Part shown: piece after piece, positions 1 through 64,000 of the stretch
How positions within the stretch are numbered: the stretch's first letter is position 1
How the letters are laid out: each line of letters begins with the position of its first letter
Source: Natrialba swarupiae
GTDB lineage: Archaea; Halobacteriota; Halobacteria; Halobacteriales; Natrialbaceae
Assembly (NCBI RefSeq): GCF_008245225.1
Contig: NZ_VTAW01000004.1
Location: 124,001 to 188,000, forward strand
Direction: 5' to 3'
DNA length: 64,000 nt
Notes under the pieces: generated by a model
Told to the model about the DNA's origin: nothing
The model's database searches: none
Seen by the model: only the letters and a program-made list of their open reading frames with translations
Program-made: the position numbers and the translations under genes

Positions 1-1340
1 GGTTCTGATGGCGATTCAGCAGTTTCCACATCGACCGGCTCGTCCAGCGCTCCATCGTCGCCGAGATCTTCCTCGAGCGTCTCGTCGAGAGCGTCGTCGT
101 CTTCCTCGAGTTCGTCGCCGAGGAGTTCGTCCATGCTGACTTCCTCTTCGTCGTCGAACTCGTCGAACTCGAGTTCGTCGAGTTCGTCCTGGAGTTCGTC
201 GAACCCGACCGTATCGACCTCTTCTTTCAGTTCCGCGAAGACGGACTCGGCGTCCTCGACCTCTTCATCTGAGCTGGTGTCGGCGGCCGAAGTGGCGTCG
301 GCGGCGGACGTCTCGTCTCGAGTGGTAGGGTCGCTAGCCCCGCTTGACTCGTCTTCGGCCTGTTCGTCCGCCTGGTCGAACAGGTCATCGAACGAACCGG
401 CCTCGCCCATCTCGTCGAAGACGTCGAGATCCTCGTCGGCTTCGACTTCCTTGATTTTCTCGTCTAAGTCGTCGAACTCGTCGAACTCATCGAGAAGTTC
501 GTCGACGCCGAGATCTCGAGCTTCGTCCGAGGAGATGTCCGCGCGGTCGACGTCTTCGGCGAGCATTCCAGCTTCGGTTGGCAGATCCAGATCACCGTCT
601 TCTCGAGACGCGGTCTCGAACTCGACGGTTACCTCGCGGATCCCGAAGGCGGTCACCTCCTCGACGGACTCGAGGCCTGAGACGATCGCCTGCTCACCGA
701 CGGCACAGCCGAAGACCGCGTCGAACTGGCCGCCGTACGTTCCATCGTCGATCCGGTCGGCGGACGGAACCGTTCCGATCAGGTCGAAGGCGTCGATCAA
801 CGCGTCGACGACTAACGATCCGTTCGTCGGTCCCTCGTCCACGCCGGCTTCGTCGATCGCGATCCGGGCGAGATACGCATCGTGGTTCTCGTCTGCCGGC
901 GGATCGAACCGCGACAGAATCGACGGGACTTCCTCGTCCGACGGCGCGTCGACCGACGTCGTCACCGACGTCTCGAGGTGGTCGCGAAGCGTTCGAATCG
1001 TCGCTGACGGGTCCGTCTCGATTTCGCCGTCGGCGTCGACCTCGTCGACCATCGTCTCGAGTTGGTCGACGGCGTCGAAGACGTCGTCCATCAGTTCGGC
1101 CGTGACGTCGATATCGCCAGCACGGACCGCATCGAGGAGGTCCTCTATGCCGTGTGCGAGGTCACTTGCCGACTCGAGCCCGGCCGCACCGCAGTTGCCT
1201 TTGAGCGTGTGGGCGATCCGAAAGATGTTCTCGATCGCATCCTCGTCGTCGGGGTTCCGCTCGAGAGTCAACAGCGCGTTGTTCAACTGCGTGATTCGTT
1301 CGTGACTCTCCTGTACGAACTCCGTCCAGTACTCAGTCAT
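1..1340 (-). CDS. cheA: Chemotaxis histidine kinase CheA, N-terminal part (cut by window edge)
   Basis: CheA autophosphorylates on a histidine and passes the phosphate to CheY and CheB. About 446 residues are visible. The Hpt domain comes first, with the phospho-acceptor H44 in RIAHTLKGNCGAAG. A P2-like response-regulator docking region follows at about residues 150-240. After it comes a long Asp/Glu-rich linker. The dimerisation, ATPase and CheW-like domains lie beyond base 1, so kinase activity cannot be judged here. The ATG at 1340 overlaps the end of cheB by 8 nt, which points to translational coupling in a cheY-cheB-cheA operon. Long reading frames on the plus strand are antisense shadows of the acidic codons. 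Confidence 0.95.
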   Translation of the reverse strand, partial: MTEYWTEFVQESHERITQLNNALLTLERNPDDEDAIENIFRIAHTLKGNCGAAGLESASDLAHGIEDLLDAVRAGDIDVTAELMDDVFDAVDQLETMVDEVDADGEIETDPSATIRTLRDHLETSVTTSVDAPSDEEVPSILSRFDPPADENHDAYLARIAIDEAGVDEGPTNGSLVVDALIDAFDLIGTVPSADRIDDGTYGGQFDAVFGCAVGEQAIVSGLESVEEVTAFGIREVTVEFETASREDGDLDLPTEAGMLAEDVDRADISSDEARDLGVDELLDEFDEFDDLDEKIKEVEADEDLDVFDEMGEAGSFDDLFDQADEQAEDESSGASDPTTRDETSAADATSAADTSSDEEVEDAESVFAELKEEVDTVGFDELQDELDELEFDEFDDEEEVSMDELLGDELEEDDDALDETLEEDLGDDGALDEPVDVETAESPSE

Positions 1341-2511
1341 ATGTCTCACCCGTGAACGTGGCGGTGATCTTCTCGACGAGTTCCGTTGCAGGAACGATGT
1401 CGTCGACGCAGCCGGTCCGAATTGCCTGACAGGGGATTCCGAACACTGGACTCGTTTCTTCGTCCTGTGCGATCGTGTATCCGCCGGCGGCGTCGATCGC
1501 TTCGATTCCGGCCGCACCGTCCCGTCCCATGCCGGTTAGGACGACGCCACAGATCGGGTCGGCGACCCGATCTGCGACGCTTTGCATCGTGACGTCGATC
1601 GACGGCTTGACGCCGTGGACGGGATCGTCGTCGTCGAGACGGAGCCGAAGGTTCCCGCCGACGTTGTTCGATACCTGGAGGTGTGCCCCTCCTGGGGCGA
1701 CCGCCACCTCTCCTGGGCCGATTCTGTCGCCGTCGGCCGCTTCTCGAACGTCGTACTCGCTGACCGTCTCGAGTCGCTGTGCGAACCGCTCGGTAAACGC
1801 CGCCGGCATGTGCTGGACGATCAGCAGTTTCGCCCCCAGTTCCAGGGGGAGTCGTTCGAGCACGTGTTCGACGATCTTCGGACCGCCAGTCGATGCGCCG
1901 ACGACAATCGTTGGCTCGGCGTCGGATTCCGTGGGAACGTCGACGGGGCGAACCGTCGGCGTCTGAGCTGACTGCGTTCCGGTTGGACTGGCACTCGGTT
2001 TCGAATCGACGCCGTCGTTTCCGGTCGACGTGACGGTTCCGGATGCGGTCACCTGTCCGGACTGGGTCGACCGAACCGCTCGCGCGGTCGACGTCGTTCG
2101 AGCGACCGCAAGCGACGAGACGTCGGCATCGTCGAGTGCGTCGACCTTGTCGACGAGTTCGTCCACGAGGTGTGCGACGTTTCTCGACCCGGATCCGTCG
2201 GGTTTCGAGAGAAAGTCGACCGCTCCGCGTTCGAGCGCGTCGAGGGTCGCTTCCGCCCCGGCTTCCGTATACGCACTGAGCATGACGATCGGTGTCGGGT
2301 TCGTCGCCATGATTCGCTCGACGGCTTCGATCCCGTCCATCTCGGGCATTTCGACGTCCATCGTCACGACGTCCGGATCGAACGCCGACATCGTCTCGAG
2401 GGCGTCGGTCCCGTTCACAGCCGTTTCGACCTCGTATCCACTACCTGTGAGTGCGTTGTCGATAACCGTCCGCATGAACCGGGAGTCGTCGACAACGAGT
2501 ACTCGCGTCAT
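1333..2511 (-). CDS. cheB: Chemotaxis protein-glutamate methylesterase CheB
   Basis: CheB removes methyl groups from (and can deamidate) the signalling helices of chemotaxis transducers, giving adaptation. The 392-residue product starts with a receiver domain: acidic pocket D8/D9 and phospho-acceptor D52 in TMDVEMPEMDG. After a Ser/Thr-rich linker comes the esterase domain. Its catalytic triad is visible as Ser in GASTGGPK, His in VQHMPAAF and Asp in LTGMGRDG. The open frame continues 184 codons upstream, but that stretch lies over cheY and its promoter and is Arg-rich. The ATG at 2511, which overlaps the cheY stop by 4 nt (ATGA), is therefore taken as the start. Confidence 0.97.
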   Translation of the reverse strand: MTRVLVVDDSRFMRTVIDNALTGSGYEVETAVNGTDALETMSAFDPDVVTMDVEMPEMDGIEAVERIMATNPTPIVMLSAYTEAGAEATLDALERGAVDFLSKPDGSGSRNVAHLVDELVDKVDALDDADVSSLAVARTTSTARAVRSTQSGQVTASGTVTSTGNDGVDSKPSASPTGTQSAQTPTVRPVDVPTESDAEPTIVVGASTGGPKIVEHVLERLPLELGAKLLIVQHMPAAFTERFAQRLETVSEYDVREAADGDRIGPGEVAVAPGGAHLQVSNNVGGNLRLRLDDDDPVHGVKPSIDVTMQSVADRVADPICGVVLTGMGRDGAAGIEAIDAAGGYTIAQDEETSPVFGIPCQAIRTGCVDDIVPATELVEKITATFTGETYD

Positions 2512-2870
2512 GCCGCAGCGACGTCCGTGAGAGCCTTTCTGACGCTCGGTTCTTCGAACGGTTTCGTCACGTAGCCATCCGCACCGGCTTTCACCGCCAG
2601 TTTCATCTTCTCGCGTTGCCCGACGCTCGTACACATGATCACGCGGGCGTTTGGATCGATCTTTTTGATCGCAGCGGTCGCCTTGATCCCGTTGCACTTC
2701 GGCATGACGATGTCCATCATGACGATGTCGGGATCGTGTTCTTTGTACAGCTTTACGGCCTCGGCACCGTTCGTTGCCTCTCCAATGATGCGGTAATCCT
2801 GCTCTAAAATTTGTCGCAGTAGATTCCGCATAAAATGAGAGTCGTCTACGATGAGAACCCCTGTCGACAT
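2508..2870 (-). CDS. cheY: Chemotaxis response regulator CheY
   Basis: This is a single-domain receiver of 120 residues, the normal CheY length. It is phosphorylated by CheA and, in archaea, acts on the archaellum motor through adaptor proteins such as CheF. All key residues are present: D9/D10 acidic pocket, D53 phospho-acceptor in VMMDIVMPK, T81/S82 and K103 in TKPFEE. It is the first gene of cheY-cheB-cheA and overlaps cheB by 4 nt. No effector domain is attached. Confidence 0.97.
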   Translation of the reverse strand: MSTGVLIVDDSHFMRNLLRQILEQDYRIIGEATNGAEAVKLYKEHDPDIVMMDIVMPKCNGIKATAAIKKIDPNARVIMCTSVGQREKMKLAVKAGADGYVTKPFEEPSVRKALTDVAAA

Positions 2871-2915
2871 TTAGTAGTACACCGGCCGATAATACAAAAA
2901 GAACTACTATAAATG
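2871..2915 (-). promoter_or_regulatory. Promoter region of the cheY-cheB-cheA operon
   Basis: This AT-rich stretch stands out from the GC-rich surroundings. On the minus strand it carries a TATA-like element (CATTTATAGTAG, about 2904-2914) some 38 nt before the cheY ATG. The heptamer TAGTAGT next to the start codon is repeated inverted (ACTACTA) at the TATA element, forming an inverted repeat that brackets the expected transcription start. This could be an operator; that is inference. Confidence 0.5.
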
Positions 2916-3014
2916 CTGTCTCCCGGTTATCAATCGTGATAACAGTGAGATAACACCATACTCGGCGCTCTCTGTCCTGTGGTGAGTCAACGAAAGGAAC
3001 GCGACTAATACCGT

Positions 3015-3080
3015 TCCAACCGTCAGCCGATGGGTGAAACCGGACGACAGCCATCGGTTTCACCCATCAGTTCAGTTGGA
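3015..3080. repeat. Family C hairpin element, copy 1
   Basis: A 66-bp imperfect palindrome. The inner stem is perfect over 14 bp (3029-3042 with 3055-3068: GATGGGTGAAACCG and its complement) and an outer stem pairs TCCAAC with GTTGGA. The right arm ends ATCAGTTC, as in the copies at 17373 and 33550. It lies 6 nt beyond the stop codon of the cheW gene at 3087. It could serve as a 3' processing or termination structure, or be a miniature mobile element. Confidence 0.7.
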
Positions 3081-3086
3081 CCACGA

Positions 3087-3818
3087 TTAGCCCTGATCTG
3101 TGGCCCGATCGGACACGAGGTGGCCGGACGCAGCGAGGAGATTCTCTACGTTGATCAGCGGGATCACATCGACGACGAGCTGTGCCGTTGTACGGACCGA
3201 TTCCGAGTCGTCGCCCGTCTCGCCGCCGCGATCGGTCGGCGTGATCGACTCCGCCACCGGAGCGACGTCCTCCGCAGTCGATTGTGCCGATCCGTCGCCC
3301 CGGCTTCGTCGCGTCGATCGGTGTTCGCGTTCGAGGAGTGCGTCCACCAGTGGGTGCTCGAGCGGCTCGCTCGAGTAACCCCGTTGCTCGACATTGTCCG
3401 GGGAGAGGACGGCCCGTTCGGGGATAGCGTCGACGCTGAGAACGTCGTCGATTCTGGCCGCCGCCGACTGTTCGTCGCCGGACGTATCGAAGACGAGTAG
3501 CTGTTCTCGACCCGGACGCTCCTCGGTGACGGGAAAGTGGTCCGTGATGTCGATCACTGCCGTTATTTCTCCACGAAGATCCATCATTCCCTCGATGGCA
3601 CGTGGCGTCCGGGGTACACGGGTCAAATCGTCCGGAACGTCGGTAATCGTTCTGACGTCGTCGACTGGCACCGCCAGTCTATGCTCGCCGATTCCAAACA
3701 GCACGAACCGGAGGAGTTCCTGCTCTTCTTCGGCCCGATCCGGCGACTCGCGTTGCGTTCGGTTCTCCGCGGCACCGATATCGATTCCGAGGAGCTTCTC
3801 GGGTAGGTCCGGGGCCAT
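3087..3818 (-). CDS. cheW: CheW-domain chemotaxis coupling protein
   Basis: CheW bridges CheA to transducers. The 243-residue product has a roughly 35-residue acidic N-terminal extension, then the CheW fold (RFVLFGIGEHRLAVPVDDVR, the DLRGEITAVIDI core). Before the last strands (VDVIPLINVENLL) there is an unusual hydrophilic insert of about 50 residues, rich in Arg, Ser, Asp and Glu. The ATG at 3818 was chosen over 3905 because the upstream 29 codons are Arg/Thr-rich and uncharacteristic. It points the same way as cheY but has its own upstream region. Confidence 0.9.
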   Translation of the reverse strand: MAPDLPEKLLGIDIGAAENRTQRESPDRAEEEQELLRFVLFGIGEHRLAVPVDDVRTITDVPDDLTRVPRTPRAIEGMMDLRGEITAVIDITDHFPVTEERPGREQLLVFDTSGDEQSAAARIDDVLSVDAIPERAVLSPDNVEQRGYSSEPLEHPLVDALLEREHRSTRRSRGDGSAQSTAEDVAPVAESITPTDRGGETGDDSESVRTTAQLVVDVIPLINVENLLAASGHLVSDRATDQG

Positions 3819-3901
3819 CGTTCTTGTTCGTGTATCTAATCCCAGCGATAAAACGTTGACTCTCGGCTGAACGTCTCGATAGCGTGTTCGACCCGCTCTG
3901 A

Positions 3902-3936
3902 TCAAAACACTTATTTACACTGTCGGATCGCGTTAG
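3902..3936 (+). promoter_or_regulatory. Promoter of the second cheW-like gene
   Basis: ATCAAAACACTTATTTACAC contains a clear TATA element (about 3911-3917), roughly 25 nt before the ATG at 3937. This suggests a leaderless transcript. It is divergent from the cheW gene on the other strand. Confidence 0.55.
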
Positions 3937-4404
3937 ATGACGATGGCATCGTTCTCAAACAGCGGTGGAAACGACAGCGAATCGGACCAGGTTGCGGTCC
4001 TCGCCTTCTCACTCGCCGATCGGCAGTATTGCGTTCGAGTCGACGCCGTCATATCCGTTCTCGGCGTCGGAGACACGAGCACGGTAGACACCGCAGAAGA
4101 TCCGTGGAATGCAGGCTCGATTACGGTCGACGGCGACCAGGTCCGCGTCGTCGACCTCCAGCGTATCTTCGGGCCGACGAACCAGACGCCGAATCGCGCC
4201 GACGAGTCCGAACTGATCGTCCTCTCGGAGATGGACGAATCCGACGCTCGGTACGGTTGGCTGGTCGACGACGTCGACGTAACCAGAACTGTGTCGACGA
4301 TCGACCTCGAGCCGGCTCGCAGGAGTGCGCGGTTCGTCAAAGGGAGTTTCGAGTTCGACGGCCGGGAACTCGTCTGGCTCGACGAGCGCGAGATCCATCC
4401 GTAG
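3937..4404 (+). CDS. Divergent CheW-like protein
   Basis: The 155-residue product matches the CheW beta-barrel pattern: VAVLAFSLADRQYCVRVDAV, then GSITVDGDQVRVVDLQRIFG, then a C-terminal strand-rich part ending FEFDGRELVWLDER. It is shorter and more divergent than the neighbouring CheW and lacks its insert. It probably couples particular transducers to CheA or acts as a competing adaptor; this is inference. The ATG at 3937 fits the TATA element; an in-frame ATG at 3943 is possible. It is transcribed away from the che operon. Confidence 0.8.
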   Translation: MTMASFSNSGGNDSESDQVAVLAFSLADRQYCVRVDAVISVLGVGDTSTVDTAEDPWNAGSITVDGDQVRVVDLQRIFGPTNQTPNRADESELIVLSEMDESDARYGWLVDDVDVTRTVSTIDLEPARRSARFVKGSFEFDGRELVWLDEREIHP

Positions 4405-4974
4405 CGTTCCAAACACCGACCGGTGAGTGATACCGACTGCGATGAGTCTGTCCCGGTCGATCGCCGACCGTTCTCCGATCGACCGCCAATCGTGCGGTCT
4501 GCTGTGGGTCCGTTCCGACGTATCCGCCGCATGGCTCGCGGGTACGCAGGTCCATCGGGACAGTGACTCGTATCGGAACAACCCGTATGAGCCCGAACAC
4601 TCGCCGTCGAGCCCATTCTTCGCAGGGGGTATCGTGGCCAGTCGAACGTGTCGCCGCGTATCTGGCGACACCGTGTGTCGATCCCCAGACGAGAAATCTC
4701 TGGACACCGACAATCAAAGAGGACTATTGCCACTCGCGGTGACTGTTCGAGCGTAGTGTAACTCGAGGTGGGCGCTCGATTCGGGGATACGGCTGGCAGC
4801 CGGTTTCCGTCGCTTGAGGACACTGTAACGACGAACGCGGCTCGGAATCGGGTGATGTGGGTGGTTCTGGCCGGGGGAGCTGAGCGTATCGGGCTCCGCA
4901 GGTCGGTACCGGATGATGCTCCGCTGGAGCTGATCCGCCAGAACAGGTAAGCGGTTCGCTCCGAACAGAGTGGT
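4405..4974. other. 570-base stretch without a convincing gene
   Basis: Several open frames exist on both strands (the longest plus-strand one is about 109 codons at 4427) but their residue make-up is Arg/Ser-rich and not haloarchaeal. None has a start with a nearby TATA element. No tRNA, clear hairpin or repeat was seen. It may be decayed coding sequence. Confidence 0.5.
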
Positions 4975-5811
4975 ATGGAACGGCTCCCCCTTGGCATCTC
5001 TCGGCTCGATCGCATGATCGGCGGCGGTGCACCGGCCGGAAGCGTCGTCTTGCTCGCCGGGGACTCCGGTGGGGGTGCCCGGGAGTTTTGTTACACCAGC
5101 GCGGTGATGAACGGGCTCGCGGCGACCGACTCCGAGCTGTTCGACCTCCACTACGGGGACCTCGAACCGGGAACGACGGTTCCGGAGGAAGTCCACTACG
5201 TCTCGTTTACGGACGGACGGGAGGCAGTCGTCGACGAGATGTCGGTCGTAATCGACGACGAGATCGTCGAGGGAGGAATGACCGACGTCGAGTTCGTCGA
5301 CCTGGCGCGAGAGTACTTTCAGTTGACGCCGGTTCCGACCGAGTGGTACACAGATCAGCCTACCGACCTCACTGACCTCGGGGAGTACACCGGTAACAGC
5401 AACGTCTTCGAGGCGTTCGCCGATTACCTGACCGCTCACGCGTCGGAAAACCTCGTCGTCGTCGACTCGATCACCGATCTCGTCGTCTCCGTCGACGACC
5501 AGCTCAGCTGGGAGGAACTCGTGGTCGCGTTGAAAGGGCTCGCTCGAGCGTCCCATCAGTGGAACGGCGTGGTACTGTTGCTTGTCAACGCCGACACGCT
5601 CACACCGACACAGCTCGGCCGGCTGAAGGAGGCCGCCGACGGAACGCTCCGTTTCGAGTGGGAAAGCGGAGGGTCCGAGCGCGCACGGACGCTCGTCGTC
5701 GAACAGTTCCGGAGCGTACTCTCGCGACTCGAAGACGAGAACGTCGCCCGGTTCGAAACCGAGATTCACGACGCCGGCTTCGATATCAGCAACGTTCGAA
5801 AGATTCGGTAA
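4975..5811 (+). CDS. RecA/KaiC-superfamily (HTR-like) protein with degenerate P-loop
   Basis: The 278-residue product has the N-terminal signature of GvpD/KaiC-type RecA-fold proteins (LGISRLDRMIGGGAPAGSVV) and a Walker-B-like strand (NLVVVDSITDLV). The P-loop reads GDSGGGAR, lacking the Lys of GxxGxGK[S/T], so ATP hydrolysis is doubtful. Such proteins are often labelled HTR-like in haloarchaea and lie near taxis genes, as here. The role is unknown; a regulatory or scaffold function near chemotaxis is inference. It is transcribed toward the next three genes. Confidence 0.75.
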   Translation: MERLPLGISRLDRMIGGGAPAGSVVLLAGDSGGGAREFCYTSAVMNGLAATDSELFDLHYGDLEPGTTVPEEVHYVSFTDGREAVVDEMSVVIDDEIVEGGMTDVEFVDLAREYFQLTPVPTEWYTDQPTDLTDLGEYTGNSNVFEAFADYLTAHASENLVVVDSITDLVVSVDDQLSWEELVVALKGLARASHQWNGVVLLLVNADTLTPTQLGRLKEAADGTLRFEWESGGSERARTLVVEQFRSVLSRLEDENVARFETEIHDAGFDISNVRKIR

Positions 5812-5885
5812 TCGGTCGGGAGCGGGCCCATCGCGGATCGAGTCGGCAACAATCCTTATCAGGCGATCAGCCGTAATTGGAACGC

Positions 5886-6560
5886 ATGGCCGGCGAGAAC
5901 CACGAAAGCGGCGGCGTCTCGGTCACAGCACCGGCCGACACCGACGACCTCGAGGACCGGATCGAGGCCCAACGCGAGGAGTTTACGGATCTCCTCGAGG
6001 ACGTCCGATCGCGTGTCGTCCAGGTCAAACGCGAGACCGACGACAAAGCGCCGGCCGATCACGAACACGAATCGTACGCCCCGCGCGAGGATGTCGCCGA
6101 CTTTCAAAACGACCTCGAGGAACTCGAGCGTCGCCTCGAGACAGGATTCGACAACTACGAGGAGATCGTCGAACAGTTACTGGATCGGATCGAGGTTCTC
6201 GAGGATCGATCGACGATTCTCGCGAAAACGGTCGCAGCGATACGCGATCGACCCGACGGAGAACGCGGTCGGAACGCGGTCGACCGTCTCCAACGCCGAG
6301 CGAACCGACAGGGGATTCGAACCGCGACCTGTGAAAACTGTGACTCGAGCGTCGATCTCGCCCTGTTGAACGTCCCCGAGTGTCCACACTGTGAGAGCCC
6401 GATCGCCGACGTCGTCGGGGACTCGTCTCTCTTTGGCTCCGACAGACTCGTCATCGGCGACCCTGACGAGTCGGCTCCCCCAGAACCGACTGACGGGGAG
6501 GGCCCCAGCCGCCCAGAACCGACTGATCAGAAGGACTCGACGACGGACGAACGCCGATGA
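5886..6560 (+). CDS. Coiled-coil protein with C-terminal zinc site
   Basis: I do not recognise a named family. The 224-residue product has a long heptad-like helical region (about residues 20-120, rich in Glu/Leu/Arg). Then comes a zinc-ribbon-like motif C149-x2-C152 and C166-x2-C169 (CPHC). The tail is Pro/Asp-rich and disordered. The ATG at 5886 was preferred to the TTG at 5877 because a TATA-like AATCCTTATC lies about 30 nt upstream. The stop overlaps the next gene by 4 nt (ATGA), so the two are coupled. Confidence 0.75.
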   Translation: MAGENHESGGVSVTAPADTDDLEDRIEAQREEFTDLLEDVRSRVVQVKRETDDKAPADHEHESYAPREDVADFQNDLEELERRLETGFDNYEEIVEQLLDRIEVLEDRSTILAKTVAAIRDRPDGERGRNAVDRLQRRANRQGIRTATCENCDSSVDLALLNVPECPHCESPIADVVGDSSLFGSDRLVIGDPDESAPPEPTDGEGPSRPEPTDQKDSTTDERR

Positions 6561-7015
6561 CGGACCGCGACGAGCCGCTCTCCGATCTCGCTGCGACCGT
6601 TTCGGAGGGCTCGAGCGAGCACGGCGCCGACTCCGAACTCGAGTTCGACGCAGACGCCGAGTTCGATGGTGATACCGACGCTCACCTCGAGTACGCCGTC
6701 GACACAGACGCCGAGTTCGACGACCTATTCACACGCGAAGATGTCACGGAGATCGACGGTGAGCGTCTCTGGCGACGTCTCGAGGAGGTTCGATCGGCCG
6801 ATACGTCCGACCATAGCCGAGACGTTCGGACCGTCGACAAGCACGTTTACTGTCATAAGTGCGATCACTTCTCGTCGCCGCCGGAGGTCGGCTGTGGTCG
6901 GGACGGAACGGATATCCTCGGAATGCCGACCCTGGAGACGTTTCGGGTCGTCGACTGCCCGGTCGTCCGCGAAAACGACGACCTCGAGCGACGGAGCGGC
7001 GGCTCGGATCGGTGA
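6557..7015 (+). CDS. Small acidic protein with four-cysteine site
   Basis: This is a conserved-hypothetical type. The 152-residue product has a highly acidic first 65 residues (runs such as FDADAEFDGDTD). Then comes a compact domain with C99, C102 (YCHKC), C113 and C134 (VVDCPVV), probably a zinc site. It is translationally coupled to the coiled-coil protein upstream, suggesting a shared function. The next gene is TFS, so a link to nucleic-acid metabolism is possible but not shown. Confidence 0.75.
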   Translation: MTDRDEPLSDLAATVSEGSSEHGADSELEFDADAEFDGDTDAHLEYAVDTDAEFDDLFTREDVTEIDGERLWRRLEEVRSADTSDHSRDVRTVDKHVYCHKCDHFSSPPEVGCGRDGTDILGMPTLETFRVVDCPVVRENDDLERRSGGSDR

Positions 7016-7064
7016 TCGATCTCGACGGGAGCGTTTTTGTTTCCGACGCCGTAGATGCGCGTAT

Positions 7065-7394
7065 ATGCAGTTCTGTGACGACTGTGGCTCGATGATGAAA
7101 GCCCACGGAGAGCGCATGGTGTGTACGAACGACGACTGTGACGCCTCGAGCGAGCGAGACCGCGACCGCGAGGACGAGTTCGTGACGACCGAGTCACAGA
7201 TCTTCGACGACGTGATCGAATCGGACGAGGGAGCCAACTTCGAGGGGAAGCCGAAAGCGACTGACGTCGTCTGTGACGAGTGTGGGACCGAAGAAGCGTG
7301 GTACACGATCAAGCAGACGGCGTCGGCAGACGAACCGCCGACGCGCTTTTTCAAGTGCACCGAGTGTGGCTACCGGTGGCGTGAGTACAACTGA
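7065..7394 (+). CDS. tfs: Transcription factor S (TFS), RNA polymerase cleavage factor
   Basis: TFS stimulates RNA cleavage by stalled RNA polymerase and resembles TFIIS and Rpb9. The 109-residue protein has the usual length. The N-terminal ribbon has C4, C7, C20, C25 and the C-terminal ribbon C70, C73, C98, C101. The catalytic acidic pair D89-E90 lies in SADEPPT, so cleavage activity is expected. The open frame extends far upstream but the ATG at 7065 begins the canonical MQFCDDCG. A T-rich element (about 7030-7042) could be its promoter. Confidence 0.96.
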   Translation: MQFCDDCGSMMKAHGERMVCTNDDCDASSERDRDREDEFVTTESQIFDDVIESDEGANFEGKPKATDVVCDECGTEEAWYTIKQTASADEPPTRFFKCTECGYRWREYN

Positions 7395-7442
7395 ACAAAA
7401 ATCTGAAATCGCCATAGCTTTGGCTGCAGGGTGTGAGCGCCC

Positions 7443-7478
7443 AAAAAATCGAGAGTGTTATTTGTCGCTGTAAGCGAC
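7443..7478 (-). terminator. Probable terminator of the cold-shock gene
   Basis: Downstream of the cold-shock stop codon (minus strand) a 6-bp hairpin (GTCGCT/AGCGAC, 7464-7478) is followed about 15 nt later by a run of six T (7443-7448). The region separates the convergent tfs and cold-shock genes. Confidence 0.45.
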
Positions 7479-7493
7479 GAGTATCTCTCGGTA

Positions 7494-7700
7494 TTACAGT
7501 CGGACGACGTTCGCGGCGCGAGGCCCCTTCGGTGAGGACTCGATGTCGAACTCGACTTCAGTCCCTTCCGTCAGGTCCTCTCCGCCGACGTCCTCCATGT
7601 GGAAGAACACGTCTTCGTCGTCGTCGAGATCGCCGTCGTCAGTCGAAATGAAACCGTAACCGCCAGTGTCGTTGAAGAAATCAACCTTTCCGTTTGCCAT
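7494..7700 (-). CDS. cspA: Cold-shock domain protein (CspA family)
   Basis: This is a single-stranded nucleic-acid chaperone of 68 residues with the normal cold-shock fold. RNP1 is GYGFIS (14-19) and RNP2 is DVFFHM (30-35). Halophilic adaptation is visible as an acidic loop, DDGDLDDDED, between the two motifs. It is convergent with tfs and probably monocistronic. Upstream lies the tnpB remnant. Confidence 0.95.
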   Translation of the reverse strand: MANGKVDFFNDTGGYGFISTDDGDLDDDEDVFFHMEDVGGEDLTEGTEVEFDIESSPKGPRAANVVRL

Positions 7701-7743
7701 TGCGAATAGACGTACGACCAGAACGCGGATAACACTTTCGTGA

Positions 7744-7759
7744 GTCGCGGTACCGCGAC
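7744..7759. repeat. 16-bp perfect palindrome in the cspA upstream region
   Basis: GTCGCGGTACCGCGAC is a perfect palindrome between the cspA promoter region and the tnpB remnant. It may be part of the right end of the decayed insertion sequence (IS200/IS605 ends fold as hairpins) or an operator for cspA. Confidence 0.4.
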
Positions 7760-7780
7760 ACCTGATGTGAACTGCCCTGC

Positions 7781-8254
7781 CTACTTCGCTCGCCTAACGG
7801 CTCGCTTCGTTGCGACAGGGGCTTCCAAGTCAGCTTGGAAGCGTACCGTGGCAGAGGCTTGGTCAGCACCGCTCGGTTCGAGTGCAGGTTCACAGACTGC
7901 GCCGAGGTCTCGATTCTGGATACCTTCGAGATTTCCGACCACGATAAGCGCGTTACGCTCTTTTGCTTCCTCCACGATGGCGCGAGAAATCTTGTGGAGG
8001 CGGTCGTTCACTCGACGGTACTCCTTTGCCTTGACCGACTGGAGCGTGTCGTAGGCTCCCTTCTCTTGCAGACGAGTGTGGAGGTCGTGATGATGACGGC
8101 GGATACGGCGAATCTCTTCGCCGTGGAACTCGGTGTTGGAAGATGACAACGCCACCGACGTTGCTACCCACCGAACACCGAGGTCCACACGGATAACACC
8201 GTCGTACCCCTCGCTGACTTCCACCTCTTGCCGAACCGTCAGGTGCGCGTATTA
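7781..8254 (-). pseudogene. tnpB: Truncated TnpB (IS200/IS605-type) remnant
   Basis: The minus-strand reading HLTVRQEVEVSEGYDG..IRVDLGVRWVATSVAL followed later by IVVGNLEGIQNRD matches the RuvC-like core of TnpB RNA-guided nucleases. An in-frame stop (TAA) lies directly upstream of this segment, so the N-terminal half is missing. After GIQNRD the sequence does not continue into the expected second catalytic acid and zinc-finger region, which suggests an internal deletion. The reading frame ends at 7781. No tnpA is present. A hairpin follows at 7821-7842. The copy cannot encode a working nuclease. Confidence 0.8.
7821..7842. repeat. Hairpin inside the tnpB remnant 3' end
   Basis: GCTTCCAA and TTGGAAGC form a perfect 8-bp stem around the loop GTCAGC. 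It lies at the 3' end of the tnpB remnant, where IS605-group elements carry right-end hairpins and the guide-RNA scaffold. Assignment to that structure is inference. Confidence 0.45.
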
Positions 8255-8365
8255 CATCGGACGGATGGCTGCGGGTACAGCTGGTTCGGATTTCGTCGGT
8301 GCGTTCGGTTCCGGAAACGCGGCTATTCGCAGCTAGCTACGAGGAATACGTTCTGCGACCGACCG

Positions 8366-8391
8366 TCCATCGTTACAGCAGTCCGTACCAG
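8366..8391. repeat. Family A hairpin element, end fragment
   Basis: These 26 bases match one end of the 88-bp element at 30223-30310 at 23 of 26 positions. Only this end is recognisable; the rest is degenerate or replaced. It lies 15 nt beyond the stop of the lipoprotein gene, with the conserved end facing that gene, as in two other copies. Confidence 0.55.
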
Positions 8392-8406
8392 TCATCACAA
8401 ACCGGA

Positions 8407-9795
8407 TCAGTCGTCGTCTTCTTCCTCTTCGGCTGCATCCGCGGCGTAGGCTTCGATGTCGTCGTTCGCGAGCGGGAACCGGTCCATCGCTCCGTCTTCG
8501 CCGGGAAGCGTCCGCGTCTCGAGAACGCCCTCGTCGGCCTCGTCGACGCCCCCCCACTCCGCGTAGTAGTTGCCTAACTGTCGCTCCGGATCGTACAACG
8601 TGAGTTCCTCGGCGGGGAACGAGTTCAGATCGCCGGTATCGGTCGTGATTCGAACGTCACCTCCCTCGAAGACGTTCAGAAAGATCTCGGTCGCGGGCGC
8701 GCCGTCGATGATGTAGCTCGAGGACGACTCGAACCGGTTCAGTTCGAACCGGTCGATGAAGGCACCGTCCTCGTTCGACCGAACCGAACCGTTGATCTCA
8801 CACTCGGTGACGGTCGCCGAGTACTCGCTTCTGATGTCGATCGCCAGGTTCGAGTCGGGCTTCGAGTCGACGACGCAGCTTTCGACGTCGCCGCTTCCGG
8901 TGACGTTGATTCCCTGGCTCACTTCACAGTCACGCAAAAGCACGTTGTTCAGGCCCACTGTCCCCTCGATCGTACTGTCGACGACCCAGCCGGAGTTGCT
9001 CCGAAGATCGTTGTAGAACCGGCAGTCCTGAGCGTTGATAGACGGACCACGGACGACGTCGTAGAACCGGCACTCACTCGCCGACAGTTCGTGGACCAGT
9101 TCGTCGTTGAAGACGCTCTCGTGGGCGCTCGTCGGGCCGCCGAGCGATCCGTTGACGGTGCAGTAGTTCAGGTCCATCACTGACTCCTCGTAGGCCTCCC
9201 GCGTTTCGTCCTCGTACTCGTCCTCGACGTCCTCGTCGTACTCGTCGTACGCGACGAGACGGGAGTACTCGATCTCGTCGGGGATCTCGAGGGTCGCGTT
9301 CCAGAACCCCGGCGGGCCATCGCCCAGCAGGAAGTGAAGCGTCCCCCGGACGGTGAACGATCTGGCCTCGGGCATCACGATTTCGATCACGGTGTCCTCG
9401 TCGGACTCTCCGACGTAGGTGTACGTCTTGGTCAGGAACTCGCCCTCGATGTCCGCGTACTCGACGTCCGGCTGGACCGTGTACTTTCCCGACTCGATGC
9501 CGATGACGTCGCCGGAGTCGAGGGAATCGTACGCGTCCTGTAACGTCTCGTAGTCCGCCTCTGCACTCGAGCCAACGACGAAGTCGGGTTCGGGCGGTTC
9601 GGTCTCGTCGGTCTCCGCCGCTTCGTCTTCCGCTTCGTCGTCGCCGTTCCCGTTGCCGTTCCCGTTGCCGTTCCCGCCGCCATTGCCCTGATCGAGTCGG
9701 TCGCTGAGACACCCAGCCAGTCCAGCGACGGCACCACTCGATCCGAGTAAGAACGCTCGTCGCCGTAGCCCGTCCGTCTCCAGTAACTCACCCAT
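8407..9795 (-). CDS. Tat-exported lipoprotein with beta-helix-like domain
   Basis: The 462-residue precursor begins with a twin-arginine signal (RRRAFLLGSSG) and a lipobox LAGC with C29, so it should be lipid-anchored outside the cell. A Gly/Asn then Asp/Glu-rich linker follows. The mature part has short repeated strands typical of right-handed parallel beta-helices (ECRFYDV, DCRFYND, STIEGTV, DCEVSQGINV, ECEINGSV). These folds bind or cleave polysaccharides, but no catalytic residues are recognisable. The ATG at 9795 was chosen over 9921 because it places the RR motif near the N-terminus. Substrate unknown. Confidence 0.8.
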   Translation of the reverse strand: MGELLETDGLRRRAFLLGSSGAVAGLAGCLSDRLDQGNGGGNGNGNGNGNGDDEAEDEAAETDETEPPEPDFVVGSSAEADYETLQDAYDSLDSGDVIGIESGKYTVQPDVEYADIEGEFLTKTYTYVGESDEDTVIEIVMPEARSFTVRGTLHFLLGDGPPGFWNATLEIPDEIEYSRLVAYDEYDEDVEDEYEDETREAYEESVMDLNYCTVNGSLGGPTSAHESVFNDELVHELSASECRFYDVVRGPSINAQDCRFYNDLRSNSGWVVDSTIEGTVGLNNVLLRDCEVSQGINVTGSGDVESCVVDSKPDSNLAIDIRSEYSATVTECEINGSVRSNEDGAFIDRFELNRFESSSSYIIDGAPATEIFLNVFEGGDVRITTDTGDLNSFPAEELTLYDPERQLGNYYAEWGGVDEADEGVLETRTLPGEDGAMDRFPLANDDIEAYAADAAEEEEDDD

Positions 9796-10047
9796 AACTT
9801 CTCGAAGTAACGAATCAGTAATAAATGTTGTTCGTCCGGCGTACGGCTCGTCGAACTGGTTACCGTGTCGACGTATCACTGCTGTCGCTGATGGCTGTGG
9901 TCCCGTCGAGACTCGTGTCAACCGTCCACGAGACCGAACCGCTCGGACGGTGTAAAAAACGCATACCGTCGAAGGCGGCTGTCGACCGCCGGTGGCGGTA
10001 GTCGGACGGAACGTTCAACAGCGCGTCGGTCCAAGCGACTGCAGAGG

Positions 10048-11331
10048 ATGGTAAACGAGGCGCAGTTGCCCGGGATCGAGCGATCCGAGAACGACGACCG
10101 GATCGTCTGTCACGTCGACGCCGACTGTTTTTACGCCTCCTGTGAGCGACTGCGCGAACCTGCCCTGCGCGGGGAACCGGTCGTCGTCGGCATGGGGTAC
10201 GAACCCGGCGACACGGTCGGCGCGGTCGCCACCGCGAGTTACGAGGCCCGCGAGTTCGGCGTCGAGAGCGCACAGGCGATCTCGACGGCGCTCGAGCGAC
10301 TCCCCCGGCGGAAACCGCTCGAGAACGGGGCGAACGATACGGACCTCGAGCGGTCGGAGACTGGCTACTATCGCCCGGTGGACATGGACTACTACGAGTC
10401 GGTTGCTGTGGACGTTCGGGAGATCCTCCACGACTGCGCCGACGTCGTTCGCGAGGTGAGCATCGACGAGGCGTACCTGGACGTGACCGAGCGAACGGCC
10501 TGGGAGGTCGCGGACGGCTTCGCTCGTCACATCACGGACCGAATTCGGCGGGAGGTCGGCGTCACTGTGAGCGTCGGCGTTGCGCCGACGATGAGCGCGG
10601 CCAAGATCGCCAGCGATTTCGATAAACCCGACGGGCTCACCGTCGTCCGACCCGGCGAGGTTCGGGAGTTCCTCGCTCCCCTCGAGGTCGACCTGCTCCA
10701 CGGCGTCGGCCCGGTAACGGCGCGAGAGCTCCGTGAGATGGGCCTCGAGACGGCAGGCGACGTCGCAGTGACGGATCCCGAACCGCTGATCGATCGCTTC
10801 GGCGAGCGCGGCCGTGAACTGTACGACCGCGCCCGGGGCGAAGACGACCGCCGGGTCGAGCCGAAAGGCGAGCCCAAGAGCTTCTCGCGAGAATCAGCGT
10901 TCGCCGACGCGGTGGCGGAGCCAGACCCCAAGTACGAACAGATCGAAACGCTCGCTTCGGCCGTCGCCGATCGCGCACGCCGCGAGGGTGCACTCTACCG
11001 GACCGTCGGCGTCAAAGCGGTTCTCCCGCCGTACGACGTCAATACGCGCGAGCGCTCTCTCCCCGGACCGGTCGACGATCCCGACCTCGTCGACCGCATC
11101 GCCCGGCAGCTGTTCGCGGAGTTCGACTCAGCCCCCGTTCGAAAGCTCGGTGTGAGAGTCTCGAACTTAGAGTTCGCCGCGACCGATCAGGCGAGTCTGG
11201 ATGGCTGGGAGGCGGCGTCGACGGAGGCGACGGCGGACGAACCAGAGACTGGGGAGGCTGAATCCGACGACGGAGAACCGACGCGGCCGGCCACGACCGA
11301 CGGACAAACGTCGTTGAACGACTTCTCGTAA
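10048..11331 (+). CDS. dinB: DNA polymerase IV (Y-family, translesion)
   Basis: This error-prone polymerase bypasses DNA lesions. The 427-residue product has the Y-family core: D24 and D26 in VDADCFYASCE, and D140/E141 in SIDEAYLDV, the metal-binding carboxylates. The HhH thumb region (LLHGVGPVTARELREMG) and little-finger domain follow. An acidic linker leads to a C-terminal PCNA-interacting peptide, QTSLNDFS. An insert of about 30 residues at about 88-115 is rich in charged residues. It is convergent with nothing and followed by the J-protein. Confidence 0.95.
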   Translation: MVNEAQLPGIERSENDDRIVCHVDADCFYASCERLREPALRGEPVVVGMGYEPGDTVGAVATASYEAREFGVESAQAISTALERLPRRKPLENGANDTDLERSETGYYRPVDMDYYESVAVDVREILHDCADVVREVSIDEAYLDVTERTAWEVADGFARHITDRIRREVGVTVSVGVAPTMSAAKIASDFDKPDGLTVVRPGEVREFLAPLEVDLLHGVGPVTARELREMGLETAGDVAVTDPEPLIDRFGERGRELYDRARGEDDRRVEPKGEPKSFSRESAFADAVAEPDPKYEQIETLASAVADRARREGALYRTVGVKAVLPPYDVNTRERSLPGPVDDPDLVDRIARQLFAEFDSAPVRKLGVRVSNLEFAATDQASLDGWEAASTEATADEPETGEAESDDGEPTRPATTDGQTSLNDFS

Positions 11332-11441
11332 CTAGTCTGACGAGATCGACGACCACTCCCTCGTGGACGTCGTCCGACAGAACATCGAAATTATAACCCT
11401 CCGCTTGTAATTCAGGAGCAGACCAAGGTTCCCGATCCGTC

Positions 11442-12911
11442 ATGACAGCAGACTTTTACGATCTTCTCGAGATTCCTCCCGACGCCTCCGCCGAGGAGGT
11501 CAAAGAGGCCTATCGCGAGAAGGTCAGGATCTACCACCCGGACGTCAACGACGACGACCGGGCCCGGTCGCAGTTCACCGCGGTCAAGAAGGCAAACGAC
11601 GTTCTCGGTGATCCGGTCGAACGGCGAGCCTACGACCGATTGGGACACGAGACGTACGTCGCGAAACGAACGAGCGGGATTCCCTCGCCCGACGTCTGGG
11701 CGGATACGGATTCCGACTCGTCGACCGACGACGAACCCAAGGCGGCCGACGATGACGGAGGGGCGTCCAACGGGAGCGGAGAGAACGGAAGCGAGAGAAG
11801 AGGTGGCGACCGAGAAACGGAGGCCGACGAACCGTCCGACTCGAGTCGAACGACCCGGTCGCGGTTCGACTCGCGGGGGACCGAATCGGTCGGCAGGTCC
11901 GGAGCCGACGACGGTACGACGACGAAGACGGACGGAACTGAACGGACGGATACGACCAACACAGGTAGAACGAGTTCCACCAGGCACGGAGAGTCGGGGA
12001 CAACCAACACGGACGGAACCGCGTCGACCGACACCGGAACACGTACAGCCAGGGCTGGCGGGGCGAAGACGGCAGAAACCGGTGGGACAGCGTCGTCGGG
12101 ACGAAGCGTCAGTTCGACGGACGGAGGGACGGCGAAGGGCCACCGACCGGGCGGGGACGCGACCAGTCGAGGAGCGGCGTCTCACTCGAGCCGGGACACT
12201 GCCGGTGCGAGCGTCGATGCCTCGCCTGCGGCCGGCAGGAACCCCGTCGTTCGCTGGTGGCGCCGCCAGAACTTCGCGCTCCCGCTGATCTGGCTCTCGG
12301 TGCTCGTCTACGCGATCGGGCTCGGACAGTACGCTCTGACGAACGAATCGGCCGTCGGGAGCCTCCGCGACGAACTCGCCGCCGTTGGCGCGAGTGCCGG
12401 CGGCCTGTGGACGGTCCTCTCGAGCGATCGGTACGGCCTCGAGACGCCGCTTTCGTTCGTCACGACGGTCGAGCCCGTCACACCGATGCTCGCGTCTCCA
12501 CAGTGGTATCTCGTGCTCGCCGGGGTCGTCGTGGCCGCCACCGTGGCGGTCGTTCTGACGCGTCCGATCCGTCGGGAGCGTCTCTGGGCGCCTATATCGA
12601 TGGACGAGACGATACTCGTCTCCGCCGCGCTCGTCGTTTCGACGGGGCTGATCGGCGGTCCACTGCTGGCGGGTGCGATCCTCATGCCGTTTCTGTTCAG
12701 CGTCGTCGTCTATCACACGAGACGCGGACCGGGGTGGACGCCGTCGTATCTGTACGTCCTCCCGGTCCTCGCCCCAGCGGCCGGCTTCGTCGTCTCGGCG
12801 GCCGGCTATGCGACGCTTCCGATCGAACTGGTCGCGTTCGTCGTTTTGCCCGTCGTTGGCGCGCTCGGATTGCCGCTCCGGGCGACCGTCAGAAAACACT
12901 TCAACCGCTGA
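11442..12911 (+). CDS. Membrane-anchored J-domain protein
   Basis: The N-terminal J-domain (about residues 3-68) carries the HPD motif (H32-P33-D34 in YHPDVND), which stimulates DnaK ATPase. A very hydrophilic Ser/Thr/Asp/Gly-rich linker of about 190 residues follows. The last 215 residues hold about six hydrophobic segments, so the J-domain should be tethered at the cytoplasmic face of the membrane. It lacks the zinc-finger and C-terminal domains of true DnaJ. A TATA-like AAATTATAACC lies about 50 nt upstream. The dedicated client or partner is not evident. Confidence 0.85.
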   Translation: MTADFYDLLEIPPDASAEEVKEAYREKVRIYHPDVNDDDRARSQFTAVKKANDVLGDPVERRAYDRLGHETYVAKRTSGIPSPDVWADTDSDSSTDDEPKAADDDGGASNGSGENGSERRGGDRETEADEPSDSSRTTRSRFDSRGTESVGRSGADDGTTTKTDGTERTDTTNTGRTSSTRHGESGTTNTDGTASTDTGTRTARAGGAKTAETGGTASSGRSVSSTDGGTAKGHRPGGDATSRGAASHSSRDTAGASVDASPAAGRNPVVRWWRRQNFALPLIWLSVLVYAIGLGQYALTNESAVGSLRDELAAVGASAGGLWTVLSSDRYGLETPLSFVTTVEPVTPMLASPQWYLVLAGVVVAATVAVVLTRPIRRERLWAPISMDETILVSAALVVSTGLIGGPLLAGAILMPFLFSVVVYHTRRGPGWTPSYLYVLPVLAPAAGFVVSAAGYATLPIELVAFVVLPVVGALGLPLRATVRKHFNR

Positions 12912-13006
12912 GACGCCTTTCAGTTCCGGTTCTGGCTCGACTGTCCCGTCTCTGGGACTGTACCGGCCACTCGTGACGGGATCCCGTCGAGTCGTGGCGC
13001 TGGACG

Positions 13007-13666
13007 CTACCCGACCAACGTCGCGACGCCTTTCGTCTGGCGGTAATCGCTGGCGAGAATCGCCTCGAGGCGCTCGACAAGCGCCTCCCGATCCCCGGCC
13101 TCCCACGCCGAGGGGTCGTTGATCGGGACGACCATGAATCCTCGCCCGCGGATCTCTCGGGCGTGCAGATCGGCCATGTCGAGTTCGATTCGGCCCCGCT
13201 GGGTCGTATACTCGCGGAGAACGTGATCGGTGGCTCGCTCGCCGACCGGAAGAAGAATGTGGGCGTTGATCGCGCGGAGTTCGGCGTCGAAGAACCGCTC
13301 CAGTTCGTCGTACTCCGCCTGGGTCGGCTCGTGGCCGTTCGGGAGACAGCACATGTGAACGTAGTTCCAATACAGGTTCTCGAGGTCGGGCTCCCGTTCT
13401 GAGCCGTCGACGAATCCGGTCTCGCGGAAGACGTCCTGGATCGCGAGTCCAGAGTCCGTCTCTGTAAAGGGAACGCCGGTTCGTTTGCCGCCGTGAACGC
13501 CGGGATGATCGCCGATAACGTGAAAGTCGGCGTTGGCGTCACCGTAGCCGAACGCAGCCGTGCGTTCGTCTGGACCGGTTCGATCGAACGGTGGACGAAG
13601 GCCGAACGGGTTGCTCGTCCTGTCGGTGACGTTCTTCACGGCTCCGGGAACGATCCCATCGGTCAT
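13007..13666 (-). CDS. Uracil-DNA glycosylase superfamily protein
   Basis: The 219-residue product has the layout of the UDG superfamily: an active-site-like loop FHVIGDHPGVHGG, then NYVHMCCLPNGHEPT, then a C-terminal HILLPVGERATDHVL. Glycosylases of this type remove uracil or damaged bases. The usual GEAPG motif is altered to GDHPG, so substrate and activity are uncertain. The ATG at 13666 is preferred to 14038 because the earlier residues overlap the NikR-like gene upstream and are Arg-rich. Confidence 0.8.
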   Translation of the reverse strand: MTDGIVPGAVKNVTDRTSNPFGLRPPFDRTGPDERTAAFGYGDANADFHVIGDHPGVHGGKRTGVPFTETDSGLAIQDVFRETGFVDGSEREPDLENLYWNYVHMCCLPNGHEPTQAEYDELERFFDAELRAINAHILLPVGERATDHVLREYTTQRGRIELDMADLHAREIRGRGFMVVPINDPSAWEAGDREALVERLEAILASDYRQTKGVATLVG

Positions 13667-13914
13667 AACGGTCGCGGTTGTGGTCGGGCTGGCGAAGAGA
13701 CCGAAAGTGGCGCGTCGAGTTCCGGATCGGTGACCGATCCCGGCGGACACTCTGCAGCCAGAACGGCAACTGTCGCGATGGTATTTGTCGGTCGTGACCG
13801 TCCGATTCGACCGCAGTTCCTCGCCTGCGTTTGTAGTGGATCTGGAGTACAGCGGTACATGGCCGATTCGCTCGGTGATATACCCCTCGAGATTCACAGC
13901 GCGTGAGAGATCGG

Positions 13915-14307
13915 CTACGGATCGGTTCGTAACAGCGTTACGGAGACGCGCCCGACGGCGTCGAAGTCCTTCAATCGATAGACGAGCGATCGGATCTGGT
14001 CGGCCGAGCCGTGACAGAAGACGGTCTCGAGACACCACTCGCCGTGGTGGACGTGACAGGTGGTGTCGATCTCGGCTTGAAACTCGTGTTGGATCTCGTG
14101 GAGGTCTTCGATAATCTCGTCGTGGACGTAGTCGAAGACGACCGTCGCCGCGACCTGTCCGCGTGCGCGCTCGAGTCGGTGATGGGACTCGACGTACTCC
14201 TGGATCGCCTCACGCAGCGCCCGCGAGCGAGAGTCCAGCCCTTCCGCCTGCCAGGTTCGGTCGAACTCCGCGAGCATCTCCTCGGGGACGTTCAGGCTCG
14301 TTCGCAT
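13915..14307 (-). CDS. NikR-like ribbon-helix-helix metal regulator
   Basis: The 130-residue product is a CopG/NikR-type repressor. The ribbon-helix-helix is MRTSLNVPEEMLAEFD plus the following helices to about residue 45. A C-terminal ACT-like metal-binding domain follows. NikR nickel ligands have counterparts: H74, H85, H87 and C92 in the CHVHHGEWCLE segment. No nickel transporter or hydrogenase is nearby; upstream on the same strand is ctaA, 54 nt away. The target is therefore unknown and the metal could be other than nickel. Confidence 0.85.
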   Translation of the reverse strand: MRTSLNVPEEMLAEFDRTWQAEGLDSRSRALREAIQEYVESHHRLERARGQVAATVVFDYVHDEIIEDLHEIQHEFQAEIDTTCHVHHGEWCLETVFCHGSADQIRSLVYRLKDFDAVGRVSVTLLRTDP

Positions 14308-14361
14308 ACGCTCCCCTTCGGGCGACGTGGAGAAAGATTCGGCGATCGAAAGCGGACGTCG

Positions 14362-15246
14362 TTACCGCGAGAGTGCGTTCGCCTCCCGACTCGAGGCGGA
14401 CGGGACGAGCCAGATACCGGCGAGAAACGCGACCATGAGGATCGCGGCGAACACGAGATAGAGGTCGTCGAGTACGGGGTTGAGCGTCATCACGGCACGT
14501 CGACCGAGGAAGACGACGACGAACGTGAGCATCACCACGCCGGCCAACAGTCCGAGTAGCCGTCGATTCGAGAGCCGTCGCCGACCGATCATGACCGCGA
14601 CGATTGCTGCGGCGAGCAACGCGAGCGTCACGCCGTACTGGGCCATCTGGACGGACGGCGAGTACTCGGTGATGTCGGTGACGACGATCGGACTCAACGC
14701 GACGTGAAGTGGCAACGACACGGCACCGAGCGCCAGCGCCCCTCGCAGGTGACGTCTCGTCAGCGACGACTCCCAGACGAGAACGGTCGCGACGACGAAC
14801 AGCGCGAAGATGAGCACCGCCGTCCAGAAGTGCAACGAGAGGATCGTCATCTCGTACTGGAGGACCGTCTCGCGCCCGAGGACGACCTGAATCGGCGTCA
14901 GGACCATGCCGAGGACGACGAGCGCGGCGACGCGCGTATCGATACTCGGACTCCGCCAGGCCGCCAGCGCGGAGCCGATGATCGCAAAGCCGGCGAACAT
15001 CGCGACGAACCGGTGGAACCACTCGTAGAAACTCGGGAGGTTCGCCGGAAACAGGTCGAACGGGCCGGCGTCACACTGGGGCCAGTTGGCCTCGCAGGCC
15101 AGCCCAGAACCGGTCGCCTTCGCCGCGACGCCGAGTAAGATCGTCGCGGCGACCAGCACGAGCGTCGTCGCGAGCAGGTGCGGGAAGCCGACTCGAGCGA
15201 TTAGCTGACGGAACCGCGAACCGCCGGATGGACGTTCTGACGACAC
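14362..15246 (-). CDS. ctaA: Heme A synthase (COX15/CtaA family)
   Basis: CtaA oxidises the C8 methyl of heme O to make heme A for terminal oxidases. The 294-residue membrane protein has about eight hydrophobic segments. The N-terminal external loop carries the cysteine pair in GSGLACEANWPQCDAG. Heme-ligand histidines appear in EWFHR and LSLHFWTA. It uses a GTG start at 15246 with a TATA-like CCTAAATATGG about 35 nt upstream. The NikR-like regulator follows. No oxidase subunits are in the window. Confidence 0.92.
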   Translation of the reverse strand: MSSERPSGGSRFRQLIARVGFPHLLATTLVLVAATILLGVAAKATGSGLACEANWPQCDAGPFDLFPANLPSFYEWFHRFVAMFAGFAIIGSALAAWRSPSIDTRVAALVVLGMVLTPIQVVLGRETVLQYEMTILSLHFWTAVLIFALFVVATVLVWESSLTRRHLRGALALGAVSLPLHVALSPIVVTDITEYSPSVQMAQYGVTLALLAAAIVAVMIGRRRLSNRRLLGLLAGVVMLTFVVVFLGRRAVMTLNPVLDDLYLVFAAILMVAFLAGIWLVPSASSREANALSR

Positions 15247-15402
15247 GATCGTTCGATCCGAGGTTAGGACCTGCCATATTTAGGTGTCTCGAGTCGTTCT
15301 CAGTTCGCTGGAATCGTCTCGTCGAACTCGCGTTCGTCCGGCAACCGCCTGCCATTGACTGGTGTCCGACAGTATCAAGAGTCGGCCTCCCGACCACCCG
15401 GC

Positions 15403-16512
15403 ATGGACAAACGCGAGCGCCTCGAGGCGTTCCTCGAGCGCCACGATCTCGACGCGATCTGGTTCGCGCGCCCGAACTCGTTCGCCTGGCTTACCGGCGG
15501 GAACAACGTCGTCGACCGCGAAGGTGACGCCGGCGTCGCCGCCGCTGGTTACGACGGCGAGACCGTGACGGTCCTGACCGACAACATCGAGGCCGATCGG
15601 ATCGCCGCCGAGGAACTCCCCGACCTCGAGTCGGTCGACGTCACGCTCGAGGAGTTCCCGTGGCACGCCTCGTCACTCGCCGAGACGATCGGGGGCCGCG
15701 TCGGAGCCGACGAACGAGTGGCGGCGGACATCGACGTCCCAGGCCTCGAAGACGTCGATATGGCGTCGATTCGCCAGCCGCTGACCGACCGCGACCGCGA
15801 GCGCTATCGCGAACTCGGGGAGGATACCGCCGCCGCAGTCGAGTCGGTCTGTCGACAGCTTCGCTCCTCCGACACCGAACACGAGGTCGCCTCGGCCCTG
15901 CTGGTTTCGCTCTCGGCACGCGATATCGAGGCACCGGTCGTCCTCGTCGGCGGCACCGAGCGCGCACAGCAGTATCGCCACTACACGCCGACGGCGGACG
16001 AACTCGGCGACTACGCGCTCATCTCGGTGACGGCACAGCGCGGGGGACTCCACGCGAGTTGTACTCGGACCGTCGCGTTCGACCCACCCGAGTGGCTCGA
16101 GGAGCGCCACAAGGCCGCCACCCGCGTCGAGACGACGGCGCTGGCGGCGACCCGTGACGTTGCGAAGGCCGGTGGCGCTGCGGCTGACGTATTCGGGGCG
16201 ATCCAGGACGCCTACGCCGACGTGGGCTACGACGGCGAGTGGGAACATCACCACCAGGGCGGTGCGGCCGGCTTCGCCGGGCGGGAGTGGATCGCAACCC
16301 CAGACAGCGACGAGCCAGTCGTCGAACCGATGGCGTACGCCTGGAACCCGACGGTACAGGGCGCGAAAAGCGAGGACACCGTCCTCGTCGCCGACGGCGA
16401 ACTCGAGGTGTTGACCCGATCGGGCAACTGGCCGACGGCGAGCGTCACGGCCATCGATCGGGATCTCACGCTCGAGCGGCCGAAACCGCTGGTGCTCGAA
16501 GACGAGGACTGA
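15403..16512 (+). CDS. M24-fold (Xaa-Pro peptidase-like) protein lacking metal ligands
   Basis: The 369-residue product has a creatinase-type N-terminal domain (about 1-130) and a pita-bread C-terminal domain. In active M24 peptidases two Asp, one His and two Glu bind two metals. Here the first Asp region reads ALISVTAQRGG and the second reads LHASCTRTV, so both Asp are replaced by Ser. His remains in HHHQGG and a Glu in SEDTVLV. Peptidase activity is therefore unlikely. The ATG at 15403 (MDKRERLEAFLERH) matches the family start better than 15355. Confidence 0.8.
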   Translation: MDKRERLEAFLERHDLDAIWFARPNSFAWLTGGNNVVDREGDAGVAAAGYDGETVTVLTDNIEADRIAAEELPDLESVDVTLEEFPWHASSLAETIGGRVGADERVAADIDVPGLEDVDMASIRQPLTDRDRERYRELGEDTAAAVESVCRQLRSSDTEHEVASALLVSLSARDIEAPVVLVGGTERAQQYRHYTPTADELGDYALISVTAQRGGLHASCTRTVAFDPPEWLEERHKAATRVETTALAATRDVAKAGGAAADVFGAIQDAYADVGYDGEWEHHHQGGAAGFAGREWIATPDSDEPVVEPMAYAWNPTVQGAKSEDTVLVADGELEVLTRSGNWPTASVTAIDRDLTLERPKPLVLEDED

Positions 16513-16662
16513 TCGGGTCGACTGTCTCCGTCGAAAGTTGGTCGGTGTCAAAACGATATCCGGACGGTACCCGTAGCGATCGACCGGGAACGACCGTCTC
16601 GAGGCTGGTGTCTCCTCGAGACTGGAGACGCGTAACCCAGGCCCGGTGGCCCGAGGCTCTTC

Positions 16663-17259
16663 TCAGACGGGGTCGTCGCCGTCGGCGTTCGTGTCGTCTT
16701 CGTCGTCCGTCGGTTCGTCGGTATCGGCGTCGGACGACTCGTCCTCGAGGGGAGAGACGTCGTCGACCGTGATCGTCACCGGCTCGACGTCGTCGTCGAA
16801 CGCCGGGTCGGGTTCGCTCCGACGCTCGAGGACGCGGTCGAGCGTGAAGATCGTGTTGAGCTCCTGTTGGACCTGATCGGCGACGCCGCCGACGAGTTCA
16901 CTCGGCTGGATCGCGGTGTACTCGTAGGGGTTGTTTCCGGCACCCTCGCTTGCACGTTTCTCACGCGTAACGCGGTCTTCTTCGTGGAGTTCCGCGAGCG
17001 CCTCCCGAACCGTACTCGGGTAGAGACCGGTCCCCTTCGCGACCTCCTCGGAGGTGCTGCCGGGGTTCGCCAGCAGGTGAATGTAGATCTTGGCTCGCGT
17101 CTCCGTATCGAGAATCCACGAGAGCAGATCGACGATTCGCTGGTCGACCTCGTCAGCCGTGGTTCGCTCGTCGCCCTCGAAGATGTCCTCTACGTCGTGT
17201 GCCCGGTACTCCCCGTCGTCTCCACGCTCCTGGTGGTCGTCGGTATCGTCCGGATCCAT
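16663..17259 (-). CDS. Winged-helix transcriptional regulator
   Basis: The 198-residue cytoplasmic protein has a central winged helix at about residues 40-115 (DTETRAKIYIHLLANPGSTS, then GTGLYPSTVREALAEL as the recognition region). It is followed by the NPYEYTAI wing and a dimerising helix. The N-terminus is hydrophilic and the C-terminal 50 residues form an acidic tail. It resembles TrmB/MarR-like haloarchaeal regulators. It stands alone and its targets are not evident. Confidence 0.8.
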   Translation of the reverse strand: MDPDDTDDHQERGDDGEYRAHDVEDIFEGDERTTADEVDQRIVDLLSWILDTETRAKIYIHLLANPGSTSEEVAKGTGLYPSTVREALAELHEEDRVTREKRASEGAGNNPYEYTAIQPSELVGGVADQVQQELNTIFTLDRVLERRSEPDPAFDDDVEPVTITVDDVSPLEDESSDADTDEPTDDEDDTNADGDDPV

Positions 17260-17372
17260 GACCTCTCGTAGGGGACAAAGTCTCGAGTGGGGTTAAAGCT
17301 TTGTAGGCCGCTGAACCGGGCCTTCGACGTACCCCTATTCCCCGCCACGATCGAAGTGATCCTAGTACCCTC

Positions 17373-17438
17373 CCAAGCGTCGACTGATGAGCGAAATCAT
17401 GCGGTGGGTGTCGATTTCGCTCATCAGTTCAGGCTTGG
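17373..17438. repeat. Family C hairpin element, copy 2
   Basis: A 66-bp hairpin. The inner stem is perfect over 16 bp (17383-17398 with 17413-17428: ACTGATGAGCGAAATC and complement). Its loop is ATGCGGTGGGTGTC and an outer stem pairs CCAAGC/GCTTGG. It lies 7 nt past the stop codon of the surface-protein gene at 17446. The loop is identical to that at 33566 except for one base. Confidence 0.75.
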
Positions 17439-17445
17439 AACGCCA

Positions 17446-19917
17446 CTAGCACGTTCCTCCGGCTTCGCTCTGTTCGGTCCCCCCAACCCAGCTCTCCGTC
17501 GTGGTAACCTCGCCAGAGATGCTTGTCGCGTTCCCTTCGATAGTCGAGTCCGTGATCGTCACGTCATTAACTGCACAAACGTCTCCACCGACGCCCTCTC
17601 CGTCAATTTCGATCGTCCCATCCGACTCGAGGTCGCCCCCAATCCACACGGCCGAAGCCGAAATATCCTCGGTTGCGTAGACATCGCCGCCAACGTCTCC
17701 ACCGTTGATGTCGACCGATCCGCCTGACTCGAGATTGTTGTTGACGTCCGAATCGTCCATGTCGACGGATCCAGCCGAACGCAGATCTCCCTCGACACCC
17801 GACCCATCCATATCGATTGATTCGTCTGACTCGAGGGTCCCACCAATCCAGGCTGTGGAAAGTGATACAGACCCAACAGCATGGATATCACTGCCGACGT
17901 CCGAATCGTCGACATCGACTGAATCGCCCGATTCGAGGTGTCCTGAAATCCAACTCGAAGTAATTGATATCTCCTCAACGGCGTGAACGTCGGCTTCGAT
18001 ATCCGAATTATCGATGTCGACGGAACCGGTAGTGTAAATATCATCGGATTGCCAGTGGTCACTGAGCGTTACATCGCCGGCAGTCCAGTTCGGAATCTCG
18101 AGTTCGAACTGGTGGCTCTCATCGCCGACGTACAACGTCAGCGTCAGATCGTGCTCGCGCATATCAATCCGGTCACCGCGACCCTGGCCCTGCCCCTGGT
18201 CGGCTTCGAACTCCTCGGCTGTCACGTCGGTCATTTCGCCCGGCTCGAGCGTCGCGGACTCGTCGAGGCTGGCCGGTTCGCCGTCGATAGGGATCCGATC
18301 GTTTCCGCCCTTGTTCAGGGAGCCACCGACGGAGAACGTCACCTCGTTGCTTCCAGCGTTGTTGACGTTTTCCGCGTTCGAGGACGTCGAATCGAACGAA
18401 ATCGCGTCTATCTCGGCAGACTCCTCGCCGACGTTTCGAACGGTGAATACGACCTCGCTGTGGTCGTCTCCCGTTGTCCACGGCGAACCGACGACTTCCA
18501 GATTGCTCGGTTCCTCGTCGTCGCCGTTGTCGTCGTCGCCATCGTCACCGTTGTCGTCATCGCCATCGTCACCGTTGCCGTCATCGCCATTGTCCCCATC
18601 ATCACCGTCGTCGCCATCGTCCTCGTCGTCAATGACCTCGAACGACACGAGTGCGCGTGCCTCTTCGATGCCACGCGTGTCGGCCGCGCCGACGGACACC
18701 GTGTACGTCTCGCCGACCTCGAGTCCGCTGGTGTCGACCTCGATCGAGAGCTCGGCGTACGACATCTCGTTTCCGCCGCCCGACGGCTCGATCAACTCGA
18801 CGCTATCGCTTAGCGAACCGTCGGAGGGCGGATCGGTCATCTCGACCGTCTCACCCTGGGGCTCCCCCTCGAGGTCCCAGTCGGCTTCGAGGAGCGCAAC
18901 GCCGCCGCGGCGGTCGTCCGGATCACTCGGATCGCCGCGATTGTCGAGTTCGACTGTGACCGTCGCGTCGTCCCCTTTTTCGACCTCGTCGTCGACTGTT
19001 GGGCTGACTCGAGGGCCCGGCAGGGTTTCGTCGCCGCCAGTCGACGGGGCTCTGTCCTCGACCCCGCCGAACTCGCTTCCCGGATCGCCGTCGCCGACGG
19101 CTACCCTCGAGACCTGGAGGTCGTACTCGTCCCCGTCGAGTTCGATCGTGAGCGCTCCCGCCGTCTCGTCGTAGGAGTCGACAGTGACGTCCGACTCGTC
19201 GGCGAACGTCTCGTTCCACGCCGCGGGGGTCTCCGTCGGGAGCGTGATCGTGATCGGTCCACCGTCGGACTCGATCGGAACCGGATCCGTCGGCCCGTCG
19301 GCGACGGGATCGACGGTCACCGAGCCGGTCGACGTCGCCGAGAGGTTCCCCTCGAGTAAGACGACCGTGATCGAGTCGCCGTCGACGAGTCGCTGGTCGG
19401 CCCCCGGCAGGACGACAGTCGCATCCCCGAAGTCGTTGAACGCGAGGGAGTGTTCGATCCGTGTCGTCGGCGCGCCCCGGTACTCGTTGTACCCCGGTTC
19501 GTAGGACAGGGTTCTGGTGTCGTGTGTTCCGAGGACGAGCGCCTCGAGTTGGCTCTCGTCGTACTCACCGACGCGTTCGCTCACTTCGGCGTTCTCGATC
19601 TCGAGCGACCCGGCTTCGCTCGTCTCGAGGGTTCCCGCCGGTGGCGGTGGGTTCGCGGTGAGCGTGCGCGTCGGGTACTGGGTGCCGAGGGTCACCGTGG
19701 TCGGCTGAGAGCCTCCGCCCGCGCCGACCGCACGAACGGCGTTGCGAAGGTCCTGCATCTCGTCGTGAATCTCCTGGTTGTGTTCGATCTCGACGACCTC
19801 GTTCTCCGCGGGGACCGCGTTGACCTGGTAGAGCGCCAACGCCGAAAAGAGGATCGCGAGCAGTAACACTGCCCCGATCTGGACCGTAACGGCCCGGTCG
19901 CCCCCGCGACGCATCAT
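17446..19917 (-). CDS. Large pilin-like surface protein with 17-residue C-terminal repeats
   Basis: The 823-residue product starts with a single hydrophobic helix right after a basic N-terminus (GDRAVTVQIGAVLLLAILFS), as in haloarchaeal pilin-like surface proteins. Beta-rich segments follow. Then come an Asp/Gly/Asn linker (about residues 432-475) and a CARDB-like domain. Finally there are ten consecutive 17-residue repeats of the type SVDIDNSDIEADVHAVE, alternating with forms carrying SSWISGHLESG. These should make a beta-helix stack similar to bactofilin-type folds. It is 45 nt downstream of the BGTF gene, likely one operon. Confidence 0.75.
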   Translation of the reverse strand: MMRRGGDRAVTVQIGAVLLLAILFSALALYQVNAVPAENEVVEIEHNQEIHDEMQDLRNAVRAVGAGGGSQPTTVTLGTQYPTRTLTANPPPPAGTLETSEAGSLEIENAEVSERVGEYDESQLEALVLGTHDTRTLSYEPGYNEYRGAPTTRIEHSLAFNDFGDATVVLPGADQRLVDGDSITVVLLEGNLSATSTGSVTVDPVADGPTDPVPIESDGGPITITLPTETPAAWNETFADESDVTVDSYDETAGALTIELDGDEYDLQVSRVAVGDGDPGSEFGGVEDRAPSTGGDETLPGPRVSPTVDDEVEKGDDATVTVELDNRGDPSDPDDRRGGVALLEADWDLEGEPQGETVEMTDPPSDGSLSDSVELIEPSGGGNEMSYAELSIEVDTSGLEVGETYTVSVGAADTRGIEEARALVSFEVIDDEDDGDDGDDGDNGDDGNGDDGDDDNGDDGDDDNGDDEEPSNLEVVGSPWTTGDDHSEVVFTVRNVGEESAEIDAISFDSTSSNAENVNNAGSNEVTFSVGGSLNKGGNDRIPIDGEPASLDESATLEPGEMTDVTAEEFEADQGQGQGRGDRIDMREHDLTLTLYVGDESHQFELEIPNWTAGDVTLSDHWQSDDIYTTGSVDIDNSDIEADVHAVEEISITSSWISGHLESGDSVDVDDSDVGSDIHAVGSVSLSTAWIGGTLESDESIDMDGSGVEGDLRSAGSVDMDDSDVNNNLESGGSVDINGGDVGGDVYATEDISASAVWIGGDLESDGTIEIDGEGVGGDVCAVNDVTITDSTIEGNATSISGEVTTTESWVGGTEQSEAGGTC

Positions 19918-19962
19918 ACTCTCGAATGATCGTGGCGACGTATACTTCTGCTGGCTCCGGCA

Positions 19963-22887
19963 TCAGGACTGCTGGTTCCGCTCCGCTCTTCCGTCGCCGA
20001 GCCGCGCCGTCAGCGCGGCCAGCGACGCGGCGAGAGCAACCACTACGGCGGCCGACCCGAACCCGGGCGATTCGTCGTCGCTCGAGGAGTTGTCCGTTTC
20101 GAACCCTCCCTCGTCGCTCGAGTCGTTCCAGTCGGTTCCGTCGTCGAACACTCCAGTCGTCGCGTTCTCGTCGTCGGTCTCGTTCGCTTCGCCCGGTTTC
20201 TCGCTCGCGTTCGACGCCGATTCGTCGGCGTCGTCGACGCCCACCGTCGCGAAAGCGACCTCGTCTTGCGTGCTGATCGTGACGAGGAGTTCCTCGGTTT
20301 CGTTCGTCGCCCCGACGGTCTCTTCTACCGTCTCGTTCTGGCCAGGGCCGAGTTCGATCTCGTCGTTCGATTCGACGGCCGATCCGACTGTCGTCCGTAC
20401 CTCGAGGGTGCCGTGTTCGTCGCCCGCGTTTCGGATCGTCGCGTTCAGGTCGAACGTGTCTCCCGCGGAGACCGACGCGGGGACGTCGATCGTCGGCTCG
20501 AAGTACGCCGGCCGATCGTCCGAAAGATCGGCGAAGACGGCATCTCCCTCGGCGACGATCTCCCCCCAGAGGCGGAACTCGACGTACGCCCGTTCCCCCT
20601 CAGTACGGCTGTCGACGGCCGGACTCACCTCGAACGAGCCGTACTCGTCGAAACCCGGATTGGTCGCGAACGAGCCGCGTTCCTCGATCGTTATCGACTG
20701 GCGATCGAGATAGCTCGAGTCGCCGTCGGACGCGACCTCCTCGGGCGGCCCGCTCCGGACGTTGAGCGTTGCCTCGGTTCCCGGTGCGACGTTAGTCGTT
20801 CCCGACACGTTCCCGTCCGAATCCGTGGGGAGGGCGACGAGGCCGTCGTCCGTCCGGTCGAACGTGATCGACGCCCGTTCGAACGTAAGGGTCGTCGTGG
20901 CGCTCTCCGTTCGCTCCGAGGAAAAGTACGGGTAGGCGGGGGCGTCCGCGTCGCCATCCGCACCGCCGAGCGATCCGCTTTCGCCGTCGAACTGGTACCA
21001 GTGTTCGCTTCCCTCGTACGCAAGGGTGACGGTGAACTCGTCCCCGTCGTCGACGTCCTGGACGAATCCGTCCTCGGTGTCGACGACGACGTAGAGTTCG
21101 CCGTCGTCGTCGTCCGACTCTGGCGGCGACGCGAGGACGTACGCCTCGGTGTTCGCGGCGTCCTCGAGCGCCACAGCGTTGGGCTCCTGATTGGGAACGT
21201 CGGGGCCGTCGAAGCTGAACTCGACGCCCTCGCCGAGCCAGTCGCTCTCGTCGCTCGTGAGTTCGGCGAGGACGTTCGCCGAGAATCCCGATTCCGTCCC
21301 GTCCGTGATATCGTTACCGTTCTCGGCGTAGTCGATCGTCGCCAGCCCCCCGGTGATCCCGGTCGCCTCGAACCGGGCGACTGCGCGATCACCGATCGCG
21401 ACCGTGTCGCGTTCGGATAGTTCGTCCGGTAGCTCTTCGACGTCGTCCTCGGCGTTTGCCTCCGCTTGCGGGGCGGTCCACGTATCGACGTCGTCGACCG
21501 ACGGCTGGATCAGCCCTAACTCCGCCGAGCCGATGGTGTCGTCTGCGCTCGATTCGCCGTCCTCGACGACGAAGTTCTGTCCCCTGTCGACCACGAGATC
21601 GTAGTTTCCGGGCTGGATCGGCCGATCGATCTGTTCGGTGGGCTCCTGACCGGCGTCGATCGTCCCAAGCCGCTCGAGATACTCCGAAAACGACAGCTGG
21701 GAGGCCGTCTCGAGCTCCGATCCGTCGTAGAAACTCGCATCCGAGACGCGAGTCTCCTCGCCGGCGACGTCCTCGTGGTGAATGTGACTCTCCACGACGT
21801 CGTCCTCGGCGTAGTAGACCGCATCGGCGTCAGCCGGCCTGAGTCCGTCGACTTCCCCGTGGTCGATCCCAGCGAGGCGCGTGTTCATCGTAAACGTCAC
21901 CTCGTCGTTGTCGGAGTCGTCTTCGACGTACAGCACGTCGACGAAGCCGACGTTCTCGTCGCCGAGTTGGAGCCACGCCTCGTCGGCCGCCTCGAGTTCG
22001 ACGGTGATCTCGAGGAGGTCGCCGGCCGGCCTGACGTACATGTCCTCGTCGAACGAGGCCGCGGTCTCGCCGATCTCGAGGGTCGAACTGTCCTCGACGC
22101 CCGTGTCCGCGACCACGACGTCGAACTCGTACTCGCCCTCGTCGGGGAGCCCCTCTCGTTCGTCCAGACTCATGAGATTCGCGACGATCTCGCCGTCGTC
22201 CCTGAACGCCTCGGAGTCGGCCACGTTCAGCGTGATGTAGTCGTCGCCCCGAAGATCCGTCACGTCGTCGCCATCGTCCCGGTCGTAGCCGAGCTCCTCG
22301 AGCGGGAGGTGTGCCGGATCGGTCACCTCCTCGACGTCACTGCCCTCGTGGACGAACGTCGCACGGAGTTCCTCGTACTCGAAGTCGTCGGCGCTGATCG
22401 TCACGTTGTAGCCGCCCGCACGAGTGCTGTCTACCTCGAGGGAAACGGCGTTGGTTCCGCTCGTCACCGTCTCGCTTGCCCACTCGACGTCGAACTCCTG
22501 TTCGTCGATCGTCAGTACGAGCTCGTCGCCGTCCAACCCGGAGTCGGGCGTGACCGCGAACTGCGGTCCGTCCTCGTCGATCTCACCCGTCTCCAGGAAG
22601 ATTCGCCCGTCGTCGTCGACTGTCGGACGCTCGGCCACCGTCTCGATCTCGCCACCGTCGAGTTCGTAGAGGTACAGTTCGTCGCCCTCGGAGACGTCGA
22701 ACCGATCGGCGACGTCGATCTCGACGTCCTGTCCCTCGTAGACGAAGTCATCGCCCTCCTCGAGGACGATCGGTTCGGTCGCCTCGACCGAGTCGGTGGA
22801 CGCGAGGAGCCCGCCGGCGACGACACACGAGAGAACGGCGATTAGAAGGATCGAACGGCTGGGTTCCGGGAGAGAGGAGCGTATCAT
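19963..22887 (-). CDS. BGTF-type secreted surface glycoprotein with PGF-like C-terminal anchor
   Basis: The 974-residue precursor has a Sec signal (SILLIAVLSCVVAGGLLAST), a long acidic beta-rich ectodomain and segments like AIGDRAVARFEATGITGG typical of BGTF surface domains. A CARDB-like domain lies near residues 820-890 (PASVSAGDTFDLNATIRNAG). The C-terminus has a Ser/Asp/Glu/Asn spacer, then SPGFG and a hydrophobic helix, then Arg. That is an archaeosortase-type PGF sorting signal. Several N-x-S/T sequons suggest glycosylation. It probably forms part of the cell envelope together with the pilin-like protein downstream. Confidence 0.8.
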   Translation of the reverse strand: MIRSSLPEPSRSILLIAVLSCVVAGGLLASTDSVEATEPIVLEEGDDFVYEGQDVEIDVADRFDVSEGDELYLYELDGGEIETVAERPTVDDDGRIFLETGEIDEDGPQFAVTPDSGLDGDELVLTIDEQEFDVEWASETVTSGTNAVSLEVDSTRAGGYNVTISADDFEYEELRATFVHEGSDVEEVTDPAHLPLEELGYDRDDGDDVTDLRGDDYITLNVADSEAFRDDGEIVANLMSLDEREGLPDEGEYEFDVVVADTGVEDSSTLEIGETAASFDEDMYVRPAGDLLEITVELEAADEAWLQLGDENVGFVDVLYVEDDSDNDEVTFTMNTRLAGIDHGEVDGLRPADADAVYYAEDDVVESHIHHEDVAGEETRVSDASFYDGSELETASQLSFSEYLERLGTIDAGQEPTEQIDRPIQPGNYDLVVDRGQNFVVEDGESSADDTIGSAELGLIQPSVDDVDTWTAPQAEANAEDDVEELPDELSERDTVAIGDRAVARFEATGITGGLATIDYAENGNDITDGTESGFSANVLAELTSDESDWLGEGVEFSFDGPDVPNQEPNAVALEDAANTEAYVLASPPESDDDDGELYVVVDTEDGFVQDVDDGDEFTVTLAYEGSEHWYQFDGESGSLGGADGDADAPAYPYFSSERTESATTTLTFERASITFDRTDDGLVALPTDSDGNVSGTTNVAPGTEATLNVRSGPPEEVASDGDSSYLDRQSITIEERGSFATNPGFDEYGSFEVSPAVDSRTEGERAYVEFRLWGEIVAEGDAVFADLSDDRPAYFEPTIDVPASVSAGDTFDLNATIRNAGDEHGTLEVRTTVGSAVESNDEIELGPGQNETVEETVGATNETEELLVTISTQDEVAFATVGVDDADESASNASEKPGEANETDDENATTGVFDDGTDWNDSSDEGGFETDNSSSDDESPGFGSAAVVVALAASLAALTARLGDGRAERNQQS

Positions 22888-22975
22888 GACAGGTCCGGTG
22901 AAGTATCTACCCCGTCTGCGTATCGGACGGAAAACGTTCTGGTTTGTGCCGGGGGTTACTCGCGCGTCTCGAGGG

Positions 22976-23554
22976 CTACTCGTCCTCTTCGACGACTTCG
23001 GGGTCGCTCATCGCGCTCTGGAGACTGTCCAGACCGTTGATCCACTCGGTGACGAGTCCGTACTCGAGGTCTTCGGCGACTTCGATGTCGAGTTCTTCGC
23101 CGTCGATGATGAGCGTCCCGGCCTGTGCCGCGTAGCCGAGTGCCGCGTCGAGGTCTTCCTCGGCTTCGGCGTCGGCTGCAGCGCCGATGTAGTCGCCGAC
23201 GCTTCCGTCTTCTGCGGGTCCGCCCACGACGTACTCCTCGGCCGCGAAGAAGACGCAGACGAGGCTCGTCTGTACGCCGTCGACCAGAATGAGCTTCTCC
23301 TCGTCTTCGATGTCAACTTCCCCCAGGACGATTTCGCGGACCTCGTCGATCTCCGAGAGCGCCTCCTCGTCTTCGAGTTCGCCGTCGTCGTAGGCCGCGA
23401 CGATCTTCGCGATGGCGATCGCCGTATCGTCCTGCAGATTCAACAGCAGCCGAGCCGACGACTCGTCTTCCGGATCGATCTCCTCGTCTTTGATTCGACC
23501 GATCCAGTTTTGCCAACGTTCCTCCGAGTAGAACTCGGTCGGCGGATTGCTCAT
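22976..23554 (-). CDS. DUF2150-like acidic protein
   Basis: The 192-residue cytoplasmic protein is highly acidic and has no signal or membrane segment. It looks like the haloarchaeal DUF2150 group, with helical stretches (LLLNLQDDTAIAIAKIVAAYDDGEL) and a segment GDYIGAAADAEAEEDLDAALGYAAQAGTL-type interrupted by acidic turns. Function unknown. It lies upstream of the BGTF gene on the same strand, but an 88-nt gap with no clear coupling makes a functional link doubtful. Confidence 0.75.
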   Translation of the reverse strand: MSNPPTEFYSEERWQNWIGRIKDEEIDPEDESSARLLLNLQDDTAIAIAKIVAAYDDGELEDEEALSEIDEVREIVLGEVDIEDEEKLILVDGVQTSLVCVFFAAEEYVVGGPAEDGSVGDYIGAAADAEAEEDLDAALGYAAQAGTLIIDGEELDIEVAEDLEYGLVTEWINGLDSLQSAMSDPEVVEEDE

Positions 23555-23630
23555 ACGAACACCTACACCGGCCGCTTGAAATGCCTTTCTCTACCTGTAC
23601 GACGATCCAACTGAACCCGAGCTCCCGCGT

Positions 23631-24482
23631 TCAGGGCCGTTCCAGCGTCTCCACGGTGTCGATCCCGTACACCGTCTTCGGCGTTTCGACGTGGGCAATC
23701 CGGACCGCGTCGTCCAGGCCGTTCTCGAGCATCCAGGCGACGCGTCGCGGGACGGTCTTCGGTCCGAGGACGGCACCGGGTCGATCGGGATCGTCGACGT
23801 AGTCGGTCTCCATCAGGAACGGCTCGCCGCGTTCGGCCGCCACCTCGAGGCGATCTTTCTCGCTCATCACGCTCGGTATCGGCCCCTCGAGGCGGCCACC
23901 AGCGTAGTGTTTGACGACCCTGTGTGCGGGGAGGCCGGCGTCCTCGGCCCAGTCGGTCAGCTCCGTCATCTCCTCGCTCGCCTCGGCGTGGAGCTGGACC
24001 GCACAGTCCAGTTCGGCTCCGCGTTCGAACGCACGGCGCATGACGGCGTTCGAGGCCTCCAAGACGGCGTCGTCGACCTCGTAGTGTGGCCGGCCCGACT
24101 TCAGCGCCAGCGCCTCACCGTTTGCGACGTACTCCGCCGCGACGTCGATCCCGCCCTGCATGATCTCGCGGGCGTCGTTGGCGTCGTAACCGCGGTCGTC
24201 GACGAGTCGGGAGATCAGTCCGGGGTGGACGCCGAGCACTGGCCAGGCTCGTCCTTCGAGTTCCTCGTTCGCCGCCTCGACGATCTCGAGCGTCCGCTCG
24301 AACACCGGGCGAAAGTCCTCGCCGGTTTCGGCCTCGACCCCCAGGTGCCAGGAGGGCTTGTTGACCACGAGCAGGTGGGTGCCGCCCAGCCGGGCGAAAT
24401 CCGAGACCGCGTCGATCCCGCGGTGGTTGTCCGGATCGAGGTGGAGGTGATTGTCGAGCACCGGCGTCTCGTCGTCGATCAT
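23631..24482 (-). CDS. TatD-family metal-dependent hydrolase
   Basis: The 283-residue protein has the TIM-barrel amidohydrolase signature. It includes the first metal-binding pair H12-x-H14 (DNHLHLDP), a central Lys/His region (VVKHYAGGRL), a downstream ETDYVDDP segment with the metal-binding Asp, and AHVETPKTVYGID near the end. Such TatD-related archaeal enzymes are putative nucleases or phosphoesterases; the substrate is unknown. It ends next to the DUF2150-like gene and lies downstream of the NYN gene on the same strand. Confidence 0.88.
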   Translation of the reverse strand: MIDDETPVLDNHLHLDPDNHRGIDAVSDFARLGGTHLLVVNKPSWHLGVEAETGEDFRPVFERTLEIVEAANEELEGRAWPVLGVHPGLISRLVDDRGYDANDAREIMQGGIDVAAEYVANGEALALKSGRPHYEVDDAVLEASNAVMRRAFERGAELDCAVQLHAEASEEMTELTDWAEDAGLPAHRVVKHYAGGRLEGPIPSVMSEKDRLEVAAERGEPFLMETDYVDDPDRPGAVLGPKTVPRRVAWMLENGLDDAVRIAHVETPKTVYGIDTVETLERP

Positions 24483-24614
24483 ACTCGCTGCTAGCCCTGG
24501 GAGTCAGGAAAGGTCATCGAAACGCTCAGGAGCTCATCAGCGATCCTCGGGGAAGCCTCGTATCTCCTCGAGCGTACGATTGTACTATACGGCGATGACC
24601 GTCTCCCGAAACGG

Positions 24615-24619
24615 AAAAA
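24615..24619 (-). terminator. T-tract after the NYN gene
   Basis: A minus-strand run of five T flanked by GC-rich sequence, about 69 nt past the NYN stop codon, fits a simple archaeal termination signal. No stem is needed in archaea. Confidence 0.3.
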
Positions 24620-24687
24620 CGCGGGGAGTCGGAGCGGTTCCTCGAACCGGCGCGGATACCGGCGACCGCCACGTCACCGGTCCCGAG

Positions 24688-25155
24688 TCACGTCTCGAGA
24701 GTGATCGCGTCGTCGGCCGCGTTCTGGAGGGCGTCGGAGCGACCGTGGGAACCGGGAGCGATCGCGACGGTGCCGACGCCGGCCGCGCCGGCGCGCTCGA
24801 GAACGGGTTTGAAGTCCGTATCCCGCGAGGCGATCGCCAGGCGGTCGACGGCACCGTCGCTGACGAGTGCCGTGGCGTCGACGGCGAGTTTGACGTCGAC
24901 GTCGCCGCTCGTGATGACGACCTCGAAGCCGCGCGCTTCGGCCGCCTGAATAAGCCCCGGCGTCGCGTGTTCGTCGAGATAGAGGCGGATGACGCCAACC
25001 CGACCGAGATCGCGGGCGGCGTCCCGGAGGTCGTCTAAGTCGACGTCAAACTCGTCGCGGAACACGTTCGGCCCGTCGACGAACAGTCCGACGCTCGCCT
25101 CACCGGTCCGACCGTCGACGGACTTCGAAAAGCGGGCACAAACGCGTTCGAACAT
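24688..25155 (-). CDS. NYN-domain (PIN-like) protein
   Basis: The 155-residue product has the NYN fold: VGLFVDGPNVFRDEF with the catalytic-type D27, a middle ITSGDVDVKLAVDA strand with Asp, and SRDTDFKPVL with another acidic pair. NYN proteins are related to PIN ribonucleases and LabA. Acidic residues appear intact, so RNA cleavage is possible; the target is unknown. The ATG at 25155 is preferred to 25224 because the family begins just before the GLFVDGPN strand. Confidence 0.85.
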   Translation of the reverse strand: MFERVCARFSKSVDGRTGEASVGLFVDGPNVFRDEFDVDLDDLRDAARDLGRVGVIRLYLDEHATPGLIQAAEARGFEVVITSGDVDVKLAVDATALVSDGAVDRLAIASRDTDFKPVLERAGAAGVGTVAIAPGSHGRSDALQNAADDAITLET

Positions 25156-25306
25156 GTCCGTTCTTTCCCGAGTAACGAAATAGATGTGACGGATCGGATC
25201 GCCGTCTCGGGTCGTCGATCGCATCGTACGATTGCGTTCGCGTCACCCGTAATCGAGGCGTGCGTTTTTGGTCAGTCGGGGTGACGGTATAACCGAGGTA
25301 TCTCAG

Positions 25307-26071
25307 ATGGCACGATTCGAAGACACGACGGCGATCGTCACCGGTGGCGGATCGGGAATCGGACGTAACACGGCCCAGACGTTAGCAGACGGGGGAGCGA
25401 CCGTCGTCGTCGCCGACCTCGATCGCGACGGCGGCGAAGCGACCGTGGACGCGATCGAAGACGAAACCGACGGCGAAGCGACGTTCGTCGAGGTCGACGT
25501 CACGAACGGCGACGACGTCGAGAAGATGGTCGACACCGCCGTCTCGGAGTACGGTGGTCTCGACGTCGCCGTCAACAACGCCGGCGTCGGCGGCCAACTC
25601 GAGCCGACGGCCGAGTTGTCGGCGGACGACTGGCAGATGGTGATCGACGTGAATCTAACCGGCGTCTGGCGGTGTCTGCGCGCGGAGATCGACGCCATGC
25701 TCGAGGACGGCGGCGGCGCGATCGTCAACACCGCCTCGATCCTCGGCCGGGTCGGAACGGAGGCAACGCCCGCCTACACCGCCTCGAAACACGGCGTCGT
25801 CGGTCTCACGAAGGTCGCCGCGCTCGACTACGCGACCGACGACATCCGCGTCAACGCCGTCTGTCCGGGCTACATCGAGACGCCGATGCTCGAGGAAGCA
25901 GGACTGTACGACGACGAGGAGACGGTCGAGAACCTTCGCGAACAGCATCCACAGGGTCGTCTCGGCGAACCACAGGAGATCGCCGACGCGATCGTCTGGC
26001 TCTGCTCGGACGAGGCATCGTTCGCGACCGGCGAGGCAGTCGCGATCGACGGCGGCTACCTCAGTCGATAA
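25307..26071 (+). CDS. Short-chain dehydrogenase/reductase
   Basis: The 254-residue classical SDR has the cofactor loop GGGSGIG (13-19), an Asp after the second strand (ADLDR, favouring NAD over NADP) and NNAG. The catalytic S144, Y157 and K161 are in YTASK. The C-terminal GGYLSR is typical. Substrate not evident. A TATA-like GGTATAACC lies about 20 nt before the start ATG at 25307. An upstream in-frame start at 25268 is less likely. It precedes the glycine-cleavage genes but the 82-nt gap suggests separate transcription. Confidence 0.93.
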   Translation: MARFEDTTAIVTGGGSGIGRNTAQTLADGGATVVVADLDRDGGEATVDAIEDETDGEATFVEVDVTNGDDVEKMVDTAVSEYGGLDVAVNNAGVGGQLEPTAELSADDWQMVIDVNLTGVWRCLRAEIDAMLEDGGGAIVNTASILGRVGTEATPAYTASKHGVVGLTKVAALDYATDDIRVNAVCPGYIETPMLEEAGLYDDEETVENLREQHPQGRLGEPQEIADAIVWLCSDEASFATGEAVAIDGGYLSR

Positions 26072-26153
26072 CTGCCCGCCTCGAGCCCACTCTCGTGGTT
26101 CCCGCCGGAGGCGCGACAAAAGACATTACTGTTCCCGGGGTGTGGAGCCGAGT

Positions 26154-27251
26154 ATGCCGTTACAGACGCCGCCGTTGCGTGGGATCCACGACGAACGCGG
26201 TGCGAAGTTCACCGAGTTCGGCGGCTGGGACATGCCAGTCGAGTTCGACTCGATTCGGACCGAACACGCGGCCGTCCGCGAGGACGCGGGGATCTTCGAC
26301 GTCTCGCATATGGGCCAGATTCACGTCACCGGCCCGGACGCGACGGCGTTGATGCAACGGCTCACGACGAACGACGTCACGAGGCTGGACGTCGGCAACG
26401 CTCAGTACGCGGCGATCACCGACGAGGACGGCGTCGTCATCGACGACACCGTGATCTACCGGCTGCCGGACGAAGACGGCGACGAGACCTACCTGTTCGT
26501 CCCCAACGCCGGGACCGACGAAGCGACCCACGAACGCTGGGTGAGCCACCGAAACGGGTGGGATCTCGAGGCGACCGTCGACAACCGAACCGACGAGTAC
26601 GCCATGTTCGCGGTCCAGGGACCGAACGCAGCCGACCTCGTCGACGCGGTCACCGAGGAACCGGTGACGGAACTCGACCGGTTCGAGGCTACCGACGCGG
26701 CCGTCGACGGCGTCGACTGCTGGGTCGCACGCACCGGCTACACCGGTGAAGACGGCTTCGAGCTACTCGTTCCTGAGGCGGAGGCCGAGCGGGTCTGGTC
26801 GCTCTACGACTGCCAGCCATGCGGGCTCGGTGCCCGGGATACGCTCCGGATCGAAGCCGGCCTCGTCCTCGCGGGCCAGGAGTTCGATCACGAGTCGAAT
26901 CCCCGAACCCCCTACGAGATCGGCATCGGCTTTACGGTCGACCTCGAGACCGAGTTCGTCGGCCGGGACGCCCTCGCGAGAGCGACGGAGGCGGGCCACG
27001 AGGAGCAACTCGTCGGCTTCCAGTTGATCGACCGTGGCGTTCCCCGCCACGGCTACGACATCACGAACACCGACGGTCGCGTCGTCGGCACCGTGACCAG
27101 CGGGACGATGAGCCCGTCGCTCGAACAGCCGATCGGGCTTGGTTACGTGCCGACGGAGTACGCAGAGCCCGGAACGACCCTGCAGGTGGTCGTCCGCGGC
27201 CAGTCGAAAAAGACGCGAGTCGAAACCACACCCTTCATCGAAACTGTATAA
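26154..27251 (+). CDS. gcvT: Glycine cleavage system aminomethyltransferase (T protein)
   Basis: GcvT transfers the methylene group from the aminomethyl-lipoyl H protein to tetrahydrofolate and releases ammonia. The 365-residue product has the normal length. Family motifs are [20 protein letters not shown], the folate/catalytic [13 protein letters not shown] and the C-terminal barrel [10 protein letters not shown]. The ATG at 26154 starts the conserved MPLQTPPL; an earlier in-frame ATG (26142) adds four residues. The gene is followed by gcvH after 2 nt. The P-protein genes are not in the window. Confidence 0.96.
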
Positions 27252-27253
27252 CA

Positions 27254-27637
27254 ATGACATTCGACGTACCCGAGGATCGACGGTATCTGGAATCGCACGA
27301 GTGGGCACACGAGACGAACGGCGTCGTCCGCGTCGGGATCACGGAGTTCGCCCAGGACGAACTGGGCGACGTGGTCTTCGTCGAACTTCCCGACGAGGGC
27401 GATTCGGTGACACAGGAAGCGGAGTTCGGCGTCATCGAGTCGATCAAGGCGGTCTCGGACCTCTACGCGCCGGCAGGCGGCGAAATCGTCTCCGTCAACG
27501 AGGCGCTGTTCGACTCGCCCGAACTCGTCAACGACGACCCCTTCGGCGAGGGCTGGATGCTCGAGATCGACGCCGACGATACGGACGAACTCGAGGCGTT
27601 GCTCTCGGCCGAGGAGTACGAGGACCAGATCGCCTGA
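27254..27637 (+). CDS. gcvH: Glycine cleavage system H protein
   Basis: GcvH carries the lipoyl arm that shuttles the aminomethyl group. The 127-residue product has the standard length. The lipoylated lysine is K65 in [12 protein letters not shown]. It begins 2 nt after the gcvT stop, so both come from one message. Confidence 0.97.
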
Positions 27638-27728
27638 GACGGATGGTCGATGTCAGCGTTTGGCTCTCCGCCGGGTTAGGTCGGCGTACAGCTCTCCCTC
27701 GCGTCGAAACGTCTCGGTGAATCGGTCG

Positions 27729-27926
27729 TCACTCAGGTGGGGGAGACCGATTGTACGCGATCAGAACGAGAGCGACCAGAATGACCGCCCCGATTGCCCA
27801 CGCGAGCCAGAGGCGAACGTCACCGACGGCGTAGACGACCGACAGCGAGAGCACGTAGACGACGAACAGTCCGAGCGTGCGCCACTCAGTGCGATTCAGT
27901 CGGGGTTCGAGACTCGTCGGTGTCAT
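27729..27926 (-). CDS. Small two-helix membrane protein
   Basis: The 65-residue product has two hydrophobic segments (LGLFVVYVLSLSVVYAVG and LWLAWAIGAVILVALVLIAY) and a Pro-rich tail. The ATG at 27926 is 20 nt after the stop of the XRE regulator on the same strand, implying co-transcription. Family unknown; short regulators paired with tiny membrane proteins are common in haloarchaea. Confidence 0.65.
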   Translation of the reverse strand: MTPTSLEPRLNRTEWRTLGLFVVYVLSLSVVYAVGDVRLWLAWAIGAVILVALVLIAYNRSPPPE

Positions 27927-27946
27927 CGTCGATTCTGCGAGCGTCT

Positions 27947-28657
27947 TCACTCGAGGGTGACGAGCCGTTCGAGGACGTCGTCGAGCGGATCGTTCGTCAC
28001 CGCGAGCGAGTAGTCGTCGATCCGGGCGAGATCGCGGGCGTGTTCCCACAGTTCGTCCTCCTCGATTCCGTGGAGGATCACGGCGTTGGGCGTCGGGTTC
28101 AGGACTCTGAGCGCGATGCCGACGCCCTCGCCGCGGGTGACGTTCGTGAAGATCAGCGCGCGGTTCGTACTCTGGCCGTACAGCCGAAAGAACTCCTCGC
28201 TCGAGAGGCGGGTGATCGCCTCGATGCTGTCGATGACGGTGTGACCGCTGATCCGGTCCGTACTCCCGGAGGCGACTTCACTCGCGCCGATCTCGTCGTA
28301 CAGCTGAGTGAGGTGGATCGACGTCGCGTACTCGCGGAGGTCCAACACGACGTCGCTCTCGAACCCCGCCGAGAGGACGCGACCGTACTGGCGGATGCGA
28401 TCGCCGCCGCGGCGCTCGTCGATCGCGAGAAGGCCGTCGACGAGTCGTTTGACGACGCCGATGCCGGGACTCTCCCGTCGGCCGCTCTCGTAGTCGGAGA
28501 TCACCGACGAGGAGACCTCGAGTTCGGCGGCCAGATCGGTCTGTGAGACGTCGAAGTCGGTCCGCCACTTGCGCAGCGTCGCACCGGGGTCGTCGCTGAG
28601 CGTGATTTCGCCGGCGATTTTCTCCGCGAGCTCCCGTTTCGGTCCACGTCCACCCAT
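27947..28657 (-). CDS. XRE-type helix-turn-helix regulator with C-terminal sensor-like domain
   Basis: The 236-residue product has a Cro/C1-type HTH at about residues 25-80 (KWRTDFDVSQTDLAAELEVS, then SSSVISDYESGRRESPG). A C-terminal domain of about 150 residues (RALIFTNVTRGEGVGIALRV, NAVILHG) follows. It resembles an archaeal class of autonomous regulators with a ligand-binding-like region; no ligand is known. It is the first gene of a two-gene unit with the small membrane protein. Confidence 0.85.
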   Translation of the reverse strand: MGGRGPKRELAEKIAGEITLSDDPGATLRKWRTDFDVSQTDLAAELEVSSSVISDYESGRRESPGIGVVKRLVDGLLAIDERRGGDRIRQYGRVLSAGFESDVVLDLREYATSIHLTQLYDEIGASEVASGSTDRISGHTVIDSIEAITRLSSEEFFRLYGQSTNRALIFTNVTRGEGVGIALRVLNPTPNAVILHGIEEDELWEHARDLARIDDYSLAVTNDPLDDVLERLVTLE

Positions 28658-28764
28658 GAGGGAGCGGTCGTACGGTCACCTCAAGTAGCTACCGGAGCGT
28701 CATCGGACGAACACGACCGACGCTCGAGCAAACAATCAAGCCGTCTCGATTCGAGACGGTTGGT

Positions 28765-29418
28765 ATGCCATCGACAGTGGTCCACGTCGCGATCGCGGGC
28801 CTGCTCGGGGTTGCGCTGCTGGGAGATCGGTTCGACACGAGGGCGATCCTCGTCGTCATGGGGGCGACGGCACTGATCGACCTCGATACGCTGATCGGGA
28901 TATACGTGCCGGGGACACACCGGGCGGCGTTCCACAACGTCTGGGTCGTCCTGATTCCGGGTGCGCTCCTCCTCTGGGACGTCAAGTTTCGCGAGGAGTC
29001 GTACGTGTTGAATCGATGGGGTGCCTACGGCTACCGGGTCGCGTGGGTGACACTCGTCGCGGTGTTGTTCGCACACATCCTACTCGACGCCTTCTTCAAC
29101 GGCGTCAACCTCTTCTGGCCGGTCCACGACCGGTTCTACGACCTCTCCGGGAAGCTGATGTACACCAACCAGCGCGGACTCGTCCAGACGTTCGTCGAGT
29201 TCGACTCGAGTACGGGCGGCGTCGCCGAGTCGACGACCCGGGGGACGACCGAGGAGATGCACTACTCGACTGGGTTCGATCCGACGCGGGACGAACCGCC
29301 TGAAGACGTCGAGCGGATCTTCCCGATCGCGGGGACGGGCGAGCGGTTCGTCCTCACGGTTGCCGGCTTTGGGACCGTACTCTTTCGGATCGCCGAGGAT
29401 CTGCGTAGCGAGGAGTGA
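28765..29418 (+). CDS. Membrane-bound metal-dependent hydrolase-like protein (DUF457/YdjM type)
   Basis: The 217-residue product begins MPSTVVHVAIAGLLG, with His and later LIDLDTLIG and AHILLDAFFNG. The His/Asp pattern is that of DUF457/YdjM inner-membrane proteins. About four hydrophobic segments are followed by a soluble C-terminal half and one more helix. Metal-dependent hydrolysis is assumed from the family. It stands divergent from the XRE regulator, so the 107-nt region between them holds both promoters. Confidence 0.8.
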   Translation: MPSTVVHVAIAGLLGVALLGDRFDTRAILVVMGATALIDLDTLIGIYVPGTHRAAFHNVWVVLIPGALLLWDVKFREESYVLNRWGAYGYRVAWVTLVAVLFAHILLDAFFNGVNLFWPVHDRFYDLSGKLMYTNQRGLVQTFVEFDSSTGGVAESTTRGTTEEMHYSTGFDPTRDEPPEDVERIFPIAGTGERFVLTVAGFGTVLFRIAEDLRSEE

Positions 29419-29661
29419 TCGGAAACCGCGGTCGCTCCGACCATATCGCGTCCGTCGTGCCGTCCCACACCCGGCCAAGTGTTCGTCAACGGGGGCGTCC
29501 GTTCGATTCGACCGTACGCAGGCGAGGAAAGATTGTACCCCTCGAGTTACCCGTCTCGAGCGTTCCGATCCGACTGCGGAAACGAGAGGATCGGAGCCGA
29601 CACCACCAGTTGGGTGTTCGGTGTTTAGCTCCCATTCGTTCGAACGACCGGGTAGACGACG

Positions 29662-29943
29662 CTACCTGAGGACGACAATGGCGGCGAGAACGATCCCGAC
29701 GAACGCGATGAGCGAACCGAAGACGGCCGCTCGGTTGTCGTCGACGAACGCCTGAAATCGCCCGGAGACAAACGCCGCGGCCGACAGAACGGCAACGACG
29801 CCGTACAGCAGCGAAAACACCGGCTCGACGCGGACGAACGCGATCGCGCACAGCCCCATCGCGACTGCTACGAGAAGCGACCAGAACCGGCGAAAAGTGC
29901 TTCTTCCCGCGACAATCACGCGATTCGCTCTCGACTGTCTCAC
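29662..29943 (-). CDS. Small membrane protein, three hydrophobic segments
   Basis: The conserved-looking part is WSLLVAVAMGLCAIAFVRVE, then a second segment (LLYGVVAVLSAAAFVSG) and a third (AAVFGSLIAFVGIVLAAIVVL). The frame is open up to 30300 but upstream residues are Arg/Thr-rich. A GTG at 29943 (VRQSRANR) gives 93 residues and was chosen. Family unknown, start uncertain. Confidence 0.55.
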   Translation of the reverse strand: MRQSRANRVIVAGRSTFRRFWSLLVAVAMGLCAIAFVRVEPVFSLLYGVVAVLSAAAFVSGRFQAFVDDNRAAVFGSLIAFVGIVLAAIVVLR

Positions 29944-30222
29944 GGCTGTTTCTCTCAAAAACGTTGCGTCTGCTCGAGTGTCAACGTTCCGATTACAATC
30001 GGGACGCGACGGGTGGCGGGTCTCGACCCGAGTGAGACCTGTGATTTCTGCTCGAGCGGAGTCGCGAACGTAAGCGTCGCTACTCGAACGTCGGGTAACG
30101 GAAAAACGGCCACCCGCGCGAGTGCGCGGACGACCGATGGGTGCAATGGAGCGTTTTCCTCCGGACGACACCGGCGGCAGTTGGCCGCTGACAGGGGGCC
30201 GCCGGCCGTCCGTGAGTCGATA
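29944..30222. other. Gene-free stretch before a hairpin element
   Basis: About 280 bases between the small membrane protein and the family A element. No frame with haloarchaeal composition was seen on either strand. Confidence 0.4.
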
Positions 30223-30310
30223 CTGATACGGTTTACTGTCAGTCGGTACCGGCGAACCCGCGATCCGTCTGCGGGTTTCGCCGGTCCATCGGTACAGCAA
30301 TCCGTATCAG
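30223..30310. repeat. Family A hairpin element, copy 1
   Basis: An 88-bp imperfect palindrome bounded by CTGATACGGTTTACTGT and its near-inverse ending CCGTATCAG. The inner stem pairs about GGCGAACCCGC with GCGGGTTTCGCC. On the minus strand it reads CTGATACGGATTGCTGTA first. The stop codon (TGA) of the zinc-ribbon gene at 30307 lies inside this terminal sequence. Confidence 0.8.
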
Positions 30311-30507
30311 GCGTTGTTCATGCGCTGACTCTCGCGGTTCCCACACCGCTGACATTCCCGAACGCGGTAGGGTTCGCGGGAGTACCGCGCGTTTTCCCCT
30401 TCGTCGCCCTCGGTTACGAGTTGGACCGTCACTTCGTGTAACGTATCCATCTCACACACTTCACATGGTTCGGTCATCCCGTTTGAGACGTCATTAGTCG
30501 TTGCCAT
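30307..30507 (-). CDS. Small zinc-ribbon protein
   Basis: The 66-residue product has two CxxC knuckles, PCEVCEM and ECQRCGN, on either side of an acidic strand region. It fits the very short haloarchaeal zinc beta-ribbon proteins (DUF7835-like; recalled, not verified). The start ATG at 30507 lies about 27 nt after a TATA-like TGATATATGATG, so it is likely leaderless. The last codon reads GCC and the TGA stop is supplied by the end of the family A element. Confidence 0.75.
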   Translation of the reverse strand: MATTNDVSNGMTEPCEVCEMDTLHEVTVQLVTEGDEGENARYSREPYRVRECQRCGNRESQRMNNA

Positions 30508-30671
30508 ACCGATGTATCACACCCACCCATCATATATCACGGTCAGTGACTTCGTTCGCGGATAATTACTATATAAAGGTATTTTCTCGATGTGAGAACG
30601 CCCGACTCGTTGAGACGTTCCTTGGCGAAATCAAGGCTGGTATCACCGGGGGTACCGTTCTACCGGAGCCA
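30508..30671 (-). promoter_or_regulatory. AT-rich upstream region of the zinc-ribbon gene
   Basis: The segment 30520-30580 is much more AT-rich than its surroundings and carries TATA-like TGATATATGATG on the minus strand and TATATAAAGG on the plus strand, suggesting divergent promoters. No gene was seen in the plus direction before the hairpin elements. Confidence 0.45.
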
Positions 30672-30756
30672 CTGATACGGATTGCTGCCCCTGTGTACTG
30701 GCGAACCCGCGACCTGTCTGCGGGTTCGCCGGTACCGACTGACTGCAAACCGTCTC
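30672..30756. repeat. Family A hairpin element, copy 2
   Basis: It begins CTGATACGGATTGCTG and ends in ACTGCAAACCGTCTCA. The inner stem GTACTGGCGAACCCGC / GCGGGTTCGCCGGTAC pairs over 16 bp with one G-T wobble. Its right end overlaps the family B element at 30741. Confidence 0.75.
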
Positions 30757-30816
30757 ACACACCCATCGCCGAACCGGCTGGCGATCCGGTGTGCAAGACG
30801 TGCAGTGGCTACGATA
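30741..30816. repeat. Family B hairpin element, copy 2 (reverse orientation)
   Basis: The reverse complement reads CTATCGTAGCCACTGCACG, nearly the same as the left end of the element at 47866 (TATAGTAGCCACTGCAAG). The central stem ATCGCC/GGCGAT and flanking CACAC/GTGTG are shared. It abuts the family A copy 2. Confidence 0.7.
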
Positions 30817-30924
30817 GTTGCTGGTGGCGTCTCGATCGGAACTCGTCAACGAAATCGCAAGACGCAACGAGTATTTTCACAACCCAGAAAACCTTTTGCA
30901 TGGGAATTACAGTATCGAATATAC

Positions 30925-31275
30925 ATGGAGGATGAAACCCCCATCGAAGAGATCCTCAATACGATCGGGGACAAGCACGCACGCACTGTGCTCGCCTCGA
31001 TCAGCCGTGAATCCGGCTCCGCAAAGGAGCTGGCCAAGCGGCTCGAACTCTCTCAGCCAACGATCTACCGACGTCTCGACGTTCTCCAGGAACACGACCT
31101 CGTCAAGGAGCGAACGCTCGTCGCCGACGACGGGAACCACTACAAGGAGTACCGGTGTAACTTCGACAGCACGGTAATCTCGCTCGAGGACGACGAGTAC
31201 GACGTTCGCATCTTTCGAAAGGAGAACCTCCCGGACCGGTTTACCCAGCTCTGGGACGAGCTTGGTGTTAAGTAG
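30925..31275 (+). CDS. ArsR-like winged-helix regulator
   Basis: The 116-residue product is almost entirely a winged helix: IGDKHARTVLASISRESGSA, then KELAKRLELSQPTIYRRLDV and LQEHDLVKERTLV, then a strand-rich C-terminus. The ATG at 30925 (MEDETPIEEIL) is the natural start, although the frame is open further up through the hairpin elements. The next gene, a small membrane protein, starts 33 nt after its stop. Such HTH plus three-helix membrane pairs recur in haloarchaea; the signal is unknown. Confidence 0.85.
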   Translation: MEDETPIEEILNTIGDKHARTVLASISRESGSAKELAKRLELSQPTIYRRLDVLQEHDLVKERTLVADDGNHYKEYRCNFDSTVISLEDDEYDVRIFRKENLPDRFTQLWDELGVK

Positions 31276-31308
31276 AGCCGATGCGAACGCTACCCAACGG
31301 GTCTCAGT

Positions 31309-31581
31309 ATGAATGAATTGATAGACGTTCTGTTGATGTTGATGCAGATGATCGTCTTCGCGCTCGCGCTCGGCCTGACCCTCATCAGTTTTCAGTCCTA
31401 CCGACAAAACCCGTCGAAACGGCTCGAGTCGGCGTTTATCGGCTTCGCGTTTCTCAGCATGGGTGTGGGGCTGACGACGATCGTCTCACAGCTTTCCGAC
31501 CCGATGACCGTCTTCTACATCGCCGAGACGGTCCCCTTCATCGTCGGATTCGGGATGCTCTATCTCTCGCTCTACCGGTGA
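31309..31581 (+). CDS. Three-helix small membrane protein (DUF7521-like)
   Basis: The 90-residue product has three hydrophobic helices (VLLMLMQMIVFALALGLTLI, AFIGFAFLSMGVGLTTIV and VFYIAETVPFIVGFGMLYL) with a short basic loop SYRQNPSKR. It is encoded 33 nt behind the ArsR-like regulator, so it may act as its membrane partner or sensor. The family label DUF7521 is from memory. Confidence 0.8.
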   Translation: MNELIDVLLMLMQMIVFALALGLTLISFQSYRQNPSKRLESAFIGFAFLSMGVGLTTIVSQLSDPMTVFYIAETVPFIVGFGMLYLSLYR

Positions 31582-31695
31582 CGCCTCCCTCGGATCGTCG
31601 TCCGACCGCAGCCCCTCCCCGCGGCGCCCAGAACCGTTCTCGGAGGCGCGTCGAACGCGACAGGCCCGAGGCGGCCGGTTCCGTCCTCGAGACGA

Positions 31696-31935
31696 TCACT
31701 CCAGAGAGGATTCCGTGACCGCGCGATTTCGGAGTCGCTCGATTCGCACCGAAAGCGCCGGTCTAGTCGAAAACCAGTTTCGACTGCTGTCCGCCTCGAG
31801 ACCGAATCCCGCAGCACCGGCGGCGCGTTCGAGCGCAGCGGCGAGGTCGTCGGCACCGACGCATTCGGCCGCGCGGTCGTCCACGTCTCGACTCGACCCG
31901 AACACCGTCGACGAGGAGTGACGCTCCGCAACCAC
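31696..31935 (-). CDS. Possible small acidic protein divergent from rfcL
   Basis: A 79-codon frame with plausible haloarchaeal composition (DDLAAALERAAGAAGFGLEAD) and mostly G/C third positions. The ATG at 31935 is only 28 nt from the rfcL start on the other strand, leaving little room for two promoters. The rest of 31582-31963 holds nothing recognisable. It may be a shadow; reported with low confidence. Confidence 0.4.
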   Translation of the reverse strand: MVAERHSSSTVFGSSRDVDDRAAECVGADDLAAALERAAGAAGFGLEADSSRNWFSTRPALSVRIERLRNRAVTESSLE

Positions 31936-31963
31936 TAAACGCCGCTCCTCCCTATCACCGCCA

Positions 31964-33496
31964 ATGAGCGACTGGACCGAGACCTACCGGCCGACGACGC
32001 TGTCGGAGGTCCGGGGGAACAACAAGGCCCGCGACAACCTCGAGGAGTGGGCGAAGACGTGGGACGACCACCGGGAGGCGGTGATCGTCCACGGCAGCCC
32101 CGGAGTCGGGAAGACCTCGGCGGCCCACGCGCTCGCGAACGACATGGGCTGGCCGGTGATGGAACTCAACGCCAGCGACAGCCGGGGGGCCGACGTGATC
32201 GAACGGGTCGCCGGCGAAGCGTCGAAAAGCGGGACGCTCACCGGCGGCGAATCGGGGCGACGGCTCGTCATCTTGGACGAGGCCGACAACTTCCACGGTA
32301 ACGCCGACTACGGCGGCTCTCGAGAGGTCACCCGCGTCGTCAAGGAGGCAAACCAGCCGGTCGTCCTCGTGGCCAACGAGTTCTACGATATGAGCAATTC
32401 GCTTCGCAACGCCTGCGAGACGATCGAGTTTCGCGACGTCTCGAAGCGCTCGATCGTCCCCGTTTTGCGGGACATCTGTCGGCGCGAAGGGGTCGAGTTC
32501 GAGGAGGAGGCCCTCGAGAAAATCGCGGAGTCGACCAGCGGCGACCTGCGGTCTGCGGTCAACGACCTGCAGGCGGTCGCGGAGGAAGCCGAGCGACTGA
32601 CCGCCGACGACGTCGTGACCAGTGAACGCGACCGGACTGAGGGGATCTTCGACTTCCTCGACGCGCTCATCAAAGAAGAGGACGCCGAGGGAGCGCTGCG
32701 GGCGTCCTACGACGTCGACGAGACGCCCGACGAGTTGCTCAACTGGATCGAAGACAACGTGCCGAAAGACTACGCGGGCGAGGAACTCGCCGACGCCTAC
32801 GGCTACCTCTCGAACGCAGACCGCTGGCTCGGCCGCGTTCGCGCCACGCAAAACTACTCGTTCTGGCGGTACGCGACCGACAACATGACCGCGGGCGTCG
32901 CGGCCTCGCGGCGCGAGGAGAAGGGGGGTTGGACCCGGTACGGCCCGCCGAGTTACTGGTCGAAACTCGGGCGCACGAAGGGGACGCGAAACACTCGTGA
33001 CGCCATCGCCGAGCGTATCGCCGAACGGGAGGGAACGAGCGTCGCGACCGCACGGCGGGAAGTGCTCCCGTATCTCTCCGCGATGACTCACCACTGCCGA
33101 AATCGCGACCTCACCGTTCGGATGGCGGCGACCTACGACCTGGACGAGTCGGAGCTCTCGTTCGTCACCGGCAGCGGCAAAGACACCAACAAGGTCCAGT
33201 CGATCGTCGAAGACGCCGAGGACCTGCTCGAGGAGGAGGCGGTCGAACACTCCGGGTCGGCGTTTTTCGACGCGGGAGACACGGACTCGAGTGTGGGGGG
33301 CGAACCGGACGAGGGTACCGAGTCCGAGGCCGCACAACGGGACGGACAAGCGACGCTCGCATCGACAGCCGACGGCGATGAGTCGACGTCAGGGACGAAT
33401 GCCGCGGCTGCGTCAGACGGAACGACCGATGATGACGAAACCGGGAACCGTGACGAAACCGACGACGGCCAGTCCGGCCTAAACGACTTTTTCTAG
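31964..33496 (+). CDS. rfcL: Replication factor C large subunit (clamp loader)
   Basis: The protein loads PCNA onto primed DNA together with the small subunit. The 510-residue product has the AAA+ core: Walker A GSPGVGKT (44-51), Walker B LVILDEADN (D105-E106) and sensor/collar regions to about 400. The tail is an acidic, low-complexity stretch of about 80 residues ending in a PCNA-interacting peptide QSGLNDFF. No intein is present. DNA polymerase IV at 11 kb ends in a closely similar peptide. Confidence 0.97.
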   Translation: MSDWTETYRPTTLSEVRGNNKARDNLEEWAKTWDDHREAVIVHGSPGVGKTSAAHALANDMGWPVMELNASDSRGADVIERVAGEASKSGTLTGGESGRRLVILDEADNFHGNADYGGSREVTRVVKEANQPVVLVANEFYDMSNSLRNACETIEFRDVSKRSIVPVLRDICRREGVEFEEEALEKIAESTSGDLRSAVNDLQAVAEEAERLTADDVVTSERDRTEGIFDFLDALIKEEDAEGALRASYDVDETPDELLNWIEDNVPKDYAGEELADAYGYLSNADRWLGRVRATQNYSFWRYATDNMTAGVAASRREEKGGWTRYGPPSYWSKLGRTKGTRNTRDAIAERIAEREGTSVATARREVLPYLSAMTHHCRNRDLTVRMAATYDLDESELSFVTGSGKDTNKVQSIVEDAEDLLEEEAVEHSGSAFFDAGDTDSSVGGEPDEGTESEAAQRDGQATLASTADGDESTSGTNAAAASDGTTDDDETGNRDETDDGQSGLNDFF

Positions 33497-33549
33497 TGCT
33501 TTGGCAAGCCTGCACTGCAGGGTCGAATTCGATGGTCTGGTTCGAGTCG

Positions 33550-33595
33550 ACTGAGGGGCGAAATCATGCGGTTGGTGTCGATTTCGCCCATCAGT
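33550..33595. repeat. Family C hairpin element, copy 3
   Basis: A stem of 15/16 bp (33550-33565 with 33580-33595) encloses the loop ATGCGGTTGGTGTC, which differs from that of copy 2 at one base. The outer stem of the other copies is lost. It lies 53 nt past the rfcL stop. The surrounding 33497-33783 has no gene. Confidence 0.7.
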
Positions 33596-33747
33596 TCTGG
33601 TGTGGGCGTCACGAAGTCGTTCGCCTGTGAACCGGCCCAGCGGAGTGCAGTCTATCAGTACCGTCCGTCGTGACAGGTCTCCGGAGAGTCCGGAAAATCG
33701 GTACACTGCCCTACTACGCGGCTGGAGACGATCATTTTGCAGTGGAC

Positions 33748-33783
33748 ACAAGCTATATCCCTACCCGGACGGGTGGCTGAACT
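33748..33783 (+). promoter_or_regulatory. phoU promoter
   Basis: AAGCTATATCCC places a TATA element at about 33753-33758, some 29 nt before the phoU ATG. This fits a leaderless transcript. No inverted repeat is obvious. Confidence 0.5.
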
Positions 33784-34455
33784 ATGGCCAGAAAATCCTA
33801 TCGGGAGAAGCTCGCGGAACTCCGCGAGGATATCCTCTACATGAGCGAGGTCGTGATGGAGCGACTTCGCATGGGCCTCGACGCCCTCGAGCAGAAAGAC
33901 GAGGATCTCGCCCACGAGGTGATCACGGGTGACGGCGAGGTCAACCGCATGTACCTCGATCTCGAGCAAGACTGTGTCGAACTGCTCGCACTCCAACAGC
34001 CGGTCGCGTCCGACCTTCGCTTTATCGCCGCCTCTTTCAAGATCATCACCGACTTAGAGCGTATCGGCGACCTCGCGGTCAACCTCGGCGAGTACACCCT
34101 CGAGGCCGAACACGACCTGTTTCCGGACGTCGACGTCCAGGAGATGGGGACGTTGACGCTCGCGATGGTCGAGGACGCGATGCAGGCGTACGACACCGAA
34201 GACGTCGAGGCCTGCCGGGAACTCGCCGTTCGCGACGACGATCTCGATCAGTTCGCCGAACGAGCGAGCGAGATCGTCGTCCGGGACCTGATCGAACGCG
34301 AACTCGAGTCGGCGGACGAAGTCGAGCGGTTGCTTCAGGACGTCTCGCGGCTGTTGTTGACGATCCGTGACCTCGAACGGGTCGGCGATCACGCGGTCAA
34401 CATCGCCGCGCGGACGCTCTACATGGTCGAAAACGACGACGAACTGATCTACTGA
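33784..34455 (+). CDS. phoU: PhoU phosphate-signalling regulator
   Basis: PhoU proteins control phosphate uptake by acting on PstSCAB or histidine kinases. The 223-residue all-helical protein has the usual two three-helix repeats with metal-binding motifs (DLERIGDLAVNLGEY in the first, DLERVGDHAVNIAART in the second). No pst genes are adjacent, so it is a stand-alone copy here. Length and motifs are typical. Confidence 0.95.
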   Translation: MARKSYREKLAELREDILYMSEVVMERLRMGLDALEQKDEDLAHEVITGDGEVNRMYLDLEQDCVELLALQQPVASDLRFIAASFKIITDLERIGDLAVNLGEYTLEAEHDLFPDVDVQEMGTLTLAMVEDAMQAYDTEDVEACRELAVRDDDLDQFAERASEIVVRDLIERELESADEVERLLQDVSRLLLTIRDLERVGDHAVNIAARTLYMVENDDELIY

Positions 34456-34482
34456 GTTTCCGCCGACCCATTCGCGGGGCGT

Positions 34483-34815
34483 TTACTCGAGTCGGGAGAG
34501 CCGTACCCGACCGCTCGTGTCGACTTCGATGTCGTGGCCGGCGTACGTGAACGTAATCGTCCCGGCGGAGCGGTTGCCCGTCGAGGTGGGTTCGAACAGC
34601 GCATCGAGAGCAGCGGGATCGACCGCGTCGTACAACGGTCCGAACTCGCTGGCGACGGCGAGTGGGTCGTCGAGTCCCGTTTTCTCCGCGACGGCGACGG
34701 TAACGGCTTCGCTGAGTGGTCGATCCGGCTCCCCCTGGTGAACGAACGGCTCGCAATCGTTGCCCTCCACCCCGGTGGGCGAATGCTCGTCAGCGATCCG
34801 CTGGTTTGTGTTCAT
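34483..34815 (-). CDS. HalOD1 output-domain protein
   Basis: The 110-residue product is essentially one HalOD1 domain, an output module of haloarchaeal signalling proteins: LSEAVTVAVAEKTGLDDPLA, then AVDPAALDALFEP and a final beta-hairpin TITFTYAGHDIEVDTSG. No receiver or PAS domain is attached. It is convergent with phoU and lies downstream of the Bat-type regulator on the same strand. A role in signalling is a family-level inference. Confidence 0.8.
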   Translation of the reverse strand: MNTNQRIADEHSPTGVEGNDCEPFVHQGEPDRPLSEAVTVAVAEKTGLDDPLAVASEFGPLYDAVDPAALDALFEPTSTGNRSAGTITFTYAGHDIEVDTSGRVRLSRLE

Positions 34816-34868
34816 GCTTGATGAACGCCACTGACACCGGAAAGGAACCGCGTTGAGTGGTCAACTAT

Positions 34869-35510
34869 TTAAGTCGGGTCGTCACCCAGTGCGCGCTCGA
34901 GGACCGACGCCTGGCCACGGCGGAGGCGTGCCGACAGCGCCTGTGAGGACACCTCGAGATCCGACGCCAGCACCGACAGCGTCGTCTCGCGTGGGACGTC
35001 GAAGTAGCCGGCCTCGAGGGCGAGACGGAGCGCCTCGTGTTGAGGATCGGTGAGCCCATAGCGTTCGGTCTCGGCGTTTTGTTCCCGGTAGAGGCGTCGC
35101 ACCTGAAACCCGACACCTTTCTCGAGACAGCGGTTGCGATAGGCCGTAAGCGCTTCCCGGGACGGAACGCGTGCGCGAACGACCGCCTCGTCGGTCGCCA
35201 CGATCTCGAGGATCGAGACGTCGTACTCGGCGGCGACGGGATACGTCAGTCGTCCCGCCGCCTCCTCGGTGAGGATAACGCTGTACAGGCGCCGATCCAG
35301 TGCCTCCTCGATGCGGGTAAACTCCCGAACGGTCGGATCGTCCGCGAGTGCGGATTCGAACTGATCGAACCCCTCCCCGAACGCACAGAACAGGAGCTTC
35401 GACTCGCCGGATTCGGTTTCGTACACTTCCTCGAACCGAATGCGGTCGATCGCACCCGAGGCAACACGGAGGATCGGCGTCTCCAGTTCGAACTCGACGA
35501 TGAGACTCAC
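34869..35510 (-). CDS. Bat-type HTH_10 transcriptional regulator
   Basis: The 213-residue product has an N-terminal bacterioopsin-activator-like sensor region and a C-terminal HTH_10 domain (LTDPQHEALRLALEAGYFDV, then PRETTLSVLASDLEVSSQAL). Such regulators respond to oxygen, light or metabolic cues. It stands alone; its nearest co-directional neighbour is the HalOD1 gene 53 nt downstream. Confidence 0.88.
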   Translation of the reverse strand: MSLIVEFELETPILRVASGAIDRIRFEEVYETESGESKLLFCAFGEGFDQFESALADDPTVREFTRIEEALDRRLYSVILTEEAAGRLTYPVAAEYDVSILEIVATDEAVVRARVPSREALTAYRNRCLEKGVGFQVRRLYREQNAETERYGLTDPQHEALRLALEAGYFDVPRETTLSVLASDLEVSSQALSARLRRGQASVLERALGDDPT

Positions 35511-35599
35511 GCGTTCGGTACCACCTCGAGACCGTTATCGTTTGCCTCCGCTCTATCTCCGCGTTCGGTCGCCGGTGACGACCCCGTTTACGCCGGCGG

Positions 35600-35968
35600 T
35601 CACCGCGAGGGAACGTCAGTGAGCAACTGGCCGACGTCGTCGACGTTTCGCGTCTCGAGTAACAGTTCGGCCGCCTCGCGAATCGAGAAGTCGGCCTCGA
35701 GTTTGACGCCGTAACAACGGGCATAGCACTCGAGCCAGGCGTTCATCGCGCGTTCGAGTGCGTCCAACTCCGCGGGCGAGAAACGAACCATCCGCCCGCC
35801 GGTTCGCCCCTCGACGTAGAGCCAGATCGCGCGGCCAGCACCCTCCCGGAGGTAGGTTGTGGCGTCGTCTGGCTCTGGCTGCTCGTCTTCGGGCTCGAGT
35901 CGTTTCCGGTCTCGTTCGGCCCGGCGTTCGAGGGCGGCGATTCGCGGCCCGTATCGGCTCACGGTCAC
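35600..35968 (-). CDS. Conserved hypothetical protein following the fix operon
   Basis: Only the C-terminal 122 codons of a longer frame look real: charged and helical, with GRAIWLYVEGRTGGRMVRFS, then AMNAWLECYARCYGVKLEAD and REAAELLLETRNVDDVGQLL. The GTG at 35968 (alternative GTG 35962) is chosen because the frame further upstream is antisense-like over fixC. It lies 28 nt behind the fixC stop, so it could be the last gene of that operon. Function unknown. Confidence 0.6.
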   Translation of the reverse strand: MTVSRYGPRIAALERRAERDRKRLEPEDEQPEPDDATTYLREGAGRAIWLYVEGRTGGRMVRFSPAELDALERAMNAWLECYARCYGVKLEADFSIREAAELLLETRNVDDVGQLLTDVPSR

Positions 35969-35996
35969 GGTAGGAGGCGACCGGCGGTTCGTCGGG

Positions 35997-37679
35997 TCAT
36001 CCCTCCCGGTACTCGACGCCCTTGCCGCCGCGGGGGTGTTCCCACTCGGTGTCGGCGACGACGGCGCAGGTGCCACACTCGACGCAGGGCTGGGTGTCAA
36101 GGCTGACCAGCGTCTCTTCGGTGCCGTTCGTCTCGACGGTTTCCGAGCGATAACAGCCGCCGCCGAACTCCTCGGCGCTGACCGGACAAGCGGCGACCGC
36201 CGCGCCGCTGGCCTCGTAGGATTCGTCGACGAGTTCGATGTGGGGGTTGCCGACGTCCGTGTTGTAGGTGAGATCGCCGATCCGTTCCTCGAGTGACGGC
36301 GGGTCGACCTCGTTCTCCCAGTGGATGGTCTTGCCGTGGGTCTCGCCGATGACACTCGGGAGCGTGACGTAGCCCGTGGCGGTGTCGGGGAGCATCGAGA
36401 CGAGGAAGGGGGAGTTGTACGCCCGCTTGAGCAGCCGGTCGGCGATCGGGTTGCCGACCGCGATCGAACCGATCGGTGACTCGAGAACGCTGTCGACGAC
36501 GCTCGTCACCACGTCGCGCTCGCCGACGGTCCGCGCGAGGTCGTACCGCCGGGGGCGGAGTTTGTCCATCGTCCCCGAGTCCTCGAGCATCTTCGCGTAC
36601 CGTCGTCCGGCCGCGGCGGGATCGGCGTTGCCGCGGGTGACGGCGAAGGCATCGGCAGCGAGCGCGCCGGCCGTGACGGCGTGGTTCATCCCTTTGATGA
36701 TCGGGCCCTGGGCCTGCATCTGTCCGGCGGCGTCGCCGACGAGGACGAGCCGACCCTGGTGGGGTTCGGGATGGGCCACCTTCTTCGAGTCGGGGACGAG
36801 TTTCGCCGCGTACTCGCGCTCGTCGTACTCGTCGCCGAGCCAGGTGGCCAGCAACGGGTGGGTGAGCAAGGCGTCGAGCAGTTCGTGTGGTTCCGCCCGC
36901 TGTTCGACGAGGCTATCGAGGTGGAAGACGGTGCCGATCGACAGTGAGTCCTCGTTCGTATAGAGGAAGCCACCGCCGCGGACGTCGGAGAAGAGATCGC
37001 CCGAGAAGAGGTGGGCGACCCCTTCGTCCGACTCGAGTCCGAACCGGTCGTCGATGACGTCCGGATCCATCTCGACGGTGGCTTTGACGCCCTGGAACCA
37101 CTCGTCGGGTTCCGCCCAGTCCATCAACCCGGCGTCGCGGGCGAGTTCGGAGTTGACGCCGTCGGCCGCGACGATCAGGTCCGCCTCGATCGGATCGAGT
37201 TCGTCGCAGGTAACGCCGACGATCTCGCCGTTCTCGCGCAGCAAGCCGTTCACGCGGACGTCCGTCAGCACGCCGCCGCCGGTCTCGCTGGTCTTCTCGT
37301 GGACGCGCTTCTCGAGCCAGGAGTCCATCGTCCGGCGAAGCACGGCGTCACACCACTCGGTGTCGTGTTCGTGGAGGTCCCTGAGGTCGTAGGTTTTGAC
37401 GCTGTTGCCGGCGACGTTGTGGATTCGGTAGTCGGTGACCGGCCGTTCGGCCGCCTCCTCGCGGAAGCCCTCGAAGAGGTCGTCGATCGTGTACGGCGCG
37501 GACTCCTCGCCGTAGATCAGCCCGCCGGAGACGTTCTTCGAACCCGCCTCCGTGCCACGCTCTAAGACGAGCGTCTCGATGTCGTGGTCGGCGAGACGCG
37601 CCGCCGCGGCCGCGCCGCCGGGCCCACAGCCGACGACGACGGCCTCGTAGTGTTCGTGTTCGCTCGAGTCGGCTGCCAT
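35997..37679 (-). CDS. fixC: FixC-FixX fusion, ETF-dependent quinone oxidoreductase with ferredoxin domain
   Basis: The 560-residue protein starts with the FAD-binding VVVGCGPGGAAAAARLADH, followed by a FixC/ETF-QO body (VAADGVNSELARDAGL, LVGDAAGQMQAQGPIIKG). The final 90 residues are a FixX-type ferredoxin domain, with AACPVSAEEF, CYRSE and CVECGTCAV cysteines, and end HPRGGKGVEYREG. In bacteria fixC and fixX are separate genes. The protein passes ETF electrons to quinone. The start overlaps the fixB stop by one base (TGATG). Confidence 0.95.
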   Translation of the reverse strand: MAADSSEHEHYEAVVVGCGPGGAAAAARLADHDIETLVLERGTEAGSKNVSGGLIYGEESAPYTIDDLFEGFREEAAERPVTDYRIHNVAGNSVKTYDLRDLHEHDTEWCDAVLRRTMDSWLEKRVHEKTSETGGGVLTDVRVNGLLRENGEIVGVTCDELDPIEADLIVAADGVNSELARDAGLMDWAEPDEWFQGVKATVEMDPDVIDDRFGLESDEGVAHLFSGDLFSDVRGGGFLYTNEDSLSIGTVFHLDSLVEQRAEPHELLDALLTHPLLATWLGDEYDEREYAAKLVPDSKKVAHPEPHQGRLVLVGDAAGQMQAQGPIIKGMNHAVTAGALAADAFAVTRGNADPAAAGRRYAKMLEDSGTMDKLRPRRYDLARTVGERDVVTSVVDSVLESPIGSIAVGNPIADRLLKRAYNSPFLVSMLPDTATGYVTLPSVIGETHGKTIHWENEVDPPSLEERIGDLTYNTDVGNPHIELVDESYEASGAAVAACPVSAEEFGGGCYRSETVETNGTEETLVSLDTQPCVECGTCAVVADTEWEHPRGGKGVEYREG

Positions 37680-39256
37680 CAGTCGTCACCTCCGTCGCCG
37701 CTTCCATCCGCAATCGCCTCGAGTTCGACCTCGCCCGATTCGACTGCGTCGGTTAGCTGGGGGAGGACCTCGAACAGGTCGCCCTCGACGAAGTAATCGC
37801 TGAAATCGCGAATGCGCGCGTCGGTGTCGGTGTTGATCGCGATGATGGTGTCCGACTCGTCCATCCCGACCTTGTGCTGGACCGCTCCGGAGACGCCGGC
37901 GGCGACGTAGAGCTCCGGTGCGACGACCTGCCCGGTTTCGCCGATCTGGCGCTCCTCCTTGGCGTACTCCTCGACGTGGCCCTCGAACTGGTAAGAGGAG
38001 GTGACGATCCCGCGGGTGATCCCCAACTCGGCGTCCGCGAAGGCGTCGACGAGATCGAGGCCGAGTTCCATCCCCTCGGTCGGGTCGTCTGCGATGCCGC
38101 GGCCGAGACAGACGATCACCTCGTGGCCCGTCAGGTCGATCCCCGCCTCGAGTTGGTCGTACTCGGTGATCTCGACGCGGAACCAGTCGTCCTCGAGATC
38201 CATGTCGTGTTCGATCACGAGCCCCTCCCGATCGGGATCGGGTTCGATCGGCTCGAAGCTGCCGGGGATGATCGACGCCCCCTGCGGGTGGAACTCCCGG
38301 CCGGGGTTATCGAGACAGAGGATCGTCGAGTACTCGAACCCAGAGAAGTCCGGCCGTTTCATGTGTAAGACCTTTTCGAAGGTCTTCTTGACGCCGGGTT
38401 CGCCCGTCTTGACGGGGTTCGAGACTTCTTCTTCCTGGATAAACAGATCCGAACAGTCCGAGGCGAGCCCGGAGTCCAGTTCCGCCTGGACCTTCGCCGA
38501 GAGATCCCGGCCGTTGTTCGTCGCCGGGAACAGGACGTACCGGGGCTTGTCGTACTCGCGCCAGTCCGTGCTCTCGACGGTCCCTTCGCCGCGGGCCATG
38601 TGCGACGCAATTTCGGTGTAGGGTTTGTGGAGGAACCGCTCGAGGCGCGGATCGTCGTGATACACTGCGACGTCGGCACCGTAGGCGATACACTCCTCGG
38701 CGAGTCCCTCACAGTCGTCGCCCATCAGGAACGCGACGACGCGTTCCTCGTCGTGGTCTTCGGCGAACCCATCCATTAGCTCGCGGGCCTTGCCGAGCAT
38801 CTCCTTTGCGACCTCGAGCAACTCGCCGCCCTGGGTCTCACAGAAGACCCACATGTCCTCGTAGTGGCCGTCCTCAAGGGCGCGGACGTGGCGTTTGTCT
38901 CGAGTCGGATGGGAGAGGTCGTCGTCCTCTTCGGCTTCTTGGTCTGCATCTTCGTCCGGTTCGCCCTCGGCGGCGGTTTCTGCAGCCTCGTCTTCACCTT
39001 CGGCCTCCTCGCCGACGTCCTCTCTCGTCTCCTCGTACTCGCCTTCCGTCTCGGTTCCCTCCTCGACGCCCTCGCGGTCGTCGTCGACGGCACCGATCGC
39101 CTCGAGCCGGCGGTGGACCGCCTCGCGGGCCGTCTTGCGGTCCTGGCCGGCCTGTTCGGCCTCGAGAATCGTCTGCAGAATCTCCTCGTCGTCGACCGTC
39201 TCGAGGTGGTCGTCCAGTTCGTCTACGGTGTGTTCGGTTGGATCGAAATCAGTCAT
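37679..39256 (-). CDS. fixB: Electron-transfer flavoprotein alpha subunit (FixB/EtfA), extended
   Basis: ETF alpha binds FAD and takes electrons from acyl-CoA or similar dehydrogenases. The 525-residue product is about 200 residues longer than usual. The N-terminal 40 residues form a helical module (LDDHLETVDDEEILQTILEA), followed by a very acidic linker to about residue 125. The conserved C-terminal FAD-binding part has AAGVSGAVQHKVGM and INTDTDARIRDFSDYFVEG. Overlap of 4 nt with fixA and 1 nt with fixC shows tight coupling. Confidence 0.94.
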   Translation of the reverse strand: MTDFDPTEHTVDELDDHLETVDDEEILQTILEAEQAGQDRKTAREAVHRRLEAIGAVDDDREGVEEGTETEGEYEETREDVGEEAEGEDEAAETAAEGEPDEDADQEAEEDDDLSHPTRDKRHVRALEDGHYEDMWVFCETQGGELLEVAKEMLGKARELMDGFAEDHDEERVVAFLMGDDCEGLAEECIAYGADVAVYHDDPRLERFLHKPYTEIASHMARGEGTVESTDWREYDKPRYVLFPATNNGRDLSAKVQAELDSGLASDCSDLFIQEEEVSNPVKTGEPGVKKTFEKVLHMKRPDFSGFEYSTILCLDNPGREFHPQGASIIPGSFEPIEPDPDREGLVIEHDMDLEDDWFRVEITEYDQLEAGIDLTGHEVIVCLGRGIADDPTEGMELGLDLVDAFADAELGITRGIVTSSYQFEGHVEEYAKEERQIGETGQVVAPELYVAAGVSGAVQHKVGMDESDTIIAINTDTDARIRDFSDYFVEGDLFEVLPQLTDAVESGEVELEAIADGSGDGGDD

Positions 39257-40122
39257 CCTGTCTCACCTGCCGCGAACGGCTGCATCTCCTCGAGCAGTTC
39301 GGTCATACCCTCCTCGTCGTCGGCGTCGATCATCGTCGCCTCGCGCTCGGAGGGCGCTTTCGGGATCGGGTCGACCGAGGAGACGATCGTCGGGGAGCCG
39401 TCGAGCCCGATGTAGTCGGGGTCGAGATTCAGATCGACGTGGTCCCACGTGGTGAGGTGGTCTTCGTGGTTGGCTGCCCGCTCCTGGGTGTCCGCCCGGA
39501 GCTGTTTGTGCGTCAGCCGGTGGGAAGCCTTGCGGTAGGTCGGTTCGAACTCGGGGTCGGTGACGACGAAACAGGGAAGCGGTGCCTCGACCGTCTCGAT
39601 CTCGTCGATATCGCCCTCGACGAGTCGCTTCGCCCGGAGAACGCGTTCGTCCGGATCGATGTCGAGTGCGATCACGTGGGTGACGATCGGCCAGTCCATC
39701 GCCCAGGCCGTCTGAGGGCCGGTCTGGCCCGTCTCGCCGTCGGCCGTCTTGAACCCCGCGAAGACGAGATCGATCTCCGCGACCTCCTCGATGTACTTCT
39801 CGAGGCCGGCGCTCAAGGTGATCGCCGTCGCCCACGTGTCGGAGGCGGCGAGTTCGCGATCCGAGAGCAGGTAGGTGTCGTCGGCGTACACTTCCTCCAT
39901 TGCTTCCTCGAGCACGCTCGCGTATCCGGGCGGCCCCATGCTCGTGGCAGTGACGTGGCCGCCGTGGCGGACCTTCGTCTGGAGGGCCGCCTCGAGTGCG
40001 AACGCGTCGTTCGGGTTCATCACCGTCGGCGTCTTCCCGCGCTCGAGATGTCCCTCCTCGTTGAACGAGACTGCCCCCTCCGAGAAGTCGGGAACGCCTT
40101 TGGTCAGCGCGATCGATCGCAT
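39253..40122 (-). CDS. fixA: Electron-transfer flavoprotein beta subunit (FixA/EtfB)
   Basis: The ETF beta subunit of 289 residues. Family features are the N-terminal IALTKGVPDFSEG, MNPNDAFALEAALQT, LVFAGFKTADGETGQTGPQ (nucleotide/AMP-binding loop) and WPIVTHVIALDI. The ATG at 40122 is decided by a Shine-Dalgarno GGAGGT four bases upstream. A further ATG at 40134 lies just before this SD. First gene of fixA-fixB-fixCX. Confidence 0.95.
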   Translation of the reverse strand: MRSIALTKGVPDFSEGAVSFNEEGHLERGKTPTVMNPNDAFALEAALQTKVRHGGHVTATSMGPPGYASVLEEAMEEVYADDTYLLSDRELAASDTWATAITLSAGLEKYIEEVAEIDLVFAGFKTADGETGQTGPQTAWAMDWPIVTHVIALDIDPDERVLRAKRLVEGDIDEIETVEAPLPCFVVTDPEFEPTYRKASHRLTHKQLRADTQERAANHEDHLTTWDHVDLNLDPDYIGLDGSPTIVSSVDPIPKAPSEREATMIDADDEEGMTELLEEMQPFAAGETG

Positions 40123-40200
40123 GGCCACCTCCATCGTCGTGATGTGTCTATCGTTCTCATGCCTGTCTTTCCCTAACGTGACAACATCTATTAAGAATAG
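40123..40200 (-). promoter_or_regulatory. fixABC promoter and ribosome binding site
   Basis: On the minus strand a TATA-like TTCTTAATAGA (about 40190-40200) lies about 70 nt before the start. GGAGGT (about 40127-40132) directly precedes the ATG at 40122. The presence of both suggests a leadered transcript, unlike most genes in this window. The remaining 40201-40330 shows no gene. Confidence 0.45.
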
Positions 40201-40330
40201 GGGTAAAAATCGCCAGCGGAAGCGACGGATCTTGAGCCGGGCAGACTCGAGTACGAACCGGTTTGGCCGAGACGGTCCGGTGTCAGTCACTTCGACCCGA
40301 CCGCAAGAAGGTGCGCGGTTCGTCGGGCAG

Positions 40331-41188
40331 TCACTCGCGGTCGCGCTCGGTCGTTCCCATCGTGATCTCGCCGTTGGCCCGAATCGAGCCGTCGACTTCT
40401 GCGCCGGGCCCGAGCTCGAGATCGTCACAGGAGACGTCGCCGAGGATTCGGGCGTCCTCGCCGACGACGACGTCGCCGTTTCGCGTCGTCAGATCGCCGT
40501 GGATCCGCGTGCCGTCGCCGACCGACACCTCGCCTCGAGCGCGGAGGCTCCCGAAGACGTTGGAGTCGTCGCCGACGTCGATCGTCTCGGCTCTGACGTT
40601 GCCGTGGAGCCGACAGCCGTCGCCGATCGTCGCCGGGGTCGACACCCGCCAGGCGTCGTCACCGACCGTCGCGTTTCGCGGGATGACGAGCGGTTCGGCG
40701 TCGGGTTCGCCCTCCTCGTCGTCGACCATCTCGGAGATGAGCCGCTGGGCGGTGTCTTCCTCGCCGATCAGAAGTAGGTGTTTGAGGTAGACGAATAAGA
40801 AAACGATCGTCGGCATCGGATTGCGGATGACGATCCAGCCGTTGGCTTCGAACCCCTCCTCGATGTCGACGTCGTCGCCGATGTCCAGATCGCCGGCGAC
40901 TTTCAACCGTCCGCCGATGTGGACGCGCTCGCCGATGTAGGCGTCCTGGCCGACGAGGACGTTCTCCGCGACGTCACACCACATGTCGAGTCGACAGTCC
41001 GCGCCGGCTTCGATCTCGCCGCCGAACTCGACGCTCTCGCCGGCGATCACGTTCCGACCGCGCACGCCGAACTCGATCGTCGAGCGCGCGCCGACGAGCA
41101 CGTCCCCGTCGGTCTCGAGGGCGACTTCCTTCGCTTCCGTCCCGTCGGGGACGACGAGTTCGTCGAGCGGGTCCCTGCGTACGGCCAC
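40331..41188 (-). CDS. Left-handed beta-helix / polymer-forming (bactofilin-like) protein
   Basis: The 285-residue protein is built of repeated short strands separated by GDD/GED turns (VGQDAYIGERVHIGGRLKVAG, DVGDDSNVFGSLRARGEVSVG). This is like bactofilins or LbH acyltransferases. One hydrophobic segment in the middle (PTIVFLFVYLKHLLLIG) could dip into the membrane. A leaderless GTG start at 41188 is supported by a TTTATTA box centred about 29 nt upstream. No acyltransferase catalytic His is evident, so a structural role is favoured. Confidence 0.7.
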   Translation of the reverse strand: MAVRRDPLDELVVPDGTEAKEVALETDGDVLVGARSTIEFGVRGRNVIAGESVEFGGEIEAGADCRLDMWCDVAENVLVGQDAYIGERVHIGGRLKVAGDLDIGDDVDIEEGFEANGWIVIRNPMPTIVFLFVYLKHLLLIGEEDTAQRLISEMVDDEEGEPDAEPLVIPRNATVGDDAWRVSTPATIGDGCRLHGNVRAETIDVGDDSNVFGSLRARGEVSVGDGTRIHGDLTTRNGDVVVGEDARILGDVSCDDLELGPGAEVDGSIRANGEITMGTTERDRE

Positions 41189-41210
41189 ACTCCGATCCAA
41201 TGTGACCCCC

Positions 41211-41222
41211 TCGTAATAAACT
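41211..41222 (-). promoter_or_regulatory. TATA element of the beta-helix gene
   Basis: AGTTTATTACGA on the minus strand. The centre lies about 29 nt from the GTG at 41188. This is the distance expected for a leaderless archaeal transcript, so it fixes the unusual GTG start. Confidence 0.5.
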
Positions 41223-41340
41223 TCGTCGTTGGCTCCAGACCGTCTGTCGCCCGTCTGACGACACCGACTTCGACATCGCACGGCGGAACTCGAGGAGCCA
41301 GAGCGTCTCCCTTTTACCCCCCCGCCGCATACGGCCGGTT

Positions 41341-41538
41341 ATGACAACGCTCGCGTTCGACGACGACGGCGTCGACGTCGTCTACGAAGGAACCGAGTTC
41401 CGCCTCGAGCGGGACTTGATCGAGGAGGCAACGGAGAAATCCTACCACGACGTCACCGACCACGAAGTGTTGAAGATCGTCGCCGAACAGCCGAATCTAC
41501 AGGGCGAACCACGTCGAGTCGGCGACATCCTCGACTAA
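41341..41538 (+). CDS. Small acidic protein (DUF5800-like)
   Basis: The 65-residue product has one compact domain: LAFDDDGVDVVYEGTEFRLE, then the helix RDLIEEATEKSYHDVTDHEV, then LKIVAEQPNLQGEPRRVGDI. It resembles the DUF5800 group (from memory). No cysteines and no membrane segment. It stands as a single gene with no informative neighbour. Confidence 0.75.
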   Translation: MTTLAFDDDGVDVVYEGTEFRLERDLIEEATEKSYHDVTDHEVLKIVAEQPNLQGEPRRVGDILD

Positions 41539-41598
41539 TTCAGTTTCCTGTCCGTCTGTGTCGCCGAACCGCCACACGGGTGGCGAAGCCGTCCGTCG

Positions 41599-42141
41599 TC
41601 ACGCGTCGTCGCTCTCGTAGCGTTCCGCCGCCGACTGGAATCCCAGTTCATCGAACTCGCGCCCGCGTCGGTTCTCGAGTGCTGCGATCGCTTCCGGATC
41701 GGGGGCGACGTCGTCGGTGATCCTCGCCCACGAGTTGTGGACTTTCGCGTGACACCACCGACAGAGGTAGACGGTGATCTCGTGGCTCAACTGTTCGCCG
41801 TCGCGGGCGTACGAGAGGTGGTGTTCCTCGAGCAGTGGACGCTCCTCTGACTGGGCCATCCGTTTTTCCTCGAGCCCACAGCGGACACACTCCCGGTCGC
41901 GATTGCGCGAGCGAAAGTGCGGACACTCGCTCCACGTTGGATCCGACTCGGCGTCGGGGTCCGGATCGACGATCGGACAGGCGTACCCCTCCTGTGCACG
42001 CTCTCGAGCGAACGCCGGATCGTGCTCGTAGTGGTCGTAGGCGTACCGACACTGTCCGTCGCCGGTGAGATAGTCACAGAGGCCGGCGAACTCGTAGGGG
42101 TCGTCGACCCCGACGGCCGTCCCGTTCGGCGTTCGCTCCAT
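41599..42141 (-). CDS. HNH-like zinc protein
   Basis: The 180-residue product has several cysteine pairs (CDYLTGDGQCRYA, CPHF, CVRCGLEEKR) and a C-terminal HNH-like pattern: EEHHLSYA, then ITVYLCRWCHAKVHNS. The His/Cys arrangement suggests a beta-beta-alpha-metal nuclease fold. Activity is not established and the family (DUF7097-like) is from memory. It is divergent from the transducer gene, which starts 99 nt away. Confidence 0.75.
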   Translation of the reverse strand: MERTPNGTAVGVDDPYEFAGLCDYLTGDGQCRYAYDHYEHDPAFARERAQEGYACPIVDPDPDAESDPTWSECPHFRSRNRDRECVRCGLEEKRMAQSEERPLLEEHHLSYARDGEQLSHEITVYLCRWCHAKVHNSWARITDDVAPDPEAIAALENRRGREFDELGFQSAAERYESDDA

Positions 42142-42199
42142 CGTCGATCGACCTCTCGTCCGCGAACGGCTTCAACCCCTCGGCGGACGATCGACGAGC

Positions 42200-42240
42200 C
42201 AGTAAAAATAATAGTTAGAAGAATTATTTCATCATATATT
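42200..42240 (+). promoter_or_regulatory. Promoter of the transducer gene
   Basis: A very AT-rich 40-bp stretch (AAAATAATAG at about 42205-42214) precedes the start ATG at 42241 by about 30 nt, fitting a leaderless start. Confidence 0.5.
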
Positions 42241-44820
42241 ATGATCCGACGACTCGTCCCGGCCGCTCTCAGACGGCGGTACGCGCTGAAGTTCGGACTG
42301 GTTTTGCTGGTGATCGCACTCTCCGTCGGTGCTATCGGCCTCGTGGAGACGGCGATGGTCGCCGACAGCGTCGAGGAGCGGGTGCTGGCGGACCAACGCC
42401 AGAGCGCTGTCGAGGAGGCGGCGGCACTCGAGCGGTGGAACGATCGAAACGACCAGCTTCTGCTCTCGGCGGCCCAGGCACCGGTGTTCGGCGGCGAAGA
42501 AAACGAAAGCGAAGTCGAAACCTACCTCGCGGACGTCTACGGCGAGTTACCCGACAACGCTCGGACGAACGCCCTCTACGTGGATACGGAGACCGGCGAG
42601 GTGCTCGCGGGGGCTGGTGACGACCCCGATACACTCGAGGGAATGGCGTTCCCGGACGGCGAGGAACTCGACGACGATCTCTCGGAGTACGTGGTCCAGC
42701 GCACGGATGCCTACGCGATGCCCGACGAGACGTCGCTGGCGTTCGATCACCGAGCGGTCAGATCCTACTACATCGGCGTCGATGGGGATGATCGAGCGCT
42801 CGTCTTCACGTTCGATCTCGCCGAGCGCTCGAGCGAGATGCCGGTTGCGACCCGCTCGGGGACGACAGTGACGATCCTCGACGAGGACGGGTGGCTCGTC
42901 GCGGACGATGCCTACCTCGGCTACCGCGAGAACAGGGAGACGGTCGTCTTCGAGGAACCGTACGAGAATGACGGCGTACTCGAGGCGGTCCGGGACGGGA
43001 CGCCGGGTGCGATGCGGATCGCGGAACCGCCGGGCGACCTCCTGAGAGGGGAGCCGTACGACTTTACGCCGGAGGGTTACATCGTCGGCTACCAGACGAC
43101 CAACGAGGGATGGATCGTCCTCGTCCACACGGCCGAGGAGCAGGCGTTCGGATTGGTCGACTCGATCGCCCAGGTCGGCGCACTAGCCACGCTCGTCGGT
43201 GTCGTCCTCGTCGGCGTTCTCGGCGCGGCAATCGGCCGGACGACGGCGGCGTCGATCGACCGGCTCACGGAGAAGGCCGCCCGGATGGAGGAAGGGGATC
43301 TTGACGTCGACCTCGAGTCATCCCGGATCGACAACATCGGTCGGCTGTACGACGGGTTCGACGCGATGCGGACCGAACTGAAAGCGACGATCGCCGAGGC
43401 CGAAGACGCGCGGGCGGCGGCCGAAGCCGAGCGTGATCGTCTCGAGCGACTCAATCGACATCTCGAGTCGAAAGCCGACGAGTACAGCGACGCGATGGAG
43501 GCGGCCGCCGAGGGTGATCTCACCGCGCGGATGGACCCCGAGAGCCAGAACGAGGTGATGGCGGCGATCGCCACCGACGCGAACGAGATGCTCGCCGAGA
43601 TGGAAGCGACGGTCGGCCGACTGTCCGGGTTCGCGACCGACGTCGCGACGGCCGCAGAACAGGTCACCGCCTCGAGCGAGGAAGTACGGGCCGCAAGCGA
43701 GGAGGTTAGCGGATCAATCCAGGAGATCGCCGACGGCGCCGACCGCCAGAACGACGCCTTGCAGTCGATCGAGACCGAGACGAACGCCCTCTCGACGACG
43801 ACCGAGGAGATCGCCGCCTCCTCGAACGAGGTCGCAGGCGTCGCGGATCGGACCGCGCGAGCGAGCCGGGAGGGGAACCGAGCCGCCCAGGAAGCGATCG
43901 ACGCCTGCGACGACCTCGTCGCGGAACACGGCGCGGTCGTCGAGGAGTTCGAGGATCTCCGAACCGAAGTCGACCGGATCACGTCACTGACCGACACCAT
44001 CGCCGAGATCGCCGAACAGACGAACATGCTGGCGCTGAACGCCAACATCGAAGCGGCCCGTTCGTCGGGGAACAACGAGACGGACGGGTTCGCCACGGTC
44101 GCCGCCGAGGTCAAGGAACTCTCCCAGGAGGTCAAGGACGCCGCCGACCGGATCGACGACCGCCTCGAGTCGGTCGAGGGCCAGACCGAGCGTTCCGCGC
44201 GGACGATCGATCGGACGAGCGAGGAGGTCGAACGCGTCACCGACCTCGTCGCCGAGGCGGCGACGGCCCTGACGGAGATCGCGGATCACGCCGAGGCGAC
44301 CAACGCCGGTCTCGAGGACATCTCGGCGGCTACCGAGGAACAGGCGGCCTCGAGCGAGGAGGTCGCCGCCATGGTCGACGAGGTGGCGACGATCTCCGAC
44401 GAGACGACGGCGGAAGCCGAGTCGGTCGCCGCTGCTGCCGAGGAACAGACGAGCGCCCTGACGGAGGTGTCGGGATCGGTGGACGATCTCTCCCAGCAGG
44501 CCAACGCGCTCTCGGCCGCGCTCGATCGGTTCGAGACTAACTCGAGGGCGACCGACGCCGACCTCGGTCGGGTCCCGGAACCCGAGCCCACGGACGGCGA
44601 TTCGTCGAAATCGGATTCCGAGGGGAACGCTCCGGGTGGCTCCAGCTCCAGTGGTGACTCGAAGGAGGATTCCGACGATGCGAGCGACGGATCCGACGGC
44701 GGAAGTGAGGTTCCCGAAGACGAGGAGTCGACGCCCTTCGAGTTCGACGACGCAGACGTCCACGACACCGACGAGACGGGGATCGATCCCGCATCGCCCG
44801 ACCAAAAACGGGACGAATAG
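42241..44820 (+). CDS. Methyl-accepting taxis transducer (Htr), membrane-bound
   Basis: The 859-residue transducer has TM1 at about residues 14-36, an extracellular dCACHE-like sensor of about 260 residues, TM2 at about 303-326 (VGALATLVGVVLVGVLG) and HAMP regions. The long coiled-coil signalling domain has the conserved hairpin tip EIAEQTNMLALNANIEAA (about 590-607). An Asp/Ser/Gly-rich tail of about 90 residues follows. It feeds the CheA-CheW pathway. Ligand unknown. The frame is open 324 nt further upstream, but the ATG at 42241 fits TM1 and the promoter. Confidence 0.95.
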   Translation: MIRRLVPAALRRRYALKFGLVLLVIALSVGAIGLVETAMVADSVEERVLADQRQSAVEEAAALERWNDRNDQLLLSAAQAPVFGGEENESEVETYLADVYGELPDNARTNALYVDTETGEVLAGAGDDPDTLEGMAFPDGEELDDDLSEYVVQRTDAYAMPDETSLAFDHRAVRSYYIGVDGDDRALVFTFDLAERSSEMPVATRSGTTVTILDEDGWLVADDAYLGYRENRETVVFEEPYENDGVLEAVRDGTPGAMRIAEPPGDLLRGEPYDFTPEGYIVGYQTTNEGWIVLVHTAEEQAFGLVDSIAQVGALATLVGVVLVGVLGAAIGRTTAASIDRLTEKAARMEEGDLDVDLESSRIDNIGRLYDGFDAMRTELKATIAEAEDARAAAEAERDRLERLNRHLESKADEYSDAMEAAAEGDLTARMDPESQNEVMAAIATDANEMLAEMEATVGRLSGFATDVATAAEQVTASSEEVRAASEEVSGSIQEIADGADRQNDALQSIETETNALSTTTEEIAASSNEVAGVADRTARASREGNRAAQEAIDACDDLVAEHGAVVEEFEDLRTEVDRITSLTDTIAEIAEQTNMLALNANIEAARSSGNNETDGFATVAAEVKELSQEVKDAADRIDDRLESVEGQTERSARTIDRTSEEVERVTDLVAEAATALTEIADHAEATNAGLEDISAATEEQAASSEEVAAMVDEVATISDETTAEAESVAAAAEEQTSALTEVSGSVDDLSQQANALSAALDRFETNSRATDADLGRVPEPEPTDGDSSKSDSEGNAPGGSSSSGDSKEDSDDASDGSDGGSEVPEDEESTPFEFDDADVHDTDETGIDPASPDQKRDE

Positions 44821-44860
44821 GACGAGGTGCTTCGCCCTCGAGATCGGAACTCCCAGGGGG

Positions 44861-45274
44861 ATGGCCTCGGTCGTGAGGTTTTTGCCGACCCGCCCTCGAC
44901 TCGAGGGAGTGAAACTCGTCCACGAACCGGACAGCGGCGACCCGCGGGTGCTCGCCTCGAGCGTCGACCTCGCCGACTCGATCCCAGCCCAGATGCGGGG
45001 GCTCATGTTTCGTCGGTCGATTCCGGACGACTACGCGCTCGCGTTCCGGTTCGGCGGGGCGAAAAAACGCGACGTCCACATGCTGTTCGTCTTCTTCCCG
45101 ATCGACGTGGTCTGGATCGTCGACGGAACCGTCCAGCGCGTCGAGCGGCTTCGCCCGTGGCTCGGGATCGCCAGAGAGACGGCCGACCTGGTCGTCGAAC
45201 TCCCCGCTGGACGCGCCGCTGACGTCGAACCGGGAGATCGGCTGGCGCTCGAGGACGGCCCCCGATCGGGCTGA
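44861..45274 (+). CDS. DUF192 protein
   Basis: The 137-residue product has the DUF192 fold: SIPAQMRGLMFRRSIPDDYA, then KRDVHMLFVFFPIDVVWIVD, then LVVELPAGRAADVEPGDRL. No signal peptide. The start is uncertain: ATG 44861 is used, but in-frame GTG codons at 44873 and 44909 (the latter before KLVHEPDSG) also fit family N-termini. It starts 40 nt behind the transducer gene, possibly on one message. Confidence 0.85.
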   Translation: MASVVRFLPTRPRLEGVKLVHEPDSGDPRVLASSVDLADSIPAQMRGLMFRRSIPDDYALAFRFGGAKKRDVHMLFVFFPIDVVWIVDGTVQRVERLRPWLGIARETADLVVELPAGRAADVEPGDRLALEDGPRSG

Positions 45275-45297
45275 CGCCAGCGGCGTCGGATCGCCGA

Positions 45298-45858
45298 TCA
45301 GTCGACGATCACGACCTTGCCGTCCTCGACGCGGACGTCGAGCAGGCTCGTGACCTCGTGTGAGATATCGTCGTCGGCGGCGTCCACCCGTCGAAGGACC
45401 GTCACGACGTCGACGATATCGGCCTCGACGGTCTCGAGCGCGTCGCAGACCGCCTCGACCGTGCCGCCCGAGGAGAAGACGTCGTCGATCACGACGACGC
45501 GGTCACCGACGTCGACACCGTTCAGGTAGAGCTCGTCGTCGCCGTAACTGGTCTCCTGGTGGACCGCGACCTCGTCGGGAAATCCGTATTCGCGCTTGCG
45601 GACGACGACCATCGGAAGGTCCACCGCGAGCGCGAGTGCCGTCCCGTGGTGGATGCCCATCGCCTCGGGGGCGACCAGTTTATCGACGGACGCGGGATCG
45701 ATCCGCTCTGCGATCGCGTCGGCAATCGCGCGCAACACGTCGGGTTCGACGGGCGGGATTCCGTCGGTGACGCCGTGGACGAAGTAGTCGTACCCGTTTC
45801 GCTCGACGACTGGCGCTTCGCGGAGTGACCGGGCGAGCGGTTCGAGGGTGGGGTCCAT
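45298..45858 (-). CDS. HGPRTase-like phosphoribosyltransferase
   Basis: The 186-residue product has the PRTase core with the PRPP-binding loop VVVIDDVFSSGGTVEAV. It also has VAPEAMGIHHGTALA and VVRKREYGFPDE, resembling archaeal adenine/hypoxanthine phosphoribosyltransferases. It would salvage a purine base with PRPP. The ATG at 45858 (MDPTLEPLARSL) is chosen over 46071 because upstream residues are Arg-rich. Confidence 0.9.
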   Translation of the reverse strand: MDPTLEPLARSLREAPVVERNGYDYFVHGVTDGIPPVEPDVLRAIADAIAERIDPASVDKLVAPEAMGIHHGTALALAVDLPMVVVRKREYGFPDEVAVHQETSYGDDELYLNGVDVGDRVVVIDDVFSSGGTVEAVCDALETVEADIVDVVTVLRRVDAADDDISHEVTSLLDVRVEDGKVVIVD

Positions 45859-46082
45859 ACGCTCCGTACACGGACCGACAGGATGGGCGTTTTGGTCGAA
45901 CCACTGTCGACTCCGATACTCGGGTGTGCCCAGCCGATGGAATCGAGGGCCCACCCTCGAGCGCTCGAGGTGGGGATGGCGTCGGTTCCGAGGTGTGAGG
46001 CGTGTACCGCGGAACGCTCGAGCACGGTAGACTGATACCGTGACGGCCGTAACGGATGAACGCGCTAACATGGTGGAGACGG

Positions 46083-46727
46083 ATGATTAACGCACGGTTT
46101 CGCATCGAGTTACCGGAAACGGTGTGGATCGCCGAGGTTTCCGACGAGTTCCCTCGGGCGACGTTCAGGCTACTCTCGGGATACCGGACCGACGACACCG
46201 CCCTAGAACTGGGCGAGGTGACCGCCGAACGCCCAGCGGACGTCGTCGAGGCGATTCGCTCACACCCTTCGATAGACGACTGTGACCGTCTACAGTCGGA
46301 AGATGGACGCGCGCTGACGAAGTACGAGACGAGCGACACCGATCTCTACGAGTTCGTCGAACTGTCGTCGCTGACGATCGAGTTCCCCGTCGACGTCCGA
46401 AACGGCTGGTTCGAATTCGACCTGACCGGGACCCGCGAAGAACTCGATCGGCTTCAGGAGGTGCTCGACTCCGCCTCGCTGTCGTACGAACTGCTCTCGC
46501 TCGTCGGGTCCGCCGAATCGGAGGGACCCCTGACCGACCGTCAGCGAGAAGTTCTCGAGGCGGCGGTTCGGGAGGGGTACTTCGACGTTCCGCGGGAGTG
46601 TCTGCTCGAAGAACTAGCCGACGACCTCGGCGTGGACACGTCCACCGCGAGCGTCGTGATCCGCCGGGGGGAGAGCCGCCTGGTCAAGTGGCATTTGACG
46701 GGAAGCGCCAACGGCCGCCTCGAGTAA
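46083..46727 (+). CDS. Bat-type HTH_10 regulator
   Basis: The 214-residue product has a sensor-like N-terminal half (INARFRIELPETVWIAEVSD), then a C-terminal HTH_10 domain (LTDRQREVLEAAVREGYFDV, PRECLLEELADDLGVDTSTA). The ATG at 46083, preceded by a GGTGGAG Shine-Dalgarno-like site, is preferred to 46056. The gene is divergent from the phosphoribosyltransferase; the 224-nt region between them includes a CTCGAGCGCTCGAG palindrome. Signal and targets unknown. Confidence 0.85.
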   Translation: MINARFRIELPETVWIAEVSDEFPRATFRLLSGYRTDDTALELGEVTAERPADVVEAIRSHPSIDDCDRLQSEDGRALTKYETSDTDLYEFVELSSLTIEFPVDVRNGWFEFDLTGTREELDRLQEVLDSASLSYELLSLVGSAESEGPLTDRQREVLEAAVREGYFDVPRECLLEELADDLGVDTSTASVVIRRGESRLVKWHLTGSANGRLE

Positions 46728-46757
46728 CCGGTCTCGGCCACCGTCTCGATCGAGCAC

Positions 46758-47198
46758 TCAGGGGTGGTACGATCCGGTTTTGACACCACCTTCCCGCTCG
46801 CGATCCTCGTCGGGCGTCCGTCGCTCGCCGCGTCCGCGCCCGCCGTTCCACCCCGCGTTCTCGGTGGCGGCGGTCGCCAGCAATCGTTCGACTCGTCGGT
46901 CGAACTCCTCGTCGGTGAGTTCTCCCCGTGCGTAGCGTTCACGCAGTTCCTCGAGCGGCTCCGTGTTCTCTCGCGTTTTGGTGTCGGTATTCGCTCGATG
47001 CGCCCGAAGCCGATACGCTCTCGCATAGCCCACCGCCAGCGGAAGCACGCCGGCGAATCCGACGACGTAGGCGATCCAAAAGAACCGGACGCCCGCGAAT
47101 AGCAATCCGAAGCCGACGAGAAGCGTCAGCGTCGTCACGGCACCCGCCGTGATCAGTTCTATCGTCGCCTCTCCGTCGAATGGCTCGTCAGCGTTCAT
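46758..47198 (-). CDS. SHOCT-domain membrane protein
   Basis: The 146-residue product has two hydrophobic helices near the N-terminus (AVTTLTLLVGFGLLFAGV and FFWIAYVVGFAGVLPLAVG), a basic loop, then the SHOCT motif LEELRERYARGELTDEEFDR. The tail is charged. SHOCT modules mediate oligomerisation. The start overlaps the stop of the upstream membrane protein by 11 nt, so both are co-translated. Confidence 0.85.
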   Translation of the reverse strand: MNADEPFDGEATIELITAGAVTTLTLLVGFGLLFAGVRFFWIAYVVGFAGVLPLAVGYARAYRLRAHRANTDTKTRENTEPLEELRERYARGELTDEEFDRRVERLLATAATENAGWNGGRGRGERRTPDEDREREGGVKTGSYHP

Positions 47199-47724
47199 CG
47201 TGCTCGTGGTCGAAGCCGTCGATGCGATCGTTTCCCCTGCCCTGCGGAATCGCCGCCTCGCGAGCGAGCCACCACCGGTGTGTCGCGTAGACCGCGGTGA
47301 CGAACATCGTCGCCACCTGGGCGAGAAGCCACGCGAAAGCGGCGTATCCGACCACCTCGTTCTCGTACGGACCGATCACGTCGGCCGGCGGCTCGAGCGC
47401 CCACGGGCCGAAGTGGGCGGCCGTGACGTAGAGAACGGCCGGAGTGATGACGGCCGCCCAGTAGCCAGCCCCAACCCGCTCCGTCAGGGTTAGATACAGT
47501 CCGACGGCGATCAGGGGATAGATCAGGAGGCTCACGGTAAAACCTGTCACCTCCGGAATCAACGGCCAACCGACGTGGTTTCCCCTGACGACGTGGTCGA
47601 CGTGATGTCCGACACCGAGGATCGTCGCGAGTCCGAGCAACGCGTAAAGCCTGCGATCGACGCTTTTTGACCCGGGCGTTCGGTCGCCCAGAGACGAGTC
47701 CATATCGCCGTTCGATTCGATCAT
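47188..47724 (-). CDS. Polytopic membrane protein with histidine-rich loop
   Basis: The product from ATG 47724 has 178 residues and about four membrane helices. The loop after the first helix holds GVGHHVDHVVRGNHVGWP, with five histidines, and suggests metal or heme binding. No family is recognised. An alternative ATG at 47703 is possible. Upstream lies a perfect palindrome TCCAACATGTTGGA. Co-transcribed with the SHOCT protein. Confidence 0.75.
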   Translation of the reverse strand: MIESNGDMDSSLGDRTPGSKSVDRRLYALLGLATILGVGHHVDHVVRGNHVGWPLIPEVTGFTVSLLIYPLIAVGLYLTLTERVGAGYWAAVITPAVLYVTAAHFGPWALEPPADVIGPYENEVVGYAAFAWLLAQVATMFVTAVYATHRWWLAREAAIPQGRGNDRIDGFDHEHDER

Positions 47725-47760
47725 CGTCGGCGATTTCGTCCCATCGCCGATACGTTTTCG

Positions 47761-47774
47761 TCCAACATGTTGGA
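47761..47774. promoter_or_regulatory. Perfect palindrome upstream of the membrane-protein pair
   Basis: TCCAACATGTTGGA (14 bp, perfect two-fold symmetry) sits 37 nt before the ATG at 47724, about where a promoter would lie. It is a plausible operator for a dimeric regulator. Confidence 0.4.
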
Positions 47775-47865
47775 CAGGTACCTCGAGGACGAACGTCGGT
47801 ACCGCGAGAGGAACGTTCGCGTCGCGAGGACGAAGATGTCCGATAGTACTCGTTTCAACGTGTGC

Positions 47866-47949
47866 TATAGTAGCCACTGCAAGTCATTGCACACCTGATC
47901 GCCAGACGGGTCGGCGATCAGTGTGTAAATCGTTGCAGTTGTTACTATA
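47866..47949. repeat. Family B hairpin element, copy 1
   Basis: An 84-bp element with terminal inverted repeats TATAGTAGCCACTGCAA / TTGCAGTTGTTACTATA (15 of 17 paired). Inside, CACACCTGATCGCC pairs with GGCGATCAGTGTG apart from one bulge. A reverse copy is found at 30741-30816. It lies between the promoter of the membrane-protein pair and the leuA leader. Confidence 0.75.
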
Positions 47950-48013
47950 TAATCGGACTCGCCGTCGCCGGGAACCCGTTCGATTCCGTCAGCGTCGTAG
48001 CGTTGGAACCGGC

Positions 48014-48200
48014 GGCTTTAAGTTACGGCTGTTCGATAGGGAGAAGTACATGCCACGAGATTCGTTCTCAACGCCGGACGAGGATAGAGGAAGTCGGGGC
48101 AACCCGGCTGGGCGTGAAATTCCGCGACGACACTGATCGCAGTTCATCACTCTTGCCTGTACAACACTCCGCCGACCAGACGATTCCATCCGACCGTACA
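48014..48200 (+). promoter_or_regulatory. Leader region of the LeuA/CimA gene with a short ORF
   Basis: A TATA-like GCTTTAAGTTA (about 48014-48024) lies about 30 nt before an ATG at 48050. That ATG opens a 28-residue ORF (MPRDSFSTPDEDRGSRG, ending at the TGA at 48136) in a frame different from the synthase. The synthase GTG is at 48201. The ORF has no leucine or isoleucine run, so classical attenuation is not obvious, and it may not be translated. Confidence 0.4.
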
Positions 48201-49685
48201 GTGCGCCTTCTCGATACGACCCTTCGTGACGGCGAACAAGCCCCGGGCGTCTCGCTGTCGCCCGACGAGAAAGTCGAGATCGCTCGCGCGTTAGAGCGGG
48301 CGGGTGTCGCCGTCATCGAAGCCGGAAGCGCCTGTACCGGCGCGGGTGAACGGCAGGCAATCTCGCGGGTGACCGACCTCGACCTCGAGGCGACCGTGAC
48401 GAGTTTCTGTCGCGGCCTCGAGTCGGACATCGACCTGGCGCTGGACTGCGGCGTCGACGGCGTCCACATCGTGGTGCCGGCGAGTGACCGCCACGTCGAA
48501 GGGAAGGTTGGCACGTCCCGCGAGGACAACCTCGAGACGACGGCCGAACTCGTCGAGTACGCCACCGACCACGACCTCTGGGTGGAGGTCATCGGCGAGG
48601 ACGGCTCCCGGGCCGACCTCGACTACCTCGAGGATCTCATGGGAACCGCCCTCGACGCTGGTGCCGACCGAACCTGTTTTGCCGACACCGTCGGTCACAC
48701 GGGTCCCGAGCGCACCGCGAAGGCGGTCTCCCGGCTCGCGGAGCTCGGCCCCGTCAGCGCCCACACCCACGACGATCTGGGACTCGGCGTCACGAACGCC
48801 ATCGCAGCCGTCTCCGCCGGTGCCGACCTCGTTCACTGTACGGTAAACGGGCTCGGCGAACGTGCCGGAAACGTCGCCTTAGAGGAGGTCGCGATCGCGC
48901 TCCACCACGTCTACGACGTCGACACCGTCGACCTCGAGGAACTGTACGATCTCGCACAGCTGGTCTCGCGGACGACGGGCGTCCAACTCCCACCGAACAA
49001 GGCCGTCATCGGCGAGAACGCCTTCACTCACGAGAGCGGGATCCACACGGACGGGACGCTTAAAGACGACAAGATGTACGAGCCCTACGCACCCGAGACC
49101 GTGGGACGCGAACGCCGGCTCGCACTCGGTAAACACACCGGCCGTGCGGGCGTCAAGGCGACGCTCGAAGAACACGGCGTCGACGCCGACGACGACGAGA
49201 TCGCCGAGATCGCGAAACGCGTGACGGAACTCGGTGACCGCGGCCGTCGGGTGACCGACGCTGACCTGCTGGCGGTGGCGGAGGACGTCACCGGCGACGA
49301 CCGCGAGCGCGTCGTCGAACTGCTCGACCTCTCTGCGACCAGCGGCGGGGCCGTCCCGACCGCGAGCATCCGGCTGGCCGTCGACGGCGAAGAACGCGTC
49401 GCAAGCGGCACCGGCTCCGGACCGGTCGACGCCGCCGTCTCCGCGGTGCGAGAGGCGCTCGGCTCGGCCGCCGACGCCGAACTCGAGTCCTACCACGTCG
49501 ATGCGGTCACCGGCGGGACGGACGCCGTCGTCACGGTCGAAGTGACGATGGCCAAAGACGATCGCTCGGTCACGGTCGCCCGCAGCGAGGCTGACATCAC
49601 CCGCGCGAGCGTCGAGGCGATGGTCGACGCTCTCGATAGACTGCTCGCGACGGAGACGGAGCCGCTCGCCCCGGCCGACGACTAG
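48201..49685 (+). CDS. leuA: 2-isopropylmalate/(R)-citramalate synthase family enzyme
   Basis: It condenses acetyl-CoA with an alpha-keto acid in leucine or isoleucine synthesis. From the GTG at 48201 the product has 494 residues: a TIM barrel with metal motif RLLDTTLRDGEQAPGV, AHTHDDLGLGVTNA (HxH region) and NGLGERAGN. The C-terminal third is the LeuA dimer/regulatory domain. The sequence could be LeuA or CimA; the C-terminal domain occurs in both. The frame is open to 48003, but residues before RLLDTT are unlike the family. Confidence 0.85.
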   Translation: MRLLDTTLRDGEQAPGVSLSPDEKVEIARALERAGVAVIEAGSACTGAGERQAISRVTDLDLEATVTSFCRGLESDIDLALDCGVDGVHIVVPASDRHVEGKVGTSREDNLETTAELVEYATDHDLWVEVIGEDGSRADLDYLEDLMGTALDAGADRTCFADTVGHTGPERTAKAVSRLAELGPVSAHTHDDLGLGVTNAIAAVSAGADLVHCTVNGLGERAGNVALEEVAIALHHVYDVDTVDLEELYDLAQLVSRTTGVQLPPNKAVIGENAFTHESGIHTDGTLKDDKMYEPYAPETVGRERRLALGKHTGRAGVKATLEEHGVDADDDEIAEIAKRVTELGDRGRRVTDADLLAVAEDVTGDDRERVVELLDLSATSGGAVPTASIRLAVDGEERVASGTGSGPVDAAVSAVREALGSAADAELESYHVDAVTGGTDAVVTVEVTMAKDDRSVTVARSEADITRASVEAMVDALDRLLATETEPLAPADD

Positions 49686-49711
49686 GATCTTTCACAGGTT
49701 TTCCCACACGT

Positions 49712-50479
49712 TCACCGGAGGCCGGGCGGCGGCCCGTCGTCGTCTTCGATATCGATGTCGAGGCCGAGTTCCTCCCGCTGTTCCTCGAGGCGTTTCACCT
49801 GGCGGTAGTAGTAGCCGATCCCCGCGCCCCCGAGCAACACCGCGACGGCGACGAGCCCCGCGAACAGTGGGATATCCTGCGTTCGGTAGAACCGGACCGA
49901 GACCGTGCTGTCGACGTTTTCCCAGGTTAGCCGTTCCTGGTCGTCGACGATGTCCCGCTCGTATCCGCCGGGGTTGACGTCGCCGAACAGCAGGTTCGAG
50001 GTTCGGTACCCCTGCGGAATCGTGACGTCGTACGAGCCGTCGACGTACGCCGGAAGCTGGAACGTCCGTGACCCTGCATCGCCGGAAACCGCGAGCGTCC
50101 CGTTCCCGTCCGGGACTCGAACCTCGGTGCTCGAGCGACTCTGATCGACCTCAAGTTCCGAGCCGGTGAGTTCGGTCCCGTTTGGGTACCAGTAGCGAAC
50201 GCTGTGGATGTCCAGAGCCTCGTCGCGGTAGATGTTCGACCGATGCATCGACAGCTCCTCGGTTTCGTTCAGGTCGTAGACCGCCCGGAACTCGCCGCTT
50301 CCGATGATTCCGCCGTCTTCGATGTCGACGGCGACGTCGGCGTCCCGATCGCGGAGGTCGTCGTACTCCTGGTCGCGGTCGAGTTCCTCGTCGGAGATGC
50401 CGCCGAAGATCATCGAACAGCCGGCTAAACTGACCAGGAATCCGACCGCGACGACCGCGAGAACGAGCCGTTTGTTCAT
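49712..50479 (-). CDS. Lipoprotein with C-terminal membrane helix (DUF5803-like)
   Basis: The 255-residue precursor has a signal ending in the lipobox SLAGC and an acidic extracellular domain (YDLNETEELSMHRSNIYRDE, GNGTLAVSGDAGSRTFQLP). A membrane helix near the C-terminus (LFAGLVAVAVLLGGAGIGYY) and a short charged cytoplasmic tail follow. Start ATG 50479 chosen over 50494. It lies immediately after the DUF2110 gene. Function unknown. Confidence 0.8.
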   Translation of the reverse strand: MNKRLVLAVVAVGFLVSLAGCSMIFGGISDEELDRDQEYDDLRDRDADVAVDIEDGGIIGSGEFRAVYDLNETEELSMHRSNIYRDEALDIHSVRYWYPNGTELTGSELEVDQSRSSTEVRVPDGNGTLAVSGDAGSRTFQLPAYVDGSYDVTIPQGYRTSNLLFGDVNPGGYERDIVDDQERLTWENVDSTVSVRFYRTQDIPLFAGLVAVAVLLGGAGIGYYYRQVKRLEEQREELGLDIDIEDDDGPPPGLR

Positions 50480-50480
50480 A

Positions 50481-51173
50481 CTAGGGGACGACACAGCGGA
50501 GCTCCGCTGGCAGATATTCGCCGACGCTCGCGAGCAAGCCCGGCGGATCGGTCCCCTCGGTACAGACCACGCTCTGTTCTAAGAGGCCGAGTCGCTCGAC
50601 GGTGACGTAGTCCTGGGCGTGACCCGCGCGGTTGAGCGTCGCACGCACCTCCGCGCGCGTCGCGCTGTTGACGTTGAGTCGACCGTCGCCGCGGCTCCAC
50701 TCGTAGAGGCGATCGCGTTCGGCGTCCGCGAGCCGTGACGGCTCGCTCCCGTCGCCGTTCGGGCCGCCGTAGACGAACTGCAACGGGACGTGTTGGACCA
50801 GGCCGTACCGGTCGCGGATCTGCTCAGGGGAACCGGGACCGAGCCCCAGTTCGTCCGTCGGGATTCGAACGCCGTCACCCTGACCGGCGTCGAGGACGAA
50901 CCCGTCGTCGTCCCACGACTCGAGGGTTCCGACGTAAGTCTCGCCGGCCTCGAGATCGGGGACGATCTCGCCGAACTCCTCGCGAAGGACGTTGCGCGCG
51001 ACGGTGGCGTCGTCGCCCTCGATCGTCACCGACGGAAACTCGTCGTGTCGCACGCCGAGGTCGAACTCGGCGGCCAGGTCGCCGATCTCGTTGTCGACCA
51101 GCGACCGAAGCGAATCGAGCGCGCGCTCGCGGGCGTCGCCTTCCACGTACAGCTTCGTTGCGAGTACGACCAT
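50481..51173 (-). CDS. DUF2110 family protein
   Basis: The 230-residue product is an archaeal conserved protein usually next to tfe, as here (start overlaps the tfe stop by 1 nt). Segments include LATKLYVEGDARERALDSLR, GIETYVGTLESWD-like turns (ETYVGTLESWDDDGFVLD) and SATRAEVRATLNRAGHAQDY near the end. The conserved pairing with TFE suggests a role in transcription or RNA processing, but the biochemical function is unknown. Confidence 0.85.
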   Translation of the reverse strand: MVVLATKLYVEGDARERALDSLRSLVDNEIGDLAAEFDLGVRHDEFPSVTIEGDDATVARNVLREEFGEIVPDLEAGETYVGTLESWDDDGFVLDAGQGDGVRIPTDELGLGPGSPEQIRDRYGLVQHVPLQFVYGGPNGDGSEPSRLADAERDRLYEWSRGDGRLNVNSATRAEVRATLNRAGHAQDYVTVERLGLLEQSVVCTEGTDPPGLLASVGEYLPAELRCVVP

Positions 51174-51703
51174 TAGGCGTCCGCGCTCTCGTCGATGTTG
51201 AGTTCGTCCTCGAGCGCTGCGAGGCGGTCTTCCATCGCGGTGACGAGTCTGTCGTTGTCCATCGATTCGAGCGGCGAGCCACATTCGGGACACTCGAAGC
51301 CGAAGTCCATCGCCTCGCCGAACTCGAAGCGGATCGAGCAGATCTCACACAGGTAGAACTCGTGGTTGCGTTCGTACTCCTGACGGTCCTCTAAGGCGTC
51401 GTGGAGGCGGTACATCTCCTCTTCTAGGTTCTCCGGGATGTTGTCGTACTCGAACGTCCAGAGGTAGGTGAGCCACCCCGAGTCCTCGTCACGCAGCCGG
51501 CGGTAGGTGGCGAGATCGTTCTCGTACAGGATAAACAGCGCCCGGCGTACGTCGTTCAACTCGAGATCCAGCTCCTCGGCGAGTTCCTCGTCGGTCACTT
51601 CTCCGTCCGGGGGTGCGGCCGCGACGGGCATCCCCTTTGGACCGACCAGCTCGTGTAAGTACTTCTGGATGACCGGATCCTCGAGCAGGTCCTCAAAAGC
51701 CAT
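51173..51703 (-). CDS. tfe: Transcription initiation factor TFE
   Basis: TFE (TFE alpha homologue of TFIIE) helps promoter opening with TBP and TFB. The 176-residue product has an N-terminal winged helix (DEELAEELDLELNDVRRALF, LYENDLATYRRLRDE), a coiled linker and a zinc ribbon. The zinc ligands are in CEICSIRF and ECPECGS. The normal length and motifs are present. Confidence 0.97.
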   Translation of the reverse strand: MAFEDLLEDPVIQKYLHELVGPKGMPVAAAPPDGEVTDEELAEELDLELNDVRRALFILYENDLATYRRLRDEDSGWLTYLWTFEYDNIPENLEEEMYRLHDALEDRQEYERNHEFYLCEICSIRFEFGEAMDFGFECPECGSPLESMDNDRLVTAMEDRLAALEDELNIDESADA

Positions 51704-51726
51704 TACTTACCCGTAGCGCCATATCG

Positions 51727-51740
51727 CCATTAAGTCTTTT
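51727..51740 (-). promoter_or_regulatory. Promoter of tfe
   Basis: On the minus strand AAGACTTAATGGCG places a TATA-like element about 27-35 nt before the ATG at 51703, consistent with a leaderless or short-leader message. Confidence 0.45.
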
Positions 51741-51833
51741 GAGGGACGCCTGGGGCGACTACCGTTCGTCGACCGACGTCGCGTCGCGGCGTGGACCTCC
51801 GTCGACGGCTGCGAGGAACCCACTCCCCGCCGA

Positions 51834-52088
51834 TCAGGCCTCGTCTCCGGCGTGTACCTCCCACTCGAGGGAGACGGTGACCTCCTCGCGGTCGCCGCCG
51901 AGCATCGGCGAGCGCTCGTCGACTTCGATTCCGTACTCGAGGACGGAACTCGGCGAGAGCGTCAACGTCTTGTTACCGACGCGAACCTCGGCGTGAGTGT
52001 CGCCTCGGAGCTCCCGTGCGAGTTCTTGGAGCAAGTCGGCTGCCTCGTCTCGCGAAACGTCCTCGTCGTGGGCGGTGGTCTCGGCCAT
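51834..52088 (-). CDS. Amphi-Trp domain-containing protein
   Basis: The 84-residue product fits the amphi-Trp type: a helical N-terminal half (EDVSRDEAADLLQELARELR) and a beta half with LTLSPSSVLEYGIEVD and VTVSLEWEVH. Function unknown in this group. The ATG at 52088 is chosen over 52115. Confidence 0.8.
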   Translation of the reverse strand: MAETTAHDEDVSRDEAADLLQELARELRGDTHAEVRVGNKTLTLSPSSVLEYGIEVDERSPMLGGDREEVTVSLEWEVHAGDEA

Positions 52089-52290
52089 GGATCGAGCGAC
52101 ACCGAACGCACACAAATAGCTTGGCTGGGAAGCGCCAGGCCCCCGTCAGCCGGTCTGGTGTCCGTCAGTTCCAGCCCACTCGCGACCCCTGGGGCGGTCA
52201 CGCCGGGGCAGTGGGCCACCGCTCCGTATCGGCCCGCGTCGCCCTCTCGGGTCGGTCGGGACTGCGGTTACGGAACGGATCTTGGTCCCG

Positions 52291-52506
52291 CTACTCGGTA
52301 CTGTCTCCGTCCCGGATCGTTCGCCACCCGATGACGAGAAAGACGACCACGAGCGCCAGCGTGAGCCCGGACGTCAGCCCCATCGCGAACGCGGCGGGCA
52401 GTGTGTGCCCGGTTACGAGCAGGCCGACGACGTTTACGACGACGAGAATCGCCCCGAGCATGTACCACTCTATCGCCGTTCCCGGCAACGACGCGATCGA
52501 ACTCAT
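52291..52506 (-). CDS. Small two-helix membrane protein
   Basis: The 71-residue product has two long hydrophobic segments (WYMLGAILVVVNVVGLLVTG and LTSGLTLALVVVFLVIGW) and ends in RTIRDGDSTE. The start ATG 52506 is internal to a longer frame whose upstream residues are Arg/Cys-rich. No known family. The flanking 52089-52290 shows no other gene. Confidence 0.6.
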   Translation of the reverse strand: MSSIASLPGTAIEWYMLGAILVVVNVVGLLVTGHTLPAAFAMGLTSGLTLALVVVFLVIGWRTIRDGDSTE

Positions 52507-52622
52507 ACCTAGAGTGCGGTCCGGATCGATGAAAAAGTACCCCGGTTCGACGACGGTCGATCGAACGGGCTCGGCGGAACCGCCGTCCGGCCAGCAGACC
52601 CGGTCACGGCACGACATACCGA

Positions 52623-52674
52623 GGTGATGAAATGAACGTGGGCGATGCGGTGATGAGATGAACGTGGGCGACCG
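52623..52674. repeat. 26-bp tandem repeat before a membrane-protein gene
   Basis: Two adjacent copies of GGTGATGAAATGAACGTGGG plus six more bases, the second with A to G and other single changes. They end about 36 nt before the ATG at 52711. Confidence 0.6.
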
Positions 52675-52710
52675 GTACGCTTACCTGGGAAATTGTCGTA
52701 CCGCCGACAG

Positions 52711-53415
52711 ATGTCCCGTTCAGTCGCCCGACGGATTCGGGACCGGTTCGACCCTGGACGCGTCGTCGTCGCCGTACTCGTCGTGGCCGCCCTCTCCCTG
52801 CCCGGTCTCGAGGTATCCTCGACCGACGTCGTCCGTACGGTCGTGGCTGTCGCCGTCATCGCCCCACTGTTCGGATACCTCGTAGAGCGCTCCGGCGTCG
52901 ACATCGACCTCGGTCTCCTCGTAATCGCGCTGGGAGTGGTCGTCGGCTGGGGAGGGTACGGCCACCTTCAGGACGGCGTCGGCTGGCTCGGCTGGCTCCT
53001 GCTCGCGCTCGGCGGATGGCTCTGTCTCGAGGGACTCGATCGGTTCGTTCGTGACGATAGAACCGACGACGCCGGTGGTGGTCGAATAGACGACGTGAGA
53101 GCCACGTCCGACGAGACGGACGACCTCCCGAGAGCCGAACTCGCGAAACTGAACGAGTGCAACTGCCGGCTGGCCGAGACGCCCCGAGACGCCGACCGTC
53201 CACTGTCCGCCGACGAGATCCGATCCCGCGCGAACCTCACTCCGGCAGAGTTCGACCGCCTGCGCGAGATCCACGGCGAGTCGGGTCCAATCGACCGCCT
53301 GGGGACCGGCTACAGACTCGACGAGCGGGAGATGGGTCTCACGGGCATCCTGCGGACGATCGGACGACGGCTTCTCCGGCCGGTTCGCGTGCTTCGACCG
53401 GGGCGGCGAGCCTGA
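52711..53415 (+). CDS. Membrane protein with C-terminal soluble domain
   Basis: The 234-residue product has about four hydrophobic helices in the first 115 residues (VVVAVLVVAALSLPGLEV, LLVIALGVVVGWGGYGHL and GWLLLALGGWLCLEGLDRFV). A charged domain with a possible helix-turn-helix-like LSADEIRSRANLTPAEFDRL follows. The stop codon TGA is formed by the left end of the family A element (GCC TGA TACGG). Start ATG 52711 preferred to TTG 52693. Confidence 0.7.
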   Translation: MSRSVARRIRDRFDPGRVVVAVLVVAALSLPGLEVSSTDVVRTVVAVAVIAPLFGYLVERSGVDIDLGLLVIALGVVVGWGGYGHLQDGVGWLGWLLLALGGWLCLEGLDRFVRDDRTDDAGGGRIDDVRATSDETDDLPRAELAKLNECNCRLAETPRDADRPLSADEIRSRANLTPAEFDRLREIHGESGPIDRLGTGYRLDEREMGLTGILRTIGRRLLRPVRVLRPGRRA

Positions 53416-53498
53416 TACGGATTGCTGTAACTGTGTACCGCCGCGCCCGGGACCCGTTCTCCGGGAGCGGCGGTACTGACTTACAGTAAACCGTATGA
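53412..53498. repeat. Family A hairpin element, copy 3
   Basis: It begins CTGATACGGATTGCTGTAA and ends TTACAGTAAACCGTATGA. The central stem pairs GTACCGCCGC with GCGGCGGTAC and CCCGG with CCGGG. The stem sequence differs from that of the copies at 30 kb but base pairing is kept. The stop codon of the upstream gene lies inside it. Confidence 0.8.
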
Positions 53499-53542
53499 CG
53501 CGAAGACAGCCTGACACACCGGCGTGGGGGTGACTCGAGGCG

Positions 53543-54094
53543 TTACCGATCGTCGTCGACGGGTTCGACGCGTTTGCCCGTCTCCATCGGAATTACCTGG
53601 TGTTCGGCGTCGGCCCACTCGCGCTCGAGTTCACGGCCCTCGAACAGTCGGTCGAGGAAGACGGCGAGACCGGCGACTTCGGAGTGGGGCTGGTTCGTGA
53701 CGCCGACGTTCCAGTCGGCGGCCTCGTAGACGTCGAAGGAGACCTTCTCGGAGCCGACGACGAGCAACAGCGGCGCGCCCTCGTCCTGGTGGACGGTTCG
53801 GATCTCCTCCTCGACGTCCTGGACCTGCTCGCCGTACATCGTCAGGTGGACGACCCGACCGTCCCACTCCCGGATGATGGCGTTCGGGGAGTCCGTGAGT
53901 TCGACGGTGAACGGCCCGCCGAAGCGGTCGGTGATGTCCGCGACCGTCTCGAGGGACTGGCCGGCGTTGTCGGGGAAGTAGACGCGATCCGCACCGAGGG
54001 CGCGGGCGGTCAACCCGACGTGGGTCGTCATCCGTTCGTCCCGTCCGGGGCGGTGACCCAGTCGGAGGACGGCGACCTCGGGTTCCTCGTGCAT
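53543..54094 (-). CDS. tRNA (cytidine(56)-2'-O)-methyltransferase (aTrm56)
   Basis: aTrm56 methylates the ribose of C56 in tRNA. The 183-residue product shows the archaeal SPOUT enzyme pattern: VAVLRLGHRPGRDERMTTHV, then GLTARALGADRVYFPD, then a knot region VVGSEKVSFDVYEAADWNVG and VTNQPHSEVAGLAVFLDRLF. The GSEKV knot motif and NQPHSEVA are typical. The length matches the family. Confidence 0.93.
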   Translation of the reverse strand: MHEEPEVAVLRLGHRPGRDERMTTHVGLTARALGADRVYFPDNAGQSLETVADITDRFGGPFTVELTDSPNAIIREWDGRVVHLTMYGEQVQDVEEEIRTVHQDEGAPLLLVVGSEKVSFDVYEAADWNVGVTNQPHSEVAGLAVFLDRLFEGRELEREWADAEHQVIPMETGKRVEPVDDDR

Positions 54095-54176
54095 ACCAGG
54101 ACCCAGACGGGGGCGAGGTTAGGGGGTTTCGTTTTCCCGACAGGCTTTTTCGCGACCCCGCCGAATCGATCGGTCG

Positions 54177-54215
54177 ATGACCGAATCCGAGCGAACGGGT
54201 GGAGGACGGCCGTGA
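54177..54215 (+). CDS. Possible 12-codon coupled leader ORF
   Basis: An ATG at 54177 opens MTESERTGGGRP. Its stop TGA (54213-54215) overlaps the GTG start of the next gene as GTGA. A T-rich element (GGCTTTTT, 54143-54150) lies about 30 nt upstream. This may be a leader peptide, or the remains of an N-terminus lost to a frameshift. Confidence 0.35.
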   Translation: MTESERTGGGRP

Positions 54216-54442
54216 CGACGGTTCGCGACTGGCTCGAGGAGGCCAGAGCCCAGCGGTGGGGGATGTTCGTCGACCTCGTGTTCGCCGTCGGCTGGGTGAC
54301 GATGGTTCATCTGCTCTTCGCGGTGCTCGAGGGACCCGACTGGGCCTACTACATGTTCATGCTCGCGGGGATCGTCGCCTACTTCGGCTTCGTCACGAGC
54401 CTCGAGCACGCGACGGGCGAACGCGACCGACCGGAGAACTAA
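54212..54442 (+). CDS. Small membrane protein
   Basis: The 76-residue product starts at GTG 54212 with a Shine-Dalgarno GGAGG six bases before it. It has two hydrophobic segments (FVDLVFAVGWVTMVHLLFAV and YYMFMLAGIVAYFGFVTSL) and an N-terminal amphipathic helix. A long frame upstream is antisense to the tRNA methyltransferase. Function unknown. Confidence 0.65.
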   Translation: MTTVRDWLEEARAQRWGMFVDLVFAVGWVTMVHLLFAVLEGPDWAYYMFMLAGIVAYFGFVTSLEHATGERDRPEN

Positions 54443-54503
54443 GTTTGCGTTCGCTTCTCGAGGCCGAACGCACAACCGTATCCGTTCTCCTCGAGGGAGT
54501 CGA

Positions 54504-54965
54504 TCAGCCGTCCTGGCGGACGTCGACGACGAGTACCGGAACGTCAGTCGTCCTGAGCGTTCGTTCGGCGACGCTACCGAGGAGGGCGCGTCGAACGCCG
54601 CCGCGGCCCGCAGAGCCCATGACGATCAGATCGACGGCGTGATCGTCTGCGTACGTCGATATTCGCTTGTGGGGGTTGCCGGCGACGATGGCCTCGGTGA
54701 CGTTCAGGTCGTGTTCGGCCGCCGCCTGGCTGACCTCAGAGACGGCCTCGGTCGCCCGTTCGCGGAGCTCCGGGAGGTCGTCCAGATCACCCTGTCGCAG
54801 ACGATCGACCTGTTCGGTGCCGATGGCGACGTCCATGGCGCTGATATCGACGACGTACAGCGCGTGTACGTCGGCGTCGTAGGTCGCCGCGAGGTCGATC
54901 GCGTGCTCGATCGCGTTCTCCGCCACTGTGCTTCCGTCCGTCGGAACGAGGATCGTATGGTACAT
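54504..54965 (-). CDS. Universal stress protein (UspA family)
   Basis: The 153-residue product has the UspA alpha/beta fold with the nucleotide-binding motif GSAGRGGVRRALLGSVAE, so ATP binding is expected. N-terminal ILVPTDGS is typical. It starts 3 nt before the actP stop on the same strand and therefore belongs to the acetate-transport unit. Family members respond to stress; the specific role here is inferred from position. Confidence 0.92.
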   Translation of the reverse strand: MYHTILVPTDGSTVAENAIEHAIDLAATYDADVHALYVVDISAMDVAIGTEQVDRLRQGDLDDLPELRERATEAVSEVSQAAAEHDLNVTEAIVAGNPHKRISTYADDHAVDLIVMGSAGRGGVRRALLGSVAERTLRTTDVPVLVVDVRQDG

Positions 54966-54967
54966 GG

Positions 54968-56653
54968 TTACTCATCCGTGGTGCCGCCGTCGGTGGCGAC
55001 GTCTTCCGCTGTTTCCATCTGTTGCATCGGCTCGGGGCTGTGACACTGCCGAACGAGACGTTTGACGTCCCGTGGTGGGTCGTCGGTGAGGATCGAGACG
55101 ACGATGATGACGGCGAAGACGATCGGGACGCCGACCAACGCCGACGACGTTCCCGGAACCCAGGTCGCAAGCGCCGGGATCATCGCCTCGTCGACGCCGG
55201 TGTACATCGGAACGACGGTATCGTTGACGATCGCGCCGAAGGAGACGAGCATCCCGACGAGCATCCCCGTGATTGCGCCTTCTCTCGTCGTATTCTCCCA
55301 CCAGAGACCGAGGAAGAACACCGGGAAGAAGATGGTGCCGGCGATCGCGAACGCCATCGCGACGAGTTCGCCGATGAGCGCTGGCGGATTGAGTCCGATG
55401 AGGGTTACGAGCGCGCCGATCCCGAGGATCGTCGTTCGACCGACGATCAGCTGCTCGCGCTGGGTCGCGTTCTCCCTGTAGAGGTTCGTGTAGATGTCGT
55501 GTGCCGCCGCCGAAGAGGCCGTGATGAACAGCCCAGAGGTCGTCGCGAGCGCCGCTGCGACGGCACCCGCTGCGACCAGTCCGACGAGCCACTCCGGCAG
55601 TCCGGCGAGCTGGGTGGTCAACACGACGAGCGCGTCGGCTTCCTCCCCGGACATCCCGGTGAATCCGCCGCCGTCCGTGACCTCGCGGTCGTAGAGCAAT
55701 CCGCCGAAGGCGGCGTACGTCGCCGTCCCCCAGTAGAGCAGGCAGATGAAAAACAGCCCCCAGACGGTCGACCAGCGGGCGGTCCGTTCGTTGTCGACGG
55801 TGTAGAACCGAACGAGGACGTGCGGGAGTCCGCAGGTACCGACGATCAGGCTAAAGGCCAGCGCGATCCAGCCGTAGTAGCCGACGTTCGCGAACGGCTC
55901 GACGAACTGCGCCTCGAGGCTCGCCGCCTCTGCGACCTGCGGGCCGGCCTCGAGGTACGGTAACGCGATCGACCACCCCTCCGCCCAGCCCGTGGCGTAG
56001 AGTCCGAGCGTGAACGCGATGATGAGGATGACGTACTGGATGGCCATGTTCTTCGTCGTTCCGAGCATGCCCGAGAGTGCGACGTAGCCGATCGTGACGG
56101 CCATGAGTAGAATGACGCCCACCTCGTAGGAGACGCCGAAGATGTACTGAGCCATCAGCCCCATACCGCTTGCCTGACCGATCGCGTACGTAAAGGCGAT
56201 CGCGAGCGTCGTGAACGCGGCGATGCCGCGGGCCCAGTCCGAGTAAAACCGATCGCCGACGAAGTCGGGGGCGGTGTACTTGCCAAAGCGGCGAAACTGC
56301 GCGGCCATGAAGATGAGCAGGATGAAGTAGCCGGTCGTCCAGCCGACGACGTACGCGAGCCCGAAGTAGCCCAGCGTCGCGACCAGCGCGGCGACGCCGA
56401 GATACGACGCGGCGCTCATCCAGTTCGCGCCGATCGCCATCCCGTTCTCGATGCTTCCGATCGACCGTCCCGCGACCCACAGTTCGTCGACCGCTGCGAC
56501 CCGGAAGAAGTAGCCGACGCCGAGAAACACCGCCAGCATGACGACGACCATCAGCGCCGGAACGAGCTTGAACTCGCCCACGTCGAGTGCCGTCTCCTGG
56601 AGAACGACCGGCTCGAGTATTCCCGGGAGCGCCCCGGCTATCGTCCCGAGCAT
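54968..56653 (-). CDS. actP: Acetate/monocarboxylate sodium symporter (ActP-like, SSS family)
   Basis: The 561-residue membrane protein has 13 or so hydrophobic segments with SSS-family marks. These are VGYFFRVAAVDELWVAGRSI, GMAIGANWMSAASYLG, FAYAIGQASG-type segments and TCGLPHVLVRFYTV. ActP-like symporters import acetate or pyruvate with Na+. Its start overlaps the DUF4212 stop by one base, giving the usual small-subunit plus symporter pair, and the uspA gene follows after 2 nt. Next to acs, acetate is the likely substrate. Confidence 0.93.
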   Translation of the reverse strand: MLGTIAGALPGILEPVVLQETALDVGEFKLVPALMVVVMLAVFLGVGYFFRVAAVDELWVAGRSIGSIENGMAIGANWMSAASYLGVAALVATLGYFGLAYVVGWTTGYFILLIFMAAQFRRFGKYTAPDFVGDRFYSDWARGIAAFTTLAIAFTYAIGQASGMGLMAQYIFGVSYEVGVILLMAVTIGYVALSGMLGTTKNMAIQYVILIIAFTLGLYATGWAEGWSIALPYLEAGPQVAEAASLEAQFVEPFANVGYYGWIALAFSLIVGTCGLPHVLVRFYTVDNERTARWSTVWGLFFICLLYWGTATYAAFGGLLYDREVTDGGGFTGMSGEEADALVVLTTQLAGLPEWLVGLVAAGAVAAALATTSGLFITASSAAAHDIYTNLYRENATQREQLIVGRTTILGIGALVTLIGLNPPALIGELVAMAFAIAGTIFFPVFFLGLWWENTTREGAITGMLVGMLVSFGAIVNDTVVPMYTGVDEAMIPALATWVPGTSSALVGVPIVFAVIIVVSILTDDPPRDVKRLVRQCHSPEPMQQMETAEDVATDGGTTDE

Positions 56654-57057
56654 CAGTCGTCACCCCCGTCGGTCGCGACGGCTCCGCTCGAGTCGGTATC
56701 CGCCTCGTGGCTGATGCCGTACTTGGTATCGAGTCTGTCACGCTGGGTCGCGTAGGCGACGGACAGCAACAGCGCACCGAGCGGTGTGACGATCGCCGCC
56801 AGGAAGAAATGAAGCGGAAACCCTCCGAGCACGGTCGTCTCGACCATGAAATCGCTCGCAAATAGGATCGCCGTCGTTGGTCCGAAGACGACGACCACCC
56901 ACGCGAAAAACGAGAGCCAGATTACCCGCAAGTGATCCCGCATGAACGGGGTGGCCGGTTTGAATATATTTATTTCCTCGTCGAGGTACGCTTCCGTCGT
57001 TGCGCCGCCATCGGTTTCGACGGCGTCCGTCGAATCGTGGTTGTTATCATCTACCAT
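56653..57057 (-). CDS. DUF4212 symporter partner protein
   Basis: The 134-residue product has two membrane helices (VIWLSFFAWVVVVFGPTTAI and PLHFFLAAIVTPLGALLLSV) with hydrophilic ends. DUF4212 proteins are encoded directly before ActP-like symporters, as here (1-nt overlap). It probably assists or forms part of the transporter. Confidence 0.9.
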   Translation of the reverse strand: MVDDNNHDSTDAVETDGGATTEAYLDEEINIFKPATPFMRDHLRVIWLSFFAWVVVVFGPTTAILFASDFMVETTVLGGFPLHFFLAAIVTPLGALLLSVAYATQRDRLDTKYGISHEADTDSSGAVATDGGDD

Positions 57058-57129
57058 TATTTAAACAGTCATTTGACATGTTTTGTTCGATATCCGGTCT
57101 TCCGCTGTTAGACGAGGAAGAAGCCGGGG

Positions 57130-59106
<1,977 letters not shown>

Positions 59107-59127
59107 GTTCCGTTCACTCAATGCACA

Positions 59128-59145
59128 ACCGTGATAGTAAAACTG
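59128..59145 (-). promoter_or_regulatory. Promoter of acs copy 1
   Basis: Minus-strand GTTTTACTATCACGG contains the TATA-like element, about 31 nt before the ATG at 59106, for a nearly leaderless transcript. The rest of 59107-59322 holds no gene. Confidence 0.45.
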
Positions 59146-59322
59146 ACCTCTAGTTGTACAAAATCGATCGCGCTGCCGGGCCAGGCGGGACACCGTTCGC
59201 CGACCATACTCGCCGCAGAATCGCCGGCTATCGCTCGAGACGTTTTCTATCGCGAGATACCACGGGTACAGTCGGTGACGAACGGTCATCGAACTCTAGA
59301 CGGTTAGTTCCGCAACGGGCCG

Positions 59323-61527
59323 TCACGACTGGTCGGTCTCGGTCGCTGCGGGATCGTCAAAGAACGTTCGCAGCAGTTCGTGTTGGCCCTTCCGCAGGTG
59401 GCTGTGCAACGTCGGCGACGTGATCCCCATCGCATCCGCCACCTCCTCGGCCGTGCTCTCGCGGGGCCAATCGTAGTAGCCGCCGAAGTACGCTGCCCGG
59501 AGTGCGGCCTCCTGTCTGTCCGTAAGTCGATCTGCGATCCCCTCTCTGTACTCGCGTGCCGTCCGAACGGCTCGCTCCGTCTCGCGTTTACCGATCAAAC
59601 TCGAGTCCGGGTAGACGGCCCGGAGGCCGTCGACGATCGTTCGAATGTCGGCGTCGACGCCACACTCGGCGGTGATCGTCGCGACCCCGTCGTCGAAGAC
59701 AGCATCCGTGACCGTCGCACCGTACCCAGTTAGCGTCAGCGCCGGCGATCGACCGTCGAGAACGAACTCCACGCGGGAACGCCCTTCGCCGGCGTCGATC
59801 AGCCGGAACTCCTCGACGCTTGCGTTTTCGACCGCGAGATCGAACGCCTCGCCGGGGGACGCCCCCTCGAGTTGGAGGTAGTAGAGCTGTGTCGACTCGG
59901 AGACCGGAACGAGTGAATCGAGTTCGAACCGACACCCCAGTCGGCGCGACGCGTCGACGAAAAACGAACCCGCGTCGCGACAGGCCAGTTCGAGTTCGAC
60001 GACGCGATCCGAGAGCATGTGCGTTCGCCGCCGAATCGCGCCGATCGCCGCGCCGATCTGACGACCGACCGTCTCGAGCCACCGGCGTTCGTCCCCGTCG
60101 AACGCGCCGGTGCGATCGGTGCCGACTGTCAGCGTTCCGTACGTCGTCTCGCCCGTCGACAGCGCGACTCGCGCGAGCGAACCGTCGAACTCCTCGCCCT
60201 CGAGCGTATCCGAGACGCCGTTTACGATCGCTATCCGCCGTTCGGGCTCGCTAACCTCGTTCGCCCCGTCGCCTCGCCACTCCTCCGGGATGATCCGGTC
60301 GGCCGACGCGGGCGGAATTCCACTCGAGGCGCGCCACTCTCGGCGGCCGTCCGTCAGCGTCGACCGGTCGATCCAGGCGAACGAGTACGCGTCACCGGCT
60401 GCGAGAGCGGTACAGACGTTGGTCTCGAGTTCCTCGTGATTCGCCGAGTCGAGCAGTGCCTGGGTGATCTCGCGGTGACAACGGGCGATTGCCGTTCGGC
60501 GCTCGAGTTCCTCGCGTTCCGTCCTGAGTTCCTCGAGGCGGTCGTGGGTCCGCGAGACGTCTCGAACGAAGACGGCGAACCCGCTGTGACGGCCACGTTC
60601 GCCCCGGAGAGGGACGACGACTTCCGTCGCCCGAAACCGGGAGCCGTCCTCGTGGACGCGCCAGCCGTCGACCTCGTGGCCGGACTCCGCGATGGCCGAC
60701 GAGAGGACGCGGTCGGGAACGCCGTCGTCGACGGCGTCGTCGGTGTAAAACGTCGAGACGTGCGTGCCGACGATCTCGCCGGCACGGTAGCCAAACAGCG
60801 CGGCCGCGCTGCGGTTCCAGCGATCGACGTACCCCTCGGCGTCGAGACGGACGAGCGCGTACCGATCGCTCGCGGCGAGCAACAGGCGGACGACGCTGTC
60901 GTCGCTGACCACCGAACCGGGCCGCCCAACGTTCTCCCCGGAGCGTGCGGGCGACGGACGTTCGACGGCCTCGAAGGCATCGACGAGTTCTGAATCGGTT
61001 GGCTCGCGAAGGTAGGACTCGAGTGCCTCGAAGCTCCGCCAGCCGCCGGCGGCTTTCACCGCCCGCGGGTTGACGTCGTGGTCGACGAGCGCACGTCGAG
61101 CGAAGAATCGCCTGAGATCGTTCGTCGAGACGTCGGCGAGGGCGGGTTCGTCGTGGATCTCACTCGCCCGATCTGTGACGTCGGAGACGAGCATCTGGAG
61201 GCGACGCGGCGTCACGGAGAAGATCCGGTCGTCGGCGGTGAGTCCGTTGCTGCGGGCGTACCGCCGAATCTCTCGTTCGACGTGAGTCGGAAGGTAGGCC
61301 GTGCGTCGCTCGCGGTCGTCGTCGCCAGGAACTCGAACGAGATACCGCGGCGGATCGATCCGGACCTGTTCGACGTCGTCGACCGTCAGCCGGACGAGTT
61401 CCGCCGGCCCCAACCCGACTTCGCCACAGAGGCGAACCACGAGCGCCTCGCGGTACGTCTCGGCACCGTCGAGCAGCGTTTCGTACGCCCGACTCGAGAG
61501 CGGCGACTGGTCGGACCTTACGCCCAT
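59323..61527 (-). CDS. Bat-type sensor-regulator with N-terminal tyrosine-recombinase-like domain
   Basis: The 734-residue product has four parts. The first is an integrase-like domain (about 1-185: ETYREALVVRLCGEVGLGPA, STNDLRRFFARRAL, EALESYLRE), whose first catalytic Arg is replaced (GLGPAEL) and His altered. Second is a PAS domain with DGYVDRW-type core (ALFGYRAGEIVGTHVSTF). Third is a GAF-like region. The C-terminal part is the bacterioopsin-activator and HTH_10 domain (LTDRQEAALRAAYFGGYYDW). It lies between the two acs genes and may control them. The ATG at 61527 is preferred to 61581. Confidence 0.85.
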   Translation of the reverse strand: MGVRSDQSPLSSRAYETLLDGAETYREALVVRLCGEVGLGPAELVRLTVDDVEQVRIDPPRYLVRVPGDDDRERRTAYLPTHVEREIRRYARSNGLTADDRIFSVTPRRLQMLVSDVTDRASEIHDEPALADVSTNDLRRFFARRALVDHDVNPRAVKAAGGWRSFEALESYLREPTDSELVDAFEAVERPSPARSGENVGRPGSVVSDDSVVRLLLAASDRYALVRLDAEGYVDRWNRSAAALFGYRAGEIVGTHVSTFYTDDAVDDGVPDRVLSSAIAESGHEVDGWRVHEDGSRFRATEVVVPLRGERGRHSGFAVFVRDVSRTHDRLEELRTEREELERRTAIARCHREITQALLDSANHEELETNVCTALAAGDAYSFAWIDRSTLTDGRREWRASSGIPPASADRIIPEEWRGDGANEVSEPERRIAIVNGVSDTLEGEEFDGSLARVALSTGETTYGTLTVGTDRTGAFDGDERRWLETVGRQIGAAIGAIRRRTHMLSDRVVELELACRDAGSFFVDASRRLGCRFELDSLVPVSESTQLYYLQLEGASPGEAFDLAVENASVEEFRLIDAGEGRSRVEFVLDGRSPALTLTGYGATVTDAVFDDGVATITAECGVDADIRTIVDGLRAVYPDSSLIGKRETERAVRTAREYREGIADRLTDRQEAALRAAYFGGYYDWPRESTAEEVADAMGITSPTLHSHLRKGQHELLRTFFDDPAATETDQS

Positions 61528-61695
61528 CTTTCGGTTATTCAAGAGTTGCGAACATAATTGTATCGGTAGTCGGGGGAGCACCGTGGAAGATCGTCGCCTT
61601 TCGGCCGTTTGTTATCCGAAGACTCACACTATACCCGGAAATGAACCGAACTCCCTCGAAAATCTGTTTCGGTTTTCTATATCGTGCGAAATCAG

Positions 61696-63672
<1,977 letters not shown>

Positions 63673-63682
63673 ATCTCGTTCC

Positions 63683-63697
63683 GACCGAAGTCGGTCA
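63683..63697. promoter_or_regulatory. Inverted repeat in the upstream region of acs copy 2
   Basis: GACCGA-AG-TCGGTC lies between the TATA element and the ATG of acs copy 2. It could be an operator or a 5' hairpin. Confidence 0.35.
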
Positions 63698-63776
63698 GCG
63701 GAATAAACGTTCCTGCACCGGTGAATCGGATGCCGACTCGCCAGCGGAGGGAGATCTCCGGTCGAGCGACTCCGAA

Positions 63777-64000
63777 TCAGTCGAATCGGAGGAACTGTCG
63801 GTCGTCGTCGCGATCTCTGACCGCCGGATAGACGACGAGGAGGTTCCCGTCGACCCGCTCGGAGAGGCGCCTCGGCAGCGCCTCGAGTTCCGGGTCCCAC
63901 CCCATCGTCCCCCGCCGCGCCGACAGCGTCACGAAGAGGCTGGTCTCGTCGACGTCGTCTCGAAGCCGATCGAGCGCCTGGGTCCAGTCCGCGTCGCGCT
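63777..64000 (-). CDS. C-terminal fragment, probably of a transporter or regulator with a UspA-like tail
   Basis: The visible 74 codons end DRQFLRFD and read RDADWTQALDRLRDDVDETS, LFVTLSARRGTMGWDPELEA, LPRRLSERVDGNLLVVYPAV. This resembles the cytoplasmic C-terminal tails of haloarchaeal cation/proton antiporters that end in NLLVVYP. The rest lies outside the window, so the assignment is tentative. Confidence 0.4.
   Translation of the reverse strand, partial: RDADWTQALDRLRDDVDETSLFVTLSARRGTMGWDPELEALPRRLSERVDGNLLVVYPAVRDRDDDRQFLRFD

Follow-up and report, generated by a model that had tools for sequence, protein, structure and literature searches.

The window analysed here, a stretch of haloarchaeal DNA of 64,000 nt, harbours copies of a dispersed 80-nt element that, with a probability of roughly 90%, is a non-autonomous MITE-like transposon whose palindromic TNA target overlaps TGA stop codons and whose target duplication preserves the end of the encoded protein. 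In the mechanism that we propose, a putative transposase acting in trans would cut a palindromic target centred on TNA (CGWC-TSA-GWCG), and gap repair would leave TNA on either side of the insert. Haloarchaeal gene ends of the form ...GAC TGA or similar would present half of this target. Insertion there would duplicate the TGA, such that the original TGA would still end the frame and the protein would remain unchanged. Copies inside or before genes would mostly be lost by selection, and copies on or just behind stops would persist.

A palindromic element with a 3-bp target duplication

The element is 80 nt long, near-palindromic and without coding capacity, and its ends read TACGG[A/T]TT[G/A]CTGT and ACAG[T/C]AA[A/T]CCGTA. 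Terminal inverted repeats are present: in an alignment of 45 copies, which had been selected for intact ends, TACGG was invariant at both ends of all 45, and the outer stem pairs. The consensus hairpin folds at -37.6 kcal/mol, with compensatory changes at 12 of 26 pairs. About 435 genome matches to the end motif were counted versus three for a reversed control, corresponding to about 200 element copies in the 4.2-Mb haloarchaeal genome. Within 2.03 Mb of four congeners (G000 to G003), a pooled search identified 145 copies at E<0.01 (matches with E>0.01 were left out of the counts), 104 of them with two good ends; G000 yielded 65 copies when searched alone and 63 in the pooled search, as the E-value varies with the amount searched. 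Insertions can be nested or in tandem: within a called gene of G000, two copies overlap or adjoin each other at C26:25594-25736 (L060).

Of the 117 Natrialbaceae genomes sampled, 93 matched a covariance model of the element (E<=1e-3); across the class, 147 of the 341 genomes sampled did so (E<=1e-6). Copy numbers from these searches are lower bounds, since only limited candidates were scored per genome. Several genomes, including G113 and G076, contain equal top-scoring copies; these equal scores suggest recent spread, and we infer that the element may be mobile at present. No Rfam family matched at the elements, and the element was not found in phage records.

Flanking triplets were compared in the 104 two-ended copies, excluding the 41 of 145 with fewer than four of the five terminal bases at either end. 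Identical triplets flanked 62 of the 104, compared to a mean of 29 and a maximum of 43 in 2,000 shuffles. Where TGA or TCA (TSA) stood on both sides, the flanks were identical in 57 of 61 copies (34 TCA/TCA and 23 TGA/TGA, with 3 TGA/TCA and 1 TCA/TGA). All ten top-scoring loci of the family search had equal flanks, and in another genus (g25, genome G113) 20 of 24 two-ended copies carried identical TGA or TCA flanks. Because TGA and TCA each occurred with both element orientations, the flanking triplet belongs to the target and not to the element. The element makes a 3-bp TNA target duplication, and insertion sites away from stops yielded the palindromic consensus CGWC-TSA-GWCG. On the basis of its short, non-coding sequence, inverted ends, target duplication, many dispersed copies and filled and empty sites between relatives, the element is MITE-like.

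Three good copies lie in the window. The first (30227..30306, minus strand) adjoins with its A end (TACGGATTGCTGT) the stop of a zinc-ribbon gene (30307..30507, minus strand), a 66-residue protein ending MNNA-stop with a full-length Pfam match to DUF7835 (PF25205; E=4.5e-29). The TGA stop of this gene (30307..30309, minus strand) is the near target-site copy, and the far flank (30224-30226, minus strand) reads TCA, rendering the duplication imperfect. The second copy (53416..53495, plus strand) likewise adjoins with its A end the stop of an open reading frame (ORF) for a predicted multi-helix membrane protein of 234 residues (52711..53415, plus strand); its duplication is perfect, with the TGA stop (53413..53415, plus strand) as the near and a further TGA (53496..53498, plus strand) as the far target-site copy. 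The third (30676..30754, plus strand) is intergenic, off any stop and flanked by TGA/TCA, making two of the three good window copies with unequal TGA/TCA flanks. An inversion between the copies at 30227-30306 and 30676-30754, considered as a source of this pattern, mismatches their actual flanks. Among copies on stop codons generally, the far triplet has often drifted (TGA to CGA in nine cases); the far TNA copy is free to decay because the near copy stays as the stop. According to the preliminary description, the genes at 30307-30507 and 52711-53415 both end GCC TGA TACGGATTGC, with the TGA inside the terminal sequence of the element. The shared ending stood, and the TGA proved to be target duplication rather than element sequence.

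Further decayed or weak copies were detected on the minus strand at 4493..4572 (40 bits; flanks TCG/TCG; preceding gene end 88 nt away), at 52149..52228 (weak, 23 bits; between genes) and at 41539..41619 (weak, 18 bits, below threshold in the pooled four-congener search). The last lies directly behind the TAA stop of the gene 41341-41538, whose congener orthologue (97% identical) has the same TAA end without an element. A degenerate terminal fragment (...ACAGCAGTCCGTA; 8366..8387, minus strand), earlier placed 15 nt behind a gene, indeed lies behind the gene 8407-9921 on the minus strand, at a distance of 19 nt from its stop (8387 to 8407), and is weak and outside the E<0.01 matches. A TnpB-type (IS200/IS605) protein remnant is located near this decayed end (7781-8224, minus strand). 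Also present in the window are another hairpin outside the 80-nt family (17362-17449; 37-nt inverted arms, 81% complementary, with CTAG at both termini), an Rfam leuA-Halobacteria cis-regulatory RNA (48073-48125; 70.7 bits) just upstream of a gene called at 48003/48201-49685, and large diverged tandem gene copies (57130-59289 and 61696-63900; 71-79% identity over repeated stretches).

Coincidence with stop codons

Across the four congeners, 62 of the 145 copies stood exactly on the stop codon of the neighbouring gene (G000, 28/63; G001, 17/39; G002, 8/22; G003, 9/21), whereas each of the other positions between -79 and +60 nt accounted for four copies at most. The stops involved were 60 TGA, 2 TAA and 0 TAG, and TAG ends about one-fifth of genes. 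Expressed per stop, 60 of 1,275 TGA stops in the sampled congeners (~5%) carried an element. A similar picture emerged in genus g25 (G113), where 12 of 30 copies were on TGA stops. This association of element and stop is far beyond chance.

Gene calling itself could in principle generate such a coincidence, if spurious long ORFs in GC-rich DNA ended at TGAs of the element. One locus was indeed miscalled: at 52711-53415 the gene caller favoured an antisense ORF, and the gene was defined manually, its translation being clearly that of a multi-helix membrane protein; it counts as one stop case. It had no family match, no relative in three congeners and no named relative in the genome collection. 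An artefact would, however, hit all three reading frames alike, and the ends of DUF7835 and other genes are shared by their orthologues. Moreover, independent NCBI/GenBank annotation places the element exactly at an annotated stop in four of seven annotated plasmid places, behind a glycosyltransferase and an archease gene in Natrinema thermotolerans, an FAD-dependent oxidoreductase gene in Natrialba magadii and a glycosyltransferase gene in Natronorubrum daqingense; in the remaining three, 14, about 43 and about 190 nt separate the element from the stop. A further plasmid match (H6) was left out of this tally, its record being unannotated. We consider an artefactual origin hardly credible.

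Gene ends with and without the element

That the TGA touches the element and that genes end there would also be expected if the element truncated the 3' part of genes by supplying a new stop, as proposed in the preliminary description. We compared orthologues, defined as reciprocal best pairs with those below 50% identity or 60% coverage dropped, and obtained 36 pairs from 24 genes in which just one member had the element. The protein ended at the same residue in 29 pairs, differed by one to three residues in five and by at least four in two; control pairs without elements shared the end residue in 285 of 436. At C26:112423-113433, the protein is two residues longer than its element-free orthologues. 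The stops of element-free orthologues (24 TGA, 6 TAG and 5 TAA; n=35) were distributed similarly to those of controls (376 TGA, 90 TAG and 58 TAA; n=524).

The DUF7835 family illustrates the same point at a single locus. All 26 named relatives stop at residue 66, with TGA, TAA or TAG, and in 21 of the 26 unrelated sequence follows directly 3' of the stop; element-free paralogues in congeners have the same protein end. Natribaculum breve carries a full element at this stop with TGA on both sides, Natrarchaeobius chitinivorans a short element remnant behind it, and three Natrialba species a different, 108-nt element. In the congener G002 the element at the DUF7835 stop is in opposite orientation, which points to a probable independent insertion. 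As element-free orthologues mostly end at the same residue, the TGA next to an inserted copy belongs to the gene, and a second TGA stands at the far end of the insert. Judged from these comparisons, no new stop comes from the element, which instead inserts at an existing TGA and regenerates it. Truncation would further predict genes that run into the element in the two remaining frames, but only 14 gene ends were counted between offsets -79 and -1, compared to 62 at offset 0, and the TNA is target duplication, not element sequence. We therefore regard truncation as very improbable; the proposal that the element supplies the stop is refuted by DUF7835 relatives that lack it and end at the same position in unrelated sequence, and by most of the other genes compared.

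An alternative raised in the same description, a conserved 3'-end or termination module of the genes that the element follows, gains some appeal from the strong hairpin with its compensatory changes and from the concentration of copies at and just behind gene ends. Compensatory changes are, however, also expected from mobilisation of palindromes, and a target duplication is present. Archaeal terminators generally need a U-run, which neither end of the element has. Orientation is not fixed, the end facing the gene at stops being A in 32 and B in 30 cases; most orthologues are without the element, its presence varying among them; and many copies are not behind any gene. Element scores at stops were no higher than those of other intergenic copies (p=0.67). 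A termination module is thus improbable. The absence of higher scores at stops also means that there is no sign of co-option for function.

Returning to the transposon reading, we asked how far site preference and selection explain the stop excess. GAC preceded TGA in 15 of 60 element-bearing stops versus 107 of 1,215 other TGA genes, and stops are targeted partly because many genes end in sequence similar to the target motif. An earlier suggestion of insertion at gene ends with a preferred GCCTGA target was supported as to the gene-end preference; the target is instead CGWC-TSA-GWCG, with GAC TGA at 15 and GCC TGA at only 7 of the 60 stops. Copies were also scarce where insertion would do damage: for every 1,000 candidate TSA sites there were 49 at stops, 24 and 6 in the 100 nt downstream and upstream, respectively, and 0.35 within coding regions. 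From the stop to 100 nt downstream, 58-63% of copies were on stops, where weighting the sites by the motif predicts 37-40%; for the 58-59% observed among all copies, p was between about 1e-4 and 1e-5, and the excess persisted among high-scoring copies only (61% versus 40% expected, p=0.002). Sequence preference and selection account for most of the stop excess, leaving about 1.4- to 1.7-fold; as no more than 26 to 48 sites were available to derive the target motif, its imperfection may account for part of this remainder.

The same remainder, beyond what site preference and downstream position predict, could alternatively reflect secondary retention, in which the hairpin behind the stop would tune translation or mRNA stability. 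There is precedent in Escherichia coli, where REPs that follow a stop codon by no more than 15 nt are reported to have such effects (PMC12306157). Against it, stop copies are not better conserved, and the element is common to both orthologues at the same stop in only 10 of 46 directional orthologue rows. We consider this possibility unlikely.

Relation to known elements and implications

The putative transposase was sought in several ways. Between matching ends, none was found in the sampled stretches, and equally flanked ends spaced at 0.3-4 kb turned out in every case to belong to two separate 80-nt copies or to a weak chance pairing. None of the 60 DDE_Tnp_1 loci read, of 118 matches (55 + 63), carried the element's ends, and no DDE_Tnp_4 was present in four element-rich genomes. 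Genome G079 contains at least 40 element copies and one degraded DDE_Tnp_1 match only.

A second family appeared at the same locus in Natrialba. Behind the DUF7835 stop (L114, L115 and L117) lies a 108-nt MITE with ends TACTGCCGGACAAAA and a sequence unlike that of the 80-nt family. In N. taiwanensis (L248-L266), equal TNA flanks, including TAA/TAA, border eight of ten position-examined copies of this MITE, and five of the ten are on stop codons. The ends of both families begin with TAC, and because of this shared start one transposase type may serve both. A more tentative and, in our view, rather doubtful extension is that short haloarchaeal transposons of at least two unrelated families (TACGG... 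and TACTGCCGG...) would share a putative TNA-duplicating transposase and actively favour stops beyond local sequence and selection. If true, homing to stop codons would have evolved as a safe-haven strategy, with the duplication rebuilding the stop.

Among known transposons, the IS5-type and PIF-Harbinger groups make 3-bp TNA duplications. The present element agrees with them in duplication length and form; its ends start with TAC, and the DDE_Tnp_1 loci read included no matching one. Safe-haven transposons usually insert near genes, for example, tRNA genes, or behind glmS; Tn7 reads this one gene and inserts behind it. The gene end as a safe haven is common to both systems, whereas here many unrelated genes and a short target including the stop are used. 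REPs are palindromes of 20-40 nt that require a Y1 (RAYT) transposase and, to our knowledge, make no target duplication; REP/RAYT identity was rejected on the 80-nt length and the target duplication.

Comparison literature consisted of partial texts of PMC3119063, PMC10969869, PMC12306157, PMC2229807 and PMC7230728. As far as these texts go, REP/BIME sequences of enterobacteria are likewise palindromes that abound outside genes, and some stand no more than 15 nt from a stop codon (PMC12306157), whereas the present element is 80 nt long, duplicates its target and is placed exactly on the stop rather than near it. The SMRs of Haloquadratum walsbyi are described in the text consulted as non-coding sequences of ~110 nt with inverted ends unrelated to known transposons, a strong target preference in several families and no described target duplication (PMC3119063). 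They resemble our element in their short length, inverted ends, lack of coding capacity and strong target preference, but not in the target duplication. MITEs have in common with it a short, non-coding sequence with terminal inverted repeats, many copies, target duplication and a presumed trans-acting transposase (PMC10969869 and PMC3119063, in part). In contrast to them, our searches recovered no transposon that carries these ends, and the TNA target coincides with TGA stops in >40% of copies. The consulted portions of these two papers, the latter covering Haloquadratum MITEs, do not mention a stop-codon coincidence. No description of such a stop-codon-placed element was found in the open-access literature, and a literal search there for four 11-mer end sequences gave no archaeal paper among the matches listed.

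Through its target, this MITE-like element gains a safe haven on the stop codons themselves, where a 3-bp duplication leaves the insertion invisible to the protein, and the apparent benefit looks like spreading without gene breakage. With copies at ~5% of TGA stops, many gene ends gain a strong hairpin directly behind the stop, providing a natural experiment in archaea on how such hairpins affect translation termination, mRNA decay and readthrough. A conserved gene-end hairpin in haloarchaea need not be a terminator.

Follow-up and report, generated by a model that had tools for sequence, protein, structure and literature searches.

A probable MITE-like hairpin element of haloarchaea that duplicates TGA and frequently lies at gene stops

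Copies of a short dispersed hairpin, here called family A, occur in the 64,000-nucleotide stretch of Natrialba swarupiae DNA analysed in this study (the window). We consider it very likely that family A is a non-autonomous, MITE-like DNA transposable element that inserts at TGA and duplicates the TGA, frequently at the stops of genes. The element is repeated, carries TGA flanks in both orientations and has empty sites with a single TGA; its copies occupy exact stop positions at which relatives also have the stop, are nearly absent from genes, invert their apical loop and decay once resident. In the model we favor, a gene-less near-palindrome of 80 bp would be moved in trans by a separate enzyme and would insert at TGA, preferentially within CGnCGaC-TGA-GACGG, duplicating the TGA. 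Since haloarchaeal genes often end in GAC TGA, the preferred target would frequently be the gene's own stop, and insertion there would generate TGA-element-TGA and leave the protein unchanged, so that hundreds of copies could accumulate.

Anatomy, copies and spread of family A

The core of family A is a near-palindrome of about 80 bp, TACGGWTTRCTGT…ACAGYAAWCCGTA, with no gene inside. It is composed of an outer stem of 14 pairs interrupted once by a conserved A.A mismatch, an internal loop that is asymmetric (CGATKTA, facing GTCAKTT as read from its own end), an inner stem of 13 pairs that varies between subfamilies, and an apical loop of about 10 bases. As in MITEs, TACGGWTTRCTGT is present at both ends as terminal inverted repeats, and the element, at 80 bp too short to code, is dispersed in many copies.

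All model results reported here come from one covariance model (R2), for which 67 copies were used, and the copy counts are lower bounds. The three full copies of the original prediction were all present, with ends displaced by 1-2 bases, to 53413-53498, 30224-30309 and 30673-30757 including the 3-bp flanks, and each folds far below its shuffles in energy (z = -7.3 to -8.5). The plus-strand copy at 53413-53498 (96.4 bits, E = 1.9e-22; DNA fold of -30.9 kcal/mol, z = -8.5) consists of a TGA (53413-53415), the 80-bp core TACGG...CCGTA (53416-53495) and a second TGA (53496-53498). The copy at 30224-30309 was matched on the minus strand (87.5 bits, E = 3.8e-20; z = -7.3) and is flanked by TGA at 30224-30226 and TCA at 30307-30309, so that the direct repeat is not retained. 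The plus-strand copy at 30673-30757 (73.1 bits, E = 2.2e-16; z = -8.4) is somewhat degraded, with its right end changed from TACGG to GACGG. At 8366-8391 (minus strand), where a fragment had been proposed, a single degraded end is present (the 17-mer end with 2 mismatches at 8375-8391), and this piece gave no covariance-model match at E <= 0.1. The model added an old degraded copy, absent from the original prediction, at 4490-4575 (minus strand, E = 4.7e-9), and a possible, very degraded one at 52146-52231 (minus strand, E = 4.4e-6). Allowing up to 3 mismatches, the 17-mer end has 8 matches in the window against 0.08 expected. The sole Rfam match within the window is a leuA-Halobacteria cis-regulatory RNA (RF03001) at 48073-48125 on the plus strand.

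The covariance-model search of the genome and its relatives that had been proposed as a check found further copies in abundance. The exact ends occur 101 times in the 4.2-Mb genome (G000) and the reversed-pattern control 0 times; model matches number at least 149, a minimum set by the 150 candidates scored. A few copies were matched twice, once per strand, and the genome has at least about 145 copies. In a sister species (G038), 800 kb contained 85 non-redundant copies. Matches were detected in 96/125 genomes and 24/29 genera of the family, and in 165/391 genomes of the class, where those outside the family are weaker. Presence is uneven even within one genus, three genomes of which hold at least 35 (G015), 0 (G016) and 7 (G017) copies. 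Phage records gave no match to the element and plasmid records one weak match. Two family A copies (L076, ~1000-1144; L078, ~873-1017) have an enlarged center holding GGTGGACTCGCTRCACTC...GGTTCGACTCACCG, and perhaps represent a nested insertion or a composite subfamily.

Target duplication and position at stop codons

Among the best 60 copies of the sister species G038, the flanks were TGA/TGA in 22, TCA/TCA in 22 and inverted in 2, a direct repeat used equally in both senses, which indicates that the orientation of the element is free. We then have the comparison of target sites between relatives: when the flanks of G015 copies were joined and compared with G017 and G016, they aligned without gaps and with one TGA (459/459 and 447/447 bases against G017). 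Clean empty sites with a single TGA (TCA) were found for L234 (against L243 and L245) and L236 (against L271), and a single-TGA empty site with a short indel for L224 (against L249); at the L226 site the TCA is absent in G017 and present in G016. Since the empty sites of sister species carry one TGA, insertion duplicates the TGA, and the direct flanks and single-TGA empty sites together constitute the target-site duplication typical of MITEs. A TA duplication of the IS630 kind was rejected for family A, as the empty sites show TGA and not TATGA. For the copies of the window's own genome, no clean empty site with both flanks was found in G038, because the intergenic DNA is too diverged. The mobility of a hairpin-type MITE, one of the two explanations originally offered, is thus borne out by direct TGA flanks, orthologous empty sites and a set of copies, ~95% identical, that stem from a recent burst; that proposal was silent on the TGA target duplication, the insertion at stop codons and the loop inversion.

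The target consensus, CGnCGaC-TGA-GACGG, holds also at sites that were not called stops, some of which may be missed genes. Its right half, GACGG, resembles the element end TACGG, and arm-like sequence lies beside 14.3% of element TGAs as compared with 5.6% of all TGAs, both of which would fit an element moved by a site-specific recombinase, with recombination between a circle junction, CCGTA-TGA-TACGG, and TGA sites whose halves resemble the arms. We regard such a mechanism as decidedly unlikely, given hundreds of divergent target sites and no evidence of a circle or an integrase; to our knowledge, moreover, known recombinases have a core longer than 3 bp. Three family A copies (L011, L064 and L067) have a common right flank, TGATTGCCGGTCGAYCG, which suggests that the repeated unit is larger or that a composite target is preferred. 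Ends like TGATACGG that run on as TCTGCGAT(C)GAC... (L146 ~670-690 and 790-810; L066 1335; the right flank of L030 and the left flank of L167) may belong to a third hairpin family or be remnants of ends.

The expectation that the hairpins carry no coding sequence was nearly correct, except that in two of the three full copies of the window the flanking TGA or TCA is the stop codon of the neighboring gene. A 240-aa ORF at 52693-53415 (plus strand) stops at the TGA that flanks the 53413 copy on the left, its translation ending ...RPGRRA* at 53415; homologues within the family end RPAG* or RPSG*, with the TGA at most 1-2 codons off. Likewise, the 66-aa DUF7835 gene at 30307-30507 (minus strand; matched end to end by Pfam PF25205, 1-66/66, E = 4.5e-29), whose translation ends MNNA*, takes its stop from the 30224 copy, whose right-hand TCA reads TGA on the minus strand. 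Genes were called throughout by a home-made codon-usage model. Of the 85 copies of G038, 32 lie exactly at the stop of a neighboring gene and 0/85 inside genes; non-genic TGAs drawn at random lie at such a stop in 7.6% of cases (p = 6e-15). Three copy sets gave 38-42% of copies at the exact stop position and 3/352 called inside a gene. Young copies in G015 (median identity 0.95) were at a stop in 17/20 cases, or 16/20 without the doubtful L236 call, and for six G015 genes the relatives without the element end at the same TGA, showing that the stop is older than the insertion.

The CGACTGA motif alone yields stops in 28% of its TGAs in G038, and recognition of stop codons as such is therefore not required. 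We infer that the bias is created jointly by a target preference that coincides with GAC TGA gene ends and by purifying selection removing intragenic insertions. Insertion at gene ends that leaves the product intact is familiar from integrases at the 3' ends of tRNA genes and from Tn7 downstream of glmS; those systems use one or few conserved sites, whereas family A is found at stop codons across many unrelated genes.

Pairing of the stem and inversion of the apical loop

That the central stem differs between copies and pairs in each was upheld in the 67-copy alignment, in which 92.0% of cells pair, compared with 83.0% after shuffling and 30-40% in slid controls. Double-change cells numbered 155 against 61.6 +/- 5.8 in shuffled alignments, a value reached in 0/500 shuffles. 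This covariation is real and separates subfamilies: pairing is kept between lineages and lost in resident copies. Between near-identical copies, inner-stem differences comprised 80 single pair-affecting changes and 2 double ones, and such single unpaired changes mean that resident copies decay.

Strong hairpins, covariation between subfamilies and a stop codon immediately adjoining 38-42% of the copies are what would be expected of a structured RNA, or of a 3'-UTR stabilizer or terminator, selected by the host and sited after stops where it is functional. In gene orientation, G.T mismatches also exceed A.C mismatches marginally (164 vs 130, p = 0.05), which is at most a hint of RNA selection. 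Against this stand the single pair-breaking changes between near-identical copies, the location of more than half of the copies away from stops, and the variable presence among sister species; moreover, no T-run follows the stem and no copy of the element has an Rfam match. We therefore consider a host-selected RNA very improbable, and the originally suggested selection on RNA as the reason for the pairing was not upheld, with single changes so predominant in the inner stem, G.T and A.C nearly balanced and no T-run terminator. An RNA terminator in particular was rejected on the uncompensated stem changes and the lack of a T-run.

A different origin of the pairing is suggested by the apical loop. 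Between copies with at most 3 differences outside the loop, the loop was in the same orientation in 666 pairs and inverted in 427 (39%), the pairs being non-independent. Such inversion is a sign that the DNA folds into a hairpin or cruciform, and implies that the inner arms fold or recombine as DNA. The pairing kept between lineages thus points to a DNA-level process, and copying from arm to arm, or a requirement of the moving lineage, could produce the covariation. A broader and rather doubtful conjecture is that the insertion machinery of a class of haloarchaeal mobile hairpins exploits the GAC TGA acidic-codon/stop signature as a safe harbor, and that these hairpins move through a folded-DNA intermediate. 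At that stage each arm would serve as template for the other and the loop would turn over roughly once per move, which would explain both the covariation and the loop inversion.

Candidate mobilizing enzymes and comparison with known systems

A hairpin with an internal loop, an apical loop inverted at near equilibrium frequency, and TGA at both ends with single-TGA empty sites would also fit an HUH (Y1) transposase, of IS200/IS605 or REP type, that moves the element in single-stranded form and has TGA as the cleavage sequence on both sides, in which case the duplication would be only apparent. This appears unlikely: the terminal inverted repeats are long and genuine, the hairpin foot adjoins the TGA with neither spacer nor guide sequence in between, both orientations are used equally (22/22), and family B, a relative, has its match in an IS630-type DDE element. 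Family A resembles the REP/BIME palindromes of RAYT transposases in being a short, extragenic palindrome with hundreds of copies, and differs from them in its long inverted termini, its TGA duplication and the TGA flank in place of a GTAG/CGTC tag at the hairpin foot.

Family B has the same architecture as family A, with a length of 84 bp and TATAGTARCMACTG ends that are usually flanked C...G, as in CTAG. The two families have the subterminal boxes CTGWAACGATTTAC and CTGWAAGTCATT in common. One family B member lies in the window at 47865-47950 (minus strand; matched by the model at E = 4.4e-8 and identified by the family B consensus), with the same boxes and other ends and target; further copies are present in L181, L185, L190, L194, L199, L207, L208, L210, L220, L247, L258 and L365. 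In G015 and G038 we found IS630-type (DDE_3) elements of ~1,055 bp with TAGTAGTCGTTAGAA-like TAGTAG ends and a TA duplication, encoded in two overlapping frames (L428 935-1990; L427 201-1253 and 1429-2484); related IS630-type copies ending in CTATAG-TAG are spread through the family. The L428 copy is itself inserted within a family B hairpin. Family B matches these haloarchaeal IS630/Tc1-mariner (DDE_3) elements in its TAGTAG ends and TA flanks, and a TA target duplication is present in its putative IS630-type partner; judged by these ends, family B is likely an IS630-type MITE. The shared boxes offer a lead that family A may be a related product with a changed end and target. Because this sister family shares the subterminal boxes and has IS630-like ends, an IS630/Tc1-mariner-like transposase is our leading guess for the enzyme that moves family A. 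Unlike these elements, family A ends in TACGG and duplicates the 3 bp TGA instead of TA; since IS630 enzymes duplicate TA, this assignment of the enzyme class may be wrong.

A more specific candidate is a relative of an insertion sequence with TGATACT ends in genome G079, mobilizing family A as an IS630-type MITE. In that genome, four near-identical IS630-type copies of ~1,075 bp (L429, L431, L435 and L439) with TSA-TACTGATGG ends coexist with many near-identical family A copies. However, TGA/TCA flanks are as frequent as TGA/TGA around the insertion sequence, which fits TA duplication inside TSATATSA, and its termini and those of the element are alike at ~11/16 bases, as judged by eye; we hold this candidate to be possible, with the balance tilted against it. 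An autonomous element with TACGG...CTGT ends was found neither in 1.85 Mb of loci nor near 62 DDE transposase loci, and none emerged from solo ends, ends 150-8,000 bp apart, PF01609/PF13358/PF13586 loci or relatives of the G079 IS630-type transposase. Because no autonomous partner was found in the 1.85 Mb of loci or at the 62 DDE loci, we call family A MITE-like rather than a MITE. It shares with MITEs the terminal inverted repeats, target duplication, high copy number and lack of coding capacity, and departs from them, apart from the missing partner, in its strict TGA target and in being, as a whole, a hairpin with an inverting loop.

The SMR-A and SMR-B elements of Haloquadratum walsbyi are ~80-110 bp long, geneless and present in many copies, with prominent inverted ends and no recognized transposase; they are reported to show no target duplication and to insert into other mobile elements, and had a mobilization that was called enigmatic in 2011 (PMC3119063). 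By their description, SMRs are like family A in size, in inverted ends unrelated to known transposons, in copy number and in their haloarchaeal host, and unlike it with respect to the duplicated TGA and the insertion at gene ends. In the open-access literature we found no description of family A or of a stop-codon-duplicating MITE. Our verdict is a MITE/SMR-like element with an unusual, gene-sparing target.

With defined ends, a defined target and a candidate enzyme class, the mobilization of haloarchaeal SMRs becomes testable. For annotators, the results are a reason to mask such hairpins instead of calling them regulatory RNAs, and they caution that a repeat family may show strong covariation in its stem through palindrome dynamics at the DNA level, without RNA function. 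An element that rebuilds the stop it splits would be a clean case of a harm-avoiding genomic parasite, and would explain how hundreds of copies come to abut genes in compact genomes.
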